Shown here: positions 1 through 64,000 of the stretch, piece by piece
Position numbering within the stretch: position 1 is the stretch's first letter
Layout of the letters: each line of letters opens with the position of its first letter
DNA from: Amorphoplanes friuliensis DSM 7358
GTDB taxonomy: Bacteria > Actinomycetota > Actinomycetes > Mycobacteriales > Micromonosporaceae
DNA: 64,000 bases
NCBI RefSeq assembly: GCF_000494755.1
Contig: NC_022657.1
Coordinates: forward strand, 4,440,001 to 4,504,000
Direction: 5' to 3'
Position numbers and translations under genes: made by a program
The notes under the pieces: generated by a model
Seen by the model: only the letters and a program-made list of their open reading frames with translations
Databases searched by the model: none
Told to the model about the DNA's origin: nothing

Positions 1-426
1 GGGGCCGGGCAGCTCGCGGCGATCTGGGAGCCGCTCGCGCTCCACCTCGACATCCACGCCGACGCCGAGGAGGAGATCTTCTACCCGCACCTGCTCAAGG
101 AGGCGGGCGGCGAGGACGCGGAGGAGGAGACCGACGACGCGATCGGCGACCACAACAAGATCCGCGACGGCATCGAGGAGGCCCGCAAGCACCCGGTCGG
201 CTCGGACGGGTGGTGGGCCGGTGTGTGGACCGCGCGCAAGGAGAACAGTGAGCACCTCATGGAAGAGGAGGACGAGGTGCTCCCTGACTTCCGCAAGCAC
301 GCGACGCCGCAGCTGAGAGCCGATCTGGCCGTGGAGTGGCTGCGCTTCTTCGCCGATCACCCGCAGGGCGAGGGCCTGGACTTCTCCGACAAGGATCCGA
401 AGAGGTACATCGCCGAGAACAGCTGA
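1..426 (+). CDS. Hemerythrin HHE domain protein (5' end missing)
   Basis: Only the last 141 codons are in the window; the frame is open to base 1 and stops at TGA 424-426. The visible part has the spaced His/Glu pattern of a four-helix hemerythrin domain: HLDIHADAEEEIFYPHLL, then GDHNKIRDG, then NSEHLMEEEDEVLPDF. These His and Glu residues would hold a di-iron centre that binds O2 or NO, or senses oxidants, in the cytosol. No signal peptide or extra domain is visible. The gene ends directly against the convergent SRPBCC gene, with no gap between the stop codons. The family is clear; the ligand is unknown. Confidence 0.85.
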   Translation, partial: GAGQLAAIWEPLALHLDIHADAEEEIFYPHLLKEAGGEDAEEETDDAIGDHNKIRDGIEEARKHPVGSDGWWAGVWTARKENSEHLMEEEDEVLPDFRKHATPQLRADLAVEWLRFFADHPQGEGLDFSDKDPKRYIAENS

Positions 427-1062
427 TCAGGCTCCGCCGGTGTAGGCCGCGTAGCAGCGGTCGGCGCGCTCACGGGCGACCGTGGGGTCGGCGCCGGCCG
501 CGACGGCGGCGTCGGCCCAGGCGTCGGCGCTGAGCCGCAGGAACTGCTTCCCCTCGTCGGTGCCCATCCAGGCGGCCGCGTCCTCGGGCTTCACCGCCGA
601 CTCCGCCGAGGACACGTGCAGGGCCACGCCGAGCAGGATCGAGTCCCAGCCGAGGCCGGCCGCGCCCGGGCCGAACTGCTCCCAGAACTCCGCCTTGGGG
701 TGCCCGGTGTGCTCGAGCTCGAGCCGGGTGCGGTTGTCACCCTCGGGGGTCAGGCGCACCTCGATCCAGCTGACGTCGTCGCCGGCCTCCCAGGTCGCGG
801 CAAATCCCGTGGGCTTCTCGCAGCGCGAGATGGTGCCGCCGGCGTGTCCCTGGAACTGGTAGCGGCCGCCCTGCCGCAGCTCGCCCGAGATCGGGAGGAA
901 CCAGCGCGGGATGCGTTCGGCGCTGGTGACGGCGTCCCACAGGTCGTCGATACCGGTGTCGAAGACCTGGCTCATCGTCGAGACCTGCGCCTCGACGCCT
1001 TCGCGGTCGCGGGTGCTCGTGGACCGGTGCACGGAACTGATCTGCTTCTGCACGTCAGGCAT
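427..1062 (-). CDS. SRPBCC (AHSA1-type) domain protein
   Basis: 211 codons. The central part (about residues 25-150) reads as an Activator-of-Hsp90/START-like helix-grip fold: FDTGIDDLWDAVTSAERIPR, then WFLPISGELRQGGRYQFQG and TRLELEHTGHP. The last 50 residues are an extra helical tail. It is translationally coupled to the upstream ArsR gene: its ATG lies inside the last codons of that gene, an 8-nt overlap. ArsR-SRPBCC pairs are a frequent arrangement in actinobacteria; the SRPBCC partner probably binds a small hydrophobic ligand, but no substrate can be named. No membrane segment or signal peptide is seen. Confidence 0.8.
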   Translation of the reverse strand: MPDVQKQISSVHRSTSTRDREGVEAQVSTMSQVFDTGIDDLWDAVTSAERIPRWFLPISGELRQGGRYQFQGHAGGTISRCEKPTGFAATWEAGDDVSWIEVRLTPEGDNRTRLELEHTGHPKAEFWEQFGPGAAGLGWDSILLGVALHVSSAESAVKPEDAAAWMGTDEGKQFLRLSADAWADAAVAAGADPTVARERADRCYAAYTGGA

Positions 1063-1420
1063 CGGTGTCTCCTTCAGAGTCGTCAGGTGGGTCGAGGCGG
1101 CGCGCGCGTTTGCCCCGGGCCACCTCGGTCGCCAGGGCGGCGAAGTGCGGTGTCCAGAACCGGCGGAACCGGCCCAGCCAGGCGTCGGCCTCGCGCAGGG
1201 CGGTGTCGTCGACCGTGTAGAGCCGGCGGGCGCCGTCCGGGCGCACCGTGGCGAAGCCGTTGTCCCGCAGCACCTTGAGGTGCTGGGAGACGGCCGGCTG
1301 CGAGATGCCGAACTCGGCCCGGATCACGTCGGTGACAGCACCGGACGGCTGCTCGCCCTCGGCGAGCAGCTCCAGGATCCGCCGGCGCACCGGGTCGCCG
1401 AGCACATCGAACGCATGCAC
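1055..1420 (-). CDS. ArsR-family winged-helix repressor
   Basis: About 121 aa. The start of the protein, MHAFDVLGDPVRRRILELL, and the helix-turn-helix segment FGISQPAVSQHLKVLRDNGF are typical ArsR. It has no paired Cys metal-site motif in the recognition helix, so it is not obviously metal-sensing. I prefer GTG at 1420 because the upstream GTG at 1429 sits directly against a TGATAA -10-like box, which makes a leaderless mRNA starting near 1420 likely. It is the first gene of a two-gene operon with the SRPBCC protein, and a perfect palindrome upstream (1444-1453) is a good autoregulatory site. Confidence 0.85.
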   Translation of the reverse strand: MHAFDVLGDPVRRRILELLAEGEQPSGAVTDVIRAEFGISQPAVSQHLKVLRDNGFATVRPDGARRLYTVDDTALREADAWLGRFRRFWTPHFAALATEVARGKRARRLDPPDDSEGDTDA

Positions 1421-1429
1421 GGCACGCAC

Positions 1430-1453
1430 GTTATCAGAGTCAACTTATATAAG
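1430..1453 (-). promoter_or_regulatory. Promoter and operator of the ArsR-SRPBCC operon
   Basis: On the minus strand, TTGGCT is followed 16 nt later by GATAAC (1435-1430), a plausible -35/-10 pair. Between them lies CTTATATAAG (1444-1453), a perfect 10-bp palindrome and one of the few AT-rich stretches here. This fits an ArsR dimer site that blocks RNA polymerase. Assignment to this ArsR is inference from position. Confidence 0.55.
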
Positions 1454-1504
1454 CCAAGCCTTAAACCCGTACGCGGTGAGCGCCGCTCCTGCCATGCTGC
1501 TGAG

Positions 1505-2224
1505 GTGCGGCTTCTCGGGGCAGTCCTGGTCCTGTGCCTGGTGGCGGGCTGTGGGAGCGAGCCGGCCCCGATAACCCCAACCGCCTTGCCGCGGGCGTCA
1601 CTCGGACCGTGGGGAGCTCCGGCACCGCCCACCGTTCCGCCGGCATCGGCATCGGCCACGAAATCGCCGCGGCCCACCGCCCGGCCCACCAGTGGCGGGT
1701 GGGAGATCACCGTCTACTACACGGCGGTGGAGGAGCTGCACGACGGCGAAGGAGAGTCCGTCACCGGCTGCCGCGGCCTCGACTGCGCGCACGGCGACGC
1801 CGACCTGGGCGAATACCCGGCCGGCTTCGTCGAGGCGGTCGAGTCCGAGGGCACCGGGCGTACGGCGGACGGCAGGTACCTGAACTGGTCGTACGACATC
1901 GGATACTGGCTCGACACCGCACCCCGCGACACCGCGGGCCGCCGCCTCGAACCGTTCGTCTCCGCCGCCGCTGATCCCGGGGTGCTGCCCCGCGGCACGA
2001 CCTTCCGGATCGCCGGCTGCGGGCGCACCGAGGACGGCGGCCGGCCGCATGCGACCGTGTGCGCGGCGCTGCGGGACGGGCGCTGGAAGGTGACCGACGA
2101 GTTCACGCCGGGGCTGGGCGGCAGCAGGCACCTCGACCTCTACATCGGCGAGGAGACCGGGCGGGACTTCACCAGCTCGGCCTGGTACCTCTCCCTCGTC
2201 GGGGTCTCCCTGCTGAAGACCTAG
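1505..2224 (+). CDS. Lipoprotein with 3D/RlpA-like double-psi barrel domain
   Basis: 239 aa from GTG 1505. The start gives VRLLGAVLVLCLVAGCGSEP, a lipoprotein signal with lipobox LVAGC, so the product should be anchored outside the membrane. A Pro/Thr/Ser-rich linker follows (about residues 22-62). The C-terminal domain (about 63-239) contains AADPGVLPRGTTFRIAGCG and later SRHLDLYIGEE, the layout of the 3D (Asp-Asp-Asp) / double-psi barrel seen in RlpA- and MltA-type wall proteins, and has several Cys that could form disulfides. A cell-wall role is inferred. The stop overlaps the convergent DUF2277 gene stop within the palindrome CTAG. Confidence 0.6.
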   Translation: MRLLGAVLVLCLVAGCGSEPAPITPTALPRASLGPWGAPAPPTVPPASASATKSPRPTARPTSGGWEITVYYTAVEELHDGEGESVTGCRGLDCAHGDADLGEYPAGFVEAVESEGTGRTADGRYLNWSYDIGYWLDTAPRDTAGRRLEPFVSAAADPGVLPRGTTFRIAGCGRTEDGGRPHATVCAALRDGRWKVTDEFTPGLGGSRHLDLYIGEETGRDFTSSAWYLSLVGVSLLKT

Positions 2225-2490
2225 GAGGCGTAGCGCTGGGCGGCGCGTTCCTTGGCCTTGGCCGCCTCGATCTCGCGGTCCTTGGGCGGGGCCGTCGTCA
2301 CGAGCGCCTCGAGCAGCTCGGCGGTCGCCGCCGCGACGGCGGCGACCGCACGGTCGAAGGCCTCCTGGTTACGCTGCGACGGTTTGGTCGACCCGGCGAC
2401 CTTGCGCACGTACTGCAGGGCGGCGGCCTGGACCTCGTCGGGCGTGGCCGGCGGCTCGAAGTTGTGCAGCTGGCGAATGTTTCGGCACAT
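2221..2490 (-). CDS. DUF2277 family small protein
   Basis: 89 aa. The N-terminus MCRNIRQLHNFEPPATPDEV with the conserved Cys-Arg-Asn-Ile start and the following helix AAALQYVRKVAGSTKPSQRN match the DUF2277 family, small cytosolic proteins of unknown function common in actinobacteria. The C-terminus is a charged helix. No signal peptide. It lies between the convergent lipoprotein gene and a co-directional secreted protein gene, only 9 nt downstream of the latter. Nothing in the context gives a role. Confidence 0.8.
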   Translation of the reverse strand: MCRNIRQLHNFEPPATPDEVQAAALQYVRKVAGSTKPSQRNQEAFDRAVAAVAAATAELLEALVTTAPPKDREIEAAKAKERAAQRYAS

Positions 2491-2499
2491 CCATCGAGC

Positions 2500-3000
2500 T
2501 TAGACCTGCGGCGGGAGCCATTCCACGGCCCGGAAGTTCCCGCTCTCGACGGTTTCGAAGGGTGCCGCGCTCACACACTTCGGGACCGACTCGGTGTTGC
2601 CCGGGTCGAGCACCCAGCTGTATCCGACGCGGTCGTGACGGCCGTGGTCGTAGACCGAGAAGCCCCGCCGCACACCGACGAATTCCGGGAAGCTGCTCGC
2701 GGTGATCACGCCGGTCGCCACCGCGACCGGGCCGCCGACGATCAGGCAGTCGATGGTCCCGGAGAACCAGCCGCCCTCGTCGCCGAGGTAGTGGTCGATG
2801 CGGAAGGTGCCGCGGGCGTCCGGCCCGAGCCCGTGGGCGTCGAACCGGAACCGGATGTCGTCACCCGCCTTGCGGTAGAGCTTGGCGCTGCCGGTCAGGC
2901 TCGGCTCGGTCGGCTGCGGGCGGGCCGCGGTCGCCGCCCCGCCCGAGCTGATCAGAACTGCCGCCGCGGCGGTCAGGGCCAGGAATGCTCGCTTGATCAT
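2500..3000 (-). CDS. Secreted protein of unknown function
   Basis: 166 aa with a classical Sec signal: MIKRAFLALTAAAAVLISSG, then an AxA cleavage region (GGAATAA). A strong Shine-Dalgarno (GGAGGA) precedes the ATG. The mature part has alternating beta-strand-like stretches (YRKAGDDIRFRFDAHG, GTFRIDHYLGDEGGWFSGTI) and two Cys that could form a disulfide. I do not recognise the family. It lies directly downstream of the two-component system on the same strand, but a hairpin separates them, so it is probably a separate unit. Confidence 0.65.
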   Translation of the reverse strand: MIKRAFLALTAAAAVLISSGGAATAARPQPTEPSLTGSAKLYRKAGDDIRFRFDAHGLGPDARGTFRIDHYLGDEGGWFSGTIDCLIVGGPVAVATGVITASSFPEFVGVRRGFSVYDHGRHDRVGYSWVLDPGNTESVPKCVSAAPFETVESGNFRAVEWLPPQV

Positions 3001-3083
3001 GATGTCCTCCGTGTGTAGCGCTGCTGACAGGAATCAGCCTGTCCGCCCCGGAGACCGTGCGACTCCCGCCCGCGTGGGAACCC

Positions 3084-3105
3084 GACTCCCTCTCAGGAGG
3101 GAGTC
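3084..3105 (-). terminator. Hairpin overlapping the response-regulator stop codon
   Basis: GACTCCCTC (3084-3092) and GAGGGAGTC (3097-3105) form a perfect 9-bp stem with a 4-nt loop. The stop codon of the response regulator (3095-3093) lies inside it. There is no U-run, which is usual for actinobacterial terminators. A second weaker hairpin (3026-3043, GACAGG/CCTGTC) follows before the next gene. Confidence 0.6.
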
Positions 3106-3743
3106 ACGAAGCCCGACTCGTACGCGGCGATCACCGCCTGCGTCCGGTCCCGCGCGCCGAGCTTCGCCAGCACGTTCCCGACGTGCGTCTTGACCGTCTC
3201 GACGCCGACCACCAGCCGCCCGGCGATCTCGGCGTTGGACAGGCCCTCCGCCATCAGCCGCAGCACCTCGGCCTCGCGTTCGGTCAGGTTCGCCGGTGGT
3301 GTCCGCTGCCCGTACGCGGTCGCGAGCCGCCGCACGGCCGCCGGGAACAGCAGCGACTCACCGGCCGCGACGACCCGGATCGCCGCCAGCACCTCGGCCG
3401 GACGGGCCCGCTTGAGCAGGAAGCCGCTGGCACCGGCCCGGAGCGCCGCGTACACGTACTCGTCGTTCTCGAAGGTGGTGACGACCAGGATCCGGGGCGG
3501 GCGCGCCGAGGTGGCCAGGGCGTGCCGGGTGGCCTGGAGGCCGTCGATCGCGGGCATGCGGACGTCCATCAGCACCACGTCGGGCCTGGTTCGGGCCAGC
3601 AGGGGAGGCACCTCGGCGCCGTCGGCCGCCTCGCCGACCACCGTCAGGTCCGGCGCGGTGGAGATGATCGCGGCCAGCCCGATGCGGACGAGTTCGTCGT
3701 CGTCCACGATCGCCACCCGGACGGGCTCGGGCACGCCGCTCAC
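3093..3743 (-). CDS. NarL/FixJ-type response regulator
   Basis: 216 aa from GTG 3743, which overlaps the kinase stop as GTGA. The receiver domain has the acidic pair in VAIVDDDELVRIG and the phospho-acceptor Asp60 in VLMDVRMP, plus the conserved Lys in FLLKRARPAEVLAAI. The C-terminal LuxR-type helix-turn-helix is NLTEREAEVLRLMAEGLSN followed by VGVETVKTHVGNVLAKLG. It is the cognate partner of the adjacent histidine kinase. The gene ends within a terminator-like hairpin. The stimulus and target genes are not evident from the neighbours. Confidence 0.93.
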   Translation of the reverse strand: MSGVPEPVRVAIVDDDELVRIGLAAIISTAPDLTVVGEAADGAEVPPLLARTRPDVVLMDVRMPAIDGLQATRHALATSARPPRILVVTTFENDEYVYAALRAGASGFLLKRARPAEVLAAIRVVAAGESLLFPAAVRRLATAYGQRTPPANLTEREAEVLRLMAEGLSNAEIAGRLVVGVETVKTHVGNVLAKLGARDRTQAVIAAYESGFVTPS

Positions 3744-4876
3744 CAGTGCAGCTCCGCCCGGACGCGCCACTGGTCGCCGTCCGGGCCGGCGGTGAGGTCG
3801 CCGCCGAGCAGGGTGACACGTTCCCGCATCCCGGCCAGCCCGCGACCGCGGAGGGTGTTGCGGACCTCCACGACCAGGCTCGTGCCGGCGGCCGTGACGT
3901 CGAGGCTGACCGGCGTCGCACCCGCGTGCCGCAGCGCGTTGGTCAGGGCCTCCTGCACGATCCGGTACGCCTCCTGCGACAGCGCCGGCGGCACGGCGAG
4001 CAACGGGCCCGCCGTGGCCAGCCCGGCACCCGTACGGTGGGCCAGCGCGGCGAGATCACCCAGGTCGGGCCGGGTGCCGTCCGGCTCGGAGGGCAGGTCG
4101 TCGCGCAGCACCCCGAGAACGCGGTCGAGGTCCTCCATCGCCGCCCGGCCCGTCTCCTCGATCGCGGTCAGGGCCCGCGCGACGAAGGCCGGGTCGGTGG
4201 CGAGCAACTGCCCGGCTGCCCCCGCCTGCAGCACGGCGACGGTGAGCGCGTGCCCGACCGAGTCGTGCAGGTCGCGGGCCAGCCGGTTGCGTTCGGCGAG
4301 GCGGCGCGCCTCGGCCTCGAGGGCGGCGACACGCTCGTCGGCCGACGGCCCCAGCAGGACCGGTGCCATCAGCCGGGCCAGGGCGCCCAGCCCGGCGACG
4401 GCATAGACCGTCGCGACCAGGACGGCGACGCTGAGAGCGGCCGGACCGGCCGCCGCCCAGCCCGTGCGGGTCGTCACGAGCACCGCGGCCGTCGGGACCA
4501 CCACGAACAGTGCCAGGCCGACACCACCGCCGACCGTCAGGTGCACCGCGAACCACAGCGCCGCCCGCAGCCGCGCCTCGGCCGAGATGCGTTCCGGTGG
4601 TTCGGGCAGGTCGACGTCGAGCAGGCCGCGCACAGCGGCGATCTCCAGGCTCCGCGCGCCGCGCAGCAACGGCGGCACCAGCCCGATGGCCGCGGCCACG
4701 ATCGTCATCGGCACGACGACGGCGAGCGGCGTCCCACCGTCCCGCACCTGCCGGGCGAGACCCACGGCGACCAGCCCGTACGGCAGCAGCAGCGCCCCAC
4801 CGAGCAGCAGGAACGCACCGCGGCGGTAGGTGGCGCCGCGGATCGGCGCCCGCAGACCGCGCACCACTGTGGACAT
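3740..4876 (-). CDS. Sensor histidine kinase, HisKA_3 type
   Basis: 378 aa. The N-terminal half has several hydrophobic segments (GAFLLLGGALLLPYGLVAVG, TPLAVVVPMTIVAAAIGLV and two or three more to about residue 165), so it is an integral membrane sensor with little extracytoplasmic sequence. The phospho-acceptor is His204 in LARDLHDSVGHALT. The ATPase domain has EALTNALRHAG and GRGLAGMRERVTLLGG. It shares an operon with the response regulator. A TATCGT box 7 nt upstream of the ATG suggests a leaderless transcript. This architecture resembles DesK/LiaS-like actinobacterial kinases; the signal is unknown. Confidence 0.92.
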   Translation of the reverse strand: MSTVVRGLRAPIRGATYRRGAFLLLGGALLLPYGLVAVGLARQVRDGGTPLAVVVPMTIVAAAIGLVPPLLRGARSLEIAAVRGLLDVDLPEPPERISAEARLRAALWFAVHLTVGGGVGLALFVVVPTAAVLVTTRTGWAAAGPAALSVAVLVATVYAVAGLGALARLMAPVLLGPSADERVAALEAEARRLAERNRLARDLHDSVGHALTVAVLQAGAAGQLLATDPAFVARALTAIEETGRAAMEDLDRVLGVLRDDLPSEPDGTRPDLGDLAALAHRTGAGLATAGPLLAVPPALSQEAYRIVQEALTNALRHAGATPVSLDVTAAGTSLVVEVRNTLRGRGLAGMRERVTLLGGDLTAGPDGDQWRVRAELHW

Positions 4877-4883
4877 GCGGGCG

Positions 4884-4952
4884 ACGATAGCCTGCCGGCG
4901 AAATGCCCGGGTTGTGAGCCGGTTGGGGTCACGCGGCCGCTCCGGCTAGGTT
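4884..4952. promoter_or_regulatory. Divergent leaderless promoters, kinase and glycosyltransferase
   Basis: On the minus strand TATCGT (4889-4884) lies 7 nt before the kinase ATG at 4876. On the plus strand TTGGGG (4923-4928) and TAGGTT (4947-4952) are 18 nt apart and end 6 nt before the GTG at 4959. Both genes lack a Shine-Dalgarno, so both mRNAs probably start at or next to the start codon. Confidence 0.55.
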
Positions 4953-4958
4953 CTCGGG

Positions 4959-6581
4959 GTGACCGTGGACCTCGAGGAGACGCCGACCACCGACACGCCG
5001 CCGCCGTCACGGCGCCGGCCGCGCTGGCTCGTCCCGCTGCTGGTCCTGGTGCTGCTCGGTCAGATGGCGGCCGCCATGGTGGTCACCGCGGTGCAGCAGA
5101 CCCCGACGATCGACGAACCCGTGTACGTCGGCACGGCCGTCACCTATCTCGAGCAGCGCAGCCTCCGCTACAACCCGGAGCACCCGCCGCTGGGCAAGCT
5201 GATCATCGCCGCCGGTCTGGCATTCGCGGACCCGCAGCTCGATCCGGCGTTCCGCGGCAACCAGTCCGAGCTCGGCCGGCACGTGCTCTACGAGGCCGGC
5301 AACGACCCGTACGAGCTGATGTTCCTGGCCCGGCTCCCGATGATCATCCTGACGCTGCTGTTCGGCCTGGTGGTGTTCGCGTTCGCCCGTGACCTCACCG
5401 GCCCGGCCGGCGGGCTCGTCGCCCTCGCCCTGTACGCGTTCTCACCCGACGTGATCACGCACGGTTCGCTGGCCACGCTCGACGTGCCGGCGATCGGCTT
5501 CCTGCTGACCGCGGTCTGGCTGGCGTGGCGGGCGCGTTCCCGGCCGTACCTGTATCTGCCGCTGGCCGGGGTGGCCCTCGGTGCCGCTCTGGCCACCCGG
5601 ATGAGTGTGCTGCCCGCCGTGCCGGTGCTGATGCTGCTGGCCTTCCTCGCGCTGAAGCGGTGGCGGGGTGTCGCCGCCGCGGCCGGAGTCACCGTCATCG
5701 CGTTCGTGGTGGTCTGGGTGGTCTATCTGGCCGTCGACCCGCGGCTGACCTGGATCGAGCCGACCGGGATGACACCGGTGCACGGTCTGCGGGGGCTGCT
5801 GGTCGACTGGCTGCCGGTGCCGGAGCCCTACCGCGACGGCATGCGGATCCAGTTCGCCTTCGAGGACAACACGTTCACCGGCTTCCTGTTCGGGCGGCTC
5901 TACCAGGGCGGGCTCTGGTACTACCTGCCGGCGGCGCTGCTGGTGAAGACGCCGATCGGGATGCTGCTGCTGTGGCTGGGCGGGACCGTCGCGATGCTGG
6001 CCACGCCGCGCCTGCGGGTCGCGGCGCTCTACCTGGTGCTGCCCGCCGGTCTGCTCTTCGCTGTCGCGATGACCGGCGCCCGCGACTTCGGCACCCGGTA
6101 CGCGATCTTCATGCCGATCTTCGGTGCCGTGGTCGCGGCAGCCGTCGTGACGGTCCGGTGGCGCTGGGCGCAGATCACCACGGCGGTGCTGGTCCTTTTC
6201 GTGGCGGTCAGTTCGCTGCGCACGTTCCCGTACTACCTGCCGTACTCGAACGAGGCGTTCGGCGGCCCGTCGCAGACCCACCTGCGACTGCATGACTCGA
6301 ACGTCGACTGGGGTCAGGACCTCGGCCGGCTCGCGGACCGCCTGCGGGAGCGGTACCCCGGAGAGCGGGTCTGGCTCGTCTACAAGGGCGCGGGGGTGCC
6401 GTCCGCGTACGGCATCGAGGCGGCGAACCCGCTGGCTGTCCCCGAGTCCGAGGTCCGCGGCCTGCTCGTGGTGTCGGACAGTGCCCAGGCCAAGGCCACG
6501 GGCCGGCTGAAGAAGCTCATAGCCGGCAGCGGCGAGCCGATCGACGACGTCGGTCATTCGATGACCGTCTATCGCCGCTGA
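4959..6581 (+). CDS. GT39-like membrane glycosyltransferase (GT-C fold)
   Basis: 540 aa. A short cytosolic start is followed by a first membrane helix (LVPLLVLVLLGQMAAAMVVT) and then TIDEPVYVGTAVTYL, the acidic Asp-Glu motif just outside TM1 that GT-C enzymes use for catalysis. RYNPEHPPLGKLI is the matching second motif. About ten more hydrophobic helices follow to residue 440. The C-terminal soluble part has DSNVDWGQDLGRL, typical of actinobacterial relatives of ArnT/PMT. It should transfer a sugar from a polyprenyl-phosphate carrier to an acceptor on the outer face; donor and acceptor are not known. It stands alone, with its own leaderless promoter. Confidence 0.8.
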   Translation: MTVDLEETPTTDTPPPSRRRPRWLVPLLVLVLLGQMAAAMVVTAVQQTPTIDEPVYVGTAVTYLEQRSLRYNPEHPPLGKLIIAAGLAFADPQLDPAFRGNQSELGRHVLYEAGNDPYELMFLARLPMIILTLLFGLVVFAFARDLTGPAGGLVALALYAFSPDVITHGSLATLDVPAIGFLLTAVWLAWRARSRPYLYLPLAGVALGAALATRMSVLPAVPVLMLLAFLALKRWRGVAAAAGVTVIAFVVVWVVYLAVDPRLTWIEPTGMTPVHGLRGLLVDWLPVPEPYRDGMRIQFAFEDNTFTGFLFGRLYQGGLWYYLPAALLVKTPIGMLLLWLGGTVAMLATPRLRVAALYLVLPAGLLFAVAMTGARDFGTRYAIFMPIFGAVVAAAVVTVRWRWAQITTAVLVLFVAVSSLRTFPYYLPYSNEAFGGPSQTHLRLHDSNVDWGQDLGRLADRLRERYPGERVWLVYKGAGVPSAYGIEAANPLAVPESEVRGLLVVSDSAQAKATGRLKKLIAGSGEPIDDVGHSMTVYRR

Positions 6582-6594
6582 CGATCTTTCCGAT

Positions 6595-6631
6595 AAGTCC
6601 GGGAAGGACTTTCGTCCGAGAAGACGAAAGT
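6595..6631 (+). terminator. Two overlapping hairpins after the glycosyltransferase
   Basis: AAGTCC/GGACTT (6595-6600 with 6606-6611) and ACTTTCGTC/GACGAAAGT (6608-6616 with 6623-6631) share the bases ACTT, so only one can form at a time. The second, a 9-bp stem with a 6-nt loop, is the better terminator candidate, 27 nt after the stop. The rest of the 150-nt gap holds the Shine-Dalgarno of the next gene and nothing else I recognise. Confidence 0.45.
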
Positions 6632-6731
6632 TCGGTACTTGCTGGCGAAACAAATGCCTCCTGCATCGAAGCTGTGTCCATCGGTAACGGGGACGACACA
6701 GGGAAGTCACATTCGGTGGAGGGAACACCCC

Positions 6732-7841
6732 ATGGACAAGATCTCGGACGGCACGCCGCTGGACGCGGCCACCCGTCGCCGGCTCACGCGGCGCGGCATC
6801 CTGATGGCTTCGGCGGGCGCGGCAGCCGCGCTCGGCGCCGCCGGGATGAACGTGCTCCAGACCGACGCCCCCGCGGTCGCCGGCCGGGAGCTGCACCCGG
6901 AGCCGCTGATCCCGGGCCGTAACCGCGGCATCATTCTCTACAGCGTCCGCGACCGGATCGCCGCTGCGCCGGACAGCAGTGGCGTCCCGTACGGCTTCGA
7001 GCGTGTCCTCGCCCGGCTCGCCGAGCTCGGGTACAAGGAGATCGAGTTCGCGGGGTACAACCAGAGCACCGAGATCCTCGGCCGGCAGATCACCCCCGCG
7101 GAGATCCGCAAGATCCTCGACGACAACGGCCTGGTCGCCAACGGCACCCACGCGCAGATCAACGCGGCGACGTTCGAGCAGCAGATGGACATCGCGCAGA
7201 CGCTGGGCATGCGCAACATCGGCACGGGCAGCGACCCGGCCAACAGCAGCTACACGGCCGACTGGGACGCCGCCGCGGACCTCTGGAACGACCTCGGGCG
7301 CCGCGCCCGGGCGCGGGGGCTGCGGCTCTACACGCACAACCACGACACCGCGTACTCGTTCCTGCTCGACAGCGGCCCGCTCGATGCCGCCGGCAAGCCG
7401 ACCCGGTCGTCCGGCACGCGCCGGCTCGAGTACTTCTTCCGGAAGACCGACCCGCGGTACGTGTTCTTCGAGCTGGACATCTACTGGGCGTACGTCGCGC
7501 GCTTCAAGCACCAGAAGTACGTCGACCGCGGTGGTGTGGAGCGTACCGACCTCTTCGACCCGATCCTGAACGTCACGTCGCGCAGCAAGCGGTTCCCGCT
7601 CTTCCACGCCAAGGACGGCGACCGGGACAGCGCCCAGGCCAACGGCTACGTGATGACCCCGCTGGGCGAGGGCGACATCAACTTCCAGCAGTTCTTCGCC
7701 ACCATCGGCGACCCGGAGTACCGCCACGCCAACTGGGAGCAGGACACGGCTCCGGGTGGTGCGGCCAACCCGGCGCAGTCCCTGGACTTCGCGGCTCTGT
7801 CGTACCGCAACATGGCGGACCTGACGATCTACCAGCGCTGA
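6732..7841 (+). CDS. Tat-exported sugar phosphate isomerase/epimerase-like protein
   Basis: 369 aa from ATG 6732, preceded by GGTGGAGGGAA as ribosome site. The N-terminus has a Tat signal: TRRRLTRRGILMASAGAA followed by a hydrophobic stretch and AVAG. The mature part is an AP-endonuclease-2/xylose-isomerase-like TIM barrel: LAELGYKEIEFAGYN, ANGTHAQIN, LYTHNHDTAYSF, YVFFELDIYWAYVA and FPLFHAKDGDRD supply the His, Glu and Asp expected at the metal site. Folding with a metal before export is consistent with use of the Tat route. Extracytoplasmic members of this family are common in actinobacteria, but their substrates are mostly unknown. It is monocistronic, convergent with the nitronate monooxygenase gene. 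Confidence 0.8.
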   Translation: MDKISDGTPLDAATRRRLTRRGILMASAGAAAALGAAGMNVLQTDAPAVAGRELHPEPLIPGRNRGIILYSVRDRIAAAPDSSGVPYGFERVLARLAELGYKEIEFAGYNQSTEILGRQITPAEIRKILDDNGLVANGTHAQINAATFEQQMDIAQTLGMRNIGTGSDPANSSYTADWDAAADLWNDLGRRARARGLRLYTHNHDTAYSFLLDSGPLDAAGKPTRSSGTRRLEYFFRKTDPRYVFFELDIYWAYVARFKHQKYVDRGGVERTDLFDPILNVTSRSKRFPLFHAKDGDRDSAQANGYVMTPLGEGDINFQQFFATIGDPEYRHANWEQDTAPGGAANPAQSLDFAALSYRNMADLTIYQR

Positions 7842-7848
7842 GATCCGG

Positions 7849-8865
7849 TCAGGCGCACAGCCTGTCGAGGAGGTGCGCGGCCGGTCCGGGAGCGGCCGCG
7901 GCGAAGGCGGTGCCGGCCCACAGGTTCAGGGCCTCCGCATCGCCGCGCGCCGCGGCCGCCGCACGGATCGGCGCGGTGAGGTGGTGGATCGCCGGATACC
8001 CCACGGGTGCGCTCGCGGAGTAGGTGTCGGTGAAGCGGTTGCGCAGCGCGCGGGCGGGCTGGCCGGTGAACGCCCGCGTCACGACGGTCGCCGTGTGGCG
8101 GCCGGACAGCATCGCCTCCCGCTGCGGTGCTCGTGTCCCGGCCTCGTCGGCGAGCAGGAACGCCGTACCGGCCTGCACCGCGATCGCGCCCGCGGTGAGC
8201 AGGGCCCGGACGTCGGCCGCGGTTCCGGTGCCGCCCGCGGCGACCACCGGCACGCCGGACACGGCGAGGATCTCCGGGAGCAGGCCGGTGGCCACGGACG
8301 TGCCCCGGTACTCGCGGGGATCCGTGGTCGCCGCGTGCCCGCCGGCGGTCCCGGCCTGGGCGATCAGCAGGTCCGGCCCGGCGGCCAGGGCCCGGCGCGC
8401 CTCGTCCACGCCGGTCACGGTGATCAGCACGGTCGAGCCCGCGTCCCGCAGCGCCCGGACCACACCCCTGTCCGGTACGCCGAAAGTAAAGCTCACCAGT
8501 GGCACCGCGGCGGACACGGCGATCTCCACCTTGGCGGCGAAGTGGTCGTCGTCGGCCCCGCGGATCGCCGGCAGCTCGACGCCGTACCGGTCGGCCTCGG
8601 GCTGCAGCTCACGCCGGTACCGCTCGATCGGCGCCGGGTCGTCGAGCCGCGGCATCGGCACGAAGATGTTCAGGCCGTACGGGACGCCGGCGGCCCGCAG
8701 CGTGCCGACCTCGGCCTCGACCACCTCCGGGGTCTTGTACCCCGCGGCAAGGAATCCAGTGGCACCGGCGTCCGCCGCGGCCCGCACGAGGGCGGTGGTC
8801 GACGGCCCGCCGGCCATCGGCGCGACGAGGACCGGCCGGGCGAGATCGGGCAGCATGCCCGTCAT
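7849..8865 (-). CDS. Nitronate monooxygenase family flavoprotein
   Basis: 338 aa, FMN-binding TIM barrel. Seen: LVAPMAGGPSTTALVRAAAD at the N-terminus, LLIAQAGTAGGHAATTDPR (the GGHA segment carries the conserved His), VPVVAAGGTGTAADV and the FMN phosphate-binding stretch near AVQAGTAFLLADEAG. The family oxidises alkyl nitronates such as propionate-3-nitronate, although many members have other substrates. It begins only 6 nt after the stop of the upstream substrate-binding protein gene, so the two are probably co-transcribed, an unusual pairing. Confidence 0.88.
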   Translation of the reverse strand: MTGMLPDLARPVLVAPMAGGPSTTALVRAAADAGATGFLAAGYKTPEVVEAEVGTLRAAGVPYGLNIFVPMPRLDDPAPIERYRRELQPEADRYGVELPAIRGADDDHFAAKVEIAVSAAVPLVSFTFGVPDRGVVRALRDAGSTVLITVTGVDEARRALAAGPDLLIAQAGTAGGHAATTDPREYRGTSVATGLLPEILAVSGVPVVAAGGTGTAADVRALLTAGAIAVQAGTAFLLADEAGTRAPQREAMLSGRHTATVVTRAFTGQPARALRNRFTDTYSASAPVGYPAIHHLTAPIRAAAAARGDAEALNLWAGTAFAAAAPGPAAHLLDRLCA

Positions 8866-8871
8866 TGTCGC

Positions 8872-10029
8872 TCAGCCGGCCGTGGGCTCCAGCTCGAAGG
8901 TGTCACCGGCCGCGCGCAGCAGCAGGAACTTCGGCGTGACGCGGGTGCCGTCGGGGTGGAAGCTCATCGGCCCGGACATCGACGTCATGTCGGTCGTGCT
9001 GATCGCCTTGCGGATCGCCTCGTGGTCGAGGCTGCCGGCCCGCTTGATCGCGTCCAGCGCCACGTTCACCGCGTCGTACGCCTCGACCGTCGACGGGCCC
9101 GGCGCGGTGCCGTTCGCCGCGCGGTACCGGGCCGACCAGTCCGCCAGTTCGGGCATGAACTCGGGGAAGAGCAACGCGGTCCCGTACACGTCCTTGCTCT
9201 GGGCCGGCGTGAGGTTCGCCAGCAGCGGGCCGTCGGTCGCGCCGTCACCGACCGCGATCCGGCCGCGGAAGCCCTCGTCCCGCAGGTCCTTGATCAGCTG
9301 GTTCGCCTCGGCGTAGTACCCGGTGAAGTAGACCGTATCGGCCTTCCCGGCGATGACCGACGCCGCGATGCGGGTGTAACTCGGCGCCCCCTGGCTCAGC
9401 TCCAGCTCGTCCGTGACGGTGAGGCCGCCGACGCGTTTCGCGGCGGTCACCGTCGACTGGGCGAGGGTGATCGGGAAGCTCGTCCCGTCGTGCACGACCG
9501 CCAGCTTCTTGCCACCCAGCTTCTTGAACCAGTCGACGGCGAAGTCCGCCTCGGCGGTGACCGTGCCGCAGACCAGGAAAACGCTGTCGTAGCCCGGGCT
9601 GAGCAGATCCGTGGAGTTCGACTGCGCCACGATCATCGGCACCTGCGCGTCCCGGAAGATCTTCAGGGTCGGCACCGTGGCACTGCTGCAATAGCCGCCG
9701 ACCGACACGGCGATGTCCTTGCCGACCAGCGTCCGGGCGGCGGTGACGGCGGTGCCCGGATCGCAGGCGTCGTCACCGACGACCAGCTCGATCTGCCGGC
9801 CCAGCACACCACCGGCCTTGTTGGCCTCGCTGACAGCCAGCTGGGCGGCCTTCACCATGGCCTCGCCGGAGGGACTGCTGCGCCCGGTGAGAGGCACGAG
9901 GGTGCCGAGGCGGATGACGTCCGGAGCGGCAGCAGGTGCCGTTGCGGGGTCGTCGGCGCCGCCGCACCCGGCCAGCGCGGCCAGGACGACTGCCACCGCG
10001 GCAGAGGAAAGCAAGTGACGGCTGCGCAT
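8872..10029 (-). CDS. Branched-chain-type ABC substrate-binding lipoprotein (orphan)
   Basis: 385 aa from ATG 10029 (Shine-Dalgarno AAAGGTGG just upstream). The signal ends in lipobox LAALAGC. The mature protein is a type 1 periplasmic-binding fold of the LivJ family: IRLGTLVPLTGRSSPSGEAM, LVVGDDACDPGTAVTAARTL, then AVSVGGYCSSATVPTLK and VYFTGYYAEANQLIKDL. It should bind an amino acid or similar small ligand outside the cell. No LivH/M/G/F genes are next to it; the downstream gene is a nitronate monooxygenase. Either the transporter parts are elsewhere, or this protein works as a sensor. Confidence 0.85.
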   Translation of the reverse strand: MRSRHLLSSAAVAVVLAALAGCGGADDPATAPAAAPDVIRLGTLVPLTGRSSPSGEAMVKAAQLAVSEANKAGGVLGRQIELVVGDDACDPGTAVTAARTLVGKDIAVSVGGYCSSATVPTLKIFRDAQVPMIVAQSNSTDLLSPGYDSVFLVCGTVTAEADFAVDWFKKLGGKKLAVVHDGTSFPITLAQSTVTAAKRVGGLTVTDELELSQGAPSYTRIAASVIAGKADTVYFTGYYAEANQLIKDLRDEGFRGRIAVGDGATDGPLLANLTPAQSKDVYGTALLFPEFMPELADWSARYRAANGTAPGPSTVEAYDAVNVALDAIKRAGSLDHEAIRKAISTTDMTSMSGPMSFHPDGTRVTPKFLLLRAAGDTFELEPTAG

Positions 10030-10127
10030 GCGACCACCTTTCGGGCTCAGTGGTCCCATCGGTCCCCGCGCCTGCCACCTGAGCCCGTTCGGCTTCACCA
10101 CCGCCTTCCGCTGCCGAAGGTAGGGCT

Positions 10128-12086
10128 GTGATCAAGCGCATCCGGGGACGCAGTGTGGCGACCACCGCCGCCCTGGCCGGAGTACTGCTCGCGCTGGCCG
10201 CGTACGTGATCCAGGGGACCGTGCACACCACCCGGGCGACCGAGCAGCAGAGCCGCGCGCTGGTGGTCGACTCGCTGTTCTCCGAGGCCCGGATCGCGAT
10301 CGCGATGCAGGAGGTGAACCTGAGGCACTACCAGGTCGAACCGTCGGTCGCCGTCAAACAGCGCTTCGACCAGGTCGTCCGGACCGCGAACGACACCCTC
10401 GCGCAGATCGTCGCGGGTGACGACGGCGCGGCGCGGGCCGACGCGCTGCGGCTGCGCGAGGAGCAACTCGCCTATCAGGCCCTCGCCGAGCGGCTGATCG
10501 TGCTCATCGCCGACAGCGACCCCGCGCACAGCCAGCTGGACCGGCTCGAGGTCACCCCGGCCTTCTACACGCTTCAGGACGACGTCGACACGGTGGCGCG
10601 GGCCTACCACGATGCCGCGCAGCTGCAGGTGGCGGCGCTGCGGCAGACCCAGGTGCGGCTGCTGGTGGGTACCTCGGTGGGCTTCGGGGCCGGGCTCTTC
10701 CTGGTCGGGATGATCCTGCGCCTGGTGCTGGGGTACCAGCGCCGGCTGGTCGACCAGGCCACGGAGAGCCGGCACCTGGCCCTGCACGACCCGCTGACCG
10801 GCCTGGCCAACCGCACGCTCTTCACCCAGCGCCTCGCCGCCGCCCTCGAGAACGTGGACGACGGGCAGGTCGCCCTGATGGTCGTCGACCTCAACGGCTT
10901 CAAGGCCGTCAACGACACGATGGGTCACCACGCCGGCGACCGGGTCTTGATCGAGTCCGGACGACGGCTGACGGCCGGTGTCGGCGCGGACGGTGTGGTC
11001 GCCCGGCTCGGCGGTGACGAGTTCGCGGTGCTGCTCCCGCGGGTCAGCGGCATCCCCGCGGCCTCCGCGCTGGCCGAGCACCTGGTCGGCGAGCTGCGCC
11101 GGGACTTCGCCCTGGACGACGGCCCGGCGGCGATCAGCGGCAGCCTCGGCATCGCGCTCGGCCCGATGCACGGCGGCGCCGACGAGCTCTTCCGGCACGC
11201 CGACGCGGCCATGTACCGCGCGAAGAGCAACGGCGGCGGTGTCGCCGTCTACGACGCCGGCGCGGACGCCGAGATGCCCGACCGCATGCAGCTCTTCGCC
11301 GACCTGCGGGCCCTGCTCGACGGTGGAGACCCCCACGGTCAGCTGCGGCTCTACTACCAGCCCCAGGTACGCCTGAGCGACGGCGCCGTGACGTCCGTGG
11401 AGGCGCTGGTCCGCTGGCTGCACCCGGAGCGTGGCCTGCTCATGCCGGGCACGTTCCTCCCGATCGCCGAACGTGGCGGTCTCGAGGTCCGCCTGACCTA
11501 CCACCTGCTCGGTGTGGCTGTCCGCCAGGCCGCGGAGTGGCTGCGTGAGGACCGGCCGCTGAGCGTCTCGGTCAACGTGTCACCGGGCTGCCTGATCGAT
11601 CCGGGCTTCGTGGCCCGGGTGCTGGCCGCGGCCGGCGAGGCCGGGCTCCCGCCGCACCTGCTGTGCCTGGAACTCACCGAGACCAGCATCATGGCCGACC
11701 CGGACCGGGCGGTCCGCGCCCTGCACGAGGTCCGTGAGCACGGCATCAGCGTCTCCGTCGACGACTTCGGCACCGGTTTCAGCTCGCTGTCCCAGCTGCG
11801 CCGGGTCCCGGCCGACGAACTGAAGGTCGACCGCACCTTCGTCCGCGATCTGACCGCCGGCACCCCGGACGCGGTCATGGTGCGAAGCGCGATCGAGCTC
11901 GGCCACAACCTCGGGCTCTCCGTGGTCGCCGAGGGTGTCGAGGACGAGGAGGCCCTGCTGCGGCTGCGCGAGATGAACTGCGAGTACGCCCAGGGCTACG
12001 TCCTGAGCCACCCGGTCCCCGCGGACAAGCTCAGGGACGCCTGCGACCGGGCGCAGGCCGTGGTCACCGCGGTGCTGGTGGCCTGA
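10128..12086 (+). CDS. Membrane GGDEF-EAL c-di-GMP turnover protein
   Basis: 652 aa from GTG 10128 with GAAGG 6 nt upstream. TM1 is near residues 10-28 and TM2 near 180-205; between them is a helical extracytoplasmic sensor of about 150 residues. The GGDEF domain has an intact active-site motif at residues 295-299 (ARLGGDEFAVLL) but no RxxD inhibitory site five residues before it. The EAL domain starts near 395 with EAL at 425-427, ELTETSIMADP and DDFGTGFSSLS, all consistent with active phosphodiesterase. It could make and break c-di-GMP. It is transcribed divergently from the binding-protein/monooxygenase pair. Confidence 0.92.
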   Translation: MIKRIRGRSVATTAALAGVLLALAAYVIQGTVHTTRATEQQSRALVVDSLFSEARIAIAMQEVNLRHYQVEPSVAVKQRFDQVVRTANDTLAQIVAGDDGAARADALRLREEQLAYQALAERLIVLIADSDPAHSQLDRLEVTPAFYTLQDDVDTVARAYHDAAQLQVAALRQTQVRLLVGTSVGFGAGLFLVGMILRLVLGYQRRLVDQATESRHLALHDPLTGLANRTLFTQRLAAALENVDDGQVALMVVDLNGFKAVNDTMGHHAGDRVLIESGRRLTAGVGADGVVARLGGDEFAVLLPRVSGIPAASALAEHLVGELRRDFALDDGPAAISGSLGIALGPMHGGADELFRHADAAMYRAKSNGGGVAVYDAGADAEMPDRMQLFADLRALLDGGDPHGQLRLYYQPQVRLSDGAVTSVEALVRWLHPERGLLMPGTFLPIAERGGLEVRLTYHLLGVAVRQAAEWLREDRPLSVSVNVSPGCLIDPGFVARVLAAAGEAGLPPHLLCLELTETSIMADPDRAVRALHEVREHGISVSVDDFGTGFSSLSQLRRVPADELKVDRTFVRDLTAGTPDAVMVRSAIELGHNLGLSVVAEGVEDEEALLRLREMNCEYAQGYVLSHPVPADKLRDACDRAQAVVTAVLVA

Positions 12087-12104
12087 TCTTCCTGGCGGTG
12101 CAGG

Positions 12105-12149
12105 CCGGCTCCCCGGCGGGCGGCGCGGTGACCGCCGCCGGGGAGCCGG
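12105..12149. terminator. Bidirectional terminator, GGDEF-EAL / catalase
   Basis: CCGGCTCCCCGGCGG (12105-12119) pairs perfectly over 15 bp with CCGCCGGGGAGCCGG (12135-12149), leaving a 15-nt loop. It sits exactly between two convergent genes and can serve both. No U-tract. Confidence 0.8.
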
Positions 12150-12153
12150 TGGG

Positions 12154-14253
12154 TCAGCTGCTCATGACCAGTTCGGCCCGTTCCCAGGCGCGGTGCAGGC
12201 CCAGCGCGGTGGTGAGCTGCTTGCGGTAGGCGGCGGTCATGCCGTCCGCGAGCAGGACGCCGGGTGCTCCGGTGTCGATGCCGGCGGTCCGCAGCGCCTC
12301 GGCGCCGTCGCCCCAGGCGCCGATGGCCTTCGCGTGCCGGAAGGCCTCCTGCAGCAGGACGGTCAGCTTGATGTCCTTGAGGTTGCCGGCACCACCGGCG
12401 ATCAGCAGCGCGTCGAACTCGATCGAGCGTGTGGTCAGGAACGTGCGCTCGATGATCTCCTCACGGGTGCCCTTCCTGAGAGTGCCGCCGATCGGGGAGA
12501 TCACCCGCAGGACCGCACCCTCCGCCGTCAGAGCCGCACGCAGCTTGGCGATCCCGGCCAGGTCGGCGCCGGGACCGGCGACCACACCGACCACGCGGCC
12601 GGCGATGGGGCCCGGCACACCGGTGATCTGCGAGAGCGCCGGGGAAGGCCGGACATCGGTGGCGGGCGTGCCCTGCGGCGCCGGCAGGCCGAGACCGGCG
12701 GCCACCTGGGCACACAGGTCGGTGTCGACCTCGGCCAGCACGGTCAGCATCCGTTCCCGGATGGGCTGCTCGTAGACCTTGCCCAGTTCGAAGGTGAACG
12801 CCTCGATCAGGTGGACCTTCTCGATCCCGCTCATGCTGGCGTAGAACATGGTCGCCTGCGAGAAGTGGTCGTCGAACGAGACCGGGTTGGCGCGGACCTT
12901 GGGCCCCTCGACCAGGCGCGGCACCTGGACGTAGCCGCCCTCGGGCCGCGGACCTTCGGTGCCGGCCAGGGAGTTGGGCAGGTACGGGGCGATCCCGCGG
13001 TGCACCACCGCCTGGTGCATGCCGTCCCGGAGATTGTCGTTGACCGGGGCGTGCGGGCGGTTGATCGGCAGCTGCGCGAAGTTCGGGCCGCCGAGCCGGG
13101 TCAGCTGCGTGTCGAGGTACGAGAACATGCGCGCCTGCATCAGCGGATCGTTGGTGATCTCGATGCCCGGCACCAGGTGCCCGGTGTGGAAGGCCACCTG
13201 CTCCGTCTCGGCGAAGTAGTTGTCCGGGTTGCGGTTCAGCGTGAGCAGTCCCAGGGGCTGCACCGGCGCCAGTTCCTCCGGGACGATCTTCGTCGGGTCG
13301 AGCAGGTCGATGCCCTCGAAGGTCTCCTCGTCGCTGTCCGGGAACACCTGGACGCCCAGCTCGTACTCGAAGAAGGCGCCGGCGTCGATGCCGTCCGCGA
13401 GGTCACGCCGGTGGAAGTCCGGATCCGTACCGGCAGCCAGCTGTGCCTCCTCCCAGACGAGCGAGTGCACCCCGGCGACCGGCTTCCAGTGGAACTTGAC
13501 CAGGTGCGTGCCGCCGTCCGCGTCGACGAGGCGGAACGTGTGCACCCCGAAGCCCTCCATCGTGCGGTACGACCGCGGGATGCCCCGGTCGGACATCGCC
13601 CACATGACGTGGTGGGTCGCCTCGGTGTGCAGCGAGACGAAGTCCCAGAACGTGTCGTGCGCGGACTGCGCCTGGGGGATCTCCCGGTCCGGATGGGGCT
13701 TGCCGGCGTGGATGATGTCGGGGAACTTGATGCCGTCCTGGATGAAGAAGACCGGCATGTTGTTGCCGACCAGGTCGACGTTGCCCTCGTCGGTGTAGAA
13801 CTTCACCGCGAAGCCGCGCACGTCCCGCACGGTGTCGGCGGAGCCGCGCGAGCCCAGCACGGTCGAGAAACGCACGAAGACCGGCGTCTCCTTGCCCTCC
13901 TCGGCCAGGAAACGCGCCTTGGTGACCGAGGCCGCGCTGCCGTACGCCTTGAAGACGCCGTGCGCGGCCGCACCACGGGCGTGCACCACACGCTCCGGGA
14001 TGCGTTCGTGGTCGAAGTGGGTGATCTTCTCGCGGAGGTGGAAGTCCTCGAGCAGCGACGGTCCGCGTGGCCCGGCCTTGAGCGAGTGGTCGGTGTCGCC
14101 GATCCGCAGTCCCTCGGCCGTGGTCAGGAACTCCCCGCTCTGCAGCCCCTGCTCGGGCGCCAGGGCGCCGGCCAGCGGTGTGGTCCCGGCCGGATCCTTC
14201 TCCGCCGGTGCCGGGGTGGTGGGCTGCGACTTGCGCGGGCGCTTCACTGCCAT
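12154..14253 (-). CDS. katE: Large-subunit clade-2 catalase (KatE/HPII type)
   Basis: 699 aa from ATG 14253. Length and layout match the large catalases: an N-terminal extension, a heme catalase core and a C-terminal DJ-1/PfpI-like domain (about 540-699, [34 protein letters not shown]). Active-site His is in [14 protein letters not shown], Asn in [14 protein letters not shown], and the proximal Tyr in [20 protein letters not shown]. It destroys hydrogen peroxide in the cytosol. The frame stays open far upstream, but that is antisense-free high-GC read-through; the [10 protein letters not shown] start is typical for this family. The alpha/beta hydrolase gene lies 77 nt upstream on the same strand. 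Confidence 0.95.
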
Positions 14254-14330
14254 GAACGGGGTCCTCGTCTCCAGGTGGGCATGCTCCTCCGGGGTGCCCT
14301 GCGCGATACGCCCCAAACGCCAGGAGATGA

Positions 14331-15146
14331 TCAAACCGGCCGGGCCGGCCCACCCACGAAGGCGAGAGCTCTCGCCGCCACCTCGGTGCCGGCGGTGGTC
14401 ACCGCGTTGTGGGCGGCACCCGGGATCTCCCCGGTCGCACCCCGCGGTGCGAGCAGCCCGGCGTCGCGGGCCCAGCGGGGCGGGACGATCGGGTCGTGCT
14501 CGCCGCGCAGCACCAGGACCGGCTGGGTCACGAGCGGCAGCCGCTGCTCGATCCGGTGGCGCACCGACAGCCGCAGGGTGGTGAGCACCCGGCGGATTCC
14601 CGCGTCGCGGACGTCGGCCGCGATGAGGGCCGCCTGACGCGGATCCTCGCGGGTCAGATCGAGCAGCCAGCGCCCGGCCTGTCCGGCGGAGGTCGGCGCG
14701 TCCGGATCGACGGTCGGCCCGACCAGGACCAGCGCCGCGACCAGGTCGGGCCGCCGGATCGCCAGTTCGACCGCGACCTGGCACCCGAACGAGTTCGCCA
14801 GCACGGAGGCCGGGCCGATGCCCTCGGCGTCGAGCCAGGCCGCGATCACCCGGCTGTGGCCGACCACGTCGAGCACCGGCCGCGGTTTGACCGACAGCCC
14901 GAAGCCCACCAGGTCGGGGACGTGCACCGGACCGCCTTCCAGGGCCGCCGCGGTCGGCATCAGATAGCGGTGGGACACCGCGAGGCCGTGCAACAGCACC
15001 CAGGGGCGGCCGGTGGCCGCCGCCCTCGACCGGACGTGCAGGCGAAGGCCGGCGACCTCGACCCGGCGGCTGACGAAGCCCTGCGCCGGTCGTGGTGCCG
15101 CGGCGGCCAGCCGTCGCTGGGACGTGGTCATCAGGGCCGGGGACAT
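14331..15146 (-). CDS. Alpha/beta hydrolase
   Basis: 271 aa. Oxyanion region WVLLHGLAVSHRYLMP, nucleophile elbow SVLANSFGCQVAVELA (Ser flanked by small residues; the usual first Gly is Ala), acid LRGEHDPIVPP and His GAAHNAVTTAG complete the catalytic triad. A cap domain lies around residues 150-205. No signal peptide; cytosolic. It starts 9 nt after the SGNH hydrolase gene and may be in one operon with it and the catalase. A second ATG at 15131 is an alternative start. Substrate not predictable. Confidence 0.85.
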   Translation of the reverse strand: MSPALMTTSQRRLAAAAPRPAQGFVSRRVEVAGLRLHVRSRAAATGRPWVLLHGLAVSHRYLMPTAAALEGGPVHVPDLVGFGLSVKPRPVLDVVGHSRVIAAWLDAEGIGPASVLANSFGCQVAVELAIRRPDLVAALVLVGPTVDPDAPTSAGQAGRWLLDLTREDPRQAALIAADVRDAGIRRVLTTLRLSVRHRIEQRLPLVTQPVLVLRGEHDPIVPPRWARDAGLLAPRGATGEIPGAAHNAVTTAGTEVAARALAFVGGPARPV

Positions 15147-15155
15147 GCGCGGGCA

Positions 15156-16346
15156 TTACCCCCGGCTGCTGCCGCCAACCACCTGGGCAGCGAAGGGGCC
15201 GCCGGCGGAGAAGGCGAGCCCGGCGAAGCGTTCACCGATGCGGCGGTGGGTCGCGGCGTCCGGGTGGAGGTCGTCGGGCAGGGGCAACTCGTCGGCGTCG
15301 GCCGGGCCGTAGAGGCCCAGACCGTCCAGGAAGTGCAGGTTCGGGTCGTCGGTGGCCCGCTCCGCGACGATCCGGGCGAGCTCCGCCCGGATGACCTTCA
15401 GGGTCAGCTTGCCGGCCGCGCGTTCGGCCGGATCGCCCGTGGCGCGGAAGTGGAGCTCGCCCCGGCTCATCGCCTCGACGTCCACGGCGGCGGGGCCGGG
15501 CGTGTCCTCGTGGATCGGGCACAGGATCGGCGAGACGACCAGCAGGGGAGTGGTGGGCTGCCCCTCCCGGATGGTGTCGAGGAACCCGTGGACCGCCGGC
15601 CCGAACGCCCGCAGGCGCATCACGTCCGCGTTCACGATGTTGATGCCGATCTTGAGGCTGATCAGGTCGGCGGGGGTGTCTCGCAGCGCCCGGGCGGTGA
15701 ACGGGTCGAGCAGGGCGCTGCCGCCCAGGCCGAGGTTGATCAGACTGACGCCGCCCAGCGAGGCGGCGATCGCCGGCCAGGTCGTGCTGGGACTGGCGGC
15801 GTTCGAGCCGTGGCTGATCGAGCTGCCGTGGTGCAACCAGACCCGGCCCTGCTCCTGGACGGGCTCCACGGGAGCATCCGTGCGCAACGCGACGAGCTCG
15901 GTGGTCTCGTTGTGCGGCAGCCAGATCTCGACCGTCTTGTCCTCGGCGGGCAGATCGGTGAAACGCACGGTGCCCACCGGCCCGGTACGCGACTCGGCCG
16001 CCCCGGTGGCCATGTCGATGACCAGGGTGTTGCCGCCGTCCACACTCGCCTGGCCGCTCAGCTTCCCGTCGACGACCAGGTCGTAGACGCCGTCGGGGCG
16101 CGGCGGTGCGCCCGCGTAGACGCGTCTGGTGGGCAGGGTGTCCAGCTCGACCGTGGTGGCCCGGGTCCGGAAGGCCAGGCGTACGCCGGAGGGCTGCGAC
16201 TCGGCCATGAGCAGTTGCGGGTCGGCGCACTGGGCCCGGGCCCGCGCGGGCAGCCGGTGCGGCAGCAGACCGTGTTCGGTCGGTTCCAGTTCGAGGGCGC
16301 CACGCACCAGGCCGGCGGTGAGCGGTGTGGTGATCAGGTCAGGCAT
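15156..16346 (-). CDS. SGNH/GDSL-family hydrolase
   Basis: 396 aa, Shine-Dalgarno GAGGAA upstream. The N-terminal 170 residues form a beta-rich domain (VRLAFRTRATTVELDTLPTR, VEIWLPHNETTELVALR), as in carbohydrate esterases with a jelly-roll front. The SGNH domain follows: WLHHGSSISHGSN (block I Ser), LGLGGSALLDPF (block II Gly), LKIGINIVNADV (block III Asn) and DDLHPDAATHRRIG (block V Asp/His). No signal peptide is seen, so it probably acts inside the cell, perhaps as an esterase on a sugar or lipid. It heads the minus-strand group 16346-12154. Confidence 0.85.
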   Translation of the reverse strand: MPDLITTPLTAGLVRGALELEPTEHGLLPHRLPARARAQCADPQLLMAESQPSGVRLAFRTRATTVELDTLPTRRVYAGAPPRPDGVYDLVVDGKLSGQASVDGGNTLVIDMATGAAESRTGPVGTVRFTDLPAEDKTVEIWLPHNETTELVALRTDAPVEPVQEQGRVWLHHGSSISHGSNAASPSTTWPAIAASLGGVSLINLGLGGSALLDPFTARALRDTPADLISLKIGINIVNADVMRLRAFGPAVHGFLDTIREGQPTTPLLVVSPILCPIHEDTPGPAAVDVEAMSRGELHFRATGDPAERAAGKLTLKVIRAELARIVAERATDDPNLHFLDGLGLYGPADADELPLPDDLHPDAATHRRIGERFAGLAFSAGGPFAAQVVGGSSRG

Positions 16347-16418
16347 GGGGAGTTCCTCGTGTAGGGGTCGGTCAGGGCGCGGGCCGGCTGCGGAACGCTA
16401 GCTACCTACTGTGCAGCG

Positions 16419-16433
16419 CCTAATGCATGTAGG
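16419..16433. promoter_or_regulatory. Palindrome in SGNH/metN intergenic region
   Basis: CCTA-N7-TAGG (16419-16433, around ATGCAT) lies in an AT-richer patch that also holds CTACCTAC (16402-16409) and AAGTAACTAAG (16435-16445). These look like repressor half-sites in the region from which the SGNH gene and metN diverge. No regulator is adjacent. The rest of the 241-nt gap has a 5-bp hairpin GCACC/GGTGC (16513-16527) but no riboswitch I can recognise. Confidence 0.35.
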
Positions 16434-16567
16434 CAAGTAACTAAGAAGTGATGGTTGGCACCACGGTGCTCGAGTCAGGCGGAACACCCGGTGACGGTCG
16501 TTACAAACGGAAGCACCCGGACGGTGCGGGACGCTAGGTTCGGTCGTCGTAATGCCCATCTGCTTCA

Positions 16568-16591
16568 TAGGATTAGACGGTGCGTTCGTGA
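16568..16591 (+). promoter_or_regulatory. metN promoter with possible three-codon leader ORF
   Basis: TAGGAT (16568-16573) is a good -10. Six nt later comes GTG CGT TCG TGA (16580-16591), a three-codon frame whose stop overlaps the metN GTG start (16588) as GTGA. Either this is a leaderless mini-ORF coupled to metN, or metN is simply translated from an 8-nt leader. No clear -35 element. Confidence 0.35.
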
Positions 16592-17574
16592 TTCGGATCG
16601 AGGGTCTGCGGAAGACCTATCACTCGCGGGGACGGGACGTCGTCGCCGTCGACGGCGTGGACCTGACCGTCCCGCAGGGCGAGATCTTCGGTGTCCTCGG
16701 CCAGAGCGGCGCGGGCAAGAGCACGCTGCTGCGCTGCGTGAACCTCCTCGAGCGGCCCGACGCCGGCACGGTGGTCGTCGACGGCGTCGACCTCACCGCT
16801 CTGCGCGAGAAGCAGCTGCGGGCGGCCCGGCGCCGCGTGGGCATGGTGCACCAGCACTTCGCCCTGCTCGCCTCGCGGACAGCCGCCGGCAACGTCGCCT
16901 TCCCCCTCGAGGTGACCGGCATGTCGCGGGCCGACCGGGCGCGCCGGGTGGCGGAGCTGCTCGACCTCGTCGGCCTGGGTGACCGCGCCTCGGCGTACCC
17001 CGCGCAGCTGTCCGGAGGGCAGAAGCAGCGGGTCGGCATCGCCCGCGCCCTCGCCGCCGGTCCGCAGGTGCTGCTCTCCGACGAGGCGACGTCCGCGCTC
17101 GACCCGGAGACGACCCGCTCGATCCTGGACCTGCTGCTCGACCTCAACCGCCGCCTGGGCCTGACGATCCTGCTGATCACCCACGAGATGGACGTGGTCA
17201 AGCGCGTCTGCCACTCCGCCGCGGTCATGCGCGACGGGCGGTTCGTCGAGTCCGGGCAGGTCGCCGAGCTGCTGCGCCGCCCGGACTCCGAGCTGGCCCG
17301 GGGACTGTTCCCGTTGCCACCGGCGGAGCCCCGGCCGGGGGAGACCGTCGTCGACGTCACCCTGAGCGGTGACACCGCCGACGAGCCGATCCTGGCCGGT
17401 CTCGCCCGGCGCTTCGACCTCGATGTCCGGATCCTGAACGGCGCCGTGGAGACCCTGGCCGCGACCCGCGCGGGCAGACTGCGCCTGGCTCTGCCCGGCA
17501 GCGCGGCCGAGACCGCGCCGGCCCTGGCCCACCTGCGGGAACGCGGCGTCCTGGTCACGGAGGCGGGCCGATGA
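16588..17574 (+). CDS. metN: Methionine ABC transporter ATP-binding protein
   Basis: 328 aa from GTG 16588 (MIRIEGLRKTYHSRGRD); an upstream ATG at 16552 is in frame but gives an atypical extension. Walker A GQSGAGKST at residues 38-46, signature LSGGQKQRVGIARAL, Walker B VLLSDEATSALDP. The C-terminal 80 residues are a NIL domain (VVDVTLSGDTADEPILAG), the methionine-binding regulatory domain typical of MetN. It powers import of methionine with MetI and MetQ encoded just downstream; metI overlaps by ATGA. Confidence 0.95.
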   Translation: MIRIEGLRKTYHSRGRDVVAVDGVDLTVPQGEIFGVLGQSGAGKSTLLRCVNLLERPDAGTVVVDGVDLTALREKQLRAARRRVGMVHQHFALLASRTAAGNVAFPLEVTGMSRADRARRVAELLDLVGLGDRASAYPAQLSGGQKQRVGIARALAAGPQVLLSDEATSALDPETTRSILDLLLDLNRRLGLTILLITHEMDVVKRVCHSAAVMRDGRFVESGQVAELLRRPDSELARGLFPLPPAEPRPGETVVDVTLSGDTADEPILAGLARRFDLDVRILNGAVETLAATRAGRLRLALPGSAAETAPALAHLRERGVLVTEAGR

Positions 17575-18227
17575 CCTTCTCCGAACTCAGCGACCTGATC
17601 GGGGTGGGCCTGCAGGAGACCGCGTGGATGGTCGGCGTCTCCACGCTGCTCACCGCGGTCGGCGGCCTGCTGCTCGGCATCCTGCTCGTGCTCACCGACC
17701 GTGGTGGGCTGCTGTCCGCGCCGCCGGTCAACGCACTGCTCGGCCTGATCGTGAACGTCGGCCGCTCGCTGCCATTCATCATCCTGCTGGTCGCGGTCAT
17801 CCCGTTCACCCGCGCGGTCGTCGGCACGACCATCGGCACCACGGCGGCGATCGTGCCGCTGACCATCGGCGCCATCCCGTTCTACGCCCGGATCGTCGAG
17901 ACCGCTCTCCGCGAGGTACCGCCGGACGTCGTCTCCGCTGCGGTCGCCATGGGCGCCTCCCGCCGCCAGATCATCGGCAAGGTCCTGCTGCGCGAGGCCC
18001 GTCCCGGTCTCGTGGCGGGTCTCACCATCACGGTCATCGCGCTCGTCGGCTACTCCGCGATGGCCGGGGTGGTCGGTGGCGGCGGCCTCGGTGATCTGGC
18101 GATCCGGTACGGCTACCAGCGCTTCGAGACCGACGTGATGATCGCGACCGTGGTGGTCCTGATCGTCTTCGTGCAACTGATCCAGACGCTGGGCGACGTC
18201 CTCGTCCGGCGGCTGTCCCACCGATAG
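17571..18227 (+). CDS. metI: Methionine ABC transporter permease
   Basis: 218 aa, start overlaps the metN stop (ATGA). Five or so membrane helices, with the first at WMVGVSTLLTAVGGLLLGIL. The EAA loop that contacts the ATPase is VSAAVAMGASRRQIIGKVLL. Sequence such as NVGRSLPFIILLVAVIPFTR is characteristic of MetI. Inner-membrane channel of the MetNIQ importer. Confidence 0.95.
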   Translation: MTFSELSDLIGVGLQETAWMVGVSTLLTAVGGLLLGILLVLTDRGGLLSAPPVNALLGLIVNVGRSLPFIILLVAVIPFTRAVVGTTIGTTAAIVPLTIGAIPFYARIVETALREVPPDVVSAAVAMGASRRQIIGKVLLREARPGLVAGLTITVIALVGYSAMAGVVGGGGLGDLAIRYGYQRFETDVMIATVVVLIVFVQLIQTLGDVLVRRLSHR

Positions 18228-18242
18228 AAAGGCACACCCCAC

Positions 18243-19061
18243 ATGCGCCACCGTTCGTTCGCCGCCTCCCTCGCCGCCGCCGGGCTCGTCCTCAGCCTGG
18301 CTGCGTGCGGAGGCTCCGACTCAGGCTCCGCCGCCGACGACACCCTCAAGGTTGGCGTCAGCCCGGTGCCGCACGCCGAGATCCTGAACTACGTCAAGGA
18401 CAACCTGGCCGCCGCCGAGGGCCTGAAGCTGGAAGTGGTCGAGTTCAACGACTACATCCAGCCGAACGTGGCCCTGAGCGAGAAGCAGATCGGCGCGAAC
18501 TACTTCCAGCACATCCCGTACCTGGACGAGGAGGTCGCGGCCAAGGGGTACAAGTTCACGGCCCTGAAGCCCGTCCACATCGAACCGCTCGGCCTCTACT
18601 CCAAGAAGGTCAAGACCCTGGCCGAGGTGCCCGCCGGTGGTGTCGTGGCCCTGCCCAACGACCCGTCCAACTCGGGCCGTGCCCTGAACCTGCTGGCGAA
18701 GAACGGCCTGATCACGCTCAAGGACGGTGTGGGCGTCAAGGCGACCGAGAAGGACATCGCCACCAACCCGAAGAACCTGTCCTTCAAGTCACTCGAGGCG
18801 GCCCAGCTGCCGCGCAGCCTCGAGGACACCGCGGTCTCGGTGATCAACGGCAACTACGCGATCCAGACGGGCCTCCAGCCGGCCAAGGACGCCCTTGCCC
18901 TCGAGGACGGTCAGGACAACCCGTACGCCAACCTGCTCGTGGTGCGTACGGGCGACGAGAACGACCCGCGCGTCGTCAAGCTGGAGAAGCTGCTGCACTC
19001 CGCCGAGGTCAAGAAGTTCATCGCCGACAAGTACCAGGGGTCGGTGCTCGCGGCGTTCTGA
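18243..19061 (+). CDS. metQ: Methionine-binding lipoprotein
   Basis: 272 aa with lipoprotein signal ending LVLSLAACGG. The mature part is NlpA/MetQ: LKVGVSPVPHAEILNYVKDN, EFNDYIQPNVALSEKQIGAN, YFQHIPYLDEEVAAKG and GVVALPNDPSNSGRALNLL. It captures methionine outside and delivers it to MetNI. The ribosome site AGAAAGG lies 15 nt after the metI stop. Last gene of the operon, followed by a strong hairpin at 19106-19133. Confidence 0.95.
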   Translation: MRHRSFAASLAAAGLVLSLAACGGSDSGSAADDTLKVGVSPVPHAEILNYVKDNLAAAEGLKLEVVEFNDYIQPNVALSEKQIGANYFQHIPYLDEEVAAKGYKFTALKPVHIEPLGLYSKKVKTLAEVPAGGVVALPNDPSNSGRALNLLAKNGLITLKDGVGVKATEKDIATNPKNLSFKSLEAAQLPRSLEDTAVSVINGNYAIQTGLQPAKDALALEDGQDNPYANLLVVRTGDENDPRVVKLEKLLHSAEVKKFIADKYQGSVLAAF

Positions 19062-19105
19062 CGACCCGGGCGGCGCCGGGACGGCCGGGCCGTTTCTGCT
19101 GGAGG

Positions 19106-19133
19106 CCGGCGGCCCCTGATCAGGGGTCGCCGG
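19106..19133. terminator. Bidirectional terminator, metQ / marR
   Basis: CCGGCGGCCCCT (19106-19117) pairs with AGGGGTCGCCGG (19122-19133), a 12-bp stem with one G-U pair and a GATC tetraloop. It lies between convergent metQ and the MarR gene. Confidence 0.8.
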
Positions 19134-19166
19134 TGGTGCTTGTGGGGTCGCCGTGGTGCGTACCGG

Positions 19167-19631
19167 TCAGCAGGTGCCGTTGATGTTGCGCAGGAGGCGG
19201 TCGCTGATCTCGCCGAGCTGGCGCAGCTGTGCCGGAGTCAGAGCGTCGATGACCAGGCGGCGGACGTCCTCGACGTGGCCCGGGGCGGTGGCGACGAGCT
19301 TGGCGCGACCGTCCTCGGTGAGGATCGCGTTGGTGTAGCGGCCGTCGGACGGGTCGAGCTCGCGGCGGACCCACCCGCGGCGCTCGAGGCGCTTGATCAG
19401 GTGGGACATGCGGGACAGCGAGCCGCGCGCGAAACCGGCGAGGGTGCTGATGCGCATGGTGCCGCCGGGGGCGTCGGAGAGGGCGGCGAGGACGCCGTAT
19501 TCGAACTGCGTCATGCCGGCCCTGCTCTGCATCTCGCCGTCGAGTTCGGCGGGCAGGACCACGAGCAGGGCGGACAGGCGCATCCAGGCCTGCAGCTGCT
19601 GCTCGTCGAGCCATCGTCCCTCGTTGCTCAC
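19167..19631 (-). CDS. MarR-family regulator next to DoxX
   Basis: 154 aa from GTG 19631. The winged-helix core is visible: TQFEYGVLAALSDAPGGTMR, SRMSHLIKRLERRGWVRREL and the wing DPSDGRYTNAILTEDGRAKL. It is divergent from doxX across a 92-nt region packed with TTGA-N4-TCAA sites, one of which covers its own -35 area; TATGAT lies 6 nt before the GTG, so the mRNA is probably leaderless. The same sites occur in front of the DODA dioxygenase at 58681-58737, so that gene is a likely second target. MarR proteins usually respond to phenolic or oxidant signals. Confidence 0.9.
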   Translation of the reverse strand: MSNEGRWLDEQQLQAWMRLSALLVVLPAELDGEMQSRAGMTQFEYGVLAALSDAPGGTMRISTLAGFARGSLSRMSHLIKRLERRGWVRRELDPSDGRYTNAILTEDGRAKLVATAPGHVEDVRRLVIDALTPAQLRQLGEISDRLLRNINGTC

Positions 19632-19637
19632 GCGCCG

Positions 19638-19704
19638 ATCATACCGTCACATCCGGTTGACCGTTCAAGTTGAAGCGTCTACCTTCTCGGTAGAACGTTC
19701 AACT
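19638..19704. promoter_or_regulatory. MarR operators between marR and doxX
   Basis: Three copies of a 12-bp core: TTGACCGTTCAA (19657-19668), TTGAAGCGTCTA (19670-19681) and TAGAACGTTCAA (19691-19702). The last two form a large inverted repeat, AGTTGAAGCGTCTACC (19668-19683) against GGTAGAACGTTCAACT (19689-19704), 14 of 16 positions pairing. The marR -10 TATGAT is at 19643-19638. Site 19669-19682 matches the site at 58681-58694 (minus strand) in 13 of 14 bases. Confidence 0.7.
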
Positions 19705-19723
19705 CATTCGAAGGGTCATCCCC

Positions 19724-20098
19724 ATGAACATCGCTCTGTGGATCGTCGCCGGCCTGCTCGCCGTCGCGTTCCTCTTCTCCGGCGGCATGAAGGTCGTCCG
19801 GAAGCGGGAAGACCTGCTCAAGGCCGGTATGGGCTTCGTCGAGGACTTCCCGCTGGGTGCTGTGCGCGCCATCGGAGCCCTGGAGGTGCTCGCCGCGATC
19901 GGCCTGATCCTGCCGGCCGTGCTCGACATCGCCACGGTCCTCGTCCCGCTGGCGGCCACCGGCCTGGCCCTGATGATGGTCGGCGCGATCATCGTCCACA
20001 TCCGCCGCGGCGAGACCAAGGCCCTCGCACCCAACATCGTCCTGTTGCTCCTGGCCGTCTTCGTGGCCTGGGGCCGCTTCGGACCGTACGCGTTCTAA
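19724..20098 (+). CDS. DoxX family membrane protein
   Basis: 124 aa, four hydrophobic helices: ALWIVAGLLAVAFLFSGGMK, AIGALEVLAAIGLILPAVLD, VLVPLAATGLALMMVGAII and NIVLLLLAVFVAWGRF. This is the four-helix DoxX/DoxD-like fold, often linked to redox stress or aromatic metabolism in actinobacteria; the activity is unknown. The ribosome site GAAGGG precedes the ATG. It is the divergent partner of the MarR gene and almost certainly its target. Confidence 0.85.
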   Translation: MNIALWIVAGLLAVAFLFSGGMKVVRKREDLLKAGMGFVEDFPLGAVRAIGALEVLAAIGLILPAVLDIATVLVPLAATGLALMMVGAIIVHIRRGETKALAPNIVLLLLAVFVAWGRFGPYAF

Positions 20099-20179
20099 AC
20101 AGGGGGTAGTTCGCGGCGGGCTGGTTCGATCCGTGCCACGATGAACGCGAAGGTTCAGGTCCAGGCGGGAGTCAAGGCA

Positions 20180-21805
20180 ATGAGCGAACACGTTTCCGAC
20201 AGCGCCGAGTGGCAGGCAGTGCAGGGGCACGCCGAGAAGTTCTCGAGCGTGCACCTGCGCGAGCTGTTCGACAGCGATCCACGGCGCGGCGAGCGGCTCA
20301 CCGCCCAGGTGGCGGATCTCTACGTGGACTACAGCAAGAACCTGGTGACCGACGAGGTCCTCGCCGCACTGATCGCCCTCGCCGAGAAGGCGAAGCTGCG
20401 CGAGCGCATCGAGGCCATGTTCACCGGCGAACACATCAACGTCACCGAGGACCGCGCCGTGCTGCACACCGCGCTGCGCCTGCCGCGGGGTGCCGAGCTG
20501 GTCGTCGACGGTCAGGACGTCGCCCACGACGTGCACGAGGTCCTCGACCGGATGGGCGCCTTCACCGACCGCGTCCGGTCCGGCGAGTGGGTCGGCGCCA
20601 CCGGCGAGCGGATCAAGACCGTGGTCAACATCGGCATCGGCGGGTCCGACCTCGGACCGGTCATGGCGTACGAGGCGCTCAAGGCCGACGCGAGCATCGA
20701 GTGCCGGTTCATCTCCAACATCGACCCGACGGACCTCTATCAGAAGACCCACGACCTGGACCCCGCGTCCACGCTGTTCGTGATCGTCTCGAAGACGTTC
20801 GGCACCCAGGAGACGCTGACCAACGCGACCGAGGCGCGCAACTGGCTGCTGGCCGGTCTCGGCGGCGACCAGTCCGCCGTGGCCAAGCACTTCGTCGCCG
20901 TCAGCACCAACGCGCAGCGGGTCGCCGACTTCGGCATCGACACCGAGAACATGTTCGGCTTCTGGGACTGGGTCGGCGGGCGCTACTCGCTGCCGTCCGC
21001 GGTCGGCCTGTCGGTGATGCTGGCCATCGGCAAGGAGAAGTTCGGCGAGCTGCTCGCCGGATATCACGTCGTCGACGAGCACTTCCGCACCACGCCGCTC
21101 GAGCAGAACGTCCCGGCGCTGCTGGGCCTGCTGAACGTCTGGTACGACACGTTCCTCGGTGCACAGTCGCACGCGGTCCTGCCGTACTCGCAGTACCTGC
21201 ACCGCTTCGCCGCGTACCTCCAGCAGCTCACCATGGAGAGCAACGGCAAGCACGTCCGCCTCGACGGCGCCGCGGTGGACTACCAGACCGGCGAGGTCTT
21301 CTGGGGCGAGCCCGGCACGAACGGCCAGCACGCGTTCTACCAGCTGATCCACCAGGGTACGAAGCTCATCCCGGCGGACTTCATCGGCTTCAGCGTGCCC
21401 AACCACGACACCGGCGAGATGCACGACCTCTTCATGTCGAACTTCTTCGCCCAGACCGGCGCGCTCGCGTTCGGCCGCACGGCGGAGGAGGTCGCCGCCG
21501 AGGGTGTGCCGGCCCAGATCGTCCCGCACAAGGTGATGCCGGGCAACCACCCGACCACCACCATCCTGGCGGAGAAGCTCACCCCGGGCGTACTCGGCCA
21601 GCTCATCGCCCTGTACGAGCACATCACCTTCACCCAGGGCACGATCTGGGAGATCAACTCGTTCGACCAGTGGGGCGTGGAGCTCGGCAAGGTCATGGCC
21701 AACCAGCTGGCGCCGCTGCTCACCGCACCGTCAGCTCCCGCTTCGTCGGTCGACTCGTCGACCGACGCGTTGATCGCCCGGTACCGGGCCCAGCGCGGAC
21801 GCTGA
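20180..21805 (+). CDS. pgi: Glucose-6-phosphate isomerase
   Basis: 541 aa from ATG 20180 (GGCGGGAG upstream; an in-frame ATG at 20141 has no ribosome site). Interconverts glucose-6-P and fructose-6-P in glycolysis and gluconeogenesis. Family motifs: [57 protein letters not shown] and [20 protein letters not shown], with the catalytic Glu in the last-but-one region and the C-terminal Lys segment [10 protein letters not shown]. Length fits the long bacterial/eukaryotic PGI. Monocistronic; a perfect hairpin follows 8 nt after the stop. Confidence 0.97.
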
Positions 21806-21813
21806 TCGTCCTG

Positions 21814-21854
21814 ATGCCGCACCACCGATTTTTGTCGGTGGTGCGGCATAGGCT
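21814..21854 (+). terminator. Perfect 15-bp hairpin fused to a leaderless promoter
   Basis: ATGCCGCACCACCGA (21814-21828) and TCGGTGGTGCGGCAT (21835-21849) pair perfectly with loop TTTTTG. It is 8 nt after pgi and may end that transcript. Its last base is also the first T of TAGGCT (21849-21854), a -10 box 6 nt before the GTG of the next gene. It could therefore also be an operator for the glycosylase gene. Confidence 0.6.
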
Positions 21855-21860
21855 GCGGCC

Positions 21861-22943
21861 GTGGAACTGACGACCTCGCAGGCCCTCGCCCTCCGGATGC
21901 GCAGCCTCCTCCTGACCGGCGACGGCCCCGGCACGGTGTCCGGCGTCGTGGAGTGGTTCGGCGCGATGCAGGCCCAGGACATGGCCAGCGGCCTCTGGTC
22001 CCTGGGGGCGCGGCTGCCTGCGTTCACGGTCTCCGACGTGAACGAGGCCCTGGAGCGCCGCGAGGCCATCCGCACCTGGCCGATGCGCGGCACCGTTCAC
22101 CTGGTCCCGCCCGCTGACGCCCACTGGATGCTCGAGCTGATGGGCGCCCGGGCCCTGGCCGGCGTGGCCAAGCGCCGCGAGACCATCGGCCTGACCGAGG
22201 AGATGGCCGAACGCGGCGTCGAAATCCTCGGCACAGCCCTCAAAGGCAAAAGACTGACGCGAGCCGAATGCCTGACCACCCTGGCCGACGCGGGCATCCC
22301 GCCCGGCGGCCAGCTCGGCTACCACCTCCTCTGGTACGCCAGCCAGAAAGGCGTCACCTGCATCGCCCCGCACGTCGGCAAGGAGCAGACGTTCGTGCTG
22401 CTCGACGAGTGGGCGCCCCACCCCAACCGCCCGTCCCGCCCGGAGGCGCTGGGCATCATCGCGACCCGCTTCTTCCGCAGCCACGGCCCGGCAACCCGCG
22501 CCGACCTGGCCCGCTGGACCGGCCTGACGATGACCGACGTCAAGGCCGGCGTGGCCGAGGCCGGTGACGCCCTGACAACAGTGACAGTCGACGGCACCGA
22601 AATGATCGCCGACCCCTCGGCGCTGGACGCGGGCACCGTGCCGGAATGGGCGGCGTTGCCGGGCTTCGACGAATACATGCTGGGCTACAAGGACCGCACG
22701 ATGATGCTCGACGAAGCCCACTTCCAGGCGGTGGTCCCCGGCGGCAACGGCATCTTCCAATCCACGATCGTCCGAAGTGGGCGGGTGGTCGCCACATGGA
22801 AGCGAACGCTGGGCAAGAAGGCGGTGGTGATCGACGTGTTTCCGCTGGTGGGGTTGAAGCCGGCGGAACGCAAGCAGGTGGAGGCGGCGCTGCAGCCGTA
22901 CGCGAGGTTCGTGGAGCTGCCGGCTCAGGTCCGCTGGCCCTGA
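21861..22943 (+). CDS. AlkZ/YcaQ-like winged-helix DNA glycosylase (HTH_42)
   Basis: 360 aa. The whole length matches the HTH_42 family of tandem winged helices (GVVEWFGAMQAQDMASGLWS at the N-terminus, FFRSHGPATRADLARWTGL in the middle, LGYKDRTMMLDEAHFQAVVP and VRSGRVVATWKRTLGKKAVV near the end). The active site of this family is QxQ or QxD; here Gln37-Ala-Gln39 is present, the QxQ form known from AlkZ of antibiotic-producing Streptomyces, which unhooks interstrand cross-links and bulky alkyl adducts. Activity is inferred from family. No biosynthetic cluster is adjacent. Leaderless start: TAGGCT then 6 nt then GTG. Confidence 0.85.
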   Translation: MELTTSQALALRMRSLLLTGDGPGTVSGVVEWFGAMQAQDMASGLWSLGARLPAFTVSDVNEALERREAIRTWPMRGTVHLVPPADAHWMLELMGARALAGVAKRRETIGLTEEMAERGVEILGTALKGKRLTRAECLTTLADAGIPPGGQLGYHLLWYASQKGVTCIAPHVGKEQTFVLLDEWAPHPNRPSRPEALGIIATRFFRSHGPATRADLARWTGLTMTDVKAGVAEAGDALTTVTVDGTEMIADPSALDAGTVPEWAALPGFDEYMLGYKDRTMMLDEAHFQAVVPGGNGIFQSTIVRSGRVVATWKRTLGKKAVVIDVFPLVGLKPAERKQVEAALQPYARFVELPAQVRWP

Positions 22944-23111
22944 TCGAAGCCTCCACCGGCCGTCTTGGCAGCCTTCCCCGTCCCGCATGCGGTCTGTCCA
23001 TGTCCGTCGCATGAGGCCCACCAGAGATCTGTTAACAACCCTTGATATTTGGGTGAACGGACGTGAGGATGTGGGGGACCGAGGCGGTCATCGATGCGTC
23101 AGGGAGCGGCC

Positions 23112-24461
23112 ATGAGAAGACGTCGTACCGTATTCGCGCTGATAGCGGGCGCTGCGATGACCGTGGCCACGGCCGTCGTGTTCGTTCCGAACAGCATGGC
23201 CGCCGTGCAGTCCGCCGCGGTCGTCTGCTCGGCTCCGGCTTGGGCCGAGGGCAACACCTACACCGCGGGCACCCAGGTGACCTACGGCGGCAAGCTCTAC
23301 TCAGCACTCGTCACTCATACGGCGTACGCAGGTGCCGGTTGGAATCCCGCCGCGACCCCGTCGCTCTGGCGTGATCTGGGCGCCTGCACCGGAAACCCGC
23401 CGACGACGCCTCCGCCGACCACCCCGCCGCCCACGACACCCCCGCCCACCACACCTCCGCCGACGACCCCGCCGCCCACGACCACGCCTCCACCCACTGG
23501 TGGGAACACCTGCGCCGTCAAGTCGCGGCCCGCGGGCAAGGTCCTCGTCGGGTACTGGGAGAACTGGGACGGCTCCAGCAATGGTGTTCACCCCGGCTTC
23601 GGCTGGGTGCCGATCAACGACAGCCGGTTGAAGCAGCACGGGTACAACGTCATCAACGCGGCGTTCCCGGTGATCCGTTCTGATGGGACGGTGCTGTGGG
23701 AGAACGGCATGGACGCGACCGTCAAGGTCTCCACGCCGGCCGAGATGTGCTCCGCCAAGGCGAACGGTGCCACCCTGCTGATGTCCATCGGCGGTGCGGC
23801 GGCCGGCATCGACCTCAGCTCCAGCACGGTGGCTGATCGTTTCGTGGCGACGATCGTGCCGATCCTCAAGCAGTACAACTTCGACGGCATCGACATCGAC
23901 ATCGAGACCGGCCTGACGGGCAGCGGCAACATCAACACCCTGTCGGCGTCGCAGTCCAACCTGATGCGGATCATCGACGGTGTCCTCGCGCAGATGCCGT
24001 CGAACTTCGGCCTCACGATGGCGCCCGAAACCGCGTACGTCACCGGCGGCAGCGTCACCTACGGTTCCATCTGGGGTTCCTACCTGCCGATCATCAAGAA
24101 GTACGCGGACAACGGCCGCCTCTGGTGGCTGAACATGCAGTACTACAACGGCAGCATGTACGGCTGCTCCGGCGACTCGTACCCGGCCGGCGGCGTCCAG
24201 GGCTTCGTCGCCCAGACGACCTGCCTCAACAACGGCCTCGTCATCCAGGGCACGACAATCCGAGTCCCGTACGACAAGCAGGTCCCGGGCCTGCCCGCCC
24301 AGCCCGGCGCCGGCGGCGGTTACATGGCACCGAACCTGGTGTCGCAGTCGTGGAACAGCTTCAACGGCAGCCTGAAGGGCCTGATGACCTGGTCGGCCAA
24401 CTGGGACGGCTCCCGCAGCTGGACCTTCGGCGACAACGTCAAGAGCCTCCAAGGCCGCTGA
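23112..24461 (+). CDS. Secreted GH18 chitinase with CBM5/12 domain
   Basis: 449 aa from ATG 23112 (AGGGAG upstream). Sec signal to about residue 31 (RRRRTVFALIAGAAMTVATA). CBM5/12 chitin-binding module at about 38-85 (APAWAEGNTYTAGTQVTYGG, GAGWNPAATPSLWRDLGAC). A PPPTT-repeat linker follows. The GH18 barrel starts near residue 138 (KVLVGYWENWDGSSNG) and has the catalytic DGIDIDIE with general acid Glu265. It hydrolyses chitin outside the cell. No classical chi direct repeats were found in the 168-nt upstream region, only an AT-rich patch TTAACAACCCTTGATATTTG (23031-23050). Confidence 0.95.
   Translation: MRRRRTVFALIAGAAMTVATAVVFVPNSMAAVQSAAVVCSAPAWAEGNTYTAGTQVTYGGKLYSALVTHTAYAGAGWNPAATPSLWRDLGACTGNPPTTPPPTTPPPTTPPPTTPPPTTPPPTTTPPPTGGNTCAVKSRPAGKVLVGYWENWDGSSNGVHPGFGWVPINDSRLKQHGYNVINAAFPVIRSDGTVLWENGMDATVKVSTPAEMCSAKANGATLLMSIGGAAAGIDLSSSTVADRFVATIVPILKQYNFDGIDIDIETGLTGSGNINTLSASQSNLMRIIDGVLAQMPSNFGLTMAPETAYVTGGSVTYGSIWGSYLPIIKKYADNGRLWWLNMQYYNGSMYGCSGDSYPAGGVQGFVAQTTCLNNGLVIQGTTIRVPYDKQVPGLPAQPGAGGGYMAPNLVSQSWNSFNGSLKGLMTWSANWDGSRSWTFGDNVKSLQGR
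23397..23498 (+). repeat. 15-bp repeats coding the PPPTT linker
   Basis: About six degenerate 15-bp units that encode Pro-Pro-Pro-Thr-Thr. They join the chitin-binding and catalytic domains of the chitinase. Synonymous codon changes between units show that the protein sequence, not the DNA, is maintained. Confidence 0.85.
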
Positions 24462-24474
24462 CCCCACCGAAGCC

Positions 24475-24512
24475 ACGGCCCGCCCGCCCTGTCCCTGGGC
24501 GCGGCGGGCCGT
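24475..24512 (+). terminator. Chitinase terminator
   Basis: ACGGCCCGCC (24475-24484) pairs with GGCGGGCCGT (24503-24512), and an inner CGCCC/GGGCG stem (24485-24489 with 24497-24501) extends it. It begins 14 nt after the stop and is followed by CTTCGTT. Confidence 0.8.
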
Positions 24513-24578
24513 CTTCGTTCCAGCGCCAGGTCCGAAACCCGCCAGCGTCACACCCCCGCGCGGGATTAGCGTCGGCGG

Positions 24579-25175
24579 ATGTACTGGTCATTTCTGATCT
24601 TTGCGCTCGTCGTCGTGCTGATCCCCGGCCCGGACTTCGCCGTTGTCACCGCCAACACCCTCACCGGCGGTCGCCGCCGTGGCATGTGGAGCGCTGCGGG
24701 AGTGGCGACCTCGAACGCGCTGCAGGGCACAGCGGCCGCCGCTGGCCTGGGCGCCCTAATCGTCCAGGCTCAGCCCGTGCTGCACGCGATTAAGTGGGCC
24801 GGCATCGCGTACCTCGTGTACCTCGGCGTCCGCGCGATCAGCTCCGCGATCCGTGGCCGCTATGACGAGGGCGTGGCCAGGGGCGGCGCGCACGGTTGGC
24901 GGCAAGGCTTCCTCTCCAACATCACCAACCCCAAGGTCCTGATGTTCTACCTGGCCGTTCTCCCGCAGTTCCTCGCGCCGGGCGCCGGCACGCCGACGCT
25001 TCTTCTGTACGCCTTCAGTCACGCAATCCTGTCGCTGGCGTACCTGCTGCTCCTGGCGGCATTCCTCCACCGCGTCCGCGGGGTGCTCAACCGCCGTCCG
25101 GTCCGCCGCGCCCTCGACGCCATCACCGGTGTAACCCTGCTCGGTTTCGGCGCCCGCCTGGCCACCGAGCGCTGA
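24579..25175 (+). CDS. LysE/RhtB family exporter
   Basis: 198 aa, about six membrane helices. The N-terminus ALVVVLIPGPDFAVVTANTL holds the conserved PGPD motif of LysE/RhtB amino-acid exporters, and LSNITNPKVLMFYLAVLPQF is the second family signature. It should export an amino acid or homoserine-lactone-like compound. TAGCGT (24567-24572) lies 6 nt before the ATG, pointing to a leaderless transcript. Monocistronic; no LysG-type regulator is adjacent. Confidence 0.9.
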   Translation: MYWSFLIFALVVVLIPGPDFAVVTANTLTGGRRRGMWSAAGVATSNALQGTAAAAGLGALIVQAQPVLHAIKWAGIAYLVYLGVRAISSAIRGRYDEGVARGGAHGWRQGFLSNITNPKVLMFYLAVLPQFLAPGAGTPTLLLYAFSHAILSLAYLLLLAAFLHRVRGVLNRRPVRRALDAITGVTLLGFGARLATER

Positions 25176-25215
25176 GTCGGCCGGACGACGACTGTGACCT
25201 GCACCGCAGCGGAAG

Positions 25216-25237
25216 TCTTTTGAATTTGAAATAGTTC
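25216..25237 (+). promoter_or_regulatory. AT-rich direct repeat upstream of the LLM gene
   Basis: TTTGAATTTGAAATAGTTC (25219-25237) holds a direct repeat of TTTGAA, about 70 nt before the monooxygenase start, and is very AT-rich for this genome. A GGGAC/GTCCC hairpin (25267-25282) lies between. It could be the promoter or a regulator site; no regulator gene is next to it. Confidence 0.35.
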
Positions 25238-25306
25238 TGTGGTCAGCGCGGTTGTGCTGGTCAGATCGGGACGAGACAGTCCCGGCCCAGAGCTCAGGAG
25301 CCGGTC

Positions 25307-26410
25307 ATGCAGTTCGGGATCTTCACCGTCGGCGACGTCACGCCCGACCCCACGAACGGGCGAAAGCCGACCGAGCACGAGCGGATCAAGGCGATGGTCG
25401 CCGTCGCGAAGAAGGCGGAAGAGGTCGGGCTCGACGTCTTTGCGCTGGGTGAGCACCACAACGAGCCCTTCGTGCCGTCCTCGCCGACGACGATGCTGGG
25501 GTACATCGCCGCGCAGACGGAGAAGTTGCTGCTGTCGACGTCCACGACGCTGATCACGACCAACGACCCGGTCAAGATCGCCGAGGACTACGCGATGTTG
25601 CAGCACCTCGCGGACGGGCGGGTCGACCTGATGATGGGCCGGGGCAACACCGGTCCGGTGTACCCGTGGTTCGGCAAGGACATCCGCGCCGGGATCCCGC
25701 TCGCGATCGAGAACTACGCGCTGCTGCACCGGTTGTGGCGCGAGCACACCGTCGACTGGAAGGGCAAGTACCGCACGCCGCTGCAGTCGTTCACCTCGAC
25801 GCCGCGACCGCTCGACGAGATCCCGCCGTTCGTCTGGCACGGGTCGATCCGGAGCCCGGAGATCGCCGAGCAGGCCGCGTTCTACGGTGACGGGTTCTTC
25901 GCCAACCACATCTTCTGGCCGGCGTCGCACACCCAGCGGATGGTCGCGCTCTACCGCGAGCGGTACGCCCACTACGGGCACGGCAGCGCCGACCAAGCCA
26001 TCGTCGGACTCGGCGGCCAGGTCTTCATGCGGAAGAACAGCCAGGACGCGGTCAAGGAGTTCCGCCCGTACTTCGACAACGCCCCCGTCTACGGTCACGG
26101 ACCGACGATGGAGGACTTCACGCGCGAGACACCGCTGACCGTCGGCAGCCCGCAGCAGGTCATCGAGCGCACGCTCGGCTTCCGGGACTACGTCGGCGAC
26201 TACCAGCGTCAGCTGTTCCTGCTGGACCACGCCGGCCTGCCGCTGAAGACCGTGCTGGAGCAGCTCGACCTGCTCGGCGAGGAGGTCGTCCCGGTGCTCC
26301 GCAAGGAGTTCGCGGCGCTCAAGCCGGCCCACGTGCCGGAGGCGCCGACCCACGCCTCGCTGCTCGCCGCCGCCCAGGACCAGGACCTCAAGGAGAAGGT
26401 GCAGGCATGA
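25307..26410 (+). CDS. LLM-class flavin monooxygenase, CE1758-like
   Basis: 367 aa, luciferase-like TIM barrel: MQFGIFTVGDVTPDPTNGRK at the start, LDVFALGEHHNEPFVPSSPT, then TTNDPVKIAEDYAMLQHLAD and RVDLMMGRGNTGPVYPWFGK. It uses reduced FMN and O2 to oxidise an unknown substrate. It overlaps by ATGA with an FMN reductase gene; this LLM plus partner-reductase pair matches the CE1758/CE1759 arrangement known from Corynebacterium and other actinobacteria. The ribosome site AGGAG is 7 nt upstream. Confidence 0.9.
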   Translation: MQFGIFTVGDVTPDPTNGRKPTEHERIKAMVAVAKKAEEVGLDVFALGEHHNEPFVPSSPTTMLGYIAAQTEKLLLSTSTTLITTNDPVKIAEDYAMLQHLADGRVDLMMGRGNTGPVYPWFGKDIRAGIPLAIENYALLHRLWREHTVDWKGKYRTPLQSFTSTPRPLDEIPPFVWHGSIRSPEIAEQAAFYGDGFFANHIFWPASHTQRMVALYRERYAHYGHGSADQAIVGLGGQVFMRKNSQDAVKEFRPYFDNAPVYGHGPTMEDFTRETPLTVGSPQQVIERTLGFRDYVGDYQRQLFLLDHAGLPLKTVLEQLDLLGEEVVPVLRKEFAALKPAHVPEAPTHASLLAAAQDQDLKEKVQA

Positions 26411-27021
26411 AACAGCGCACTCTCGTCGTCGTCTCGGCGGGACTGAGCCAGCCGTCGTCCACCCGCCTGCTCGCGGACCGCTTGTCCGCGGCGGCGGTGG
26501 ACGCGGCCGCCGGCCTCGGCGTGCAGCTCACCGTCGAGGTGATCGAACTGCGCGACCTCGCCCACGACCTGATGAACCACCTGCTCACAGGCTTCCCGCC
26601 CGGCCCGCTCGGACGCGCGCTGGACGCGGTCGAGGCGGCCGACGCCCTGATCGCGGTGACGCCGATCTTCAACGCCTCGTACAGCGGTCTGTTCAAGTCG
26701 TTCTTCGACGTCGTGGGCAAGGACATGCTGACCGACAAGCCGGTGCTGATCGCGGCCACCGGCGGCACGTCCCGGCACTCGCTCGCGCTGGACCACGCCC
26801 TGCGCCCGATGTTCGCGTACCTGCAGGCGGTCACCGTGCCGACCTCGGTCTTCGCGGCCACCGACGACTGGGCCGGCGACGAGTCCGAGGGCCAGCTCCG
26901 CGGCCGGGTCAACCGCGCCGCCGCCGAACTCGCCCGCGAACTCGACCGCCGCGACCCCGCCACCGTCACCGACCCCTTCGCCCTCACCACGTCGTTCGAG
27001 GACCTCCTGGCCGGAAACTGA
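26407..27021 (+). CDS. LLM-partner NAD(P)H-dependent FMN reductase, CE1759-like
   Basis: 204 aa, flavodoxin-like fold: LVVVSAGLSQPSSTRLLADR at the N-terminus, AVTPIFNASYSGLFKSFFDV and the segment KPVLIAATGGTSRHSLALDH. It should supply reduced FMN to the monooxygenase encoded just upstream, to which it is translationally coupled (ATGA). The product ends near a CCGGGTT/AACCCGG hairpin (27083-27108) in the gap before the phosphatase gene. Confidence 0.9.
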   Translation: MKQRTLVVVSAGLSQPSSTRLLADRLSAAAVDAAAGLGVQLTVEVIELRDLAHDLMNHLLTGFPPGPLGRALDAVEAADALIAVTPIFNASYSGLFKSFFDVVGKDMLTDKPVLIAATGGTSRHSLALDHALRPMFAYLQAVTVPTSVFAATDDWAGDESEGQLRGRVNRAAAELARELDRRDPATVTDPFALTTSFEDLLAGN

Positions 27022-27157
27022 AAGATCACATTCAGCATGTCGTAGCCGGGTGGTGGGTACAGACCGTCGCTCCCGCCGATTGCCGGGTTCGTGCACGGAT
27101 AAACCCGGTGCCCGGCCCGGCGACGCGGTAGAACTACAGGAACCGACAGGGGGCGTC

Positions 27158-27721
27158 ATGGCGGAGATCGTGCTCATCCGGCACGGGCAGACCGAGTGGA
27201 GTGCAAACGGGCGGCACACCTCGTACACGGACCTGGATCTGACCGAGGAGGGCGTGGCGCAGGCGCGCCTCGCGGGGGAGAGGCTGACCGGCCGGAAGTT
27301 CGCGGCGGTGATCTCGAGCCCGCGCCATCGGGCGCTGCGCACCGCCGAGCTCGCCGGTCTCACCGTCACCGAGACCACCGAGGACCTCGCCGAGTGGAAC
27401 TACGGCGACTACGAGGGTGTCACCAGCGCCACCATCCACGAGACCCGTCCGAGCTGGTCCCTGTGGACGGACGGTGCCCCGGGCGGCGAGACCCCGGAAG
27501 AGGTCGGCGCCCGCCTGGACCGCGTCCTGGCCCACGCCCGCACCTTCCTCGACACCGGCGACGTCGCCCTGATCGCCCACGGCCACTCGCTGCGCGTGGC
27601 CGGCGCCCGCTGGATCGGGCTGCCCGCGAGCGGCGGCGGCCTGCTGAAACTCGGCACGGCGACCCTGTCCACGCTGGGCTTCGAACGCGGCAACCAGGTC
27701 ATCGACACCTGGAACGGCTGA
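27158..27721 (+). CDS. Histidine phosphatase family protein
   Basis: 187 aa from ATG 27158 (GACAGGGGG upstream). Phosphoglycerate-mutase-like fold with the RHG motif IVLIRHGQTEWSANGRH, Arg in VISSPRHRALRTAELAG, Glu in EWNYGDYEG and His in VALIAHGHSLRVAGARWI. This set is typical of small acid phosphatases (PhoE/CobC-like) that remove phosphate from sugar phosphates or nucleotides. No pathway neighbour. Confidence 0.9.
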   Translation: MAEIVLIRHGQTEWSANGRHTSYTDLDLTEEGVAQARLAGERLTGRKFAAVISSPRHRALRTAELAGLTVTETTEDLAEWNYGDYEGVTSATIHETRPSWSLWTDGAPGGETPEEVGARLDRVLAHARTFLDTGDVALIAHGHSLRVAGARWIGLPASGGGLLKLGTATLSTLGFERGNQVIDTWNG

Positions 27722-27747
27722 CCCCAACGGCCGACCGCGGCGGCCGG

Positions 27748-27918
27748 CCTTGGAGGCTTGCCGCGGCGGTCGGACGCGACGGCTGACTCCAGCGGCTGGG
27801 CCCCGAAGGTTCGGTGCGACGGCTGGCGGCGGCGGCCGGCCCCCGAAGGCTCCGTGCGACGGCCAGCCCTAGAAGCTCCGTGCGACGGCCGGCCCTGGAA
27901 GCTCAGTGCGACGGCCGG
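27748..27918. repeat. Degenerate 26-bp tandem repeats copied from the tetR 3' end
   Basis: Three clean 26-bp units, 27841-27866, 27867-27892 and 27893-27918, share the core GAAGCTCCGTGCGACGGCC with few changes; 27801-27840 is a longer unit with a GGC-rich insertion and 27748-27783 looks like a decayed one. The last unit contains the final codons and stop of the tetR gene (stop at 27905-27903), so the array seems to have grown by duplicating that gene end into the convergent gap. Confidence 0.65.
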
Positions 27919-28487
27919 CCGTGGCGGAGGCCGTCGAAGAGGATGGCGGTGATCTGGCGGGCCTCGTCCAGCCAGCCGTCGATGGCGCGCATCTCGCAGA
28001 TGCCGCCCATGGCCCGCAGAAGCGTGCGGCCGCCGATGTCGGACCTCACCGTCGTCGCGGCCGCGCCCGCGGCGAGCAGCTGATCGAGCGATTCGGCCAT
28101 GCGTGTGCGCGCGTCGTCGAAGATCGGCGAGTCCGTGGTCATGATGCTCTCCAGGGCCTCGGACATGCCTTTGCCGATGGCGGCATGGTCGACCAGCAGC
28201 AGCAGGAAGCGCCGCAGGGCTTCCTCCGGGGCATGCCGGCTGAGGAGCTCCGCCGGGGCGGCGCACAGTTCGTCGACCTCTTGGCGGTACACCGCTTCGA
28301 CGAGGGCTTCGCGGGTGTCGAAGTGACGGTAGAGCGTGCCGACCGAGACGCCGGCCTGCCGCGCGATGTCTTCCACCCCGGTCTCGGTCTCACCCAGGAA
28401 CATCTCGCGTGCGGTGGTCAGCAGCGCCTCGCGGTTGCGGCGGGCGTCGGCGCGGAGCGGACGTGAGGTAGGCACCAGCATCTCCAT
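27903..28487 (-). CDS. TetR-family repressor of the SDR/VOC operon
   Basis: 194 aa. The N-terminal helix-turn-helix is VEDIARQAGVSVGTLYRHFD, with the usual RRNREALLTTAREMF helix before it; the C-terminal ligand domain is TetR_C-like (LLVDHAAIGKGMSEALESI). ATG 28487 or 28481 may be the start; CACTAT lies 6 nt before the second. It is divergent from an SDR gene across a short region with two CCGGA-N-TCCG palindromes, so it should repress itself and that gene. The ligand is unknown. Confidence 0.9.
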   Translation of the reverse strand: MEMLVPTSRPLRADARRNREALLTTAREMFLGETETGVEDIARQAGVSVGTLYRHFDTREALVEAVYRQEVDELCAAPAELLSRHAPEEALRRFLLLLVDHAAIGKGMSEALESIMTTDSPIFDDARTRMAESLDQLLAAGAAATTVRSDIGGRTLLRAMGGICEMRAIDGWLDEARQITAILFDGLRHGRPSH

Positions 28488-28491
28488 ATAG

Positions 28492-28534
28492 TGAACCGGA
28501 CTCCGTTTGTGTTAGCTTTCCGGAGTCCGGTTCA
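28492..28534. promoter_or_regulatory. Double TetR operator
   Basis: TGAACCGGACTCCG (28492-28505) and CGGAGTCCGGTTCA (28521-28534) form a perfect 14-bp inverted repeat. Each arm also contains its own short palindrome, CGGACTCCG (28497-28505) and CCGGAGTCCGG (28520-28530). Two TetR dimers could bind 24 bp apart between the divergent tetR and SDR starts. Confidence 0.75.
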
Positions 28535-28554
28535 GTTTAGTGCAGAGGTGTCCC

Positions 28555-29331
28555 ATGACAAATTCCGATGACGGTCTCAGCGGTCTCCGCGTGCTGGTCA
28601 CCGGTGGCAGCCGCGGCCTGGGTGCGGCGACCGTCCGCCGGTTCGCCGCGTCCGGTGCGACGGTGCTGACCACTTCACGGGGGAAACCCCCGGCCGACCT
28701 GCCCGCCGTCCATCTCCGCGCCGACCTCGCCACCGAGGAGGGTGTGGCCTCCTTCGGCCGCCAGGTGATCGACCGCTTCGGCGGCGTCGACGTGCTCGTC
28801 AACAACGCAGCCGCCGCGAGCGCGCCCGCACCCACCCTGCAACGCTCGGACGAGTCGTGGCTCGCCGACCTGCAGATGAACCTGCTCAGCGCCGTCCGCC
28901 TCGACCGGGCATTGGTCCCCGGCATGGTCGACCAGGGGTCCGGCGTTGTCGTGCACGTCTCGTCGATCGCCAGCCGGTTGCCGCAGCGCACCGAGGCGTC
29001 GTACGCGGCAGCCAAGGCGGCCCTCAACACCTACAGCCGAGAGCTCGCCCTGGAGGTGGGCGGGCACGGCGTCCGGGTGCTCTGCGTCCTGCCGGGCTTT
29101 GTCGTCACGGAGGGCGCCACCGAGCACCTGACGCGGATGGCCGAGGCGCAGGGCATCGGCTTCGACGAGGTCGAACAGCAGATCGTCGACCACCTGAACG
29201 TACCGATGGGCCGGCCCGGTGACCCCGAGGACGTCGCCGAGATGATCGCCTTCCTGGCGTCCCGCCGCGCGAAGTGGCTCACCGGCGCGCAGTTCCGCGT
29301 CGACGGCGGCATCCTGCCGGCGGTGGCCTGA
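28555..29331 (+). CDS. SDR-family oxidoreductase
   Basis: 258 aa from ATG 28555 (AGAGG upstream). Classical short-chain dehydrogenase: cofactor loop VLVTGGSRGLGAATVRRFAA (GxxxGxG), VLVNNAAAAS, catalytic Ser in VVHVSSIASRLPQ, YAAAKAALNTYSRELALEV with the Tyr-x3-Lys, and PGFVVTEG. It reduces or oxidises an unknown alcohol/ketone with NADP(H), as the Arg after the Gly loop suggests. It is the first gene of a two-gene unit with a VOC protein, controlled by the adjacent TetR. Confidence 0.93.
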   Translation: MTNSDDGLSGLRVLVTGGSRGLGAATVRRFAASGATVLTTSRGKPPADLPAVHLRADLATEEGVASFGRQVIDRFGGVDVLVNNAAAASAPAPTLQRSDESWLADLQMNLLSAVRLDRALVPGMVDQGSGVVVHVSSIASRLPQRTEASYAAAKAALNTYSRELALEVGGHGVRVLCVLPGFVVTEGATEHLTRMAEAQGIGFDEVEQQIVDHLNVPMGRPGDPEDVAEMIAFLASRRAKWLTGAQFRVDGGILPAVA

Positions 29332-29332
29332 C

Positions 29333-29698
29333 ATGGCTCTTGATCTCGCCGCCATCAACATCGACGCGGCCGACCCGGACGCCGAGAGCACGTTCTGGCA
29401 CCGCTTCCTCGGCGGCTCGATCACCAGGACCGACAACCACCACTTCCTGCGCGTCGACGGCTTCCCCGCCCTCGTGATCCAGCGGGCCCCGGGCCACGTC
29501 GCCCCGGCCTGGCCCCAGAACGGCACCCAGCAGATGCACGTCGACCTGACCACGGACGACCTCGCCTCCGCCGACCGGGCCGCCCTCGAAGCCGGCGCGC
29601 GCCGCCTGCAGCCCGTCGACGACGCCGACCTCGCGCACCGAGGTAGTCGCATTTACGCCAGCCCCGCCGGACACCCGTTCTGTCTCCGGGCCGTCTGA
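29333..29698 (+). CDS. VOC (glyoxalase-like) family protein
   Basis: 121 aa, ATG one base after the SDR stop. Beta-alpha-beta-beta-beta repeats: LAAINIDAADPDAESTFWHR, TRTDNHHFLRVDGFPALVIQ, MHVDLTTDDLASADRAALEA and IYASPAGHPFCLRAV. Similar to actinobacterial glyoxalase/bleomycin-resistance-like proteins with VOC metal positions at His and the late residues. Its substrate may be related to that of the SDR. The convergent ROK gene starts its stop 75 nt further on; that gap has only a weak 6-bp hairpin. Confidence 0.85.
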   Translation: MALDLAAINIDAADPDAESTFWHRFLGGSITRTDNHHFLRVDGFPALVIQRAPGHVAPAWPQNGTQQMHVDLTTDDLASADRAALEAGARRLQPVDDADLAHRGSRIYASPAGHPFCLRAV

Positions 29699-29773
29699 CG
29701 CTGCGTGCACCGACGATGAGCCGCGGCCGTCGGATGGCCAGGCTTGCGCCGAGGAACGCCCATGGCTGGGGAT

Positions 29774-30868
29774 TCAGAGCGGGGCGAGGCCGGGGATGCC
29801 GTAGCGGAGGTCGAGGACCTGCATGGCGGCGCCGGCGGCGATGACGTCGGCGCCGAGGCTGGAGAGGGTCACGTCGGCGGATTGCCAGTCGGCGCGGGGG
29901 ACCTCGGTGGAGACCGCCTGCCGGACCGCCTCGTGGTACGTGGTCGCGTGCTGGAGCAGGTCGGCACCGGCCAGGACCACGTGGGCCACGTCGAGGGTCT
30001 GCAGGAGGTTGACGACGCCGATCGCCAGGACCCGGGCCGCCCGGGTGATGTCGCCCGCTTCCGCCGCCCGGTCGTGGACCGCTTCGAGGCAGCCGCGCCG
30101 GCCGCACACGCAGGGCGGGCCGTCGAGGGCGACAACCGTATGGCCGAACTCGCCGGCGTTGGTGTGGGCGCCGCGGTGGGCTGTCCCGCCGAGCCAGAGG
30201 CCCGCGCCGACGCCGGATTCGACCATGATGAGGGCGGCGTCGCGGAACTGCGGGCCGTGCCGCCACGCTTCCGCGGTGACCCCGGCCGTCACGTCCTTGT
30301 CCAGGTGGACGGGCAGGTCCAGGGCCTCCTCGGCCAGGGCCCGCAGCGGTACGTCGTGCCAGTGGCGCAGCCGGTGGGCGTCGCGGACCGTGCCCTGGGC
30401 GTGGTCGAGGGGGCCGATCATGCCGAGGCCGACCCCGGTCAGGCGGTCGCCGGGCCGGAAGGCGGCGGTGATGGTCTTGACGCCGATCGCCAGCTCGTCG
30501 AGCAGCTGCGCGGGCGTGAAGTCGTCCGGCAGGGGAGTCACGGCCGAGTGGTGCACTGTGCCGGCGAGGTCGGTCAGGACCAGGCGCAACGTACGACGGG
30601 CGACGTGGGCGCCGATCGCGAACCGGCTCGCCGGCACCAGTTCGTAGACGCCGGCGGGTTTGCCGATGGCCGCGCGGCGTACGCCCGCGGGGGCGATCAG
30701 GCCGTCGTCGACGAGCCGGCCCAGCACCTTGGAGACGGCCTGCGGGGTGAGGCCGGTGGCGTCGGCGACGGTCGCGCGTTCGAAGGTGGGCATCGACCGG
30801 GCGACGGCCATGACCAGGGCCTCGTTGTAGCCGCGCAGGAAGCTTTGGTCGGCCGCGGAGCGATGCAT
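29774..30868 (-). CDS. ROK-family transcriptional repressor
   Basis: 364 aa. An N-terminal winged helix-turn-helix (FERATVADATGLTPQAVSKV) precedes a sugar-kinase-like ROK domain: GVGLGMIGPLDHAQG, VHLDKDVTAGVTAEAW, VESGVGAGLWLGGTAHRGAH, AGEFGHTV and the zinc motif PPCVCGRRGCLEAVH. Such proteins (NagC/XylR/Mlc type) bind a sugar and repress transport or catabolic genes. It is divergent from an MFS exporter gene with one palindrome lying between both -10 boxes, so it probably represses both. Leaderless start: TAGGAT then 6 nt then ATG. Confidence 0.92.
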   Translation of the reverse strand: MHRSAADQSFLRGYNEALVMAVARSMPTFERATVADATGLTPQAVSKVLGRLVDDGLIAPAGVRRAAIGKPAGVYELVPASRFAIGAHVARRTLRLVLTDLAGTVHHSAVTPLPDDFTPAQLLDELAIGVKTITAAFRPGDRLTGVGLGMIGPLDHAQGTVRDAHRLRHWHDVPLRALAEEALDLPVHLDKDVTAGVTAEAWRHGPQFRDAALIMVESGVGAGLWLGGTAHRGAHTNAGEFGHTVVALDGPPCVCGRRGCLEAVHDRAAEAGDITRAARVLAIGVVNLLQTLDVAHVVLAGADLLQHATTYHEAVRQAVSTEVPRADWQSADVTLSSLGADVIAAGAAMQVLDLRYGIPGLAPL

Positions 30869-30874
30869 CTCACC

Positions 30875-30903
30875 ATCCTATTACGCAACGGCGTTGCTAA
30901 AGT
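30875..30903. promoter_or_regulatory. ROK operator between two leaderless promoters
   Basis: GCAACGGCGTTGC (30885-30897) is a perfect 6-1-6 palindrome, flanked by TTA and TAA. The ROK gene -10 TAGGAT is at 30880-30875 (minus strand, 6 nt before ATG); the MFS gene -10 TAAAGT is at 30898-30903 (8 nt before GTG 30912). One bound repressor would cover both. Confidence 0.7.
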
Positions 30904-30911
30904 CTTCCCTC

Positions 30912-32126
30912 GTGACTGAGTTGAGCCGGAATCACCGGTGGGCCGCACTGCTCGCCCTCGCGCTGGGCGGCGTGGCCATCGGGCTGACCGAGTTCGCCGC
31001 GATGGGGCTGCTGCCCGAGATCGCCCGCGGACTGCTGCCCGAGGCCTGGGCGGAGTCCTCCTCTGACGCGGTGGCGCGAGGCGGGTGGACCATCACCGCG
31101 TACGCGCTGGGTGTGGTCGTCGGCGCACCGACGATCGCCGCGCTGACCGCCCGCGTGCCTCGCAAGAAGCTGGTCCTCGGTCTTCTGGTGCTCTTCGTGG
31201 TCGGCACCGTCGCGTCCGCGCTGGCCCCGACCTTTGAGCTCGTGCTGGTGGCGCGGTTCGTCGCGGCGCTGCCGCACGGTGCCTACTTCGGTGCGGCCGG
31301 CCTGCTCGCGGCGACGCTGATGGGTCCGGGCAGCGAGGCCCGGGGGTACGCAGCGGTGCTCAGCGGGCTCACAGCGGCCAACGTGGTCGGCGTACCCCTG
31401 ATCACCCGGCTCGGGCAGACCTCCGGCTGGCGGATCGCGTACCTGGTCATCGCCGGTGTTTTTCTGTTGACCCTGGCGGCCGTGCTGCTGGTGGTGCCGG
31501 AGGTCGCGGCCACCCCGGACGGGTCGCCGGCCCGGGAGCTGCACGCTTTGCGCACCCCGCAGGTCTGGCTGGTGGCGGCCACGGCGGCGATCGGGTTCGC
31601 CGGGTTCTTCGCCGTGAACAGCTACATCGCGCCGGTCACCACCGAGGTCACCGGGCTGGGGGCGGGCGCCGTCCCCTGGGTGCTGGTCGCGTTCGGGCTC
31701 GGGATGACCGTGGGCAACGCCCTCGGCGGGTGGTTCGCCGACCGCAACCTGCGACGGGCCATGCTCATCGGTTTTGCCTGTGTCATCGCCTCGATCGTGC
31801 TTTTCGGACTGATCGCCGCCACCACCGCGGGCATCTTCATCGGCGCCTTCCTGATCGGCGCGACCAGCCTGTTCCTCGGCCCGGCGCTGCAGGCGCGGCT
31901 GATCACGGTGGCACCCGGCGCGCAGCTGATGGGCGCCGCGGTCAACCAGTCGGCCATGAACGTCGCCAACAGCCTCGGTGCCGCGCTCGGCGGGCTGGTC
32001 ATCGCCCGCGGTTACGGATATCTGGCCCCGACCTGGGTCGGCGTGGTGCTCGCGGTCGCCGGCCTCGGCCTCGCGGCGGCGGGGTTCGCTACGGAGCGGC
32101 GGCGTGAGCTCTCACCAGCTGTGTAG
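30912..32126 (+). CDS. MFS exporter, AraJ/sugar-efflux-like
   Basis: 404 aa from GTG 30912. Twelve membrane helices; [20 protein letters not shown] and [20 protein letters not shown] are typical of the AraJ/YdhP/Cmx branch of the major facilitator family (sugar or drug export). [12 protein letters not shown] is the cytosolic loop 2-3 motif. The ROK repressor upstream suggests a sugar-like inducer or substrate. The gene runs 15 nt into the convergent manD gene at its 3' end. Confidence 0.88.
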
Positions 32127-33320
32127 CGTGCCGTCCTCGAGGCGGTTCACCGGCAGCGACGCCGGGCGGTACGGGTAGCGCGCGGCCAGCTCCTCGTCGA
32201 TGTCGACACCGAGTCCCGGCGTCGTGGACGGGTGCAGGTAGCCGTCCTCGTAGTGGTAGCCGTGCGGGAACACCTCGTCGGTCGCGGCGGTGTGCGGCAT
32301 GTACTCCTGCAGGCCGAAGTTGGGGATGCTCACGTCGAGGTGCAGCGCCGCCGCCAGGCAGATCGGTGACAGGTCGGTGGCGCCGTGCGACCCGCTGCGC
32401 ACGTGGTAGAGGTGGGCCAGGTCGAAGATGCGCCGCAGGTGGCTGATCCCGCCCGCGTGCACGACGCTGGCCCGGATGTAGTCGATGAGTTGCCCGGTGA
32501 TCAGCTCCTGGCAGTCCCAGATGCTGTTGAACACCTCGCCGACCGCCAGCGGTGTGGTGGTGTGCTGCCGGATGAGCCGGTAGCCCTCCTGCAATTCCGC
32601 CGGGACAGGATCCTCGAGCCAGGTCAGCGCGTACGGCTCCAGACGGCGGCCCAGCGTGGCGGCCTCGATCGGGGTGAGCCGGTGGTGCGCGTCGTGGAGC
32701 AGCCGCAGGTCCGGCCCGAACTCCGCGCGGACGCGTTCGAAGACGCCGGGCACGTGGGCGAGGTAGCGCGGTGTCGACCAGACCTCCTGCGCGGGCAGGG
32801 CCGAGCCGGCGGGTTCGTAGGTGCGGGCGTCGGCGCTCACGCCGTACGTGGTGGGGAGGCCGGGGATCGCGGCCTGGACGCGGACCGCGCGGTAGCCCTG
32901 GTCGACGAGCCGGCCCACGTCCGTCAGGATGCCGTCCAGGGACGACACCGAGGCGTGGCCGTAGACCGTGACGCCGTCGCGGCTGCGCCCGCCGAGCAAC
33001 TCGTGGACCGGCAGTCCGGCGACCTTGCCCTTGATATCCCAGAGAGCGGTGTCCACCGCGGCGATCGCGCTCATCGTGACCGGCCCGCGCCGCCAGTACG
33101 CGCCCTTGTACAGCAGCTGCCAGGTGTCCTCGATCCGCGCCGGATCACGGCCGAGCAACACGGGCACGACGTGCTCGGTCAGGTACGCGGCAACCGCTTG
33201 CTCCCGGCCGTTCAGGGTGGCGTCGCCGACACCGGTCAGGCCATCGTCCGTGACCAGTTTCAGGGTGACGAAGTTGCGGCCCGGGCACGTCACGATCACG
33301 CGGGCCTCGGCGATGCGCAC
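32112..33320 (-). CDS. manD: D-mannonate dehydratase-like enolase-superfamily enzyme
   Basis: 402 aa from GTG 33320. Mandelate-racemase/ManD subgroup of the enolase superfamily: N-terminal cap [20 protein letters not shown], then [29 protein letters not shown] (Tyr and His region), the metal/catalytic stretch [44 protein letters not shown] and [20 protein letters not shown]. ManD enzymes dehydrate D-mannonate (or D-gluconate) to 2-keto-3-deoxygluconate; some relatives have very low activity, so the substrate needs testing. Last gene of the ABC operon, 1 nt after the permease stop. Confidence 0.9.
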
Positions 33321-33321
33321 C

Positions 33322-34161
33322 TCAGTCTCCCTCGTCGCGGACGCGGGCGACCAGCTGGGTGGGGTTGACGAAACGCAGAGCCAGGACCAGCAGCACGAGC
33401 ATCATCGACGTGTAGATGACCGCCATGGCGTCGATCGACTGCTGCGCGCGGATCCCGGCCGCCGACATCGAGTAGTAGAGGGCCACGACGAGGGTCTGCG
33501 AGTCGGGCCCGGCGGTGAGGAAGGTCAGCTCGAACATCCCGACCGTCCGGACCAGCACCAGGATCGACGCGGCCAGGATCCCGGGCACGAGCAGCGGCGT
33601 CAGGATGCGGACGAAGACCTGGCGGGTGTTCGCGCCGCACATGCGGGCCGCGCGTTCGACGGCCGGGTCGATCTGCTCGATGAACGGTGTCATCGTCAGG
33701 ATCACGAACGGCACGGACGGCACGAGGTTGGCCAGCACGACGCCGGACAGGTTGCCGGCGAAGCCGTACTTGTAGAGCACGGTCGCGAGCGGGATGCCGT
33801 AGGTGATCGGTGGCATCAGGATCGGCAGCAGGAACAGCAGATAGAGCAGCCGGCGGCCGGGAAAACTGCGCCGGGCCAGCACGTACGCGGCCGGCACGCC
33901 GATCAGCACGGAGATGCCGACGACCAGCGCCGACACCTCCAGCGTCACGATCAGCACCGGGAGCAGGGTGAACTCGTCCCAGGACTGGGCGTACCAGCGG
34001 GTTGTCCAGCCGGTGGGCAGCCACGTGTCGAACCACTGCGTACCGACGGAACTGACGACGACCGAGCCGATGACGCCGGCCAGCATGACGAAGAATGCGG
34101 CCACCACACCCCAGACGAGCCAGGCGGCCGGGGTCGCCACGATGCTGCGCCGCGCCGCCAT
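33322..34161 (-). CDS. ABC transporter permease (second subunit)
   Basis: 279 aa, ATG shares one base with the upstream permease stop (TGATG). Six helices, first [23 protein letters not shown] loop: [20 protein letters not shown]. Of the PotC/ThiP type that pairs with a PotB-like partner. With the ATPase, binding protein and other permease it forms an importer; downstream ManD suggests a sugar-acid cargo. Confidence 0.9.
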
Positions 34162-35036
34162 CAGCCCTTCCCTCCGGCCGTCGACCCGGTGTAGAGCAGC
34201 GCCCGCCAGCCGAGCACGGCTCCGATCACGATCAACTCCACCAGGCCCATCAGTACGGCCACAGCCGACGCGAGCGGGTAGTCGTAGCGGACGTACGCGG
34301 CGTCGTACGCGGCGATCGACATCACCCGCGTGGTCCCGGACGGGTCCCCGACCAGCACCGCCGACGGGAAGACGCTGAACGCCAGCACGAACGTCAGGCA
34401 GAACGTGGTGGCGAGTCCGGGCGCCAGGAGCGGCAGGGTGATCCGCCGGAAGCGCTGCCAGCGCCCGGCGCCGAGGGTCGCGGCGGCGCGTTCGAGGCTC
34501 GGGTCGATGCCCGACAGGTACGACAGGACCAGCAGGAACGCGAACGGGAAGCCGGTGATGACCAGCGAGAAGAAGACACCCCAGTAGTTGTTGGTCAGGC
34601 GTACGGGTGCGTCGGCGAGCCCGGTGCTCAGCAGCGTGCGGTTGAACCAGCCGGTCGGCCCGAGGAAGTTCAGCAGGCCCTGCGCCGTCAGCACCGTGCC
34701 GAGGGTGATCGGCACGACCAGCACGGTGGTCAGCAACCGCTTGCCCCGGAACCGCCCCCGCATCCGGTACGCGATCGGCACCGAAGCGAGCACGTTCAGC
34801 AGCGCGGCAGGCAACGACAACTGCAACGTCGTCCCGATCGTGTCCCGCAGGTACGCGTCGGTGAAGAACTCCCTGTACGCCCCCAGCGCCCCGCCCTCCA
34901 CGGGCTGGAACGACAGGCCCACGCCGTACAGGAAGGGGTAGATGAAGAGCAGGAGGACAAAGACAGCCGCCGGAATCAGGAGGAGCAGTTGGCGGTCGAT
35001 GCCGCGCTCGGCGAGGCGGTGCCGCAGCGCGACCAT
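34161..35036 (-). CDS. ABC transporter permease (first subunit)
   Basis: 291 aa from ATG 35036, which overlaps the ATPase stop (GTGATG; GTG at 35039 is possible). Six helices, with LLLIPAAVFVLLLFIYPFLY first. EAA loop: RAAATLGAGRWQRFRRITLP. PotB-like member of the polyamine/iron/opine permease class. Same operon as the flanking transporter genes. Confidence 0.9.
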   Translation of the reverse strand: MVALRHRLAERGIDRQLLLLIPAAVFVLLLFIYPFLYGVGLSFQPVEGGALGAYREFFTDAYLRDTIGTTLQLSLPAALLNVLASVPIAYRMRGRFRGKRLLTTVLVVPITLGTVLTAQGLLNFLGPTGWFNRTLLSTGLADAPVRLTNNYWGVFFSLVITGFPFAFLLVLSYLSGIDPSLERAAATLGAGRWQRFRRITLPLLAPGLATTFCLTFVLAFSVFPSAVLVGDPSGTTRVMSIAAYDAAYVRYDYPLASAVAVLMGLVELIVIGAVLGWRALLYTGSTAGGKG

Positions 35037-36097
35037 CACGCACCGTCCGCGGGGAAGACCAGCAGCCGCCGGGGCTCGACGGTGACGGTGATCCGGTCGC
35101 CGACCGCGGGCCGGTCGACGGAACGCAGGTTGAGCGGGATGCCACCGGGCGTGCGGGCCTCGACGGCCACCTCGCGACCCTGGTATTCGACGACCTCGAC
35201 CGTGGCCGGCACCCCCGTGCCGCCGGCCGGGCCGATCGTCAGGTCCTCCGGGCGGGTCCCGGCGATCACGTCGCTGCCGGGCGCGAGGTCACCGACCGGC
35301 GTGCCGAGCAGCTCCCGGCCCTCGACCTCGACGACCACACCGGCACCGCGACGGGCCCCGGCCTTCAACGGCAACAGGTTGCGATATCCCATGAAGTCCG
35401 CGACGTGCCAGTTCGCCGGCTCGGTGTGGAGCTGCTCCGGCGTGCCGATCTGCTGGACGCGGCCCGCGCGCAGCACGACCAGGCGGTCGGCGAGCGACAG
35501 CGCCTCCTCCTGGTCGTGCGTCACGTAGACCGTGGTCAGCCCGAGCGACTGGTGCAGACGCCGGATCTCCGTCCGCATCTCCAGCCGCAGCTTCGCGTCG
35601 AGGTTCGACAACGGCTCGTCCATCAGCACCAGCGACGGCTCCAGAACCACCGCCCGCGCGATGGCCACACGTTGCTGCTGACCGCCACTGAGCTGGCCCG
35701 GGAGCTTGCCCGCCTGGTCCTCCAGGTGCACCAGCCGCAACGCCTCGTCCACGCGGCGGCGGATCTCGGCCCGCGGCACCCGCCGCATCTGGAGGCCGAA
35801 GGCGATGTTCTTCCGGACGGGCAGGTGCGGGAAGAGCGCGTAGTTCTGGAAGACCATCCCGAAGCCGCGCCGCTCGGGCGGCAGCACGTCGAGCCGCGCC
35901 TCGTCCTGCCAGATGCTGCCGCGGGTCAGCGGCAGCAGCCCGGCGAGACAGTTCAGCGCGGTCGACTTGCCGCATCCGGACGGTCCCAGCAGCGCGATGA
36001 ACTCGCCCCGCTTGATCGTCAGGTCCAGCCCGGCGAGCGCCGCGTGACCACCGAAGCTGCGGCTGACGCCGTCCAGGCGCAGCTCCTCGAAGCTCAC
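35036..36097 (-). CDS. ABC transporter ATP-binding protein with TOBE domain
   Basis: 353 aa from GTG 36097, which overlaps the binding-protein stop as GTGA. Walker A GPSGCGKST at residues 38-46, Q-loop FQNYALFPHLPV, signature QLSGGQQQRVAIARAV, Walker B VLMDEPLSNLDAKLR, and H-loop TVYVTHDQEEALSLAD. The last 100 residues form TOBE strands (VIAGTRPEDLTIGPAG). PotA/FbpC-like. Energises the two permeases encoded downstream. Confidence 0.93.
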   Translation of the reverse strand: MSFEELRLDGVSRSFGGHAALAGLDLTIKRGEFIALLGPSGCGKSTALNCLAGLLPLTRGSIWQDEARLDVLPPERRGFGMVFQNYALFPHLPVRKNIAFGLQMRRVPRAEIRRRVDEALRLVHLEDQAGKLPGQLSGGQQQRVAIARAVVLEPSLVLMDEPLSNLDAKLRLEMRTEIRRLHQSLGLTTVYVTHDQEEALSLADRLVVLRAGRVQQIGTPEQLHTEPANWHVADFMGYRNLLPLKAGARRGAGVVVEVEGRELLGTPVGDLAPGSDVIAGTRPEDLTIGPAGGTGVPATVEVVEYQGREVAVEARTPGGIPLNLRSVDRPAVGDRITVTVEPRRLLVFPADGA

Positions 36098-37311
36098 TTG
36101 GCCACCTTGGCGCCACCGATCTCGCGGTCCCACCGGTCGAAGGCGGCAACCAGTTCCTTCGAGCCGAGCGGCACCTCCAGGGGGTTCTTGGCGATCAGGT
36201 CGGGATACTCCGGCCGTCCGAACTCCTCGATCGCCGCGCGGCTGTCCGCCGGGGCCATGGCCAGGTCGACGTCCTTGACCGCCGGGCCGGGGTAGAAGTA
36301 GCCCTTGTCGTAAGCCTTGGCCTGCTGTTCCTTGGTGAGCATGTGCGCGAGCAGCAGCAGGATCGCGGACTGTTTGTCGGTCGAGACACCCTTGGGCACC
36401 ACGGCGTAGTGCGCGTCGGTGACCCAGTGAAAGCCTTCCAGGGTCCCGATCGCGGCTTCCTTGGGCACGGTGCCGAGCACCCGCGGGTTGATGTCCCAGC
36501 CGGTCGTCGAGGCGATGATCTTCGCGGAGCCGTTGGCGAGGTTCTTCATCGTCTCGCCGGTGCTCGACGGGTAGAGCGTCACGTACTTGTTGAGCTCACC
36601 CAGGTAGGCCCACGTCTTGTCCCAGCCGCCCGTCGGGTCCTTGGGGTCGGAGTCACCGAGCAGGTAAGGCAGGCCCATCAGGAAGGTGCGGCCCGGCCCC
36701 GAGTTCGACGGGCGGGCGTACTGCACCGCGCCCGGGTTGGCCTTGGCGTAATCGAGCAGCTCCTGCGCTGTCTTCGGCGGGTTCGGCACCTTGGCGGGCA
36801 GATATTCGATCAGCGGCCCGGACGGGTAGTAGGTCACGGTCACCCCGGAATCCCCGGCCAGCTTCTGCATGGCCGCGGCCCCGGGCAGATACTCCTGTAC
36901 GCCGGGAAGGCGGTCGGCGTACTTCGTCAGCAACGGGTTCCACAGGCCCTGCTCGATGCCGGCGGACAGCCCGTCGACACCGGTCAGCACCAGGTCGATG
37001 TCGACGCGGTTCGCGTTCTGCTGGGCCTTGACCTTCCCGACGAGTTCCGGCGCCGGTGACTTCGAGTAGGTCACCTTGCTGACCACACCGGAGTTCTTGC
37101 TGACGAAGTCGTCGATCATGCCCTGGGTGAGCTGGAGGTTCCCGGCGACGTCGAGGATGTTCAGCGTGACGGCCTTGCCGGGCTTGGCGGGCACCTCACC
37201 GCCGTCGTCCTGGGCGGATCCTCCGGAGTCGGGGGCACTGCAGGCGCTGAGCAGCAGCAGGGCGGTGGTGGCGGCGGCAGTGACGACGCGGCGGCGGGCG
37301 AGTGGTGGCAT
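36094..37311 (-). CDS. ABC extracellular solute-binding lipoprotein
   Basis: 405 aa, Shine-Dalgarno GAGGAAGG. Lipobox at LLLLSACSAPD. The mature protein is a type 2 periplasmic-binding fold of the PotD/Fbp group: VTLNILDVAGNLQLTQGMID, VTVTYYPSGPLIEYLPAKVP, YARPSNSGPGRTFLMGLPYL and IASTTGWDINPRVLG. It is the first transporter gene of the operon below the LacI gene. A sugar-acid cargo is inferred from ManD at the end of the operon; the family itself usually binds polyamines, iron or phosphonates. Confidence 0.88.
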   Translation of the reverse strand: MPPLARRRVVTAAATTALLLLSACSAPDSGGSAQDDGGEVPAKPGKAVTLNILDVAGNLQLTQGMIDDFVSKNSGVVSKVTYSKSPAPELVGKVKAQQNANRVDIDLVLTGVDGLSAGIEQGLWNPLLTKYADRLPGVQEYLPGAAAMQKLAGDSGVTVTYYPSGPLIEYLPAKVPNPPKTAQELLDYAKANPGAVQYARPSNSGPGRTFLMGLPYLLGDSDPKDPTGGWDKTWAYLGELNKYVTLYPSSTGETMKNLANGSAKIIASTTGWDINPRVLGTVPKEAAIGTLEGFHWVTDAHYAVVPKGVSTDKQSAILLLLAHMLTKEQQAKAYDKGYFYPGPAVKDVDLAMAPADSRAAIEEFGRPEYPDLIAKNPLEVPLGSKELVAAFDRWDREIGGAKVAK

Positions 37312-37338
37312 GGCGAGCCTTCCTCGAGGGGACGGATC

Positions 37339-38328
37339 TCAGGCGGGAGGCGGCGGCCCGGTGGAGCCCCGGACCATGAGCTGCGTGCCCAGCTCGCGGC
37401 GGGTGGCGCCGAAGCGGGCGGGGTCCTGCAACAGGCCCAGCAGCAGGTCGACGCCGGCCCGGCCACAACTCTCCATGGGCAGGCCGACCGTGGTGAGCGA
37501 CGGGTGGACCATCGCCGCCAGCGGGATGTCGTCGAAGCCGATCACGCTGATCGCGGCGGGCACGGTGATCCCGCGCGCGTTGAAGCGGCTGAGCAGGCCC
37601 AGCGCGATGACGTCGTTGTAGGCGATGACGGCGGTGACACCGGCGGCGAGCACGGGGTCGGCGGCGGCCACCCCGCCGTCGTACTGCGGCTGGACCGGGC
37701 CGATCTCGACCAGCTCGACACCGGCGGCCGTGGTCGCGGCCCGGAGCCCGCGGACGCGTTCCCGGTTGGACCAGGACGTCCGTGGCCCGGCGACGTAGGC
37801 GATCCGCCGGTGCCCGAGGGCGGTGAGGTGGGTGACGGCCTGCCGCATGCCGTCGACGTTGGCGAAGGTGATCGCCGGGATGCGGCCGACCCGGCGGTTC
37901 AGCATGACGAGCGGGGTCTCCGCCGCGAAGCTGCGCAACTCCTGCTCGCCCATCCGCGGGGAACAGAGGATGAGCCCGTCGACCTGTTTGGCGAGGGTCC
38001 TCACCAGCTGGGTCTCGGCGGCCGGGTCCTCGTCGGTGTCGGCGAGGAAAAGCGCGTGGTCGGCCTCGCGGGCGCGGGCCTGGATGCCCTTGACGACACC
38101 CGGGAAGAACGGGTTGCCCAGGTCAGGGACGATCAGCCCGAGGTTGCCGGTCCGGCCCGTGATCAGGCCCCGGGCGGCCCGGTTGGGGGAGTAGCCGAGG
38201 TCGGTCGCCGCCCGCCGGACCCGCTCGCCGGTCTCGGCGCGCACCAGATCCGGTGTCGAGAGGGCGCGGCAGACCGTGGACGGCGACACCCCGGCCGCCC
38301 GGGCCACATCCTTGATCGTCACCGCCAT
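37339..38328 (-). CDS. LacI-family regulator of the sugar-acid operon
   Basis: 329 aa, Shine-Dalgarno GGAGAC. Helix-turn-helix TIKDVARAAGVSPSTVCRAL and hinge SPNRAARGLITGRTGNLGLI, then a PBP1-like sensor domain (VPDLGNPFFPGVVKGIQARA, VIGFDDIPLAAMVHPSLTTV). It lies 27 nt upstream of the binding-protein gene on the same strand, so it probably represses its own operon in response to the transported compound. Faces a second LacI gene across a region with LacI-type sites. Confidence 0.93.
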   Translation of the reverse strand: MAVTIKDVARAAGVSPSTVCRALSTPDLVRAETGERVRRAATDLGYSPNRAARGLITGRTGNLGLIVPDLGNPFFPGVVKGIQARAREADHALFLADTDEDPAAETQLVRTLAKQVDGLILCSPRMGEQELRSFAAETPLVMLNRRVGRIPAITFANVDGMRQAVTHLTALGHRRIAYVAGPRTSWSNRERVRGLRAATTAAGVELVEIGPVQPQYDGGVAAADPVLAAGVTAVIAYNDVIALGLLSRFNARGITVPAAISVIGFDDIPLAAMVHPSLTTVGLPMESCGRAGVDLLLGLLQDPARFGATRRELGTQLMVRGSTGPPPPA

Positions 38329-38413
38329 CGGGTCTCCGCATCGTCCAGAGGGGACTGCGGAGAGTGTGAATTTCCTGACGAAGCGCTGTCAATAGAAGTT
38401 GATCGATGAGAAT

Positions 38414-38435
38414 GAAATCGTTTGCGGAACGTTTC
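38414..38435. promoter_or_regulatory. Tandem LacI-type operators
   Basis: GAAATCGTTTGC (38414-38425) fits the LacI-family consensus GNAANCGNTTNC on the minus strand; GGAACGTTTC (38426-38435) directly follows with the same CG-centred layout. They lie 86 nt from the minus-strand lacI start and 89 nt from the plus-strand one. Confidence 0.65.
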
Positions 38436-38456
38436 GGCCCGGCGTGCGCGGAGCGG

Positions 38457-38489
38457 AAGCTGACACGTGTAACTTGCTCGTGTCAGCTT
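38457..38489. promoter_or_regulatory. 11-bp inverted repeat upstream of second lacI gene
   Basis: AAGCTGACACG (38457-38467) pairs perfectly with CGTGTCAGCTT (38479-38489), spacer 11 nt. ACACGTGT inside it is a further 8-bp palindrome, and GTCAGC recurs at 38491-38496. It differs from the tandem LacI sites next to it, so it may be the site of the second LacI protein. It ends 35 nt before the start codon. Confidence 0.6.
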
Positions 38490-38524
38490 TGTCAGCGGAA
38501 CGGCTCCGGCAAGAGGCGACGGTT

Positions 38525-39493
38525 ATGACAGACAGCACGACACGACGGGTGACCAGCGCGGACGTCGCCCGGGTCGCGGGAGTGTCCCGCGCGACCGTCA
38601 GCTACGTCCTCAACGACACCCCGCACCAGACCATCTCGGCGGCGACCCGCACCCGCGTCCTCGATGCCGCCGCCGGGCTCGGTTACGCACCCTCCGCGGC
38701 GGCCCGGGCCCTGCGGACCGGCCGCTCCGACGTGGTCCTGTGCCTGCTGCCGGACTGGCCGATCGGCCCCGAGATCGGCACCCTGCTGGGCAACCTCTCG
38801 ACCGAGCTCGCCCGGTCCGGGCTGACCTTCGTCGCCCACCCCGGCAGCCGCGCCGACCGCCCCATCACCGACCTGTGGAAGGCGATCACACCCGCGGCCG
38901 TGCTGGCGTTCACCGACTTCTCCGCCGCCGAGGTCGGCGCGATGCGGGCGGCCGGGGTCGCCCTGGTCGTCGGGCTCCTCGGCCGCGAGCTCGAGATCCC
39001 GCAGCAGCACGTCGGCCGCCTCCAGGCCGGGCACCTCACCGCGGCGGGCCACACCGCCCTCGGGTACGCCTACCCCGACGACGAGCGGGTGCGGATCTTT
39101 GCGGAGCCGCGCCTCCGGGGTGCCCGCTCCGGCTTCCCGGACCTGTCCGTACGTGTGGTGCCGCTAAACCCGGAGGCCGCCGCCGTCGCGGTGCGGCAGT
39201 GGCGGGAGGAGGGCGTGACGGGGGTGTGTGCGTACAACGACGAGGTGGCGATGGCCGTGCTCGCGGGGATGCGCCGCGAAGGGCTGGACGCCCCCGGTGA
39301 CCTCGCCGTCATCGGCGTCGACGACATCCCGGCTGCCCGGCTGGCTGTGCCCGCCCTGACCACCGTCACCACGGATCAGGCCGTCGTGGCGGCACATCTG
39401 GCGGAGACCGTGGTCGCGGAGATCTACGACCGGACCCTGCCGGCCCGGGAGTTGACCGAGGTCGTCCGGGTCGTCCGCCGGGAGTCGGCGTGA
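38525..39493 (+). CDS. LacI-family regulator (second)
   Basis: 322 aa from ATG 38525 (AAGAGG upstream). Helix-turn-helix SADVARVAGVSRATVSYVLN, hinge YAPSAAARALRTGRSDVVLC, and a shorter sensor domain ending in VIGVDDIPAARLAVPALTTV. The sensor domain lacks the usual long ligand loops near residues 100-140 (PGSRADRPITDLWKAITPAA), so the ligand may be unusual. Its last codon overlaps the start of the LRV-like gene (GTGA), an odd partner for a LacI regulator. Confidence 0.9.
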   Translation: MTDSTTRRVTSADVARVAGVSRATVSYVLNDTPHQTISAATRTRVLDAAAGLGYAPSAAARALRTGRSDVVLCLLPDWPIGPEIGTLLGNLSTELARSGLTFVAHPGSRADRPITDLWKAITPAAVLAFTDFSAAEVGAMRAAGVALVVGLLGRELEIPQQHVGRLQAGHLTAAGHTALGYAYPDDERVRIFAEPRLRGARSGFPDLSVRVVPLNPEAAAVAVRQWREEGVTGVCAYNDEVAMAVLAGMRREGLDAPGDLAVIGVDDIPAARLAVPALTTVTTDQAVVAAHLAETVVAEIYDRTLPARELTEVVRVVRRESA

Positions 39494-40599
39494 CGAGCCC
39501 GGACGGTTACCACCACCCGGTCCGGGCCCGGTTGCGCGGACTGTCCCTCAACCCGGCCCTGTCCGGCGCGGTTGCCGTCCGGCTCGTCCCGTTCTGGAGC
39601 GAGCTCCACTACACGATGATGTACCGGCCTGCGTGGCCGGACGACGTGTTCGACGCCCTGGCCGCGCACCCCGAGGTGAAGGTGCGCGCGGTGCTGGCCG
39701 AGTCGGCGGGTCTCACCCCGTCGCAGCGGGCCCGGCTGCTCTGCGACGCCAATCGCACAGTCCGGGAGCTGGCGGCGGAAGTGCCTGTTTTCGAGGCCGC
39801 GGGCAAGCCCTCGCAGCGGTGGAAACTCCAGAAGGCGCCGGGTCCCCTCGATCTGTCCCTGGTCGCCGACGGCAACGAGTACGTCCGTGCGGGCGTCGCC
39901 GCCCATCCCAGCCTTCCCGACAGTCTGATCCCGGTCCTGGCCGTCGATCCGTCACCCCGGGTCCGGCTGGCGCTGTCGATGCGACCCGGGCTGAGCGAGG
40001 AGCAGCGCGCGGCGATCGACTACGAGCTGGGCCCCGACGATCGGCTCGAACCCCTGGTCTGGGTCTGCACGACGACGGACCCCGAGGTCCTGCGCGGCTG
40101 TGCGCTGTCGGCCCACCCCGGCCTGCGTCGCAGCAGCACGTACCACCCGGAACTGCCCGCCGACCTCGTCGAGATGCTCGGGACCGACGAGGACCCGGTG
40201 GTCCGGCTGCTGCTGTGCGAGAACCAGCCCGGCGCCCCCGCTGAGACGGTGCTGCGGGCCTACCTGGAGACCCGGATCGTCACCCGCGGCCGGTTGCTGA
40301 GGCACCCGAACTTCACCCCCGCCGGACTCGCGCGGCTTGCGGACTCGGCCGACGAGCAGGCCCGTGCGGTCGTACCGATGGATCCGGCCACCTCGCCCGA
40401 GCTGATCGAACGGCTCAGCCACGACGAGTCGGCTCTGGTCCGGCGGGCGGCGGCGGCCGACGGCCGGTTGCCGGCCGGGCGGCTGCGGGAGCTCTTCGAC
40501 GATCCGGCCACCGCCGGGCCGGCGGCGTGCAACCCGGGCCTCCCGGACGACCTCATCGAGCGCATCCTCGCCGACGCGGCCGGGTACGCGTCGCACTGA
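39490..40599 (+). CDS. LRV-like alpha-solenoid repeat protein
   Basis: 369 aa from GTG 39490, overlapping the lacI stop. Most of the length is a row of degenerate repeats of about 25-45 residues with the pattern V-R-x-x-(A/L)-x-x-x-P-x-L-x-x-x-x-x-x-x-L: EYVRAGVAAHPSLPDSLIPV, PVVRLLLCENQPGAPAETVL, ALVRRAAAADGRLPAGRLRE. This fits the leucine-rich-repeat-variant/HEAT-type solenoids, which are protein-binding scaffolds. No signal peptide, no catalytic domain. The N-terminal 80 residues (LHYTMMYRPAWPDDVFDALA) start the same pattern. Function unknown. Confidence 0.65.
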   Translation: MTSPDGYHHPVRARLRGLSLNPALSGAVAVRLVPFWSELHYTMMYRPAWPDDVFDALAAHPEVKVRAVLAESAGLTPSQRARLLCDANRTVRELAAEVPVFEAAGKPSQRWKLQKAPGPLDLSLVADGNEYVRAGVAAHPSLPDSLIPVLAVDPSPRVRLALSMRPGLSEEQRAAIDYELGPDDRLEPLVWVCTTTDPEVLRGCALSAHPGLRRSSTYHPELPADLVEMLGTDEDPVVRLLLCENQPGAPAETVLRAYLETRIVTRGRLLRHPNFTPAGLARLADSADEQARAVVPMDPATSPELIERLSHDESALVRRAAAADGRLPAGRLRELFDDPATAGPAACNPGLPDDLIERILADAAGYASH

Positions 40600-40684
40600 C
40601 AACAGACGCACAGGCAGGGCACATGGGGATCCCAGGCGCGGGGCGAAAGGTAGTCGAAAGAAGCGCACCGATCTGGGGGATCTG

Positions 40685-41146
40685 ATGCTGGTACAGCTGG
40701 ACCGCAACGAGACGAACCGTACGTTCACCCCGAACTCGACGGCGGTGCCGCTGCCGGACCTGAACACGCAGCGGCACAGCCCGGTCGTCGCCGTCCTGGG
40801 CTATCCCGGCCGGGTCGCCGGGCTCGCCGCGCACCTGCCCGCGGGCTGGACGTTGCGTCATCCGGCGGGCCTCGACGACATCCGCGCGGGCGAGATCGTG
40901 CTCATCAGCGGCGCGACCGTGCACGACGTGAGCACCGCGCGGGCGCTGCTGCCGGCCCGGTCCCGGATCGTCACCCTGGTCGACGACGACGCCCCCGCGG
41001 AACTCGTCGCCGGTGTCCTCACCGCCGGTGCGGACGTGTGTGTCCGTGGCGGGCTGCCCGCGATCCTGGCCAGCCACCTGGTCGCCTGCCGGCGCCGGCA
41101 GCTGGCCGACCGCTGGAACGACGTGCAGGACGCGCTGCCCCGCTGA
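40685..41146 (+). CDS. Degenerate receiver-like (pseudo-receiver) protein
   Basis: 153 aa. After a 30-residue tail, the order of strands and helices resembles a CheY-like receiver: VVAVLGYPGRVAGLAAHLPA, WTLRHPAGLDDIRAGEIVLI, SRIVTLVDDDAPAELVAGVL and TAGADVCVRGGLPAILASHL. The last segment parallels the AGADDYLxKP region of true receivers. The expected phospho-acceptor Asp after the third strand is absent (LISGATVHD instead), as is the Lys. No DNA-binding domain. It could be a stand-alone pseudo-receiver adaptor. The 85-nt gap upstream has no clear promoter. Confidence 0.5.
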   Translation: MLVQLDRNETNRTFTPNSTAVPLPDLNTQRHSPVVAVLGYPGRVAGLAAHLPAGWTLRHPAGLDDIRAGEIVLISGATVHDVSTARALLPARSRIVTLVDDDAPAELVAGVLTAGADVCVRGGLPAILASHLVACRRRQLADRWNDVQDALPR

Positions 41147-41147
41147 C

Positions 41148-41693
41148 TCAGTTCGCCGGCGCGAGCGCCTTGCACGTCTCGGCGGCCTTCTGCACCGCCG
41201 GGTCGCCGGTCGCCAGGGGCGCCTCGCCCAGGGTGACCCCGTGATCCTGCAGACAGGTGCGGTAGGCCGCGCTCATGCCGCCGCCATCACCCCGGCCGGT
41301 GCCGTTGCCACCGCCGGGACGTCCGCTGGGACGTACCGATGCGCACGCCGCCTGTGCTTTTTCCCAGGTCGCGTCGTCGACCCCGGCAGGCCGCCCGAAG
41401 CCGCCGCCGGTCCTTTCACTCCCTGAGGGTCGCGGCAGCCCGGACGGGCGGGCACCGTCCGGCGCGCCCGAAGGCCGCACCCGGGCACCCCCGGACGGCA
41501 TGGTGATCGTGACCCCGTTCTGCTTCAGACATTCCGTGTACGCGGTGAAAGCACCGCCCCCGGCCTGACCCCCGCCGCTGCTGGGGGTCGCCTCGGTGCC
41601 CCCGCTGCAGGCACCCGCGGCGAAGAGCAGCGCCGCCGAGGCGACGACCAGTCCCGCGATCCGGCGGGGTGACGTGGTTCTGAGCTGCGGCAC
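41148..41693 (-). CDS. Cys-containing lipoprotein with internal duplication
   Basis: 181 aa. Lipobox LLFAAGACSGG. Two half-repeats face each other: AYTECLKQNGVTI with ATWEKAQAACASVRP, and AYRTCLQDHGVTL with AVQKAAETCKALAP. A Gly/Pro/Arg/Ser-rich linker of about 65 residues joins them. The four Cys could give one disulfide per repeat. It is divergent from the first efflux adaptor gene and could be its outer partner. Related lipoproteins occur next to MacB-type loci in actinobacteria; no function known. Confidence 0.6.
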   Translation of the reverse strand: MPQLRTTSPRRIAGLVVASAALLFAAGACSGGTEATPSSGGGQAGGGAFTAYTECLKQNGVTITMPSGGARVRPSGAPDGARPSGLPRPSGSERTGGGFGRPAGVDDATWEKAQAACASVRPSGRPGGGNGTGRGDGGGMSAAYRTCLQDHGVTLGEAPLATGDPAVQKAAETCKALAPAN

Positions 41694-41858
41694 GGTTTGC
41701 TCCTCGGTGAAGATCCTGCGGATACGACGCTCCAGACAAGACCGCCCACCTCGCGGCTACGTCGGACGTACCTCGGAATCTGCGTGGAGACCGGCTCCGA
41801 GGGAACTCCGAGGTGGGATCGAGCCGGCCGCGAGGACCCGCGGTGACACTTCCGGACC

Positions 41859-43040
41859 ATGGGTGACTGGCGCGGGGGACACCGGCGGTGGATGTGGGCG
41901 GCCGGGATCGTCGTGGTCCTGCTGCTCGGCGCGGGAGCCGCGCGGCTGGTGACCGCCGGCGGCAACCCGAAGCCGGCCGTGGCCGCCACCGTGGCGGTGG
42001 ACCGGGGTGCGGTGACGCTCGAGGTCGCCACGACCGGCACCCTCGAACCGGCGCAGACCCGCAGCCTGTCCTTCGCGGTCGCGGGCACGGTCGAGAGTGT
42101 CAAGGTGCGGGCGGGCACGCTGGTGACGCCCGGGCAGACCCTCGCCACGATCGACGACACGGATGCGGCCGCCGCGGTCGACTCCGCGCGGGACACCCTC
42201 ACCGAGGCGCAGGACGCACTCACGGAAGCGCGCGAGGCCCCCACCTCCTCGTGCGGCGTGGTCCCGGCGGCCTGGACGAGCCCGTCGACCCAGCCGTCGC
42301 CGTCGCGTAGCTCGGCACCGGCCGAGACGCCCGCGCCTGCCCGGACCACGGCGCCTGCCCGGACCAGCGCGCCTGCCCGGACTTCTGCCCCTGCGCGTGG
42401 CGCCGCGCCGACGACGTGTGCCGCGAAGGGCGGCCGGGCCGACCCGGTGCTCAGCGCCCAGCAGCGGGTCAACCAGGCCGAGGTCGCCCTGGCGAACGCC
42501 GAGGACAGGCTCGACGGCACCACCATCACCGCCCCGATTGCCGGCCGGATCCTCTCGGTCTCGGGAAAGGTCGGCAGCCAGATCGGTGCCGGTACGGCCT
42601 TCCTGACGCTGGCCGACGTCTACGACATGCAGATCAGCGCCGACTTCCCCGAGGCCGACGCGGACCGTCTCGCGGTGAAGCAGAAGGCGGCGGTCACGCT
42701 GGCCGACCGGGCGGGGAAGATCTTCGGCGCGACCGTTGTCCAGGTCGACCCCGCCGGTACGAACGACGGCACGATGGTCCGCTACGGCGTGCTGCTGTCG
42801 TTCGACGACGCCCCGGACGACCTGCTCGTCGGGCAGAGCGCGGGTGTCCGGGTCACCACCGGCTCGGCCGCCGACGTGCTGCGGGTGCCGAGCACCGCGG
42901 TGCACGACGTCACGGGCGGCTCCGGGACCGTGCTGCGCGACGGCGCCAGGCTCGAGGTGGGTGTGGGGCTGCGGGGTGATCTGTACACCGAGATCACGTC
43001 CGGGCTGGCCGAGGGTGCGGCCGTCGTGCGGTCGTGGTGA
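41859..43040 (+). CDS. MacA/HlyD-like efflux adaptor with repeat-containing hairpin
   Basis: 393 aa. One N-terminal membrane helix (RRWMWAAGIVVVLLLGAGAA), then the biotinyl-lipoyl front half VAVDRGAVTLEVATTGTLEP, a short helical hairpin, the lipoyl back half TTITAPIAGRILSVSGKVGS and a beta-barrel (DMQISADFPEADADRLAVKQ). The helical hairpin is interrupted by about 55 residues rich in Pro/Ala/Ser/Thr, coded by 18-bp repeats and bracketed by Cys132 and Cys187. This adaptor has no pump gene next to it; a two-component system lies downstream, and a second adaptor with ATPase and permease follows that. Confidence 0.85.
   Translation: MGDWRGGHRRWMWAAGIVVVLLLGAGAARLVTAGGNPKPAVAATVAVDRGAVTLEVATTGTLEPAQTRSLSFAVAGTVESVKVRAGTLVTPGQTLATIDDTDAAAAVDSARDTLTEAQDALTEAREAPTSSCGVVPAAWTSPSTQPSPSRSSAPAETPAPARTTAPARTSAPARTSAPARGAAPTTCAAKGGRADPVLSAQQRVNQAEVALANAEDRLDGTTITAPIAGRILSVSGKVGSQIGAGTAFLTLADVYDMQISADFPEADADRLAVKQKAAVTLADRAGKIFGATVVQVDPAGTNDGTMVRYGVLLSFDDAPDDLLVGQSAGVRVTTGSAADVLRVPSTAVHDVTGGSGTVLRDGARLEVGVGLRGDLYTEITSGLAEGAAVVRSW
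42333..42404 (+). repeat. Four 18-bp tandem repeats inside the adaptor gene
   Basis: Units 42333-42350, 42351-42368 and 42369-42386 are nearly identical (GCGCCTGCCCGGACCAGC type), and 42387-42404 is degenerate. They encode Ala-Pro-Ala-Arg-Thr-Ser units. The near identity points to recent expansion. Confidence 0.85.
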
Positions 43041-43106
43041 CGGCGGCCCAGGTCGCTCCTAGGGTATTCATACGGAATTCAAAGGAAGCGCTGATATCTC
43101 TTCCGG

Positions 43107-43862
43107 GTGCATGCCGATACGCGCGGTTCCGTCGCCCTCAGTGAGCCCTCGCCGGCCCGTCCGACCCGGGTCCTCGTGGTCGACGACGAGCCCAACATCT
43201 CCGCGCTGCTGTCCGCGACCCTGCGGCTGGTGGCGTTCGACGTCCGGGTCGCCGAGTCCGGGCACGGCGCGCTGGTCACGATCGAGGAGTTCGACCCCGA
43301 CCTGGTGGTCCTCGACGTGATGCTGCCCGACCTGGACGGCTTCGACGTAGCCCGGCGGCTGCGGGCCTCCGGCCGGGCCACCCCGGTGCTGTTCCTGACC
43401 GCGCGGGACGCCGTCGAGGACCGGGTCCTGGGGCTGACCGCGGGTGCGGACGACTACGTGACCAAGCCGTTCAGCCTCGAGGAGGTCGTGCTGCGGATCC
43501 GCGCGATCCTGCGGCGCAGCCGGCCGGAGCTGGACGGGCCCGCCGCCGCGGGTGTGCTGCGGTACGCCGACCTGGAACTCGACGAGGACGCCCACGAGGT
43601 CCGCCGGGCCGGGCGGCTCGTCGACCTGTCGCCGACCGAGTTCAACCTGCTCAAGTACCTGCTGGTGAACGCGGGCCGGGTGGTCAGCAAGGCGCAGATC
43701 CTCGACCGCGTGTGGAAGTACGACTTCGGCGGCGACGGGCGCATCGTCGAGTCGTACGTCTACTACCTGCGCCGCAAGATCGACAAGACCGATCCGCCGC
43801 TGATCCACACCGTGCGTGGTGTCGGGTACGCCCTGCGGCTCCCGCGCGGCGGCGAGGAGTGA
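43107..43862 (+). CDS. OmpR-family response regulator
   Basis: 251 aa from GTG 43107. Receiver: RVLVVDDEPNISALLSATLR, phospho-acceptor Asp70 in VVLDVMLPDLDGFD, Lys in DDYVTKPFSLEEVV. Winged helix: SPTEFNLLKYLLVNAGRVVS and VESYVYYLRRKIDKTDPPLI. Resembles actinobacterial TcrA/PrrA-like regulators. Its stop overlaps the kinase start (GTGA). As the only regulator in the efflux locus it probably controls the flanking pump genes. Confidence 0.94.
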   Translation: MHADTRGSVALSEPSPARPTRVLVVDDEPNISALLSATLRLVAFDVRVAESGHGALVTIEEFDPDLVVLDVMLPDLDGFDVARRLRASGRATPVLFLTARDAVEDRVLGLTAGADDYVTKPFSLEEVVLRIRAILRRSRPELDGPAAAGVLRYADLELDEDAHEVRRAGRLVDLSPTEFNLLKYLLVNAGRVVSKAQILDRVWKYDFGGDGRIVESYVYYLRRKIDKTDPPLIHTVRGVGYALRLPRGGEE

Positions 43863-45370
43863 CCTCCCGGCTCCGCCGGCGTCCCCGACGGTGGAGTCAC
43901 TGGACGCTGCGCTCGCGGCTCGTCCTGGTCGTCGGCGCTCTCGCGGCCGTGGCGCTGATCGCCGCCAACGTCGCCGGTCTGCTGCTGATCCGCAGCTATC
44001 TGCGGGACCGCATCGACGAGCAGCTCACCGGCATGGCGCGCCCGTTCGCCGGCACCCAGCGTCCGGAGCCCGCACCCCGGCCGCGGCAGTTCCGGCTCGG
44101 CGCCGACCAGGTCGTCTACGTCTACGGCCCGGACGGCACCCTCGATCCCGCCCGCAGCTCGGCCGTCGACGGCACCCGCCCGGCAGCCGAGGCCATCACC
44201 GACGTACGCGCCCGTGCCGCACAGGGGAAGCCGTACACGGTCGCGGCGGTCGACGGCAGCGCGGACTGGCGGCTGCTGGCCGTGCCGGCCCCGAACACCG
44301 GTGGTGTGGTCGTCATCGGCTCCTCGCTGATGGAGGTGGAGCAGACCGGCGACCGGTTGCTGATCATCGACGTCGGCGTCACCGTGCTGATGCTCGCGCT
44401 GCTCGGTCTCGGGTCGGCGTTCGTGGTGCGGCTCGGGTTGCGCCCGCTGACCGAGATGGAACGCCTCGCCACCGACATCTCCGCCGGCAACCTCTCCGGG
44501 CGGGTCGCGGACACCGACCCGCACACCGAGCCCGGGCGTCTCGGTGGCGCGCTCAACTTGATGCTGGCCCGCATCGAGGCCGAGGTGTCCGCGCGGACCG
44601 CCTCGGAGCAGCGGCTGCGGCAGTTCGTCGCGGACGCCTCGCACGAGCTGCGCACGCCGCTGACCTCGATCCGCGGTTTCGCCGAGCTCTACCGGCGCGG
44701 TGGTGCACCACCCGGGCCGCAGCTCGACGAGACGATGAGCCGCATCGAGGGTGAGGCCGGACGGATGGGTGTGCTGGTCGAGGACCTGCTGCTGCTGGCC
44801 CGTCTCGACCTGAAACGGCCGCCGGTGCTGCGGCCCGTGGACCTGCTCGAGATCGCCGCCGACACCATCCGGGACGCCCACGCGCGGGTGCCGGACCGGC
44901 CCGTACGCCTGGCCGCCCTCGACGACACCTCCGACACCTTCGTGCCGCCGACCGTGCTGGGTGACGAGCACGGGCTGCGGCAGGTCGCCACGAACCTCGT
45001 CGCCAACGCGTTGCAGCACACCACCGGCGGCGCCCGGGTGACCGTCCGGGTGGGGCGGGTCGCCGGGTACGTGCCCGCGGCCGGGGCGGTGCGGTCGGGG
45101 AACGTTGCTGCGGGGGTACCCCTGGCTGTCCTGGAAGTGAGTGACGACGGGCCGGGTGTGCCGGCGGACCATGCGCCGCGGGTCTTCGAACGGCTCTACC
45201 GGGCGGATTCGAGCCGGATGCGGGGGCGCGGCGGGGGTTCCGGTCTGGGATTGTCCATCGTCGCGGCGATCGTGCACGGGCACGGCGGCTGGGTGGAGCT
45301 CGACCCGGCCGGTGCGGGCGGCGCCACGTTCCGGGTGCTGTTGCCCGCCTCCGGCGACGACACCGCCTGA
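43859..45370 (+). CDS. HAMP-containing sensor histidine kinase
   Basis: 503 aa from GTG 43859. TM1 about residues 20-43 (LVLVVGALAAVALIAANVAG), an extracytoplasmic sensor of about 110 residues, TM2 near 165-190 (VTVLMLALLGLGSAFVVRLG), HAMP (PLTEMERLATDISAGNLSGR), HisKA with His262 in DASHELRTPLTSIRG, and HATPase with NLVANALQHTTGGA, DDGPGVP and GGGSGLGLSIVAAI. The first half of the sensor has basic/aromatic residues (PRPRQFRLGADQVVYVYGPD). Partner of the OmpR-type regulator. Envelope stress or an antimicrobial is the likely cue, by analogy with other MacB-linked systems. Confidence 0.94.
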   Translation: MTSRLRRRPRRWSHWTLRSRLVLVVGALAAVALIAANVAGLLLIRSYLRDRIDEQLTGMARPFAGTQRPEPAPRPRQFRLGADQVVYVYGPDGTLDPARSSAVDGTRPAAEAITDVRARAAQGKPYTVAAVDGSADWRLLAVPAPNTGGVVVIGSSLMEVEQTGDRLLIIDVGVTVLMLALLGLGSAFVVRLGLRPLTEMERLATDISAGNLSGRVADTDPHTEPGRLGGALNLMLARIEAEVSARTASEQRLRQFVADASHELRTPLTSIRGFAELYRRGGAPPGPQLDETMSRIEGEAGRMGVLVEDLLLLARLDLKRPPVLRPVDLLEIAADTIRDAHARVPDRPVRLAALDDTSDTFVPPTVLGDEHGLRQVATNLVANALQHTTGGARVTVRVGRVAGYVPAAGAVRSGNVAAGVPLAVLEVSDDGPGVPADHAPRVFERLYRADSSRMRGRGGGSGLGLSIVAAIVHGHGGWVELDPAGAGGATFRVLLPASGDDTA

Positions 45371-45426
45371 GGTTCCGAGGTGGCTCCCAGGCAATCCCGA
45401 AGATCCTCCGAGGGGGTGCCGCCACA

Positions 45427-46604
45427 GTGTCCGTCATGCCTGCGCCCCGTCTGGGTTCCCTGCGCCGTCCGTCGGTGGTGGTCAACGCCGTCCTCGTTCT
45501 GGTGCTCGTCGCCGGTGCCTTCTGGGCGTACGGGACGGTGTCCGGTCCGGACACCGGCACCGCGGCGGCCGCGTCCGTGCGGACCGTCGCCGTCCAGCAG
45601 GGCACCGTCACCGCTTCCGTCACGGCCGACGGCTCGCTCGAGAGCGCGAGCTCGGCCAGTGCCAGCTTTGTCACCGGTGGCACGGTCACCTCGATCTCCG
45701 TCCAGGTCGGCGACAAGGTCAAGAAGGGGCAGGTCCTCGCGAAGGTCGACCCGGCCGCGGCGAAGCGCACCCTCGCGGCCGCCGAGGCCGACCTCGACGC
45801 CGCGCGGGACGCGGTGACCCGCGCGGAGGACGCCGGCTCGGACACGTCGTCCGCGGAGAACTCGGTCACGCAGGCGCAGCTGGCCGTGGACGAGGCCGCC
45901 GCCGCGGTGACCGGCACGACGCTGAAGGCCCCGATGGCCGGGACGGTGGTCGCGGTCAACGGGACACTCGGCAGCTCGTCCTCACCCTCGTCCGGCGGCG
46001 GGCAGGCGGCCGAGGCGACCACGACGGATTCCAGCGGCTTCATCGACCTGGCCGACCTGAAAAAACTCCAGGTCACCGCGGCGTTCGCCGAGGCCGACGC
46101 CACGAAGCTCAAGGAGAAGCAGGCAGCCACCGTCACCTGGAACGCGCTGAGCGGCACCGAACAGAGCGCCAAGGTCGTCGCTGTCGACCCGCAGGCCACC
46201 ACCGCCGACAACGTCGTCACGTACGGCGTCACCCTCAGCCTCGACCAGGTCCCGGCCGGCGCCAAACCGGGCCAGACCGTCTCGGTCTCCGTGGTGACCG
46301 GCAAGGTCGCCGACGCCGTCTACGTCAACGCGGCCGCGGTCACCACCGTCGGCAACCGGCACACGGTCACCGTGCTCGCCGGCGGCGTCCGGGAGACCCG
46401 GCCGGTCGAGATCGGCCTCGTGGGCGACCAGGCCACCCAGATCACCGACGGCGTGACCGCGGGGGAGCAGGTCGTGATCACCACCGCGAGCAGCACGACC
46501 GGCGGCAACACCGGTGGTTTCCCGGGCGGCGGCGGTCTTACCGGTGGCGGCGCCCCGCCCGGCGGCGGCGGGTTCACCGGTGGCGGCACCGGCCGGGGCA
46601 CCCG

Positions 46605-46608
<4 letters not shown>
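45427..46608 (+). CDS. MacA-like efflux adaptor (pump-linked)
   Basis: 393 aa from GTG 45427 (GAGGGGG upstream). One N-terminal helix (VVVNAVLVLVLVAGAFWAYG), lipoyl half VAVQQGTVTASVTADGSLES, helical hairpin AAAKRTLAAAEADLDAARDA, second lipoyl half GTTLKAPMAGTVVAVNGTLG, a beta-barrel and membrane-proximal domain. The C-terminus is Gly-rich (GGFPGGGGLTGGGAPPGGGG). It overlaps the ATPase gene by ATGA, so adaptor, ATPase and permease form one coupled unit. Confidence 0.9.
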
Positions 46609-47335
<727 letters not shown>

Positions 47336-47339
<4 letters not shown>

Positions 47340-48535
47340 GCTTCTCCGAGGTGGTGCGATTCGCCCTGCGCGGGCTCGCGGCCAACAAGGTCCGGTCCGC
47401 ACTGACGATGCTCGGCATCCTCATCGGCGTCGCCGCAGTGATCCTGCTGGTCGCGGTCGGCAACGGCTCGGCCAAGGCCATCAGCGACCGCATCGAGGCG
47501 CTCGGCACCAACACGATCACCGTCATGAGCGCCGGCCGCGGCGGTTCCACCAGCACCGCCCTGACCACCGCCATCTCCGACGCCCTGATCGACCCCACAC
47601 TGGCGCCCGACGTCGCCTCGGTCTCCCCGGTGGTCAGTTCCTCGGCGACCGTCACCTTCGAGGGCACCGACCACGAGGTCAGCCAGTTCGTCGGCACGAC
47701 ACCGAGCTGGTTCGCGGCGTCCAACACCCCGGTCGGCAGCGGCGCGGGTTTCACCGCCGACGACGAGGCTCAGGGCCGGCGGGTGGTGGTCCTCGGCCGG
47801 ACCGTCGCCGAGGAACTGTTCCCCGGCACGGATCCGCTCGACAAGCAGGTCACCGTCGGCGGGGCGCTCTTCACGGTCGTCGGTGTCCTCGCGGAGAAGA
47901 GCTCGACCGGCTTCCAGGACAGCAACGACACCGCGATCGCCCCGCTCTCCGCGGTCCGCCAGGTCCTCACCGGGTACGGCGCCCTGACCTCGATCCTGGT
48001 CGAGGCGAAGAGCCCGGACCGGGTGGACGCCGTGCAGTCCGAGGTGGCGACCATCCTGAACCAGCGGCTGGACGTGACGCCGGGCAGTGCGACGACGCCG
48101 TACCGGATCCAGAACGCGTCTCAGCTGCTCGCCACGCAGACCGAGACCGCGGACACGTTCACCACGCTGCTGGGTGCGGTCGCCGCGATCAGTCTGCTGG
48201 TCGGCGGGATCGGCATCACCAACATCATGCTGGTGACCGTCACCGAGCGGACCCGGGAGATCGGCATCCGCAAGGCGCTGGGTGCTCCCCGGCGGGTCAT
48301 CCTGACCCAGTTCCTGATCGAGGCCACGCTGCTGAGTGTCATCGGCGGCGCCCTGGGTGTGGCCGCGGCGCTGATCGGCAGCAGCTTCGAGATCGTCGGC
48401 GTGAAACCGGTGATCGTGCCCAGTTCCATCGGGCTCGCCCTCGGGGTGTCCATCGCGATCGGCCTCTTCTTCGGGGGCCTCCCCGCCGGCCGGGCCGCCC
48501 GTCTGCGCCCCATCGACGCACTCCGCTACGAGTGA
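47336..48535 (+). CDS. MacB-type ABC permease
   Basis: 399 aa. First helix near 20-42 (VRSALTMLGILIGVAAVILL) after VVRFALRGLAANKVRSAL, a large extracytoplasmic MacB-PCD domain (residues 45-270, NTITVMSAGRGG, VVVLGRTVAEELFPGTDPLD), and three C-terminal helices (FTTLLGAVAAISLLVGGIGI, REIGIRKALGAPRRVILTQF as coupling helix). It should drive export of a peptide, lipid or antibiotic with the adaptor(s). Confidence 0.95.
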
Positions 48536-48543
48536 GGACCGTT

Positions 48544-49062
48544 GTGACCACTGCCTCCGACGACACCGCCGTTCTGAACCCGGTGGCCGGCGACGACAAC
48601 GACCTGGCCGCCGAGCTGGCCCGGGCCGCACCCCGCCGCTGGTGGAACCGCGGCACGCTGGTGCTCGGGGCGGTCGCCCTGCTGCTCGGCGGCTTCCTGG
48701 GCGGTCTCCAGATGCAGAAGCACTACGGAACTGCCGAGGCCGCGGCGACGCCGGGCAGGCCAGGCGGCGCCCGTGCTGCAGGAGGTTACGGCGGCTTCCC
48801 CGGTGGGGGCGCTGCACCGACCGCCCCGGCCGCTGCCGCGCCGACGACCGGGAGGGTGAAGCTGGTCGACGGCACGACGATCTACGTCGAGACCCTGGAC
48901 GGCACGGTGGTCACGGTCCGGACCGGCGGCAAGACGACCGTGCAGACCGCCACCAAGGGCAAGTTCGAGGACGTCAAGGCGGGCGACTCGGTGAGTGTCG
49001 CGGGTGCGGCAGCAGCGGACGGCACGGTCACCGCCACCACGGTGACCAAGGCGAAGGGCTAA
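48544..49062 (+). CDS. DUF5666-like membrane-anchored protein
   Basis: 172 aa from GTG 48544, 8 nt after the permease stop. One helix at about 38-56 (GTLVLGAVALLLGGFLGGLQ), a Gly/Ala/Pro-rich spacer, then a small beta domain: VKLVDGTTIYVETLDGTVVT, GKTTVQTATKGKFEDVKAGD and SVSVAGAAAADGTVTATTVT, the DUF5666 pattern. Extracytoplasmic accessory protein of the pump. It is the last gene of the efflux operon and overlaps the stop of the convergent thioesterase gene by four bases. Confidence 0.7.
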   Translation: MTTASDDTAVLNPVAGDDNDLAAELARAAPRRWWNRGTLVLGAVALLLGGFLGGLQMQKHYGTAEAAATPGRPGGARAAGGYGGFPGGGAAPTAPAAAAPTTGRVKLVDGTTIYVETLDGTVVTVRTGGKTTVQTATKGKFEDVKAGDSVSVAGAAAADGTVTATTVTKAKG

Positions 49063-49838
49063 CGCTTCGCGGGCCGTACCGTCAGGATCTGCTCGGCCCG
49101 GCCGACCGGCCCGTCGACGTCGTGGAGGACGGTCGAGGTCAGCCCCTGACCGCTCACGCCGAAGACCACACTCGTGTCCAGGCCCACCCACGGGCCGCTG
49201 GGCTGCCGGTGGAGGTGGATCGTCAGGTCCAGGTTGGGGAACAGCCAGTCCGCGGGAGACTGCCGCACGGCGATGCCGTTGGCGGTGTCGACCAGCGCGA
49301 CGAAGGACGCCAGCTCGCTGACCTTCTCGCCGGCGATCAGGTCGGCGCGGCTGGAGATCCAGGCCGTCGTCCGGCCGGGCTGCGGCGTACCGACCGGCCG
49401 CACCTCCACCGAGGCGATGTAGCCGCCCTGCCACAGCTCGGAGAGCCGCCACGGCTCGACGGTTTCCGGACCGGGCAGGGCAGCGGGCTGACCACCGGCG
49501 ACGGCGGAGGTGTCCGGGCAGGCCATCCGCCACATCCGCGCCCGCACGGCGGGCCGGCCCCGCGCGATGGCCACGGCCTCGACCAGCTCGATCGTCCGCC
49601 CGGGACGCACGACCTCGACGTGGACGTCGAACTCCTCCAGCTTGAGCACCCCGAGGATGTCCATGCTGATCCGGGTGACGACCATCCCGTCCGCGGGGTC
49701 CCGCGCCTGCTCGACGGCGTGCACCAGCAGACCCGTCATCGGGCTGATGTGCTGCTCGTCGACGGCCCACGCACCGCCCGTGGCCTCGGTGGCCCGGAAC
49801 CGGTGCTCGCCGGTCCGCTCGAAGTAACTGATCACCAC
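49059..49838 (-). CDS. Acyl-CoA thioesterase-like double-hotdog protein
   Basis: 259 aa. Two hotdog halves: DEQHISPMTGLLVHAVEQAR and RISMDILGVLKLEEFDVHVE in the first, AWISSRADLIAGEKVSELAS and LDLTIHLHRQPSGPWVGLDT in the second. The last is a TesB-type motif. Acts in the cytosol, hydrolysing an unknown acyl thioester. Divergent from the LAL regulator gene. Monocistronic. Confidence 0.8.
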   Translation of the reverse strand: MVISYFERTGEHRFRATEATGGAWAVDEQHISPMTGLLVHAVEQARDPADGMVVTRISMDILGVLKLEEFDVHVEVVRPGRTIELVEAVAIARGRPAVRARMWRMACPDTSAVAGGQPAALPGPETVEPWRLSELWQGGYIASVEVRPVGTPQPGRTTAWISSRADLIAGEKVSELASFVALVDTANGIAVRQSPADWLFPNLDLTIHLHRQPSGPWVGLDTSVVFGVSGQGLTSTVLHDVDGPVGRAEQILTVRPAKR

Positions 49839-49921
49839 CCGAGCCTAGAACTCCAGCCCGGCCGGTCGGAGTGAGGCGGCGCCGGTGTGACCAAGAGCAA
49901 GAACTGACATATGCGCAACCA

Positions 49922-49968
49922 TTGATGGCTGATCGCCGGGTTCCTAGGCTGATGTCGCTCGAGACATC
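49922..49968 (+). promoter_or_regulatory. Promoter with inverted repeat at the LAL regulator gene
   Basis: TTGATG (49922-49927) and TAGGCT (49945-49950) are 17 nt apart, a good sigma-70-like promoter. GATGTC/GACATC (49951-49956 with 49963-49968) is a 6-bp inverted repeat exactly where transcription would begin, likely an operator. The leader to GTG 50002 is about 45 nt. Confidence 0.55.
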
Positions 49969-50001
49969 GCCTACCTTGCGGAGACGGCCCTGGACATCCG
50001 C

Positions 50002-52767
50002 GTGCAGCCGGGCGCGACCGCCCTGTTCGGCCGGGCGTCGCTGCTGGCCGCCGTCGAGGCCCGGCTCGCCGCCGGGGGCGGTGTCGCCCTGCACGGCCCC
50101 GAGGGCATCGGCAAGACGGCCCTGCTCGACGCCGTCGCTGCCACCGCCGCGGCGCGGGGTGAGCTGGTCGTGCGGTTGCGGCCCGCGCCGGGTGAGCGTC
50201 GCCTCCCGTACGCCGGGATCGCCGATCTGGTCGCCCAGCTGCCCGCCGGTGCCGTGGAAGCCCTGCCGCCCGCGCACCGCGCCGCCCTGGCCGTGCTGCG
50301 CCAGGGCACCGCGCCGCGCGCCGGGGCTCCCGCGCTGGCCCGGCGGCTCGTCCTGCCCCGCCTGCTCGCGCACTGTTCGCGCAGCCGGTGCGTGCTGGTG
50401 GTCGTCGACGACGTGCAATGGCTCGACGCCGAGTCCGCGGAGCTGCTGGGTTTTGCGATGAGGCGGCGGCCCGGGCCCCGGGTGCGGGTGGTGGCCGCAC
50501 AGCGCTTCCCCGACGCGGCCGGGCGGCACCGGGCGGCGCGCCTGTGCCCGGCTCCCGTCGCCGACCTCCTCGTCCCGCCGCTGGAGCCCGGCGACCTCAC
50601 CGAGCTGCTCGAGGCCCGTGGCCTGCCCTGCCGCACGGCGAGCCGTCTGCACGAGGCCAGCGGCGGCAACCCGTTCCTCGCGCTGGAGCTCGGGGCCGTG
50701 GTCGCGCCCGGTCCGGCCTGGCGCTCGGCGGCGCTGCCGGAGGCCGCGCGGGCCCTGCTGCGCCGCCGGATCGAGGCGCTGCCGGCGCCGGTGGCGGGCA
50801 CCCTGCTGGTCGCCGCGCTTGCCACCGAGCCCACGCTGACCGTGCTGGTCCGTGCCGGTCACGAGGACGCCGACCGGGATCTCCGGACGGCCGCCGCGGC
50901 CGGTGTCGTCGAGGTCGACGGTGAGGTCGTCCGTTTCACACCACCCGCGCTGAGGGTGGTGCTCGCCGAGGACGCCGGTGCCGCCCGCCGCGCCGGGGTG
51001 CACGACGCCCTCGCCAACGCCGCGCTCGACGAGACCGACAACGTGCGGCACCGGGCGCTGCGCAGCGGCCGGCCCGACGCCGACGTCGCCCGGGACCTGG
51101 TCGACGCGGCCGAACGAGCCCTGAAACGCGGCGACGGTCGCACGGCCGCCGAGCTCTACCTGCTCGCCGCCGACCGCTGCCCGCGCAGCCTGGCCGCCGA
51201 ACGGTTCGACTGGCTCGTCGCCTCGGCCGGGACGGCCGTCACGGCCGGGGTTCCCGCGCTGGCCGGACGGGCCGCCGAGGCGGTGCTCGCCGCGGCCGAC
51301 GCACCCGCCCGGCACCGGGTCACGGCCAGGCTCGTGCTGATCGACCTGGCCGGTCAGGCGCTCGCCGAGATGGGGGAGACGTTCGCCGCCGCGCTCAACG
51401 AGGCCGGCGACGACGTCACCCTGGTCGCTCCCGTCCGGCTCCGGCTGACCTGGGCCGCGATGCTCGCCGGTGACCCGTCCGCGGCGGCGACCTGCGCCGC
51501 CGAGTCCGCCGCGGCTGCCGCCCGGGCGGGTGACCTGTGCACCGAGGCGATGGCGCTCAGCGCGCTGGCGCAGGTGCAGCGGGTCCGCGGCGAGCCGCAG
51601 TGGACGCAGACCCTCGCCCGGTCCCTCGAGCTGCCCGCGCCGCAGCTCCCCGGCTGGCTGCACATGGGCCCGCGGTACGTCGCCGCCCGGTTCGCCCTGA
51701 TGGACGACCGGCTCGACGAGGCGCGGGCCGAGCTGCTCACCCTGCTCGCCGTGGCCGAGCACGACCGCGCTGGTGAAGCCCTGGTCGAGGTGCTGCGCAG
51801 CCTCTCCGAGGTGGCCGGCCGGGCGGGCCGCTGCCGGGACTCCCTCCGGTACGCCCACCGCGCCGTGGCCGCGGCCCAGCAGGCAGGGCTGAGCCCGGGA
51901 CCGACCTGGTACACCGCCGCCGTGGCCGAACTGACCGGTGGCAGTCTCGCCGCCGCGGCCGGGTATGCCCGCCGGGGCGTCCGCGCGTCCGAGCAGGAGG
52001 GTGACGCCCTCTACCTGCGGCGCAACCTGCACGCGCTGGGTCAGGCCGAGCTGCGCGCCGGGGAGACCCGCGCTGGGGTCGCCGCCCTGCGCCGCCTCCG
52101 CGAGCTGCAGACCGGCGCGACCGACCCGATGATCGTCCGCTGGCACGGTGACCTCGCCGGTGGCCTGGCCGCCCTGGGCGAGCACACCGAGGCTGCGGAG
52201 ACGCTGGCCGAGGCCCGCACGGCCGCGCAGCGCCTCGGTGCGGCGCCCGGGGTCACCGGTTATCTGGACCGGGCCACCGCGGTGGTGCTCTCGGAGAGCG
52301 GGCACGCCGACTCCGCGGTGGTGCTGTCCGCGGCCGCCGCCCAGCACTTTGCGCGGCTGCACCAGCCGATCGAGCAGGCGCACGCCCTGCTCGTCCAGGG
52401 TGGAGCCGAGCGCCGCCGCCGCCGGTACGCCGCGGCCCGGGTCGCGATCGGCGCCGCGCTCACCATCTTCCTCGCCGCCGACGCGAAGCCGTGGACCGAG
52501 CAGACCGAGCGCGCGCTGGCCCGTACGGAAGGGGCGCCGACTGATTTCGGGCTCACGTCGACCGAGGCGCGGATCGCCGGGCTGGTCCGCGACGGCGCCA
52601 GCAACCGGGAGATCGCCAACCAGCTGTTCCTGAGCGTGAAGACGGTCGAGGCGACGCTGACCCGGGTGTACCGCAAGCTCGGCGTACGCTCGCGGACCCA
52701 GCTCTCCACGCGCCTCCCGGCGCCGACAAGGGTTTTCCCTGATTCGGTGACGGTCGTCGATGCATAG
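50002..52767 (+). CDS. LAL-type LuxR regulator with AAA ATPase domain
   Basis: 921 aa from GTG 50002. Walker A GPEGIGKT at residues 32-39, Walker B CVLVVVDDVQWLD. A long TPR-like helical region (about 350-830) follows, and a LuxR-type helix-turn-helix at the end: TSTEARIAGLVRDGASNREI, FLSVKTVEATLTRVYRKLGV. Such large ATP-binding LuxR proteins (MalT-like) often switch on exported enzymes or secondary metabolism. The next gene, a secreted M4 protease on the same strand 89 nt on, is the obvious candidate target, but this is inference. Confidence 0.93.
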   Translation: MQPGATALFGRASLLAAVEARLAAGGGVALHGPEGIGKTALLDAVAATAAARGELVVRLRPAPGERRLPYAGIADLVAQLPAGAVEALPPAHRAALAVLRQGTAPRAGAPALARRLVLPRLLAHCSRSRCVLVVVDDVQWLDAESAELLGFAMRRRPGPRVRVVAAQRFPDAAGRHRAARLCPAPVADLLVPPLEPGDLTELLEARGLPCRTASRLHEASGGNPFLALELGAVVAPGPAWRSAALPEAARALLRRRIEALPAPVAGTLLVAALATEPTLTVLVRAGHEDADRDLRTAAAAGVVEVDGEVVRFTPPALRVVLAEDAGAARRAGVHDALANAALDETDNVRHRALRSGRPDADVARDLVDAAERALKRGDGRTAAELYLLAADRCPRSLAAERFDWLVASAGTAVTAGVPALAGRAAEAVLAAADAPARHRVTARLVLIDLAGQALAEMGETFAAALNEAGDDVTLVAPVRLRLTWAAMLAGDPSAAATCAAESAAAAARAGDLCTEAMALSALAQVQRVRGEPQWTQTLARSLELPAPQLPGWLHMGPRYVAARFALMDDRLDEARAELLTLLAVAEHDRAGEALVEVLRSLSEVAGRAGRCRDSLRYAHRAVAAAQQAGLSPGPTWYTAAVAELTGGSLAAAAGYARRGVRASEQEGDALYLRRNLHALGQAELRAGETRAGVAALRRLRELQTGATDPMIVRWHGDLAGGLAALGEHTEAAETLAEARTAAQRLGAAPGVTGYLDRATAVVLSESGHADSAVVLSAAAAQHFARLHQPIEQAHALLVQGGAERRRRRYAAARVAIGAALTIFLAADAKPWTEQTERALARTEGAPTDFGLTSTEARIAGLVRDGASNREIANQLFLSVKTVEATLTRVYRKLGVRSRTQLSTRLPAPTRVFPDSVTVVDA

Positions 52768-52856
52768 CGTCACTGCTCAGTCAGCCTGGTGCCTCCCGAC
52801 CCCGGGACTCCGCGCCCAGGCCTCGCCCTGACCGGGTCGAGAAAAGGAGTACGAGC

Positions 52857-55085
52857 GTGGGACGTAAGAGACTCATCACAGCGTCGGTGGCCCTGGCCAC
52901 CGGTGCGGCGCTGACGCTGGCGGCCGCACCCGCCACTGCCGGCCCGCAGCAGGCACCGAGCCCCGCACCCGCCCCCGCGGCCCTGGCCGCCTCCTCCGCC
53001 GACCGGCTCGTCGACAGCGCCGCCTCGGCGGGTGTGCTGCGCCGCGCCGCCGGCGACGATCTCAAGCGCACCGGCGTCGTGCAGGGCACGCGCGGTCTGC
53101 AGTACGTGACCTACGCGCGCTCCTTCAAGGGTCTGCAGGTCGTCGGTGGTGACGTCGTCGTCACCACCGACGCGGCCGGCGCGGTCAAGGACACCGCGGT
53201 CGCGCAGACGGCCGAGATCTCCGTGGGCACCACCGCGAAGGTCACCGCCGCGCAGGCGACCGCCACCGCGAAGTCCCGGCTGGCCAAGGTGGACAGGGCG
53301 GAGGCGCCGACGCTGAAGGTGCTCGCCTGGGGTTCGCCGAAGCTGGTCTACGAGGCTGTGGTCGAGGGCCGGACAGCCCAGAACAAGCCGAGCAACCTGC
53401 ACATCTTCGTCGACGCCGTCACGGGTGGTGTGGTCGACCAGGTCGACTACGTGCGCGAGGGCACGGGCAACGGCTACTACTACGGCAACGTCACGATCAA
53501 CACCTCGGGCTCCGGCAGCTCGTACTCCATGACCGACACGACCCGGCCGGGGCTGCGCTGCGGCGGGCAGGGCGGCACCGCGTACACCGGCACGGACGAC
53601 GCGTGGGGCACCGGCTCCGGCACCAACCTGGAGACCGCCTGCGTCGACGCCCTGTGGGGCGCCCAGCGCGAGATCGACATGTTCTCGTCGTGGTTCAACC
53701 GCAACGGCATCCTCGGCAACGGCAACAACCCGCCGATCCGCGTCGGGCTCAACGACGTGAACGCGTACTGGAACGGCTCGTACGTGAACTTCGGCCACAA
53801 CCAGGCGAACAACCGCCAGGCCACGCCGATCGACGTCGTCGGTCACGAGCTCGGCCACGCCGTCTTCCAGACCACACCGGGCGGCGCCGGCAGCGGCAAC
53901 GAGAACGGCGGTATCAACGAGTCGACCGGTGACATCTTCGGCGCCCTGACCGAGGCGTACGCGAACAGCCCGCTCGACCCGCCGGACTACGAGGTCGGCG
54001 AGGAGGTCGACCTGGTCGGCCAGGGCCCGATCCGCTACATGTACAACCCGTCGCTCGCGGGCGACCCGAACTGCTGGTCGACCTCGATCCCGTCGACCGA
54101 GGTGCACGCCGCCGCCGGTCCGCTGAACCACTGGTTCTACCTGACCGCCGAGGGTTCCGCCCCGTCGGGCAAGCCGGCCAGCCCCACCTGCAACTCGACC
54201 TCGGTGACCGGTCTCGGCATCCGCAAGGCCGGCGAGATCTACTACAACGCGATGCAGTCGAAGACCTCGACGTGGAAGTACGCCAACATCCGTACCGCCA
54301 CGCTCGCCGCCGCGAAGAACCTCTACACCCCCAGCTGCGCCGAGTTCAACATCGTCAAGGCCGCCTGGGCCGCGATCAGCGTCCCGGCGCAGTCCGGTGA
54401 GGCCACCTGCACCGGCGGCACACCGACGAACGACTTCTCGGTCTCGGCCTCGCCGACCTCGGGCAGCGTCGCGGCCGGTTCGTCGGCCACCACGACGATC
54501 GCCACCGCCACCACCTCCGGCTCGGCGCAGACCGTCGCGCTCACCGCCTCGGGCCTGCCGAGCGGGGCCACCGCCTCGTTCAGCCCGGCCTCGGTCACCT
54601 CCGGCTCGTCGTCGACCCTGACGATCGCCACCACCGCGTCGACACCCTCGGGCAGCTACACCGTCACCGTCACCGGTACGGGTTCAGCGACGCGCACCGC
54701 CACGTACACGCTGACCGTCACCGGCGGCGCGGGTGGCAGCTGCACCGGCACCAACGGCACCGACGTGTCCATCCCGGACGCCGGCTCGGCCGTCACGAGC
54801 ACCATCACGATCAGCGGCTGCGGCCGCAACGCGTCCTCGACGTCGACGGTCGCGGTGAACATCGTGCACAGCTACCGCGGTGACCTGGTCGTCGACCTGG
54901 TGGCCCCGGACGGCACCTCCTACCGCCTGAAGAACAGCAGCAGCTCGGACAGCGCCGACAACGTCAACACAACCTACACGGTCAACGTGTCCTCCGAGGC
55001 CGGCAACGGCGCCTGGAAGCTCCAGGCCCGCGACATCTACAGCGTGGACACCGGATACATCAACACCTGGACCCTCACCCTCTGA
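52857..55085 (+). CDS. Secreted M4 thermolysin-like metalloprotease
   Basis: 742 aa from GTG 52857. Sec signal (KRLITASVALATGAALTLAA, then PATAG). A propeptide with an FTP-like part (KGLQVVGGDVVVTTDAAGAV) to about residue 200. The catalytic domain has the zinc motif HELGH at 330-334 with Glu355 and Asp359 in GGINESTGDIFG, and a later His segment AAGPLNHWFYLTA. After it come an Ig-like domain (NDFSVSASPTSGSVAAGSSA, about 523-620) and a P/proprotein-convertase domain (IVHSYRGDLVVDLVAPDGTS) at the C-terminus. Exported, zinc-dependent and self-processed. A strong hairpin follows. Confidence 0.95.
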   Translation: MGRKRLITASVALATGAALTLAAAPATAGPQQAPSPAPAPAALAASSADRLVDSAASAGVLRRAAGDDLKRTGVVQGTRGLQYVTYARSFKGLQVVGGDVVVTTDAAGAVKDTAVAQTAEISVGTTAKVTAAQATATAKSRLAKVDRAEAPTLKVLAWGSPKLVYEAVVEGRTAQNKPSNLHIFVDAVTGGVVDQVDYVREGTGNGYYYGNVTINTSGSGSSYSMTDTTRPGLRCGGQGGTAYTGTDDAWGTGSGTNLETACVDALWGAQREIDMFSSWFNRNGILGNGNNPPIRVGLNDVNAYWNGSYVNFGHNQANNRQATPIDVVGHELGHAVFQTTPGGAGSGNENGGINESTGDIFGALTEAYANSPLDPPDYEVGEEVDLVGQGPIRYMYNPSLAGDPNCWSTSIPSTEVHAAAGPLNHWFYLTAEGSAPSGKPASPTCNSTSVTGLGIRKAGEIYYNAMQSKTSTWKYANIRTATLAAAKNLYTPSCAEFNIVKAAWAAISVPAQSGEATCTGGTPTNDFSVSASPTSGSVAAGSSATTTIATATTSGSAQTVALTASGLPSGATASFSPASVTSGSSSTLTIATTASTPSGSYTVTVTGTGSATRTATYTLTVTGGAGGSCTGTNGTDVSIPDAGSAVTSTITISGCGRNASSTSTVAVNIVHSYRGDLVVDLVAPDGTSYRLKNSSSSDSADNVNTTYTVNVSSEAGNGAWKLQARDIYSVDTGYINTWTLTL

Positions 55086-55102
55086 CCCCCGGTACGGCAT
55101 CA

Positions 55103-55132
55103 GGAGGCCCGTGGCGACCGCCGCGGGCCTCC
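55103..55132 (+). terminator. Terminator of the M4 protease gene
   Basis: GGAGGCCCGTGG (55103-55114) pairs with CCGCGGGCCTCC (55121-55132), 12 bp with one G-U pair and loop CGACCG. It starts 18 nt after the stop and is followed by GTTGTGT. Confidence 0.8.
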
Positions 55133-55341
55133 GTTGTGTCCGGGAACACGGCCGCGCGGCGAAAACGTCTGACCAGGACGTCCGCAACGGAGAGTGACCC
55201 GCACTACAGGGATCCGGTGGCCCCGGTCACTTCTGTATCGAGAGTTTTACCTGCTTGATTTGGTGCGGAAGCTCTCGGCCGGGATGGTTGTTGCAGGAAG
55301 CGACGAAGCTTTCGCCGTCACTGATTGTGAGGAGAAGGATC

Positions 55342-55587
55342 ATGCAGCTCACCACCAAGATTCGCGACGTCCGCGTGAACCTGGCGAACCGTCGCACCGA
55401 GCGTGTCGCCCACCGCCGCCTCAGCGCGGAACTCGCGGCGTTCCAGACCCCGGCCGAACGCGCCGAGCTCGACTTCATCCTGGGCCGCCACACCCACGAG
55501 GAGACCCGCCAGATCCGCGAGATCCTCAACGCCCAGGACTACGAGCGCCAGCGTACGGGCAACGGCATCGGCAGTTATCGCGGCTGA
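55342..55587 (+). CDS. Small basic helical protein
   Basis: 81 aa with a strong Shine-Dalgarno (GAGGAGAAGG) 5 nt upstream of ATG 55342. Almost all helix and highly charged: RDVRVNLANRRTERVAHRRL, QTPAERAELDFILGRHTHEE and TRQIREILNAQDYERQRTGN. I do not recognise the family; similar short basic proteins are common as unnamed actinobacterial ORFs. No signal peptide. The 209-nt region between the protease terminator and this gene has only an ACGTC/GACGT hairpin (about 55164-55182) and an AT-richer patch (55231-55262) as possible promoter. Confidence 0.65.
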   Translation: MQLTTKIRDVRVNLANRRTERVAHRRLSAELAAFQTPAERAELDFILGRHTHEETRQIREILNAQDYERQRTGNGIGSYRG

Positions 55588-55604
55588 CGCCCCACCGCAG
55601 ACAC

Positions 55605-55636
55605 GAACGGCCCCGGCAACGAAGCCGGGGCCGTTC
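55605..55636. terminator. Bidirectional terminator, small gene / GNAT remnant
   Basis: GAACGGCCCCGGC (55605-55617) pairs perfectly over 13 bp with GCCGGGGCCGTTC (55624-55636), loop AACGAA. It lies between convergent genes. Confidence 0.85.
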
Positions 55637-55644
55637 CGCGTCTG

Positions 55645-55950
55645 TCACGCGGGCTCGACGGTTTTCACCATGACGCAGTTCTTGAGGCCCTTGGGGCGGT
55701 CGTAGGTGAAGCCGAGCCGCTCGTAGAGGCGGCGGGTGCCGTTGTAGAGGAACGACGATGACATCTTCCTGGTCTGGCGCTTCTTCAGCGCGCGGTTGGT
55801 CTCCGCGTCCTGGCCGCGTTCGGGGCTGTCGGGGTGGAACCAGATGCACCAGCAGCCGCCGAAGATGCCGTTGTGGCGTTGCACCAGCGCGTCGAAGGCG
55901 GGCCAGGTCGGCGGGCTGAGAGGCGCGATGGTGTACGGGTCGGTGGCCAT
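55645..55950 (-). pseudogene. GNAT acetyltransferase remnant with internal in-frame deletion
   Basis: 101 codons. The N-terminal part (VQRHNGIFGGCWCIWFHPDS, ETNRALKKR) and the C-terminal part (SFLYNGTRRLYERLGFTYDR) match the two ends of a known actinobacterial GNAT subfamily of about 200 residues. The middle, which carries the acetyl-CoA-binding core (the Q/RxxGxG/A region), is missing; the halves are joined at QTRKMSS, near 55776. The frame is kept, so a short protein may still be made, but acetyltransferase activity is very unlikely. The gene is otherwise intact at both ends. Confidence 0.7.
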
Positions 55951-55962
55951 GACGGGTCCCGG

Positions 55963-56658
55963 TCAGTTCTGCTTCACGGCGGCCGTGTCGACGCACACGG
56001 TGGCCTGGTTGCCGTCCTGGTCGGCGATCACGGTCTGCCCGGGGGCGTTGCTGTCGTCGACGACGGTGCCGCCCGCGGCGAGGGCGTCGGCGATTCGCTG
56101 GGCGGCGGTCTCGGGCGCCACGTAGACCTCGAGGTGGAACCGCGGGCCCGGTGCCTCGTCCCCGAACCACAGGTTCGGGACCCGTCCCGTGGCGTCCCGG
56201 ATCTCGTCGCCGGGGGTGCCGCGGCCCTTCGAGTCGGCGCTGCCGGTCAGCAGGGCGGCCCACACCGGGGCGATGACCGCGGACTGCGCCGTGTCGAGGC
56301 CGAGCTCGAGTTCGCTGACCGAGGCCGGGTCGGGTGTGAGCCCGTGGGCGGCGGCAATCGCGGTGATCCGGCGTGCGAGGTCGACGTCCTGCTGGGTCAC
56401 CCACTCGACGATGTGCTCGGTGCCGTCGTCCTCGCGGTAGATGGCGTCGTCGCTGACAAGTTCGAGGTCGATGTGGCCCCGGCCGATCGACACGCGTGGG
56501 TGGTGGCCGAGCTCGTCGCCCGCCTCGGCGATCGCGGTGACGAACCGCGCGCCGGTGCCGAAGCCGGCGATCAGGTATCGGGTGTGCAGTCCCTGGGCCA
56601 GCTTGCGCCAGTCGGTCAGGCCGGCCTCGGCGATCTGTGCGCTTCGCAGCATGTCCAT
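55963..56658 (-). CDS. PCD-VOC fusion protein
   Basis: 231 aa. The N-terminal half resembles pterin-4a-carbinolamine dehydratase: FVTAIAEAGDELGHHPRVSI, then TQQDVDLARRITAIAAAHG. The His52-His53-Pro motif is present, but the third catalytic His is replaced (VSDD, Asp70, instead of a SHD-type sequence) and an insertion of about 16 residues (AIYREDDGTEHIVEW) follows. The C-terminal half is a VOC/glyoxalase-like domain (VPNLWFGDEAPGPRFHLEVY). PCD-VOC fusions are known in actinobacteria; here dehydratase activity is doubtful. TAGGGT 8 nt before the ATG suggests a leaderless start. Starts 12 nt upstream of the GNAT remnant and is on the same strand. Confidence 0.75.
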   Translation of the reverse strand: MDMLRSAQIAEAGLTDWRKLAQGLHTRYLIAGFGTGARFVTAIAEAGDELGHHPRVSIGRGHIDLELVSDDAIYREDDGTEHIVEWVTQQDVDLARRITAIAAAHGLTPDPASVSELELGLDTAQSAVIAPVWAALLTGSADSKGRGTPGDEIRDATGRVPNLWFGDEAPGPRFHLEVYVAPETAAQRIADALAAGGTVVDDSNAPGQTVIADQDGNQATVCVDTAAVKQN

Positions 56659-56735
56659 GGACGCGGACCCTATCGCTGGTCCGGCCGGAACGTGCGCAGA
56701 TCGGCCCAGCTCAGGGTGGCGTGCCGGTAACGACG

Positions 56736-56770
56736 AAGGCCCAGGTCGGGTCGAGCGTGACCTGGGCCTT
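56736..56770 (-). terminator. terC terminator
   Basis: AAGGCCCAGGTC (56736-56747) pairs perfectly over 12 bp with GACCTGGGCCTT (56759-56770), loop of 11 nt. It lies 15 nt downstream of the terC stop and separates it from the PCD-VOC gene. Confidence 0.8.
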
Positions 56771-56784
56771 GCGTCTGTGGTGGA

Positions 56785-57780
56785 TCAGTTGTTGTGCTTG
56801 TCGTCGTGGGCGCGGAGGCTGCCGGCGTGGGCGACGGTGTCGGGCTCCTTGCGGACCTTGATGAGGCTGGCGACCGTGGTGACGATCAGGACCACGATGA
56901 TGACGCCCAGGGAGACCGGGGTGCCGATCTCGGGGACCGACTTGCTGATGTCCTCGTGGGCCCAGTGCAGCACCAGTTTGATGCCGATGAAGGCGAGGAT
57001 GATGGACAGACCCGTCGAGAGGTAGACGAGGCGGTCCAGCAGACCCTTCACGAGGAAGAACAGTGCGCGCAGGCCCAGCAGGGCGAAGGCGTTGGCGGCG
57101 AAGACGATGAAGGCCTCCTCGGTCACGCCGAAGACCGCCGGGATCGAGTCCAGCGCGAAGAGCAGGTCGGCGCTGCCGATGGCGATGAGCGTGATGAACA
57201 GCGGTGTGGCCGTACGCTTGCCGTCGATCTTGGTGAAGAGCCTGCCGCCGACGAACTCGTCGGTGACCGGGAAGATCCGCTTGCTGGCCCGGACCACGGC
57301 GTTGTCGGGGTCGGGGTCCTCGTCGCGGTGGCGGAAGAGCTGGACCGCCGTGAAGACCAGGATCAGCCCGAAGATCAGGAACATGAACGAGAAGAGCGAC
57401 AGCAGGGTCGCGCCGAGGGCGATGAAGATGACCCGGAGCACCAGCGCGATGATGATGCCGAAGGTCAGGACCTCTTGCTGATACTTCTCCGGTACGGCGA
57501 ACGTGCTCATGATGATCACAAAGACGAAGAGGTTGTCGACCGACAGGCTCTTCTCGACGATGTACCCGGCGAAGTACTCGGTGCCGTAGTCCCAGCCCGC
57601 GACGGAGCCGAAGACGACACCGAACGCGACGGCGATCGCGATGTAGAAGACCGACCAGGCGGTGGCTTCACGGAACCCGACGGCGTGCGGGCGCAGCACT
57701 CCGAGGGTCAGGTCGAGGGCGAGCAGGGCCACGATGACCGCGATGGTCAGCGTCCAGCCGAGCGCGGTGACCTCCAGCAT
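56785..57780 (-). CDS. TerC-family integral membrane protein
   Basis: 331 aa, Shine-Dalgarno CGGAGG. About eight membrane helices; acidic residues are buried in the helices as in other TerC proteins: VIVALLALDLTLGVLRPHAV, EKSLSVDNLFVFVIIMSTFA, IGSADLLFALDSIPAVFGV and GIKLVLHWAHEDISKSVPEI. TerC proteins take part in metal (Mn) export or metal loading of exported proteins, and in tellurite resistance. I looked for a yybP-ykoY manganese riboswitch in the 117 nt upstream and saw no convincing match, only a GGGAAT/ATTCCC inverted repeat (57809-57840). Confidence 0.9.
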   Translation of the reverse strand: MLEVTALGWTLTIAVIVALLALDLTLGVLRPHAVGFREATAWSVFYIAIAVAFGVVFGSVAGWDYGTEYFAGYIVEKSLSVDNLFVFVIIMSTFAVPEKYQQEVLTFGIIIALVLRVIFIALGATLLSLFSFMFLIFGLILVFTAVQLFRHRDEDPDPDNAVVRASKRIFPVTDEFVGGRLFTKIDGKRTATPLFITLIAIGSADLLFALDSIPAVFGVTEEAFIVFAANAFALLGLRALFFLVKGLLDRLVYLSTGLSIILAFIGIKLVLHWAHEDISKSVPEIGTPVSLGVIIVVLIVTTVASLIKVRKEPDTVAHAGSLRAHDDKHNN

Positions 57781-57897
57781 GGGGGAGAAACCTCCGGGCG
57801 TGGGTTCTGGGAATTGGCGGTGCGTACCCCCAAGATTCCCTGGTCACACTGGGAGAATGCTGAAAGATGCCGGAGGTTCACACCGCGGCCGTACCCG

Positions 57898-58668
57898 TCA
57901 GGCGACCTGGAAGGACCGCTTCGACAGGCCCATCCAGAAGCCGTCGATGGGCTGGTCCGGGCTCTGCTCCGGGTCGGTGGAGGCGCCCAGGGTCAGGAAC
58001 ATCGGCGCCATGTGCTCGATCGTCGGGTGGGCGTAGGGCATGCCGGGGGCCCGGTTGCGGAAGTCGGCGAGCTCGTCGACCGCGCCGCGTGCCAGGGTCT
58101 CCGCCGTCCAGGCGTCGAACTCCTTGGACCAGCCGGGCGCCTTCGCGTCCGTGCGCCAGTCCCGCAGGAACGGCAGCCCGTGCGTGGTGAAGCCGGAGCC
58201 GACGATGAGCACACCCTCGTCGCGCAGGGGTGCGAGCCGGCGGCCGATCTCCAGCAGCCGATCGGGTTCCAGGGTCGGCAGTGACATCTGCAGCACCGGG
58301 ACGTCCGCGTCGGGGTACATGACCGTCAGCGGCACGTAGGCGCCGTGGTCCAGGCCGCGGTCGGTACGGGTGACGCGTTCGCTGTCGGGCATCAGCTTCT
58401 CGATGCGGTCGGCCAGCTCGGGCGCACCGGGCGCGCGGTACTGCACCTCGTAGTAGTGCCGGGGGAAGCCACCGAAGTCGTAGACCAGCGGGACGGTCTC
58501 GGTGGCGCCGAGCATCAGCGGGGCCGACTCCCAGTGTGCCGAGGCCATCAGGATCGCCTTCGGCGTGGGCAGGCCCGCGGTCAGGTCCTTCAGCTGGGCG
58601 ACCCAGGTGGGGTCGTCGACCAGCGGGGGAGCGCCGTGGCTGATGAACAGGGCGGGCATGGTGCTCAT
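57898..58668 (-). CDS. DODA-type class III extradiol dioxygenase (YgiD-like)
   Basis: 256 aa, Shine-Dalgarno CGGAGG. LigB/DODA fold: PALFISHGAPPLVDDPTWVA (first His), ILMASAHWESAPLMLG, GLDHGAYVPLTVMYPDADVP (His with the typical GLDHG), and LPFLRDWRTDAKAPGWSKEF. These His residues bind a single metal (zinc or iron) that opens catechol-like rings. Two MarR-type operators lie just upstream and match those in front of doxX at 19657-19704. MarR, DoxX and DODA genes are often neighbours elsewhere; here they are 39 kb apart. Physiological substrate unknown. Confidence 0.88.
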   Translation of the reverse strand: MSTMPALFISHGAPPLVDDPTWVAQLKDLTAGLPTPKAILMASAHWESAPLMLGATETVPLVYDFGGFPRHYYEVQYRAPGAPELADRIEKLMPDSERVTRTDRGLDHGAYVPLTVMYPDADVPVLQMSLPTLEPDRLLEIGRRLAPLRDEGVLIVGSGFTTHGLPFLRDWRTDAKAPGWSKEFDAWTAETLARGAVDELADFRNRAPGMPYAHPTIEHMAPMFLTLGASTDPEQSPDQPIDGFWMGLSKRSFQVA

Positions 58669-58680
58669 GGAGGGCCTCCG

Positions 58681-58737
58681 GTTGACGCTTCAACTACCTG
58701 CCTCCACGATACGTCGGTTTAGTTGAGGCGTCAACTA
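58681..58737 (-). promoter_or_regulatory. MarR-type operators upstream of the dioxygenase
   Basis: GTTGACGCTTCAAC (58681-58694) and TAGTTGAGGCGTCAACTA (58720-58737) are palindromes with the core TTGA-N4-TCAA. On the minus strand the first reads GTTGAAGCGTCAAC, 13 of 14 bases identical to 19669-19682 next to doxX. The second runs into the 3' end of the DUF1501 gene. Confidence 0.7.
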
Positions 58738-59942
58738 AAGTCGAAGCGGCCGTCCCAGCCGTCGAGGATCCGGCCGGGGTCGGCGTCCAGCACGTCGGCG
58801 AGCAGCATCGCGTAGACGTCGCGGAAGTCGGTCGTGTGCTTGAGGTCGCCGTCGTCGAGGTCGGTCAGGCTCGGCGCCTCGCCGTACAGGCCACCCTTGA
58901 TGCCGTCGCCGAGGAGAAAGACCGAGGAGGCCGTGCCGTGGTCGGTACCGTCGGACGCGTTGGCGTGGACACGGCGGCCGAACTCCGAGTAGACCGCGAC
59001 GACGACCTCGCGGCCGGCCATCCGTTCCACGAACGCGGCCAGGGGCTTGTCGAGCTTGGCCAGCAGGGCCTCCTGGGCCGTCTTCTCGTCGGCGTGCAGG
59101 TCGAAGCCGCCCAGCGACACCGAGTAGACGCGGGTGGCGGCGCCGGCCTCCACGCAGCGTGTGACCAGGGCGAGCTGCTGGTCCAGGGGTGGCGCCTGCC
59201 CGCCGGTGGCGGTGGCCTGGCCCTCCGGCTCGTCGTCGTCCTCGGCCTCCGCGGCGACGTCGGTCATCAGGCCCTGGACGCGGACCAGGTCGGCAAAACA
59301 CGCCGCCGCCCGGGCCTGGGCGGGTGACTCGCCGGCTGCGGGCGTACCGAAACCGTCCAGGACCGGAGGGGTCACGCCCTGGGGGAGAGTCAGCGCGCCG
59401 CCGGGCACGGTCGCTCCCGCGCTGGTTGCGCCGGCGAGGACCGGTGGCAGGACCGGCTCGAACGACACGGCCAGCCGCGGGTCCCGGCCCGCCGTGTCGA
59501 GCCAGCGCCCCAGCCAGCCCGTGGTCCCGGGGCGTTCCGGGCTGGCCGTCTGCCAGATGTCCATCGAGCGGAAATGGCTGCGGTCGGGCTTCGGATAGCC
59601 GACACCGCGGACGATCGCCAGACGGTCCTCCCCGTACAGTTTGTGCAGGCCTTTCAGGCCCGGATTGAGTCCGAAGCCGTCCTCGAGCCTGAGCACCTGC
59701 CCCTCGTCGTAGGTGAGGCCGGGCCTGGCTGCGGCATAGGCCGGATCCGCGTACGGGATGACGGTGTTGAGACCGTCGTTGCCGCCGTAGAGGGTGACCA
59801 GCACGAGGATCTTGCCGGGGTCACGCTGCCCCGAGGTGGCCAGGATGTCGCGCAGCGCGTAGGCGGAACCGCCCGCGGCCAGGGCGCCGGCCGCGACGAC
59901 GCCGCTGGCGGTGAGGAACTTGCGCCGGGTGATCGTGTCCAT
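58731..59942 (-). CDS. Tat-exported DUF1501 protein
   Basis: 403 aa from ATG 59942 (GAAGGGAAG upstream). Tat signal TRRKFLTASGVVAAGALAAG. The body is DUF1501: ILVLVTLYGGNDGLNTVIPY, IVRGVGYPKPDRSHFRSMDI, FDLHADEKTAQEALLAKLDK and VVVAVYSEFGRRVHANASDG TDHGT. This pattern resembles alkaline-phosphatase/sulfatase-like folds (the Gly-Gly-Asn-Asp and His residues would form a metal site), but the activity is not established. It lies directly below the DUF1800 gene in a two-gene operon, a pairing widely conserved in actinobacteria and Planctomycetes. Confidence 0.92.
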   Translation of the reverse strand: MDTITRRKFLTASGVVAAGALAAGGSAYALRDILATSGQRDPGKILVLVTLYGGNDGLNTVIPYADPAYAAARPGLTYDEGQVLRLEDGFGLNPGLKGLHKLYGEDRLAIVRGVGYPKPDRSHFRSMDIWQTASPERPGTTGWLGRWLDTAGRDPRLAVSFEPVLPPVLAGATSAGATVPGGALTLPQGVTPPVLDGFGTPAAGESPAQARAAACFADLVRVQGLMTDVAAEAEDDDEPEGQATATGGQAPPLDQQLALVTRCVEAGAATRVYSVSLGGFDLHADEKTAQEALLAKLDKPLAAFVERMAGREVVVAVYSEFGRRVHANASDGTDHGTASSVFLLGDGIKGGLYGEAPSLTDLDDGDLKHTTDFRDVYAMLLADVLDADPGRILDGWDGRFDFS

Positions 59943-59956
59943 GTCCGTGCTTCCCT

Positions 59957-61210
59957 TCAGTGGACGGCGTATTCGGGGCTGGCCAGGCCGAGCGCGAGCA
60001 GTCGTCTCGGCTCGCGGGCCGCGTCCTGCAGGACCGTGTTGGTGCGGTTGGTCCAGGTGTCGACGACCAGCAGGCGGGCCAGCGCCTCGACCCGGTCGCC
60101 CTGGGCGACGTCGGCCAGGGTCTCGACCGCGGCGGGTGCCTTGGCTGTCAGCGCCTGACCGTGCTTGAGGCGGGCCTGCGTGGACGAGGTCGTCAGCCAG
60201 GCGGGCCCGACCGGCCAGCCCCCGACGCTCGGTGGCCGGAACGGCACCTGGCCCAGTGCCTTCAACGCGGCGAGGGGAACGTCCTCGACGCCGAGTTGCC
60301 GGACGGCGCCGATGACCCACTCGATCGGTTGTTTCACGAGCTGCCCGGCGGTCGCCGCGAACGCGGGATCCGTGGCGAGGGCGCGCAGCATCGCCGTGGT
60401 GCCGTCCGGCGCGGCGGCGGCGACTCCCTGCGGGGCCGGACCTGTGTCCGAGCCGTACCGCACCCACAGCCGCTGGGCCAGGAAGGGCGCATGGGCGGGA
60501 TGACGGACGAGGAGGTCGGCGTAGGAGTCCACGTCGAAGCGCCCGGTGCTGCCCAGCAGGGTGACCTCCGTGGTGTCGTGGCGGCGCGGGAGAAGCTTCG
60601 CCGTACCGGCCGCCCGGTCGACCTGCCAGCCGGTGAGCACCCGCGCGCCCGCTTTCACGTCGGCTTCGCCGTAGTTGCCGACGCCGAGCGTGAACAGCTC
60701 CATCAGCTCGCGGGCGAGGTTCTCGTTCGGAGCCTTGCGGGTGTTCTTCTGACCGTCCAGCCACAGGATCAGCGCGGGATCACGCACCATGGCCCGGACC
60801 AGGGGCCCGGCCGGCCCGCCGCCGTACCGCCGGAACGTCTGCTGCTGGGCCAGCATCAGCGGCGCCGAGCGGACCTTCTGCGACGACGTCGCCCAGTGGC
60901 CGTGCCAGAAGAACGTCAGCTTCTCGGCCGCGCCGGGCTCGGTGACCATCCGGCTCAGCCACCAGCGGGTCGCGGTCATGAGCTGGGCGCGGGCCTGCTG
61001 CCGCGCCTTCTGCCTCTCCTCGCGGCTCGCACCCTCGGGCGGCTTGGCGGCGGCTTCCAGGCCGGGCAGTCCGACGGTACGGCCGATCGGCGCGAGCACA
61101 CGTGTCAGCGTGGCGTCGGCGCCGGTGCGTTCGGCCTCGTCGACCTCGGTGGCCGTGGGCCCGAAGGTGAGCCGGCGGAGCAGGTGGGAAACCCGGGTGC
61201 GGTCCGTCAT
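59957..61210 (-). CDS. DUF1800 family protein
   Basis: 417 aa. Family pattern: VSHLLRRLTFGPTATEVDEA at the N-terminus, LTFFWHGHWATSSQKVRSAP, the segment ENLARELMELFTLGVGNYGE, DVKAGARVLTGWQVDRAAGT and RPPSVGGWPVGPAWLTTSS near the end. No signal peptide is visible on this protein, so it may be exported together with the DUF1501 partner or act inside. Function unknown. Probably leaderless: TAGCGT (61223-61218) lies 7 nt before the ATG. Confidence 0.92.
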   Translation of the reverse strand: MTDRTRVSHLLRRLTFGPTATEVDEAERTGADATLTRVLAPIGRTVGLPGLEAAAKPPEGASREERQKARQQARAQLMTATRWWLSRMVTEPGAAEKLTFFWHGHWATSSQKVRSAPLMLAQQQTFRRYGGGPAGPLVRAMVRDPALILWLDGQKNTRKAPNENLARELMELFTLGVGNYGEADVKAGARVLTGWQVDRAAGTAKLLPRRHDTTEVTLLGSTGRFDVDSYADLLVRHPAHAPFLAQRLWVRYGSDTGPAPQGVAAAAPDGTTAMLRALATDPAFAATAGQLVKQPIEWVIGAVRQLGVEDVPLAALKALGQVPFRPPSVGGWPVGPAWLTTSSTQARLKHGQALTAKAPAAVETLADVAQGDRVEALARLLVVDTWTNRTNTVLQDAAREPRRLLALGLASPEYAVH

Positions 61211-61536
61211 GACTGTGACGCTAGGGCCGGGACGTAAGCGTTCGGTAAGGGCGGCGTTCGGGTTTGCCCAACGTAACGATCCTGTTAACTGTCTCGATCG
61301 AGTGAGGCATGTAACCGCAGCTCAGAGCCATGGTGCAGGATGCATCAAAGGACAGGCCACTCTGGACATTGCGCCGGGTGGCGGGCGCTGGCAAGCTACG
61401 CGGGGTTGCGTGAAGGCCGCTCACCGTAACGGTCGGCCGGAAGCCCAGCACGCCACAATCGGTAACCCGTCACTGCCGGTCAGCACGTCCGGCGGTGACA
61501 CAGCCATGCCCGCACCCGGGCGGAAGGGACCAACGA
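61211..61536. other. 326-nt intergenic region, DUF1800 / GPP34
   Basis: The left end holds the leaderless DUF1800 promoter (-10 at 61223-61218). CACTGCCGG/CCGGCGGTG (61471-61479 with 61489-61497) is a 9-bp hairpin with one G-U pair, 40 nt before the GPP34 start. GGAAGGGAC (61521-61529) is the GPP34 ribosome site. AT-richer stretches lie at 61271-61286 and 61311-61350. No ORF, tRNA or riboswitch that I recognise. Confidence 0.5.
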
Positions 61537-62184
61537 GTGGCGACCAGTCAGCTGCCGCTCGCCGACGATCTCTACCTCGCCGCCCACGACAACGCCCGGG
61601 GCCGGTGCCTGCTCAGCCCGGCCACCCTCGGTCTGGGCCTCGCCGCCGGCCTGCTCGCCGAGCTGGTCCTGTGGCGCCGCCTCGAGATCCAGGACGCCGG
61701 GCTGACCGTCGTCGACGAACGGCCCACCGCGGAGGCCGCCACGTCCGCGGTCCTCGAGCAACTGCTGCGGGAGGGCCACCACCGCCAGGTCCGGGACTGG
61801 ATCGCTTTCCTGGCCACGGGTGTCGCCACCGAGCTGGTCGAGCGCCGTCTCGCCCGCGCCGGCCTGGTCAAGCGGCACGAGAAACGCGGACTGCTGGGCA
61901 CCAAGGTGCGGTTCGTCCCCACCGACCTGACCGTCGCCGGCTGGCCCGGCACCCGCATCCGCATCGCCGCCACCCGCGGCGAGCTGCTCGACAGCCCCGA
62001 CCTCGTCCTGACCGGGCTGGTGCTCGCCACCGGCCTCGACCAGCACGTGCTCGTCACCCTCGAGGCCGCCGAGCGTGAACACCTGTTCGGCCAGCTCCGC
62101 CGGCGCCTGCCGGTGATGCTGCAGCACCTCGTCGGCCAGGCCGAGGCCGCGGTCGGCGACGCCGTGATGGCCCGCCGCGCCTGA
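61537..62184 (+). CDS. GPP34 (GOLPH3-like) family protein
   Basis: 215 aa from GTG 61537 (GGAAGGGAC upstream). GOLPH3 pattern: LPLADDLYLAAHDNARGRCL, LGLGLAAGLLAELVLWRRLE, HHRQVRDWIAFLATG and LLGTKVRFVPTDLTVAGWPG. GPP34 proteins bind phosphoinositides in eukaryotes; in actinobacteria, where they are numerous, they are of unknown function. Mostly helical and cytosolic. It is 22 nt upstream of the APC permease and probably in one operon. Confidence 0.9.
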   Translation: MATSQLPLADDLYLAAHDNARGRCLLSPATLGLGLAAGLLAELVLWRRLEIQDAGLTVVDERPTAEAATSAVLEQLLREGHHRQVRDWIAFLATGVATELVERRLARAGLVKRHEKRGLLGTKVRFVPTDLTVAGWPGTRIRIAATRGELLDSPDLVLTGLVLATGLDQHVLVTLEAAEREHLFGQLRRRLPVMLQHLVGQAEAAVGDAVMARRA

Positions 62185-62206
62185 ATCCCCCTCATTGGAG
62201 ACCCCC

Positions 62207-63700
62207 GTGCCCACCTCCACCGCACCCCCCAGACCGAGTCAGCTCTCGACAGCCCTGGCCCGCGACCGCCTGGGCGTCGCCGCCGTCGTCTTCTTCGTGA
62301 TGTCCGCGGCCGCGCCGCTGACCGTCGTCGCCGGTGTCGTCCCCACCGGTCTCGCCGTCACCGGGCTGACCGCCATCTCCATCGCCTTCCTCGCCGTCGC
62401 GATCGTGCTCGCCGTCTTCGCGGTCGGGTACGTCGCCATGGCCCGGCACATCGCCAACGCCGGCGCCTTCTACGCGTACATCGCCCGGGGCATCGGGCGG
62501 CCGTTCGGTGTGGGCGCGTCGTGGGTGGCGCTGCTCGCGTACAACAGCTTCCAGGTCGCCTCGTACGGCGGCTTCGGCGCGATCGCGGCCCCGCTGTTCG
62601 CCGACTGGTTCGGTGTCGAGATCCAGTGGTGGATCATCGCGCTGGCCGCGTGGGCGCTGGTCGCCGTCCTCGGTGTCCGCGACGTGGCCGTCAACGGCAA
62701 GGTGCTCGCCACCCTGCTGGTCGCCGAGATCGTCCTGGTCGTCGTCTTCAGCATCGCCGACCTGATGGCGCCCGACTTCGCCGCGTCCTCGGCGCCGGTC
62801 GACCCGTCCAGCCTGGTCGGGGCGGGCGCGGGCGCGCTGCTCGTCATGGCCGTCACCGGCTTTGTCGGCTTCGAACAGTCCGTCGTCTTCAGCGAGGAGT
62901 CCCGCGACCCGCGGCGCACCGTGCCCCGTGCCACGTACATCGCGGTCGCGCTGATCGCGGTGCTGTACGCGTTCTCGTCCTGGGCGATGATCTCCGCGAC
63001 CGGTGGCAAGGCTGTCGAACGGGCCGGCGCCGAAGGCCCCGAGCTGTTCTTCAACCTGGCCTCGGACCGGCTCGGCAGCACCGCCCTGCACCTGGGCCAC
63101 GCGCTGTTCCTGACCTCGCTGATCGCCGCGATGATCTCGTTCCACAACATCATCGCCCGGTACACGTTCTCGCTGGGCCGCGAAGGTGTCCTCCCGCGCG
63201 CCTTCGGGCGTACGGTCCCGGGCACCGGCGCACCGAAGAACGGCTCCCTCGCGCAGTCGGTCCTCGGCCTCGTCGTCATCGGTGTGTACGCGATCGCCGG
63301 CTGGGACCCGCTGGTCCAGCTCTTCTTCTGGGGCGGCACGACCGGCGGCATCGGTGTTCTGCTGCTCATCACGGTCACGTCGGCCGCGGTCGTCGGCTAC
63401 TTCGCCCGCAACCCCGAGGGTGAGGACTTCTGGCACCGCCTCGGCGCCCCGGTGCTCGGCACGGTGCTGCTGCTCGTCGTGACGTACCTGGCCCTGACCA
63501 ACATCGAGATCCTCTTCGGCGTCGAGCCGGGGTCGACACCGACGTGGGCGGTGCCGCTCGCGTACGCGGTGCTGACCCTCGCGGGGGTGACCTGGGCGCT
63601 GATCCTGCGACGCACCAGGCCCGGCACGTACCAGGGCATCGGCATGGGTGCCCGCAGCGGTTTCTCCATCCGCGACACCGCCACGGAGGCCCACCAGTGA
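62207..63700 (+). CDS. APC-family amino acid permease
   Basis: 497 aa from GTG 62207, with TTGGAG 5 nt upstream. Twelve membrane helices after LARDRLGVAAVVFFVMSAAA; helix-1 loop SAAAPLTVVAGVVPTGLAVT, IGRPFGVGASWVALLAYNSF, and GFVGFEQSVVFSEESRDPRR, the conserved FEQ/EE loop. It carries an amino acid or polyamine with protons. Its stop overlaps the start of the GNAT gene downstream (GTGA), so transport and acetylation may be linked. Confidence 0.93.
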   Translation: MPTSTAPPRPSQLSTALARDRLGVAAVVFFVMSAAAPLTVVAGVVPTGLAVTGLTAISIAFLAVAIVLAVFAVGYVAMARHIANAGAFYAYIARGIGRPFGVGASWVALLAYNSFQVASYGGFGAIAAPLFADWFGVEIQWWIIALAAWALVAVLGVRDVAVNGKVLATLLVAEIVLVVVFSIADLMAPDFAASSAPVDPSSLVGAGAGALLVMAVTGFVGFEQSVVFSEESRDPRRTVPRATYIAVALIAVLYAFSSWAMISATGGKAVERAGAEGPELFFNLASDRLGSTALHLGHALFLTSLIAAMISFHNIIARYTFSLGREGVLPRAFGRTVPGTGAPKNGSLAQSVLGLVVIGVYAIAGWDPLVQLFFWGGTTGGIGVLLLITVTSAAVVGYFARNPEGEDFWHRLGAPVLGTVLLLVVTYLALTNIEILFGVEPGSTPTWAVPLAYAVLTLAGVTWALILRRTRPGTYQGIGMGARSGFSIRDTATEAHQ

Positions 63701-64000
63701 CACCGACCATCCGTCCCGCCCGCGAGTCCGAGCTCACCGACGTCGGCCGGCTCGTCGCCCTGTCCTTCGACGACCTCGAACAGAACCGCTCCCTCGTACC
63801 GGACCCGTCGGCCCGCCTGCGCGTGATGGGCGACTTCTTCACGATGCTCACGGTCCACGCACCCCTGTGCGGCAAGGTCGACGTCATCGACGCCCCGGAC
63901 GGCAGCCTCGCCGCAGCCGCCGTCTGGTTCGACCGCACCCGGGAGATGCCGGAGATCCCCGACTACGACGAACGCCTCGCCGCGCTGGCGGGGGAGTGGC
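63697..64000 (+). CDS. GNAT acetyltransferase (3' end beyond window)
   Basis: The first 101 codons from GTG 63697 (overlap GTGA with the permease stop); it runs off the window. [20 protein letters not shown] and then a later DGSLAAAAVWFDR segment are the start of a GNAT fold; the acetyl-CoA loop is not yet reached. It may acetylate the amino acid carried by the permease upstream. Only partly visible. Confidence 0.75.
   Translation, partial: MTPTIRPARESELTDVGRLVALSFDDLEQNRSLVPDPSARLRVMGDFFTMLTVHAPLCGKVDVIDAPDGSLAAAAVWFDRTREMPEIPDYDERLAALAGEW

Follow-up and report, generated by a model that had tools for sequence, protein, structure and literature searches.

Paired candidate MarR operators at the doxX and extradiol dioxygenase promoters of Amorphoplanes friuliensis, and a possible dispersed regulon with ribA

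Genes and paired sites at the two promoters

The window, a 64,000-nt stretch of Amorphoplanes friuliensis DSM 7358 (contig NC_022657.1, positions 4,440,001 to 4,504,000), contains a marR gene, whose product we call MarR1, divergently transcribed from doxX across a 92-bp gap; 39 kb from marR lies a gene encoding a DODA-like extradiol dioxygenase (here, DODA). Both promoter regions contain clustered sites that look like genuine MarR-type operators. The features, with positions counted from the first base of the window, are as follows.

19167 to 19631, minus strand: marR, encoding MarR1, an SCO3205-like MarR regulator, divergent from doxX (Pfam MarR_2, 1.1e-10; phmmer against PDB 3zpl, E = 1.3e-31)
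19656 to 19669, plus strand: operator 1 (core 1) of the marR/doxX gap, GTTGACCGTTCAAG; includes the putative doxX −35, TTGACC (19657 to 19662)
19669 to 19682, plus strand: middle core (core 2), GTTGAAGCGTCTAC; its right end overlaps the putative doxX −10, TACCTT (19680 to 19685)
19690 to 19703, plus strand: operator 2 (core 3) of the marR/doxX gap, GTAGAACGTTCAAC; downstream of the putative doxX −10
19724 to 20098, plus strand: doxX, encoding a DoxX_2 family membrane protein (Pfam DoxX_2, 8.8e-27)
57898 to 58668, minus strand: gene for DODA, a DODA-like LigB-family extradiol dioxygenase (Pfam LigB, 1.3e-28)
58681 to 58694, no strand assigned: downstream DODA operator, a perfect GTTGA-N4-TCAAC between the −10 and the start codon
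58706 to 58734, minus strand: DODA promoter, −35 TTGACG (58734 to 58729), 17-bp spacer, −10 TATCGT (58711 to 58706)
58722 to 58735, no strand assigned: upstream DODA operator, GTTGAGGCGTCAAC, a perfect GTTGA-N4-TCAAC overlapping the −35 and the DUF1501 stop codon
58731 to 59951, minus strand: DUF1501 gene, upstream of the DODA gene on the same strand (Pfam DUF1501, 4e-28)

The DODA protein matches NCBIfam model PRK10628 (2.7e-52) at 177.7 bits, under that model's cut-off of 233. The DUF1501 gene is not thought to be part of the regulon. A plasmid origin was also considered and set aside: the 2-kb stretch from 18200 to 20200 yielded no megablast match in a plasmid collection.

The three TTGA-N4-TCAA-like cores reported by the initial annotation are present in the marR/doxX gap, each one mismatch from GTTGANNNNTCAAC; the inverted repeat formed by cores 2 and 3 matches at 13 of 16 positions, not at the 14 originally given. 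The middle core shares 13 of its 14 bases with the site at 58681, as had been noted, while the second perfect site before the DODA gene, 41 bp from the first, had been missed. The window has five places within one mismatch of GTTGANNNNTCAAC versus 0.57 expected, a number reached by none of 100 shuffles. Genome-wide, perfect GTTGANNNNTCAAC (GTTGA-N4-TCAAC) occurs at nine places in 9,376,071 bases (control, 0), which form five clusters, four of them pairs; tolerating one mismatch raises the count to 57 (control, 27). A genome-wide scan with the consensus first proposed, GTTGARGCGTCWAC, gave a divided result: its three exact occurrences all lie in the doxX or DODA promoter, but with up to two mismatches it fell below the control (72 versus 178 matches).

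The consensus scan of positions 58600 to 58800 found one promoter, that of the DODA gene (shuffle mean, 0.0), whose −35 is covered by the upstream operator and whose −10 is separated from the start codon by the downstream operator. The doxX side of the marR/doxX gap has the same layout (TTGACC in core 1, 17 bp, TACCTT, then core 3); the promoter scan did not pick up this promoter, and its putative −35 and −10 come from alignment with orthologs. Because in both promoters one operator lies on the −35 and the other just past the −10, a bound dimer would block RNA polymerase, and the pairing suggests simple repression.

Two MarR paralogs and two operator types

Our genome searches scored the best candidates (for example, the best 31 of 84, the best 64 of 84 for the A. 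friuliensis genome, or the best 150 of 404), and "not found" below is not proof of absence; genes in the loci were called with a simple GC3-based script that missed some.

MarR1 orthologs were found in six further genomes of the 60 in the genus (68 to 78% identity), or 7 of 60 including A. friuliensis itself, and all six are divergent from doxX. Cores 1 and 3 are kept in all seven gaps, with centers ACGT, ACAT, or similar (TTGA-ACGT-TCAA type), albeit with two mismatches in core 3 of one ortholog (L130); this pair is the predicted self-operator of MarR1. The middle core is absent from all six other gaps and thus occurs only in our strain among the seven. Since it is not conserved with MarR1, the likeness between the doxX and DODA promoters rests on a site that is not kept with this regulator. 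Three relatives of MarR1 (L044, L037, and L038) have as divergent neighbors genes that resemble those for flavodoxin or for NADPH-dependent FMN reductase (Pfam, on L044), a neighborhood that hints at quinone or redox stress.

The A. friuliensis genome yields at least 117 MarR_2 matches at E = 1e-3, counted among the best 150 of 404 candidates; those with weak scores are likely not MarR proper. The nearest MarR1 paralog found among the best candidates is MarR2 (5589315 to 5589749; 56% identical to MarR1), about 1.09 Mb from DODA, with CTTGAAGCTTCAAT directly upstream. MarR2 orthologs (≥77% identity) occur in 16 of 60 genus genomes including our own, and all seven MarR1 genomes are among them. 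Each of the 16 has a palindrome upstream, TTGAAGCTTCAA in 14 and TTGACGCTTCAA in 2.

The two kinds of site differ at the center: DODA operators are of AGC(G/T) type, as are those of MarR2 and of the ribA gene described below, whereas MarR1 ortholog operators are of ACGT type. Weight matrices built on the two sets separated the MarR1 type (13/13) and the MarR2 type (16/16) correctly in leave-one-out tests, although sites from the same clade do not count as independent; the MarR1 matrix left out our own middle core and the doxX-side site of L130 with its two mismatches. A preference for the MarR2 type is seen at the two DODA sites (7.3 and 10.1 bits) and at the ribA site (10.0 bits), while window cores 1 and 3, which belong to the MarR1 training set, favor the MarR1 type by 13.1 and 15.4 bits; the middle core falls with the MarR2 type. 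Across the genus, 46 of 49 DODA downstream sites favor the MarR2 type, the exceptions being those of G126, G136, and G156, of which the first two are MarR1 genomes.

The SCO3205 operators of Streptomyces coelicolor, O3204 (a proven dioxygenase operator) and O3205, score 7.7 and 9.7 bits in favor of the MarR1 type, so that from one genus to another the center does not follow the target gene. Several MarR homologs (L048, L050, L051, L064, and L044) have an AGCG-centered site beside a site with another center within a single promoter. By eye, the recognition helices of MarR1 and MarR2 agree at base-contacting positions: the equivalents of SCO3205 Ser73 and His77 are kept, and Arg72 is replaced by Leu in both. 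As far as the description of the SCO3205-DNA structure drawn on here goes, Arg72, Ser73, and His77 contact bases outside the center, and contacts to the central bases are not described (PMC3737563). Because these contacts lie outside the center and the base-contacting residues are common to MarR1 and MarR2, the center may discriminate only weakly, perhaps through indirect readout; binding of MarR1 to the DODA sites is therefore plausible as a possible cross-reaction.

The DODA and ribA operators across the genus and their candidate regulators

Orthologs of the window DODA, at E values up to 1e-105, were identified in 49 of the 60 genomes of the genus. We analyzed 49 promoters, those of 48 of these orthologs plus one from the family draw (G029); G140, with a partial DODA match, was left out. 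A perfect TTGA-N4-TCAA site is present in 49/49, and a second site with at most one mismatch is present in 45/49, mostly 40 to 43 bp from the first. For 42 of these 49 genomes, the best candidates scored included no MarR1 ortholog. Likewise, 33 of the 49 promoters come from genomes for which the search recovered no MarR2 ortholog; these promoters keep the sites, and MarR2 is therefore not the sole regulator across the genus. When flanks of about 1.5 kb are considered, 26 of the 33 ortholog loci encode TerC beside DODA; within the same flanks, none of the 33 has a DoxX match, and one alone (L183) has a MarR, partial and of a different kind, at the locus edge.

MarR, DoxX, and DODA genes had been described as often adjacent elsewhere, and such clusters do exist in related genomes: for 14 of 97 MarR matches (those shorter than 130 residues and identical proteins having been dropped), the locus also encodes both DoxX and DODA, although the DODA match of one (L148) is weak, and for another 8 it encodes DODA without DoxX. 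In a FastTree phylogeny, which gives local support only and from which matches below 230 residues and identical proteins were dropped, all 10 MarR-DoxX-DODA cluster proteins included fall outside the window DODA clade (39 proteins, support 100); several of the proteins labeled as other in the tree are second copies of ortholog loci. Judging from this tree, the DODA of the clusters is a different paralog from that of the window. A. friuliensis has a second, cluster-type DODA as well (56% identical), at 4084445 to 4085200 (L126), divergent from a second DoxX; the locus read contains no MarR match and, even when one mismatch is allowed, no TTGA-N4-TCAA site.

The A. friuliensis genome contains four exact copies of TTGARGCKTCAA: two at DODA, one at MarR2, and one at a ribA-like gene (1945049; promoter at 1945020) for GTP cyclohydrolase II (GTP_cyclohydro2, 1.2e-52). 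In eight genus genomes including our own, exact TTGAAGYTTCAA occurs at 11 places, 0 to 2 in each (control, 0): 6 at DODA, 3 at a ribA-deaminase-marR operon, 1 at MarR2, and 1 unassigned (G172). The operon, found in G119 (L224), G153 (L229), and G076 (L107), carries genes for GTP cyclohydrolase II, for a member of the cytidine deaminase family, and for a MarR (deaminase and MarR families assigned from G076), and the operator at its head is that of DODA in the same genomes. Among the matches listed, 24 of 30 ribA loci have a CTTGAAG(C/T)(A/G)TCAAG site and 6 have none; the 24 site-bearing loci contain no MarR1-, MarR2-, or MarR3-like match. Thirteen of these 24, at ≥87% identity, are all in MarR2 genomes, and the other 11 are in genomes where MarR2 was not found. 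Because the DODA and ribA sites persist beyond the MarR1 and MarR2 genomes, the operators seem to have a longer history, or a greater stability, than any single one of these repressors: they may be common to several paralogs, or one regulator may have replaced another.

Two GTTGAAGC(T/A)ACAAC sites, 45 bp apart, lie at 4752275 to 4752333 (L020:3776 and 3821), before genes for an F420-type oxidoreductase and a carboxylesterase. The locus at 4752275/4752320 is a possible third member of the DODA/ribA regulon, for which the weight matrix is suggestive. A contig search with the oxidoreductase yielded at least 59 loci, mainly proteobacterial, at no more than 46% identity.

We favor, with moderate confidence, a reading that assigns the DODA pair, together with ribA, to a dispersed second regulon, most likely repressed in this genome by MarR2 and relieved by an aromatic or phenolic ligand, while the doxX/marR pair serves as the self-operator of MarR1. 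Both promoters would thus be flanked by paired operators for SCO3205-type MarR repressors, MarR1 acting at its own doxX/marR pair and MarR2, whose own promoter has the same AGC-centered palindrome, acting at DODA and ribA. The existence and conservation of the sites, the geometry of the promoters, and the types of operator are observed; that the sites mediate repression and that MarR2 acts at DODA are inferred, as is the ligand, which is suggested by homology to AbsC and SCO3205. Such a regulon may bring together flavin or pteridine supply and ring cleavage under aromatic stress. As a wider and more tentative proposal, which we put somewhat short of an even chance, a dispersed regulon would couple GTP cyclohydrolase II (flavin/pteridine supply) to a LigB-type dioxygenase, with operators fixed across the genus and the repressor exchanged among SCO3205-like MarRs, either a stand-alone MarR2 or the MarR of the ribA-deaminase-marR operon. 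In the literature searched, at the level of titles and abstract openings, no MarR regulon joining ribA and a LigB dioxygenase was described.

The alternative that fares best is one of overlapping regulons: both promoters would be recognized, with differing affinities, by MarR1, by MarR2, and by other SCO3205-like paralogs, and the middle core would give MarR2 access to doxX in this strain. Stevenson et al. (PMC3737563) propose such overlap for SCO3205, AbsC, and SCO7727, and the overlap would accommodate the helix residues common to MarR1 and MarR2, the AGCG-centered sites that stand beside another center within single promoters, and the retention of DODA sites where MarR2 was not found. We nevertheless think it rather unlikely, as the self-operators of the MarR1 and MarR2 clades separate cleanly in the leave-one-out tests.

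Still less probable, in our judgment, is the arrangement originally suggested for this window, one split MarR-DoxX-DODA regulon in which MarR1 represses both doxX and DODA. It draws on the confinement of exact GTTGARGCGTCWAC to these two promoters, the MarR-DoxX-DODA clusters of other genomes, the shared base-contacting helix residues, the nearness of the SCO3205 operators to the MarR1 type, and the fact that two of the three DODA sites not favoring the MarR2 type come from MarR1 genomes. Against it, 42 of 49 genomes have DODA operators with no MarR1 ortholog found, the operators of MarR1 orthologs have a different center, the middle core common to both promoters is not conserved, and the clusters use another DODA paralog; these points led us to reject MarR1 as the sole DODA regulator. 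When close paralogs exist, a motif common to two promoters in one window is insufficient to name the regulator.

Chance resemblance built on a −35 hexamer (promoters often contain TTGAC, and the remainder would be coincidence) is hardly credible: the upstream operators do overlap the −35 and relaxed GTTGARGCGTCWAC matches fall below the control, but nine mostly paired perfect dyads against none in the control genome-wide, and a perfect site in every DODA promoter analyzed, bear out the initial view that the sharing is unlikely to be accidental.

Comparison with known MarR systems

In the MhqR quinone regulons of Firmicutes, a MarR protein controls DoxX-like and ring-cleavage genes, and its operator differs from the window sites. 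A search of MarR1 against NCBIfam at E = 1e-3 gave no MhqR model among the matches.

RosR of Corynebacterium glutamicum has a GTTGA-N4-TCAAC-type operator and flavin reductase and monooxygenase genes as targets. The A. friuliensis genome has two adjacent perfect GTTGATGTATCAAC sites at 774988 to 775016 (L016:3989 and 4004), between a MarR gene and a divergent gene; the MarR gene is followed by an FMN reductase gene (Pfam), and the divergent gene looks, by eye, like that of a flavin-dependent monooxygenase. We take this locus, and not those of the window, to resemble RosR in operator and targets, a likeness judged by descriptions. One RosR site is named in PMC7764795. Paired sites also occur at two other places in the genome: GTTGACATTTCAAC at 6952125 to 6952166 (L018:3626 and 3654), at the end of a MarR gene and before a same-strand aldo/keto reductase gene, and GTTGA-N4-TCAAC with centers ACTC and AGTC at 6266711 to 6266748 (L017:4212 and 4236), upstream of a gene with a weak likeness to marR, at a distance of about 0.7 kb.

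AbsC (SCO5405; PDB 3zmd) is a homologous MarR (E = 1.3e-19). According to PMC3737563, AbsC is implicated in zinc-dependent antibiotic control, and a Trp/His pair is described that holds salicylate; by eye, this pair is present in MarR1 as Trp7 and His119.

The closest known relative is SCO3205, to whose DNA complex (PDB 3zpl) MarR2 (E = 3.4e-34), like MarR1, is matched by phmmer. According to the same study, CTTGAACTCTCAAT, which stands upstream of the divergent class III extradiol dioxygenase gene sco3204, is bound by SCO3205 with a KD of 1.3 nM; further sites are scattered in the genome, and the role of the regulator stayed unassigned in 2013 because the putative targets lacked a clear physiological theme (Stevenson et al. 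2013, PMC3737563). Our system shares with it a homologous MarR, operators of, or one base from, class TTnAAnnnTCAA, a class III extradiol dioxygenase target, and scattered further sites. Window operator 1 (on the minus strand), the DODA downstream site, and the ribA and MarR2 sites fit TTnAAnnnTCAA exactly; window operator 2 and the DODA upstream site miss it by one base. It differs in that the marR and dioxygenase genes, divergent neighbors in S. coelicolor, are far apart here, in that two operators surround the −35/−10 of each promoter, in that the operator is common to ribA, and in that the center of the DODA sites is unlike that of O3204. By these likenesses of sequence, the window system is probably of the SCO3205 kind, with a different gene arrangement and a putative ribA target. 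From an operator conserved at a LigB dioxygenase gene and a ribA paralog, as footprinting across the genus reveals, SCO3205-type regulators gain a testable theme, that of ring cleavage together with flavin/pteridine supply.
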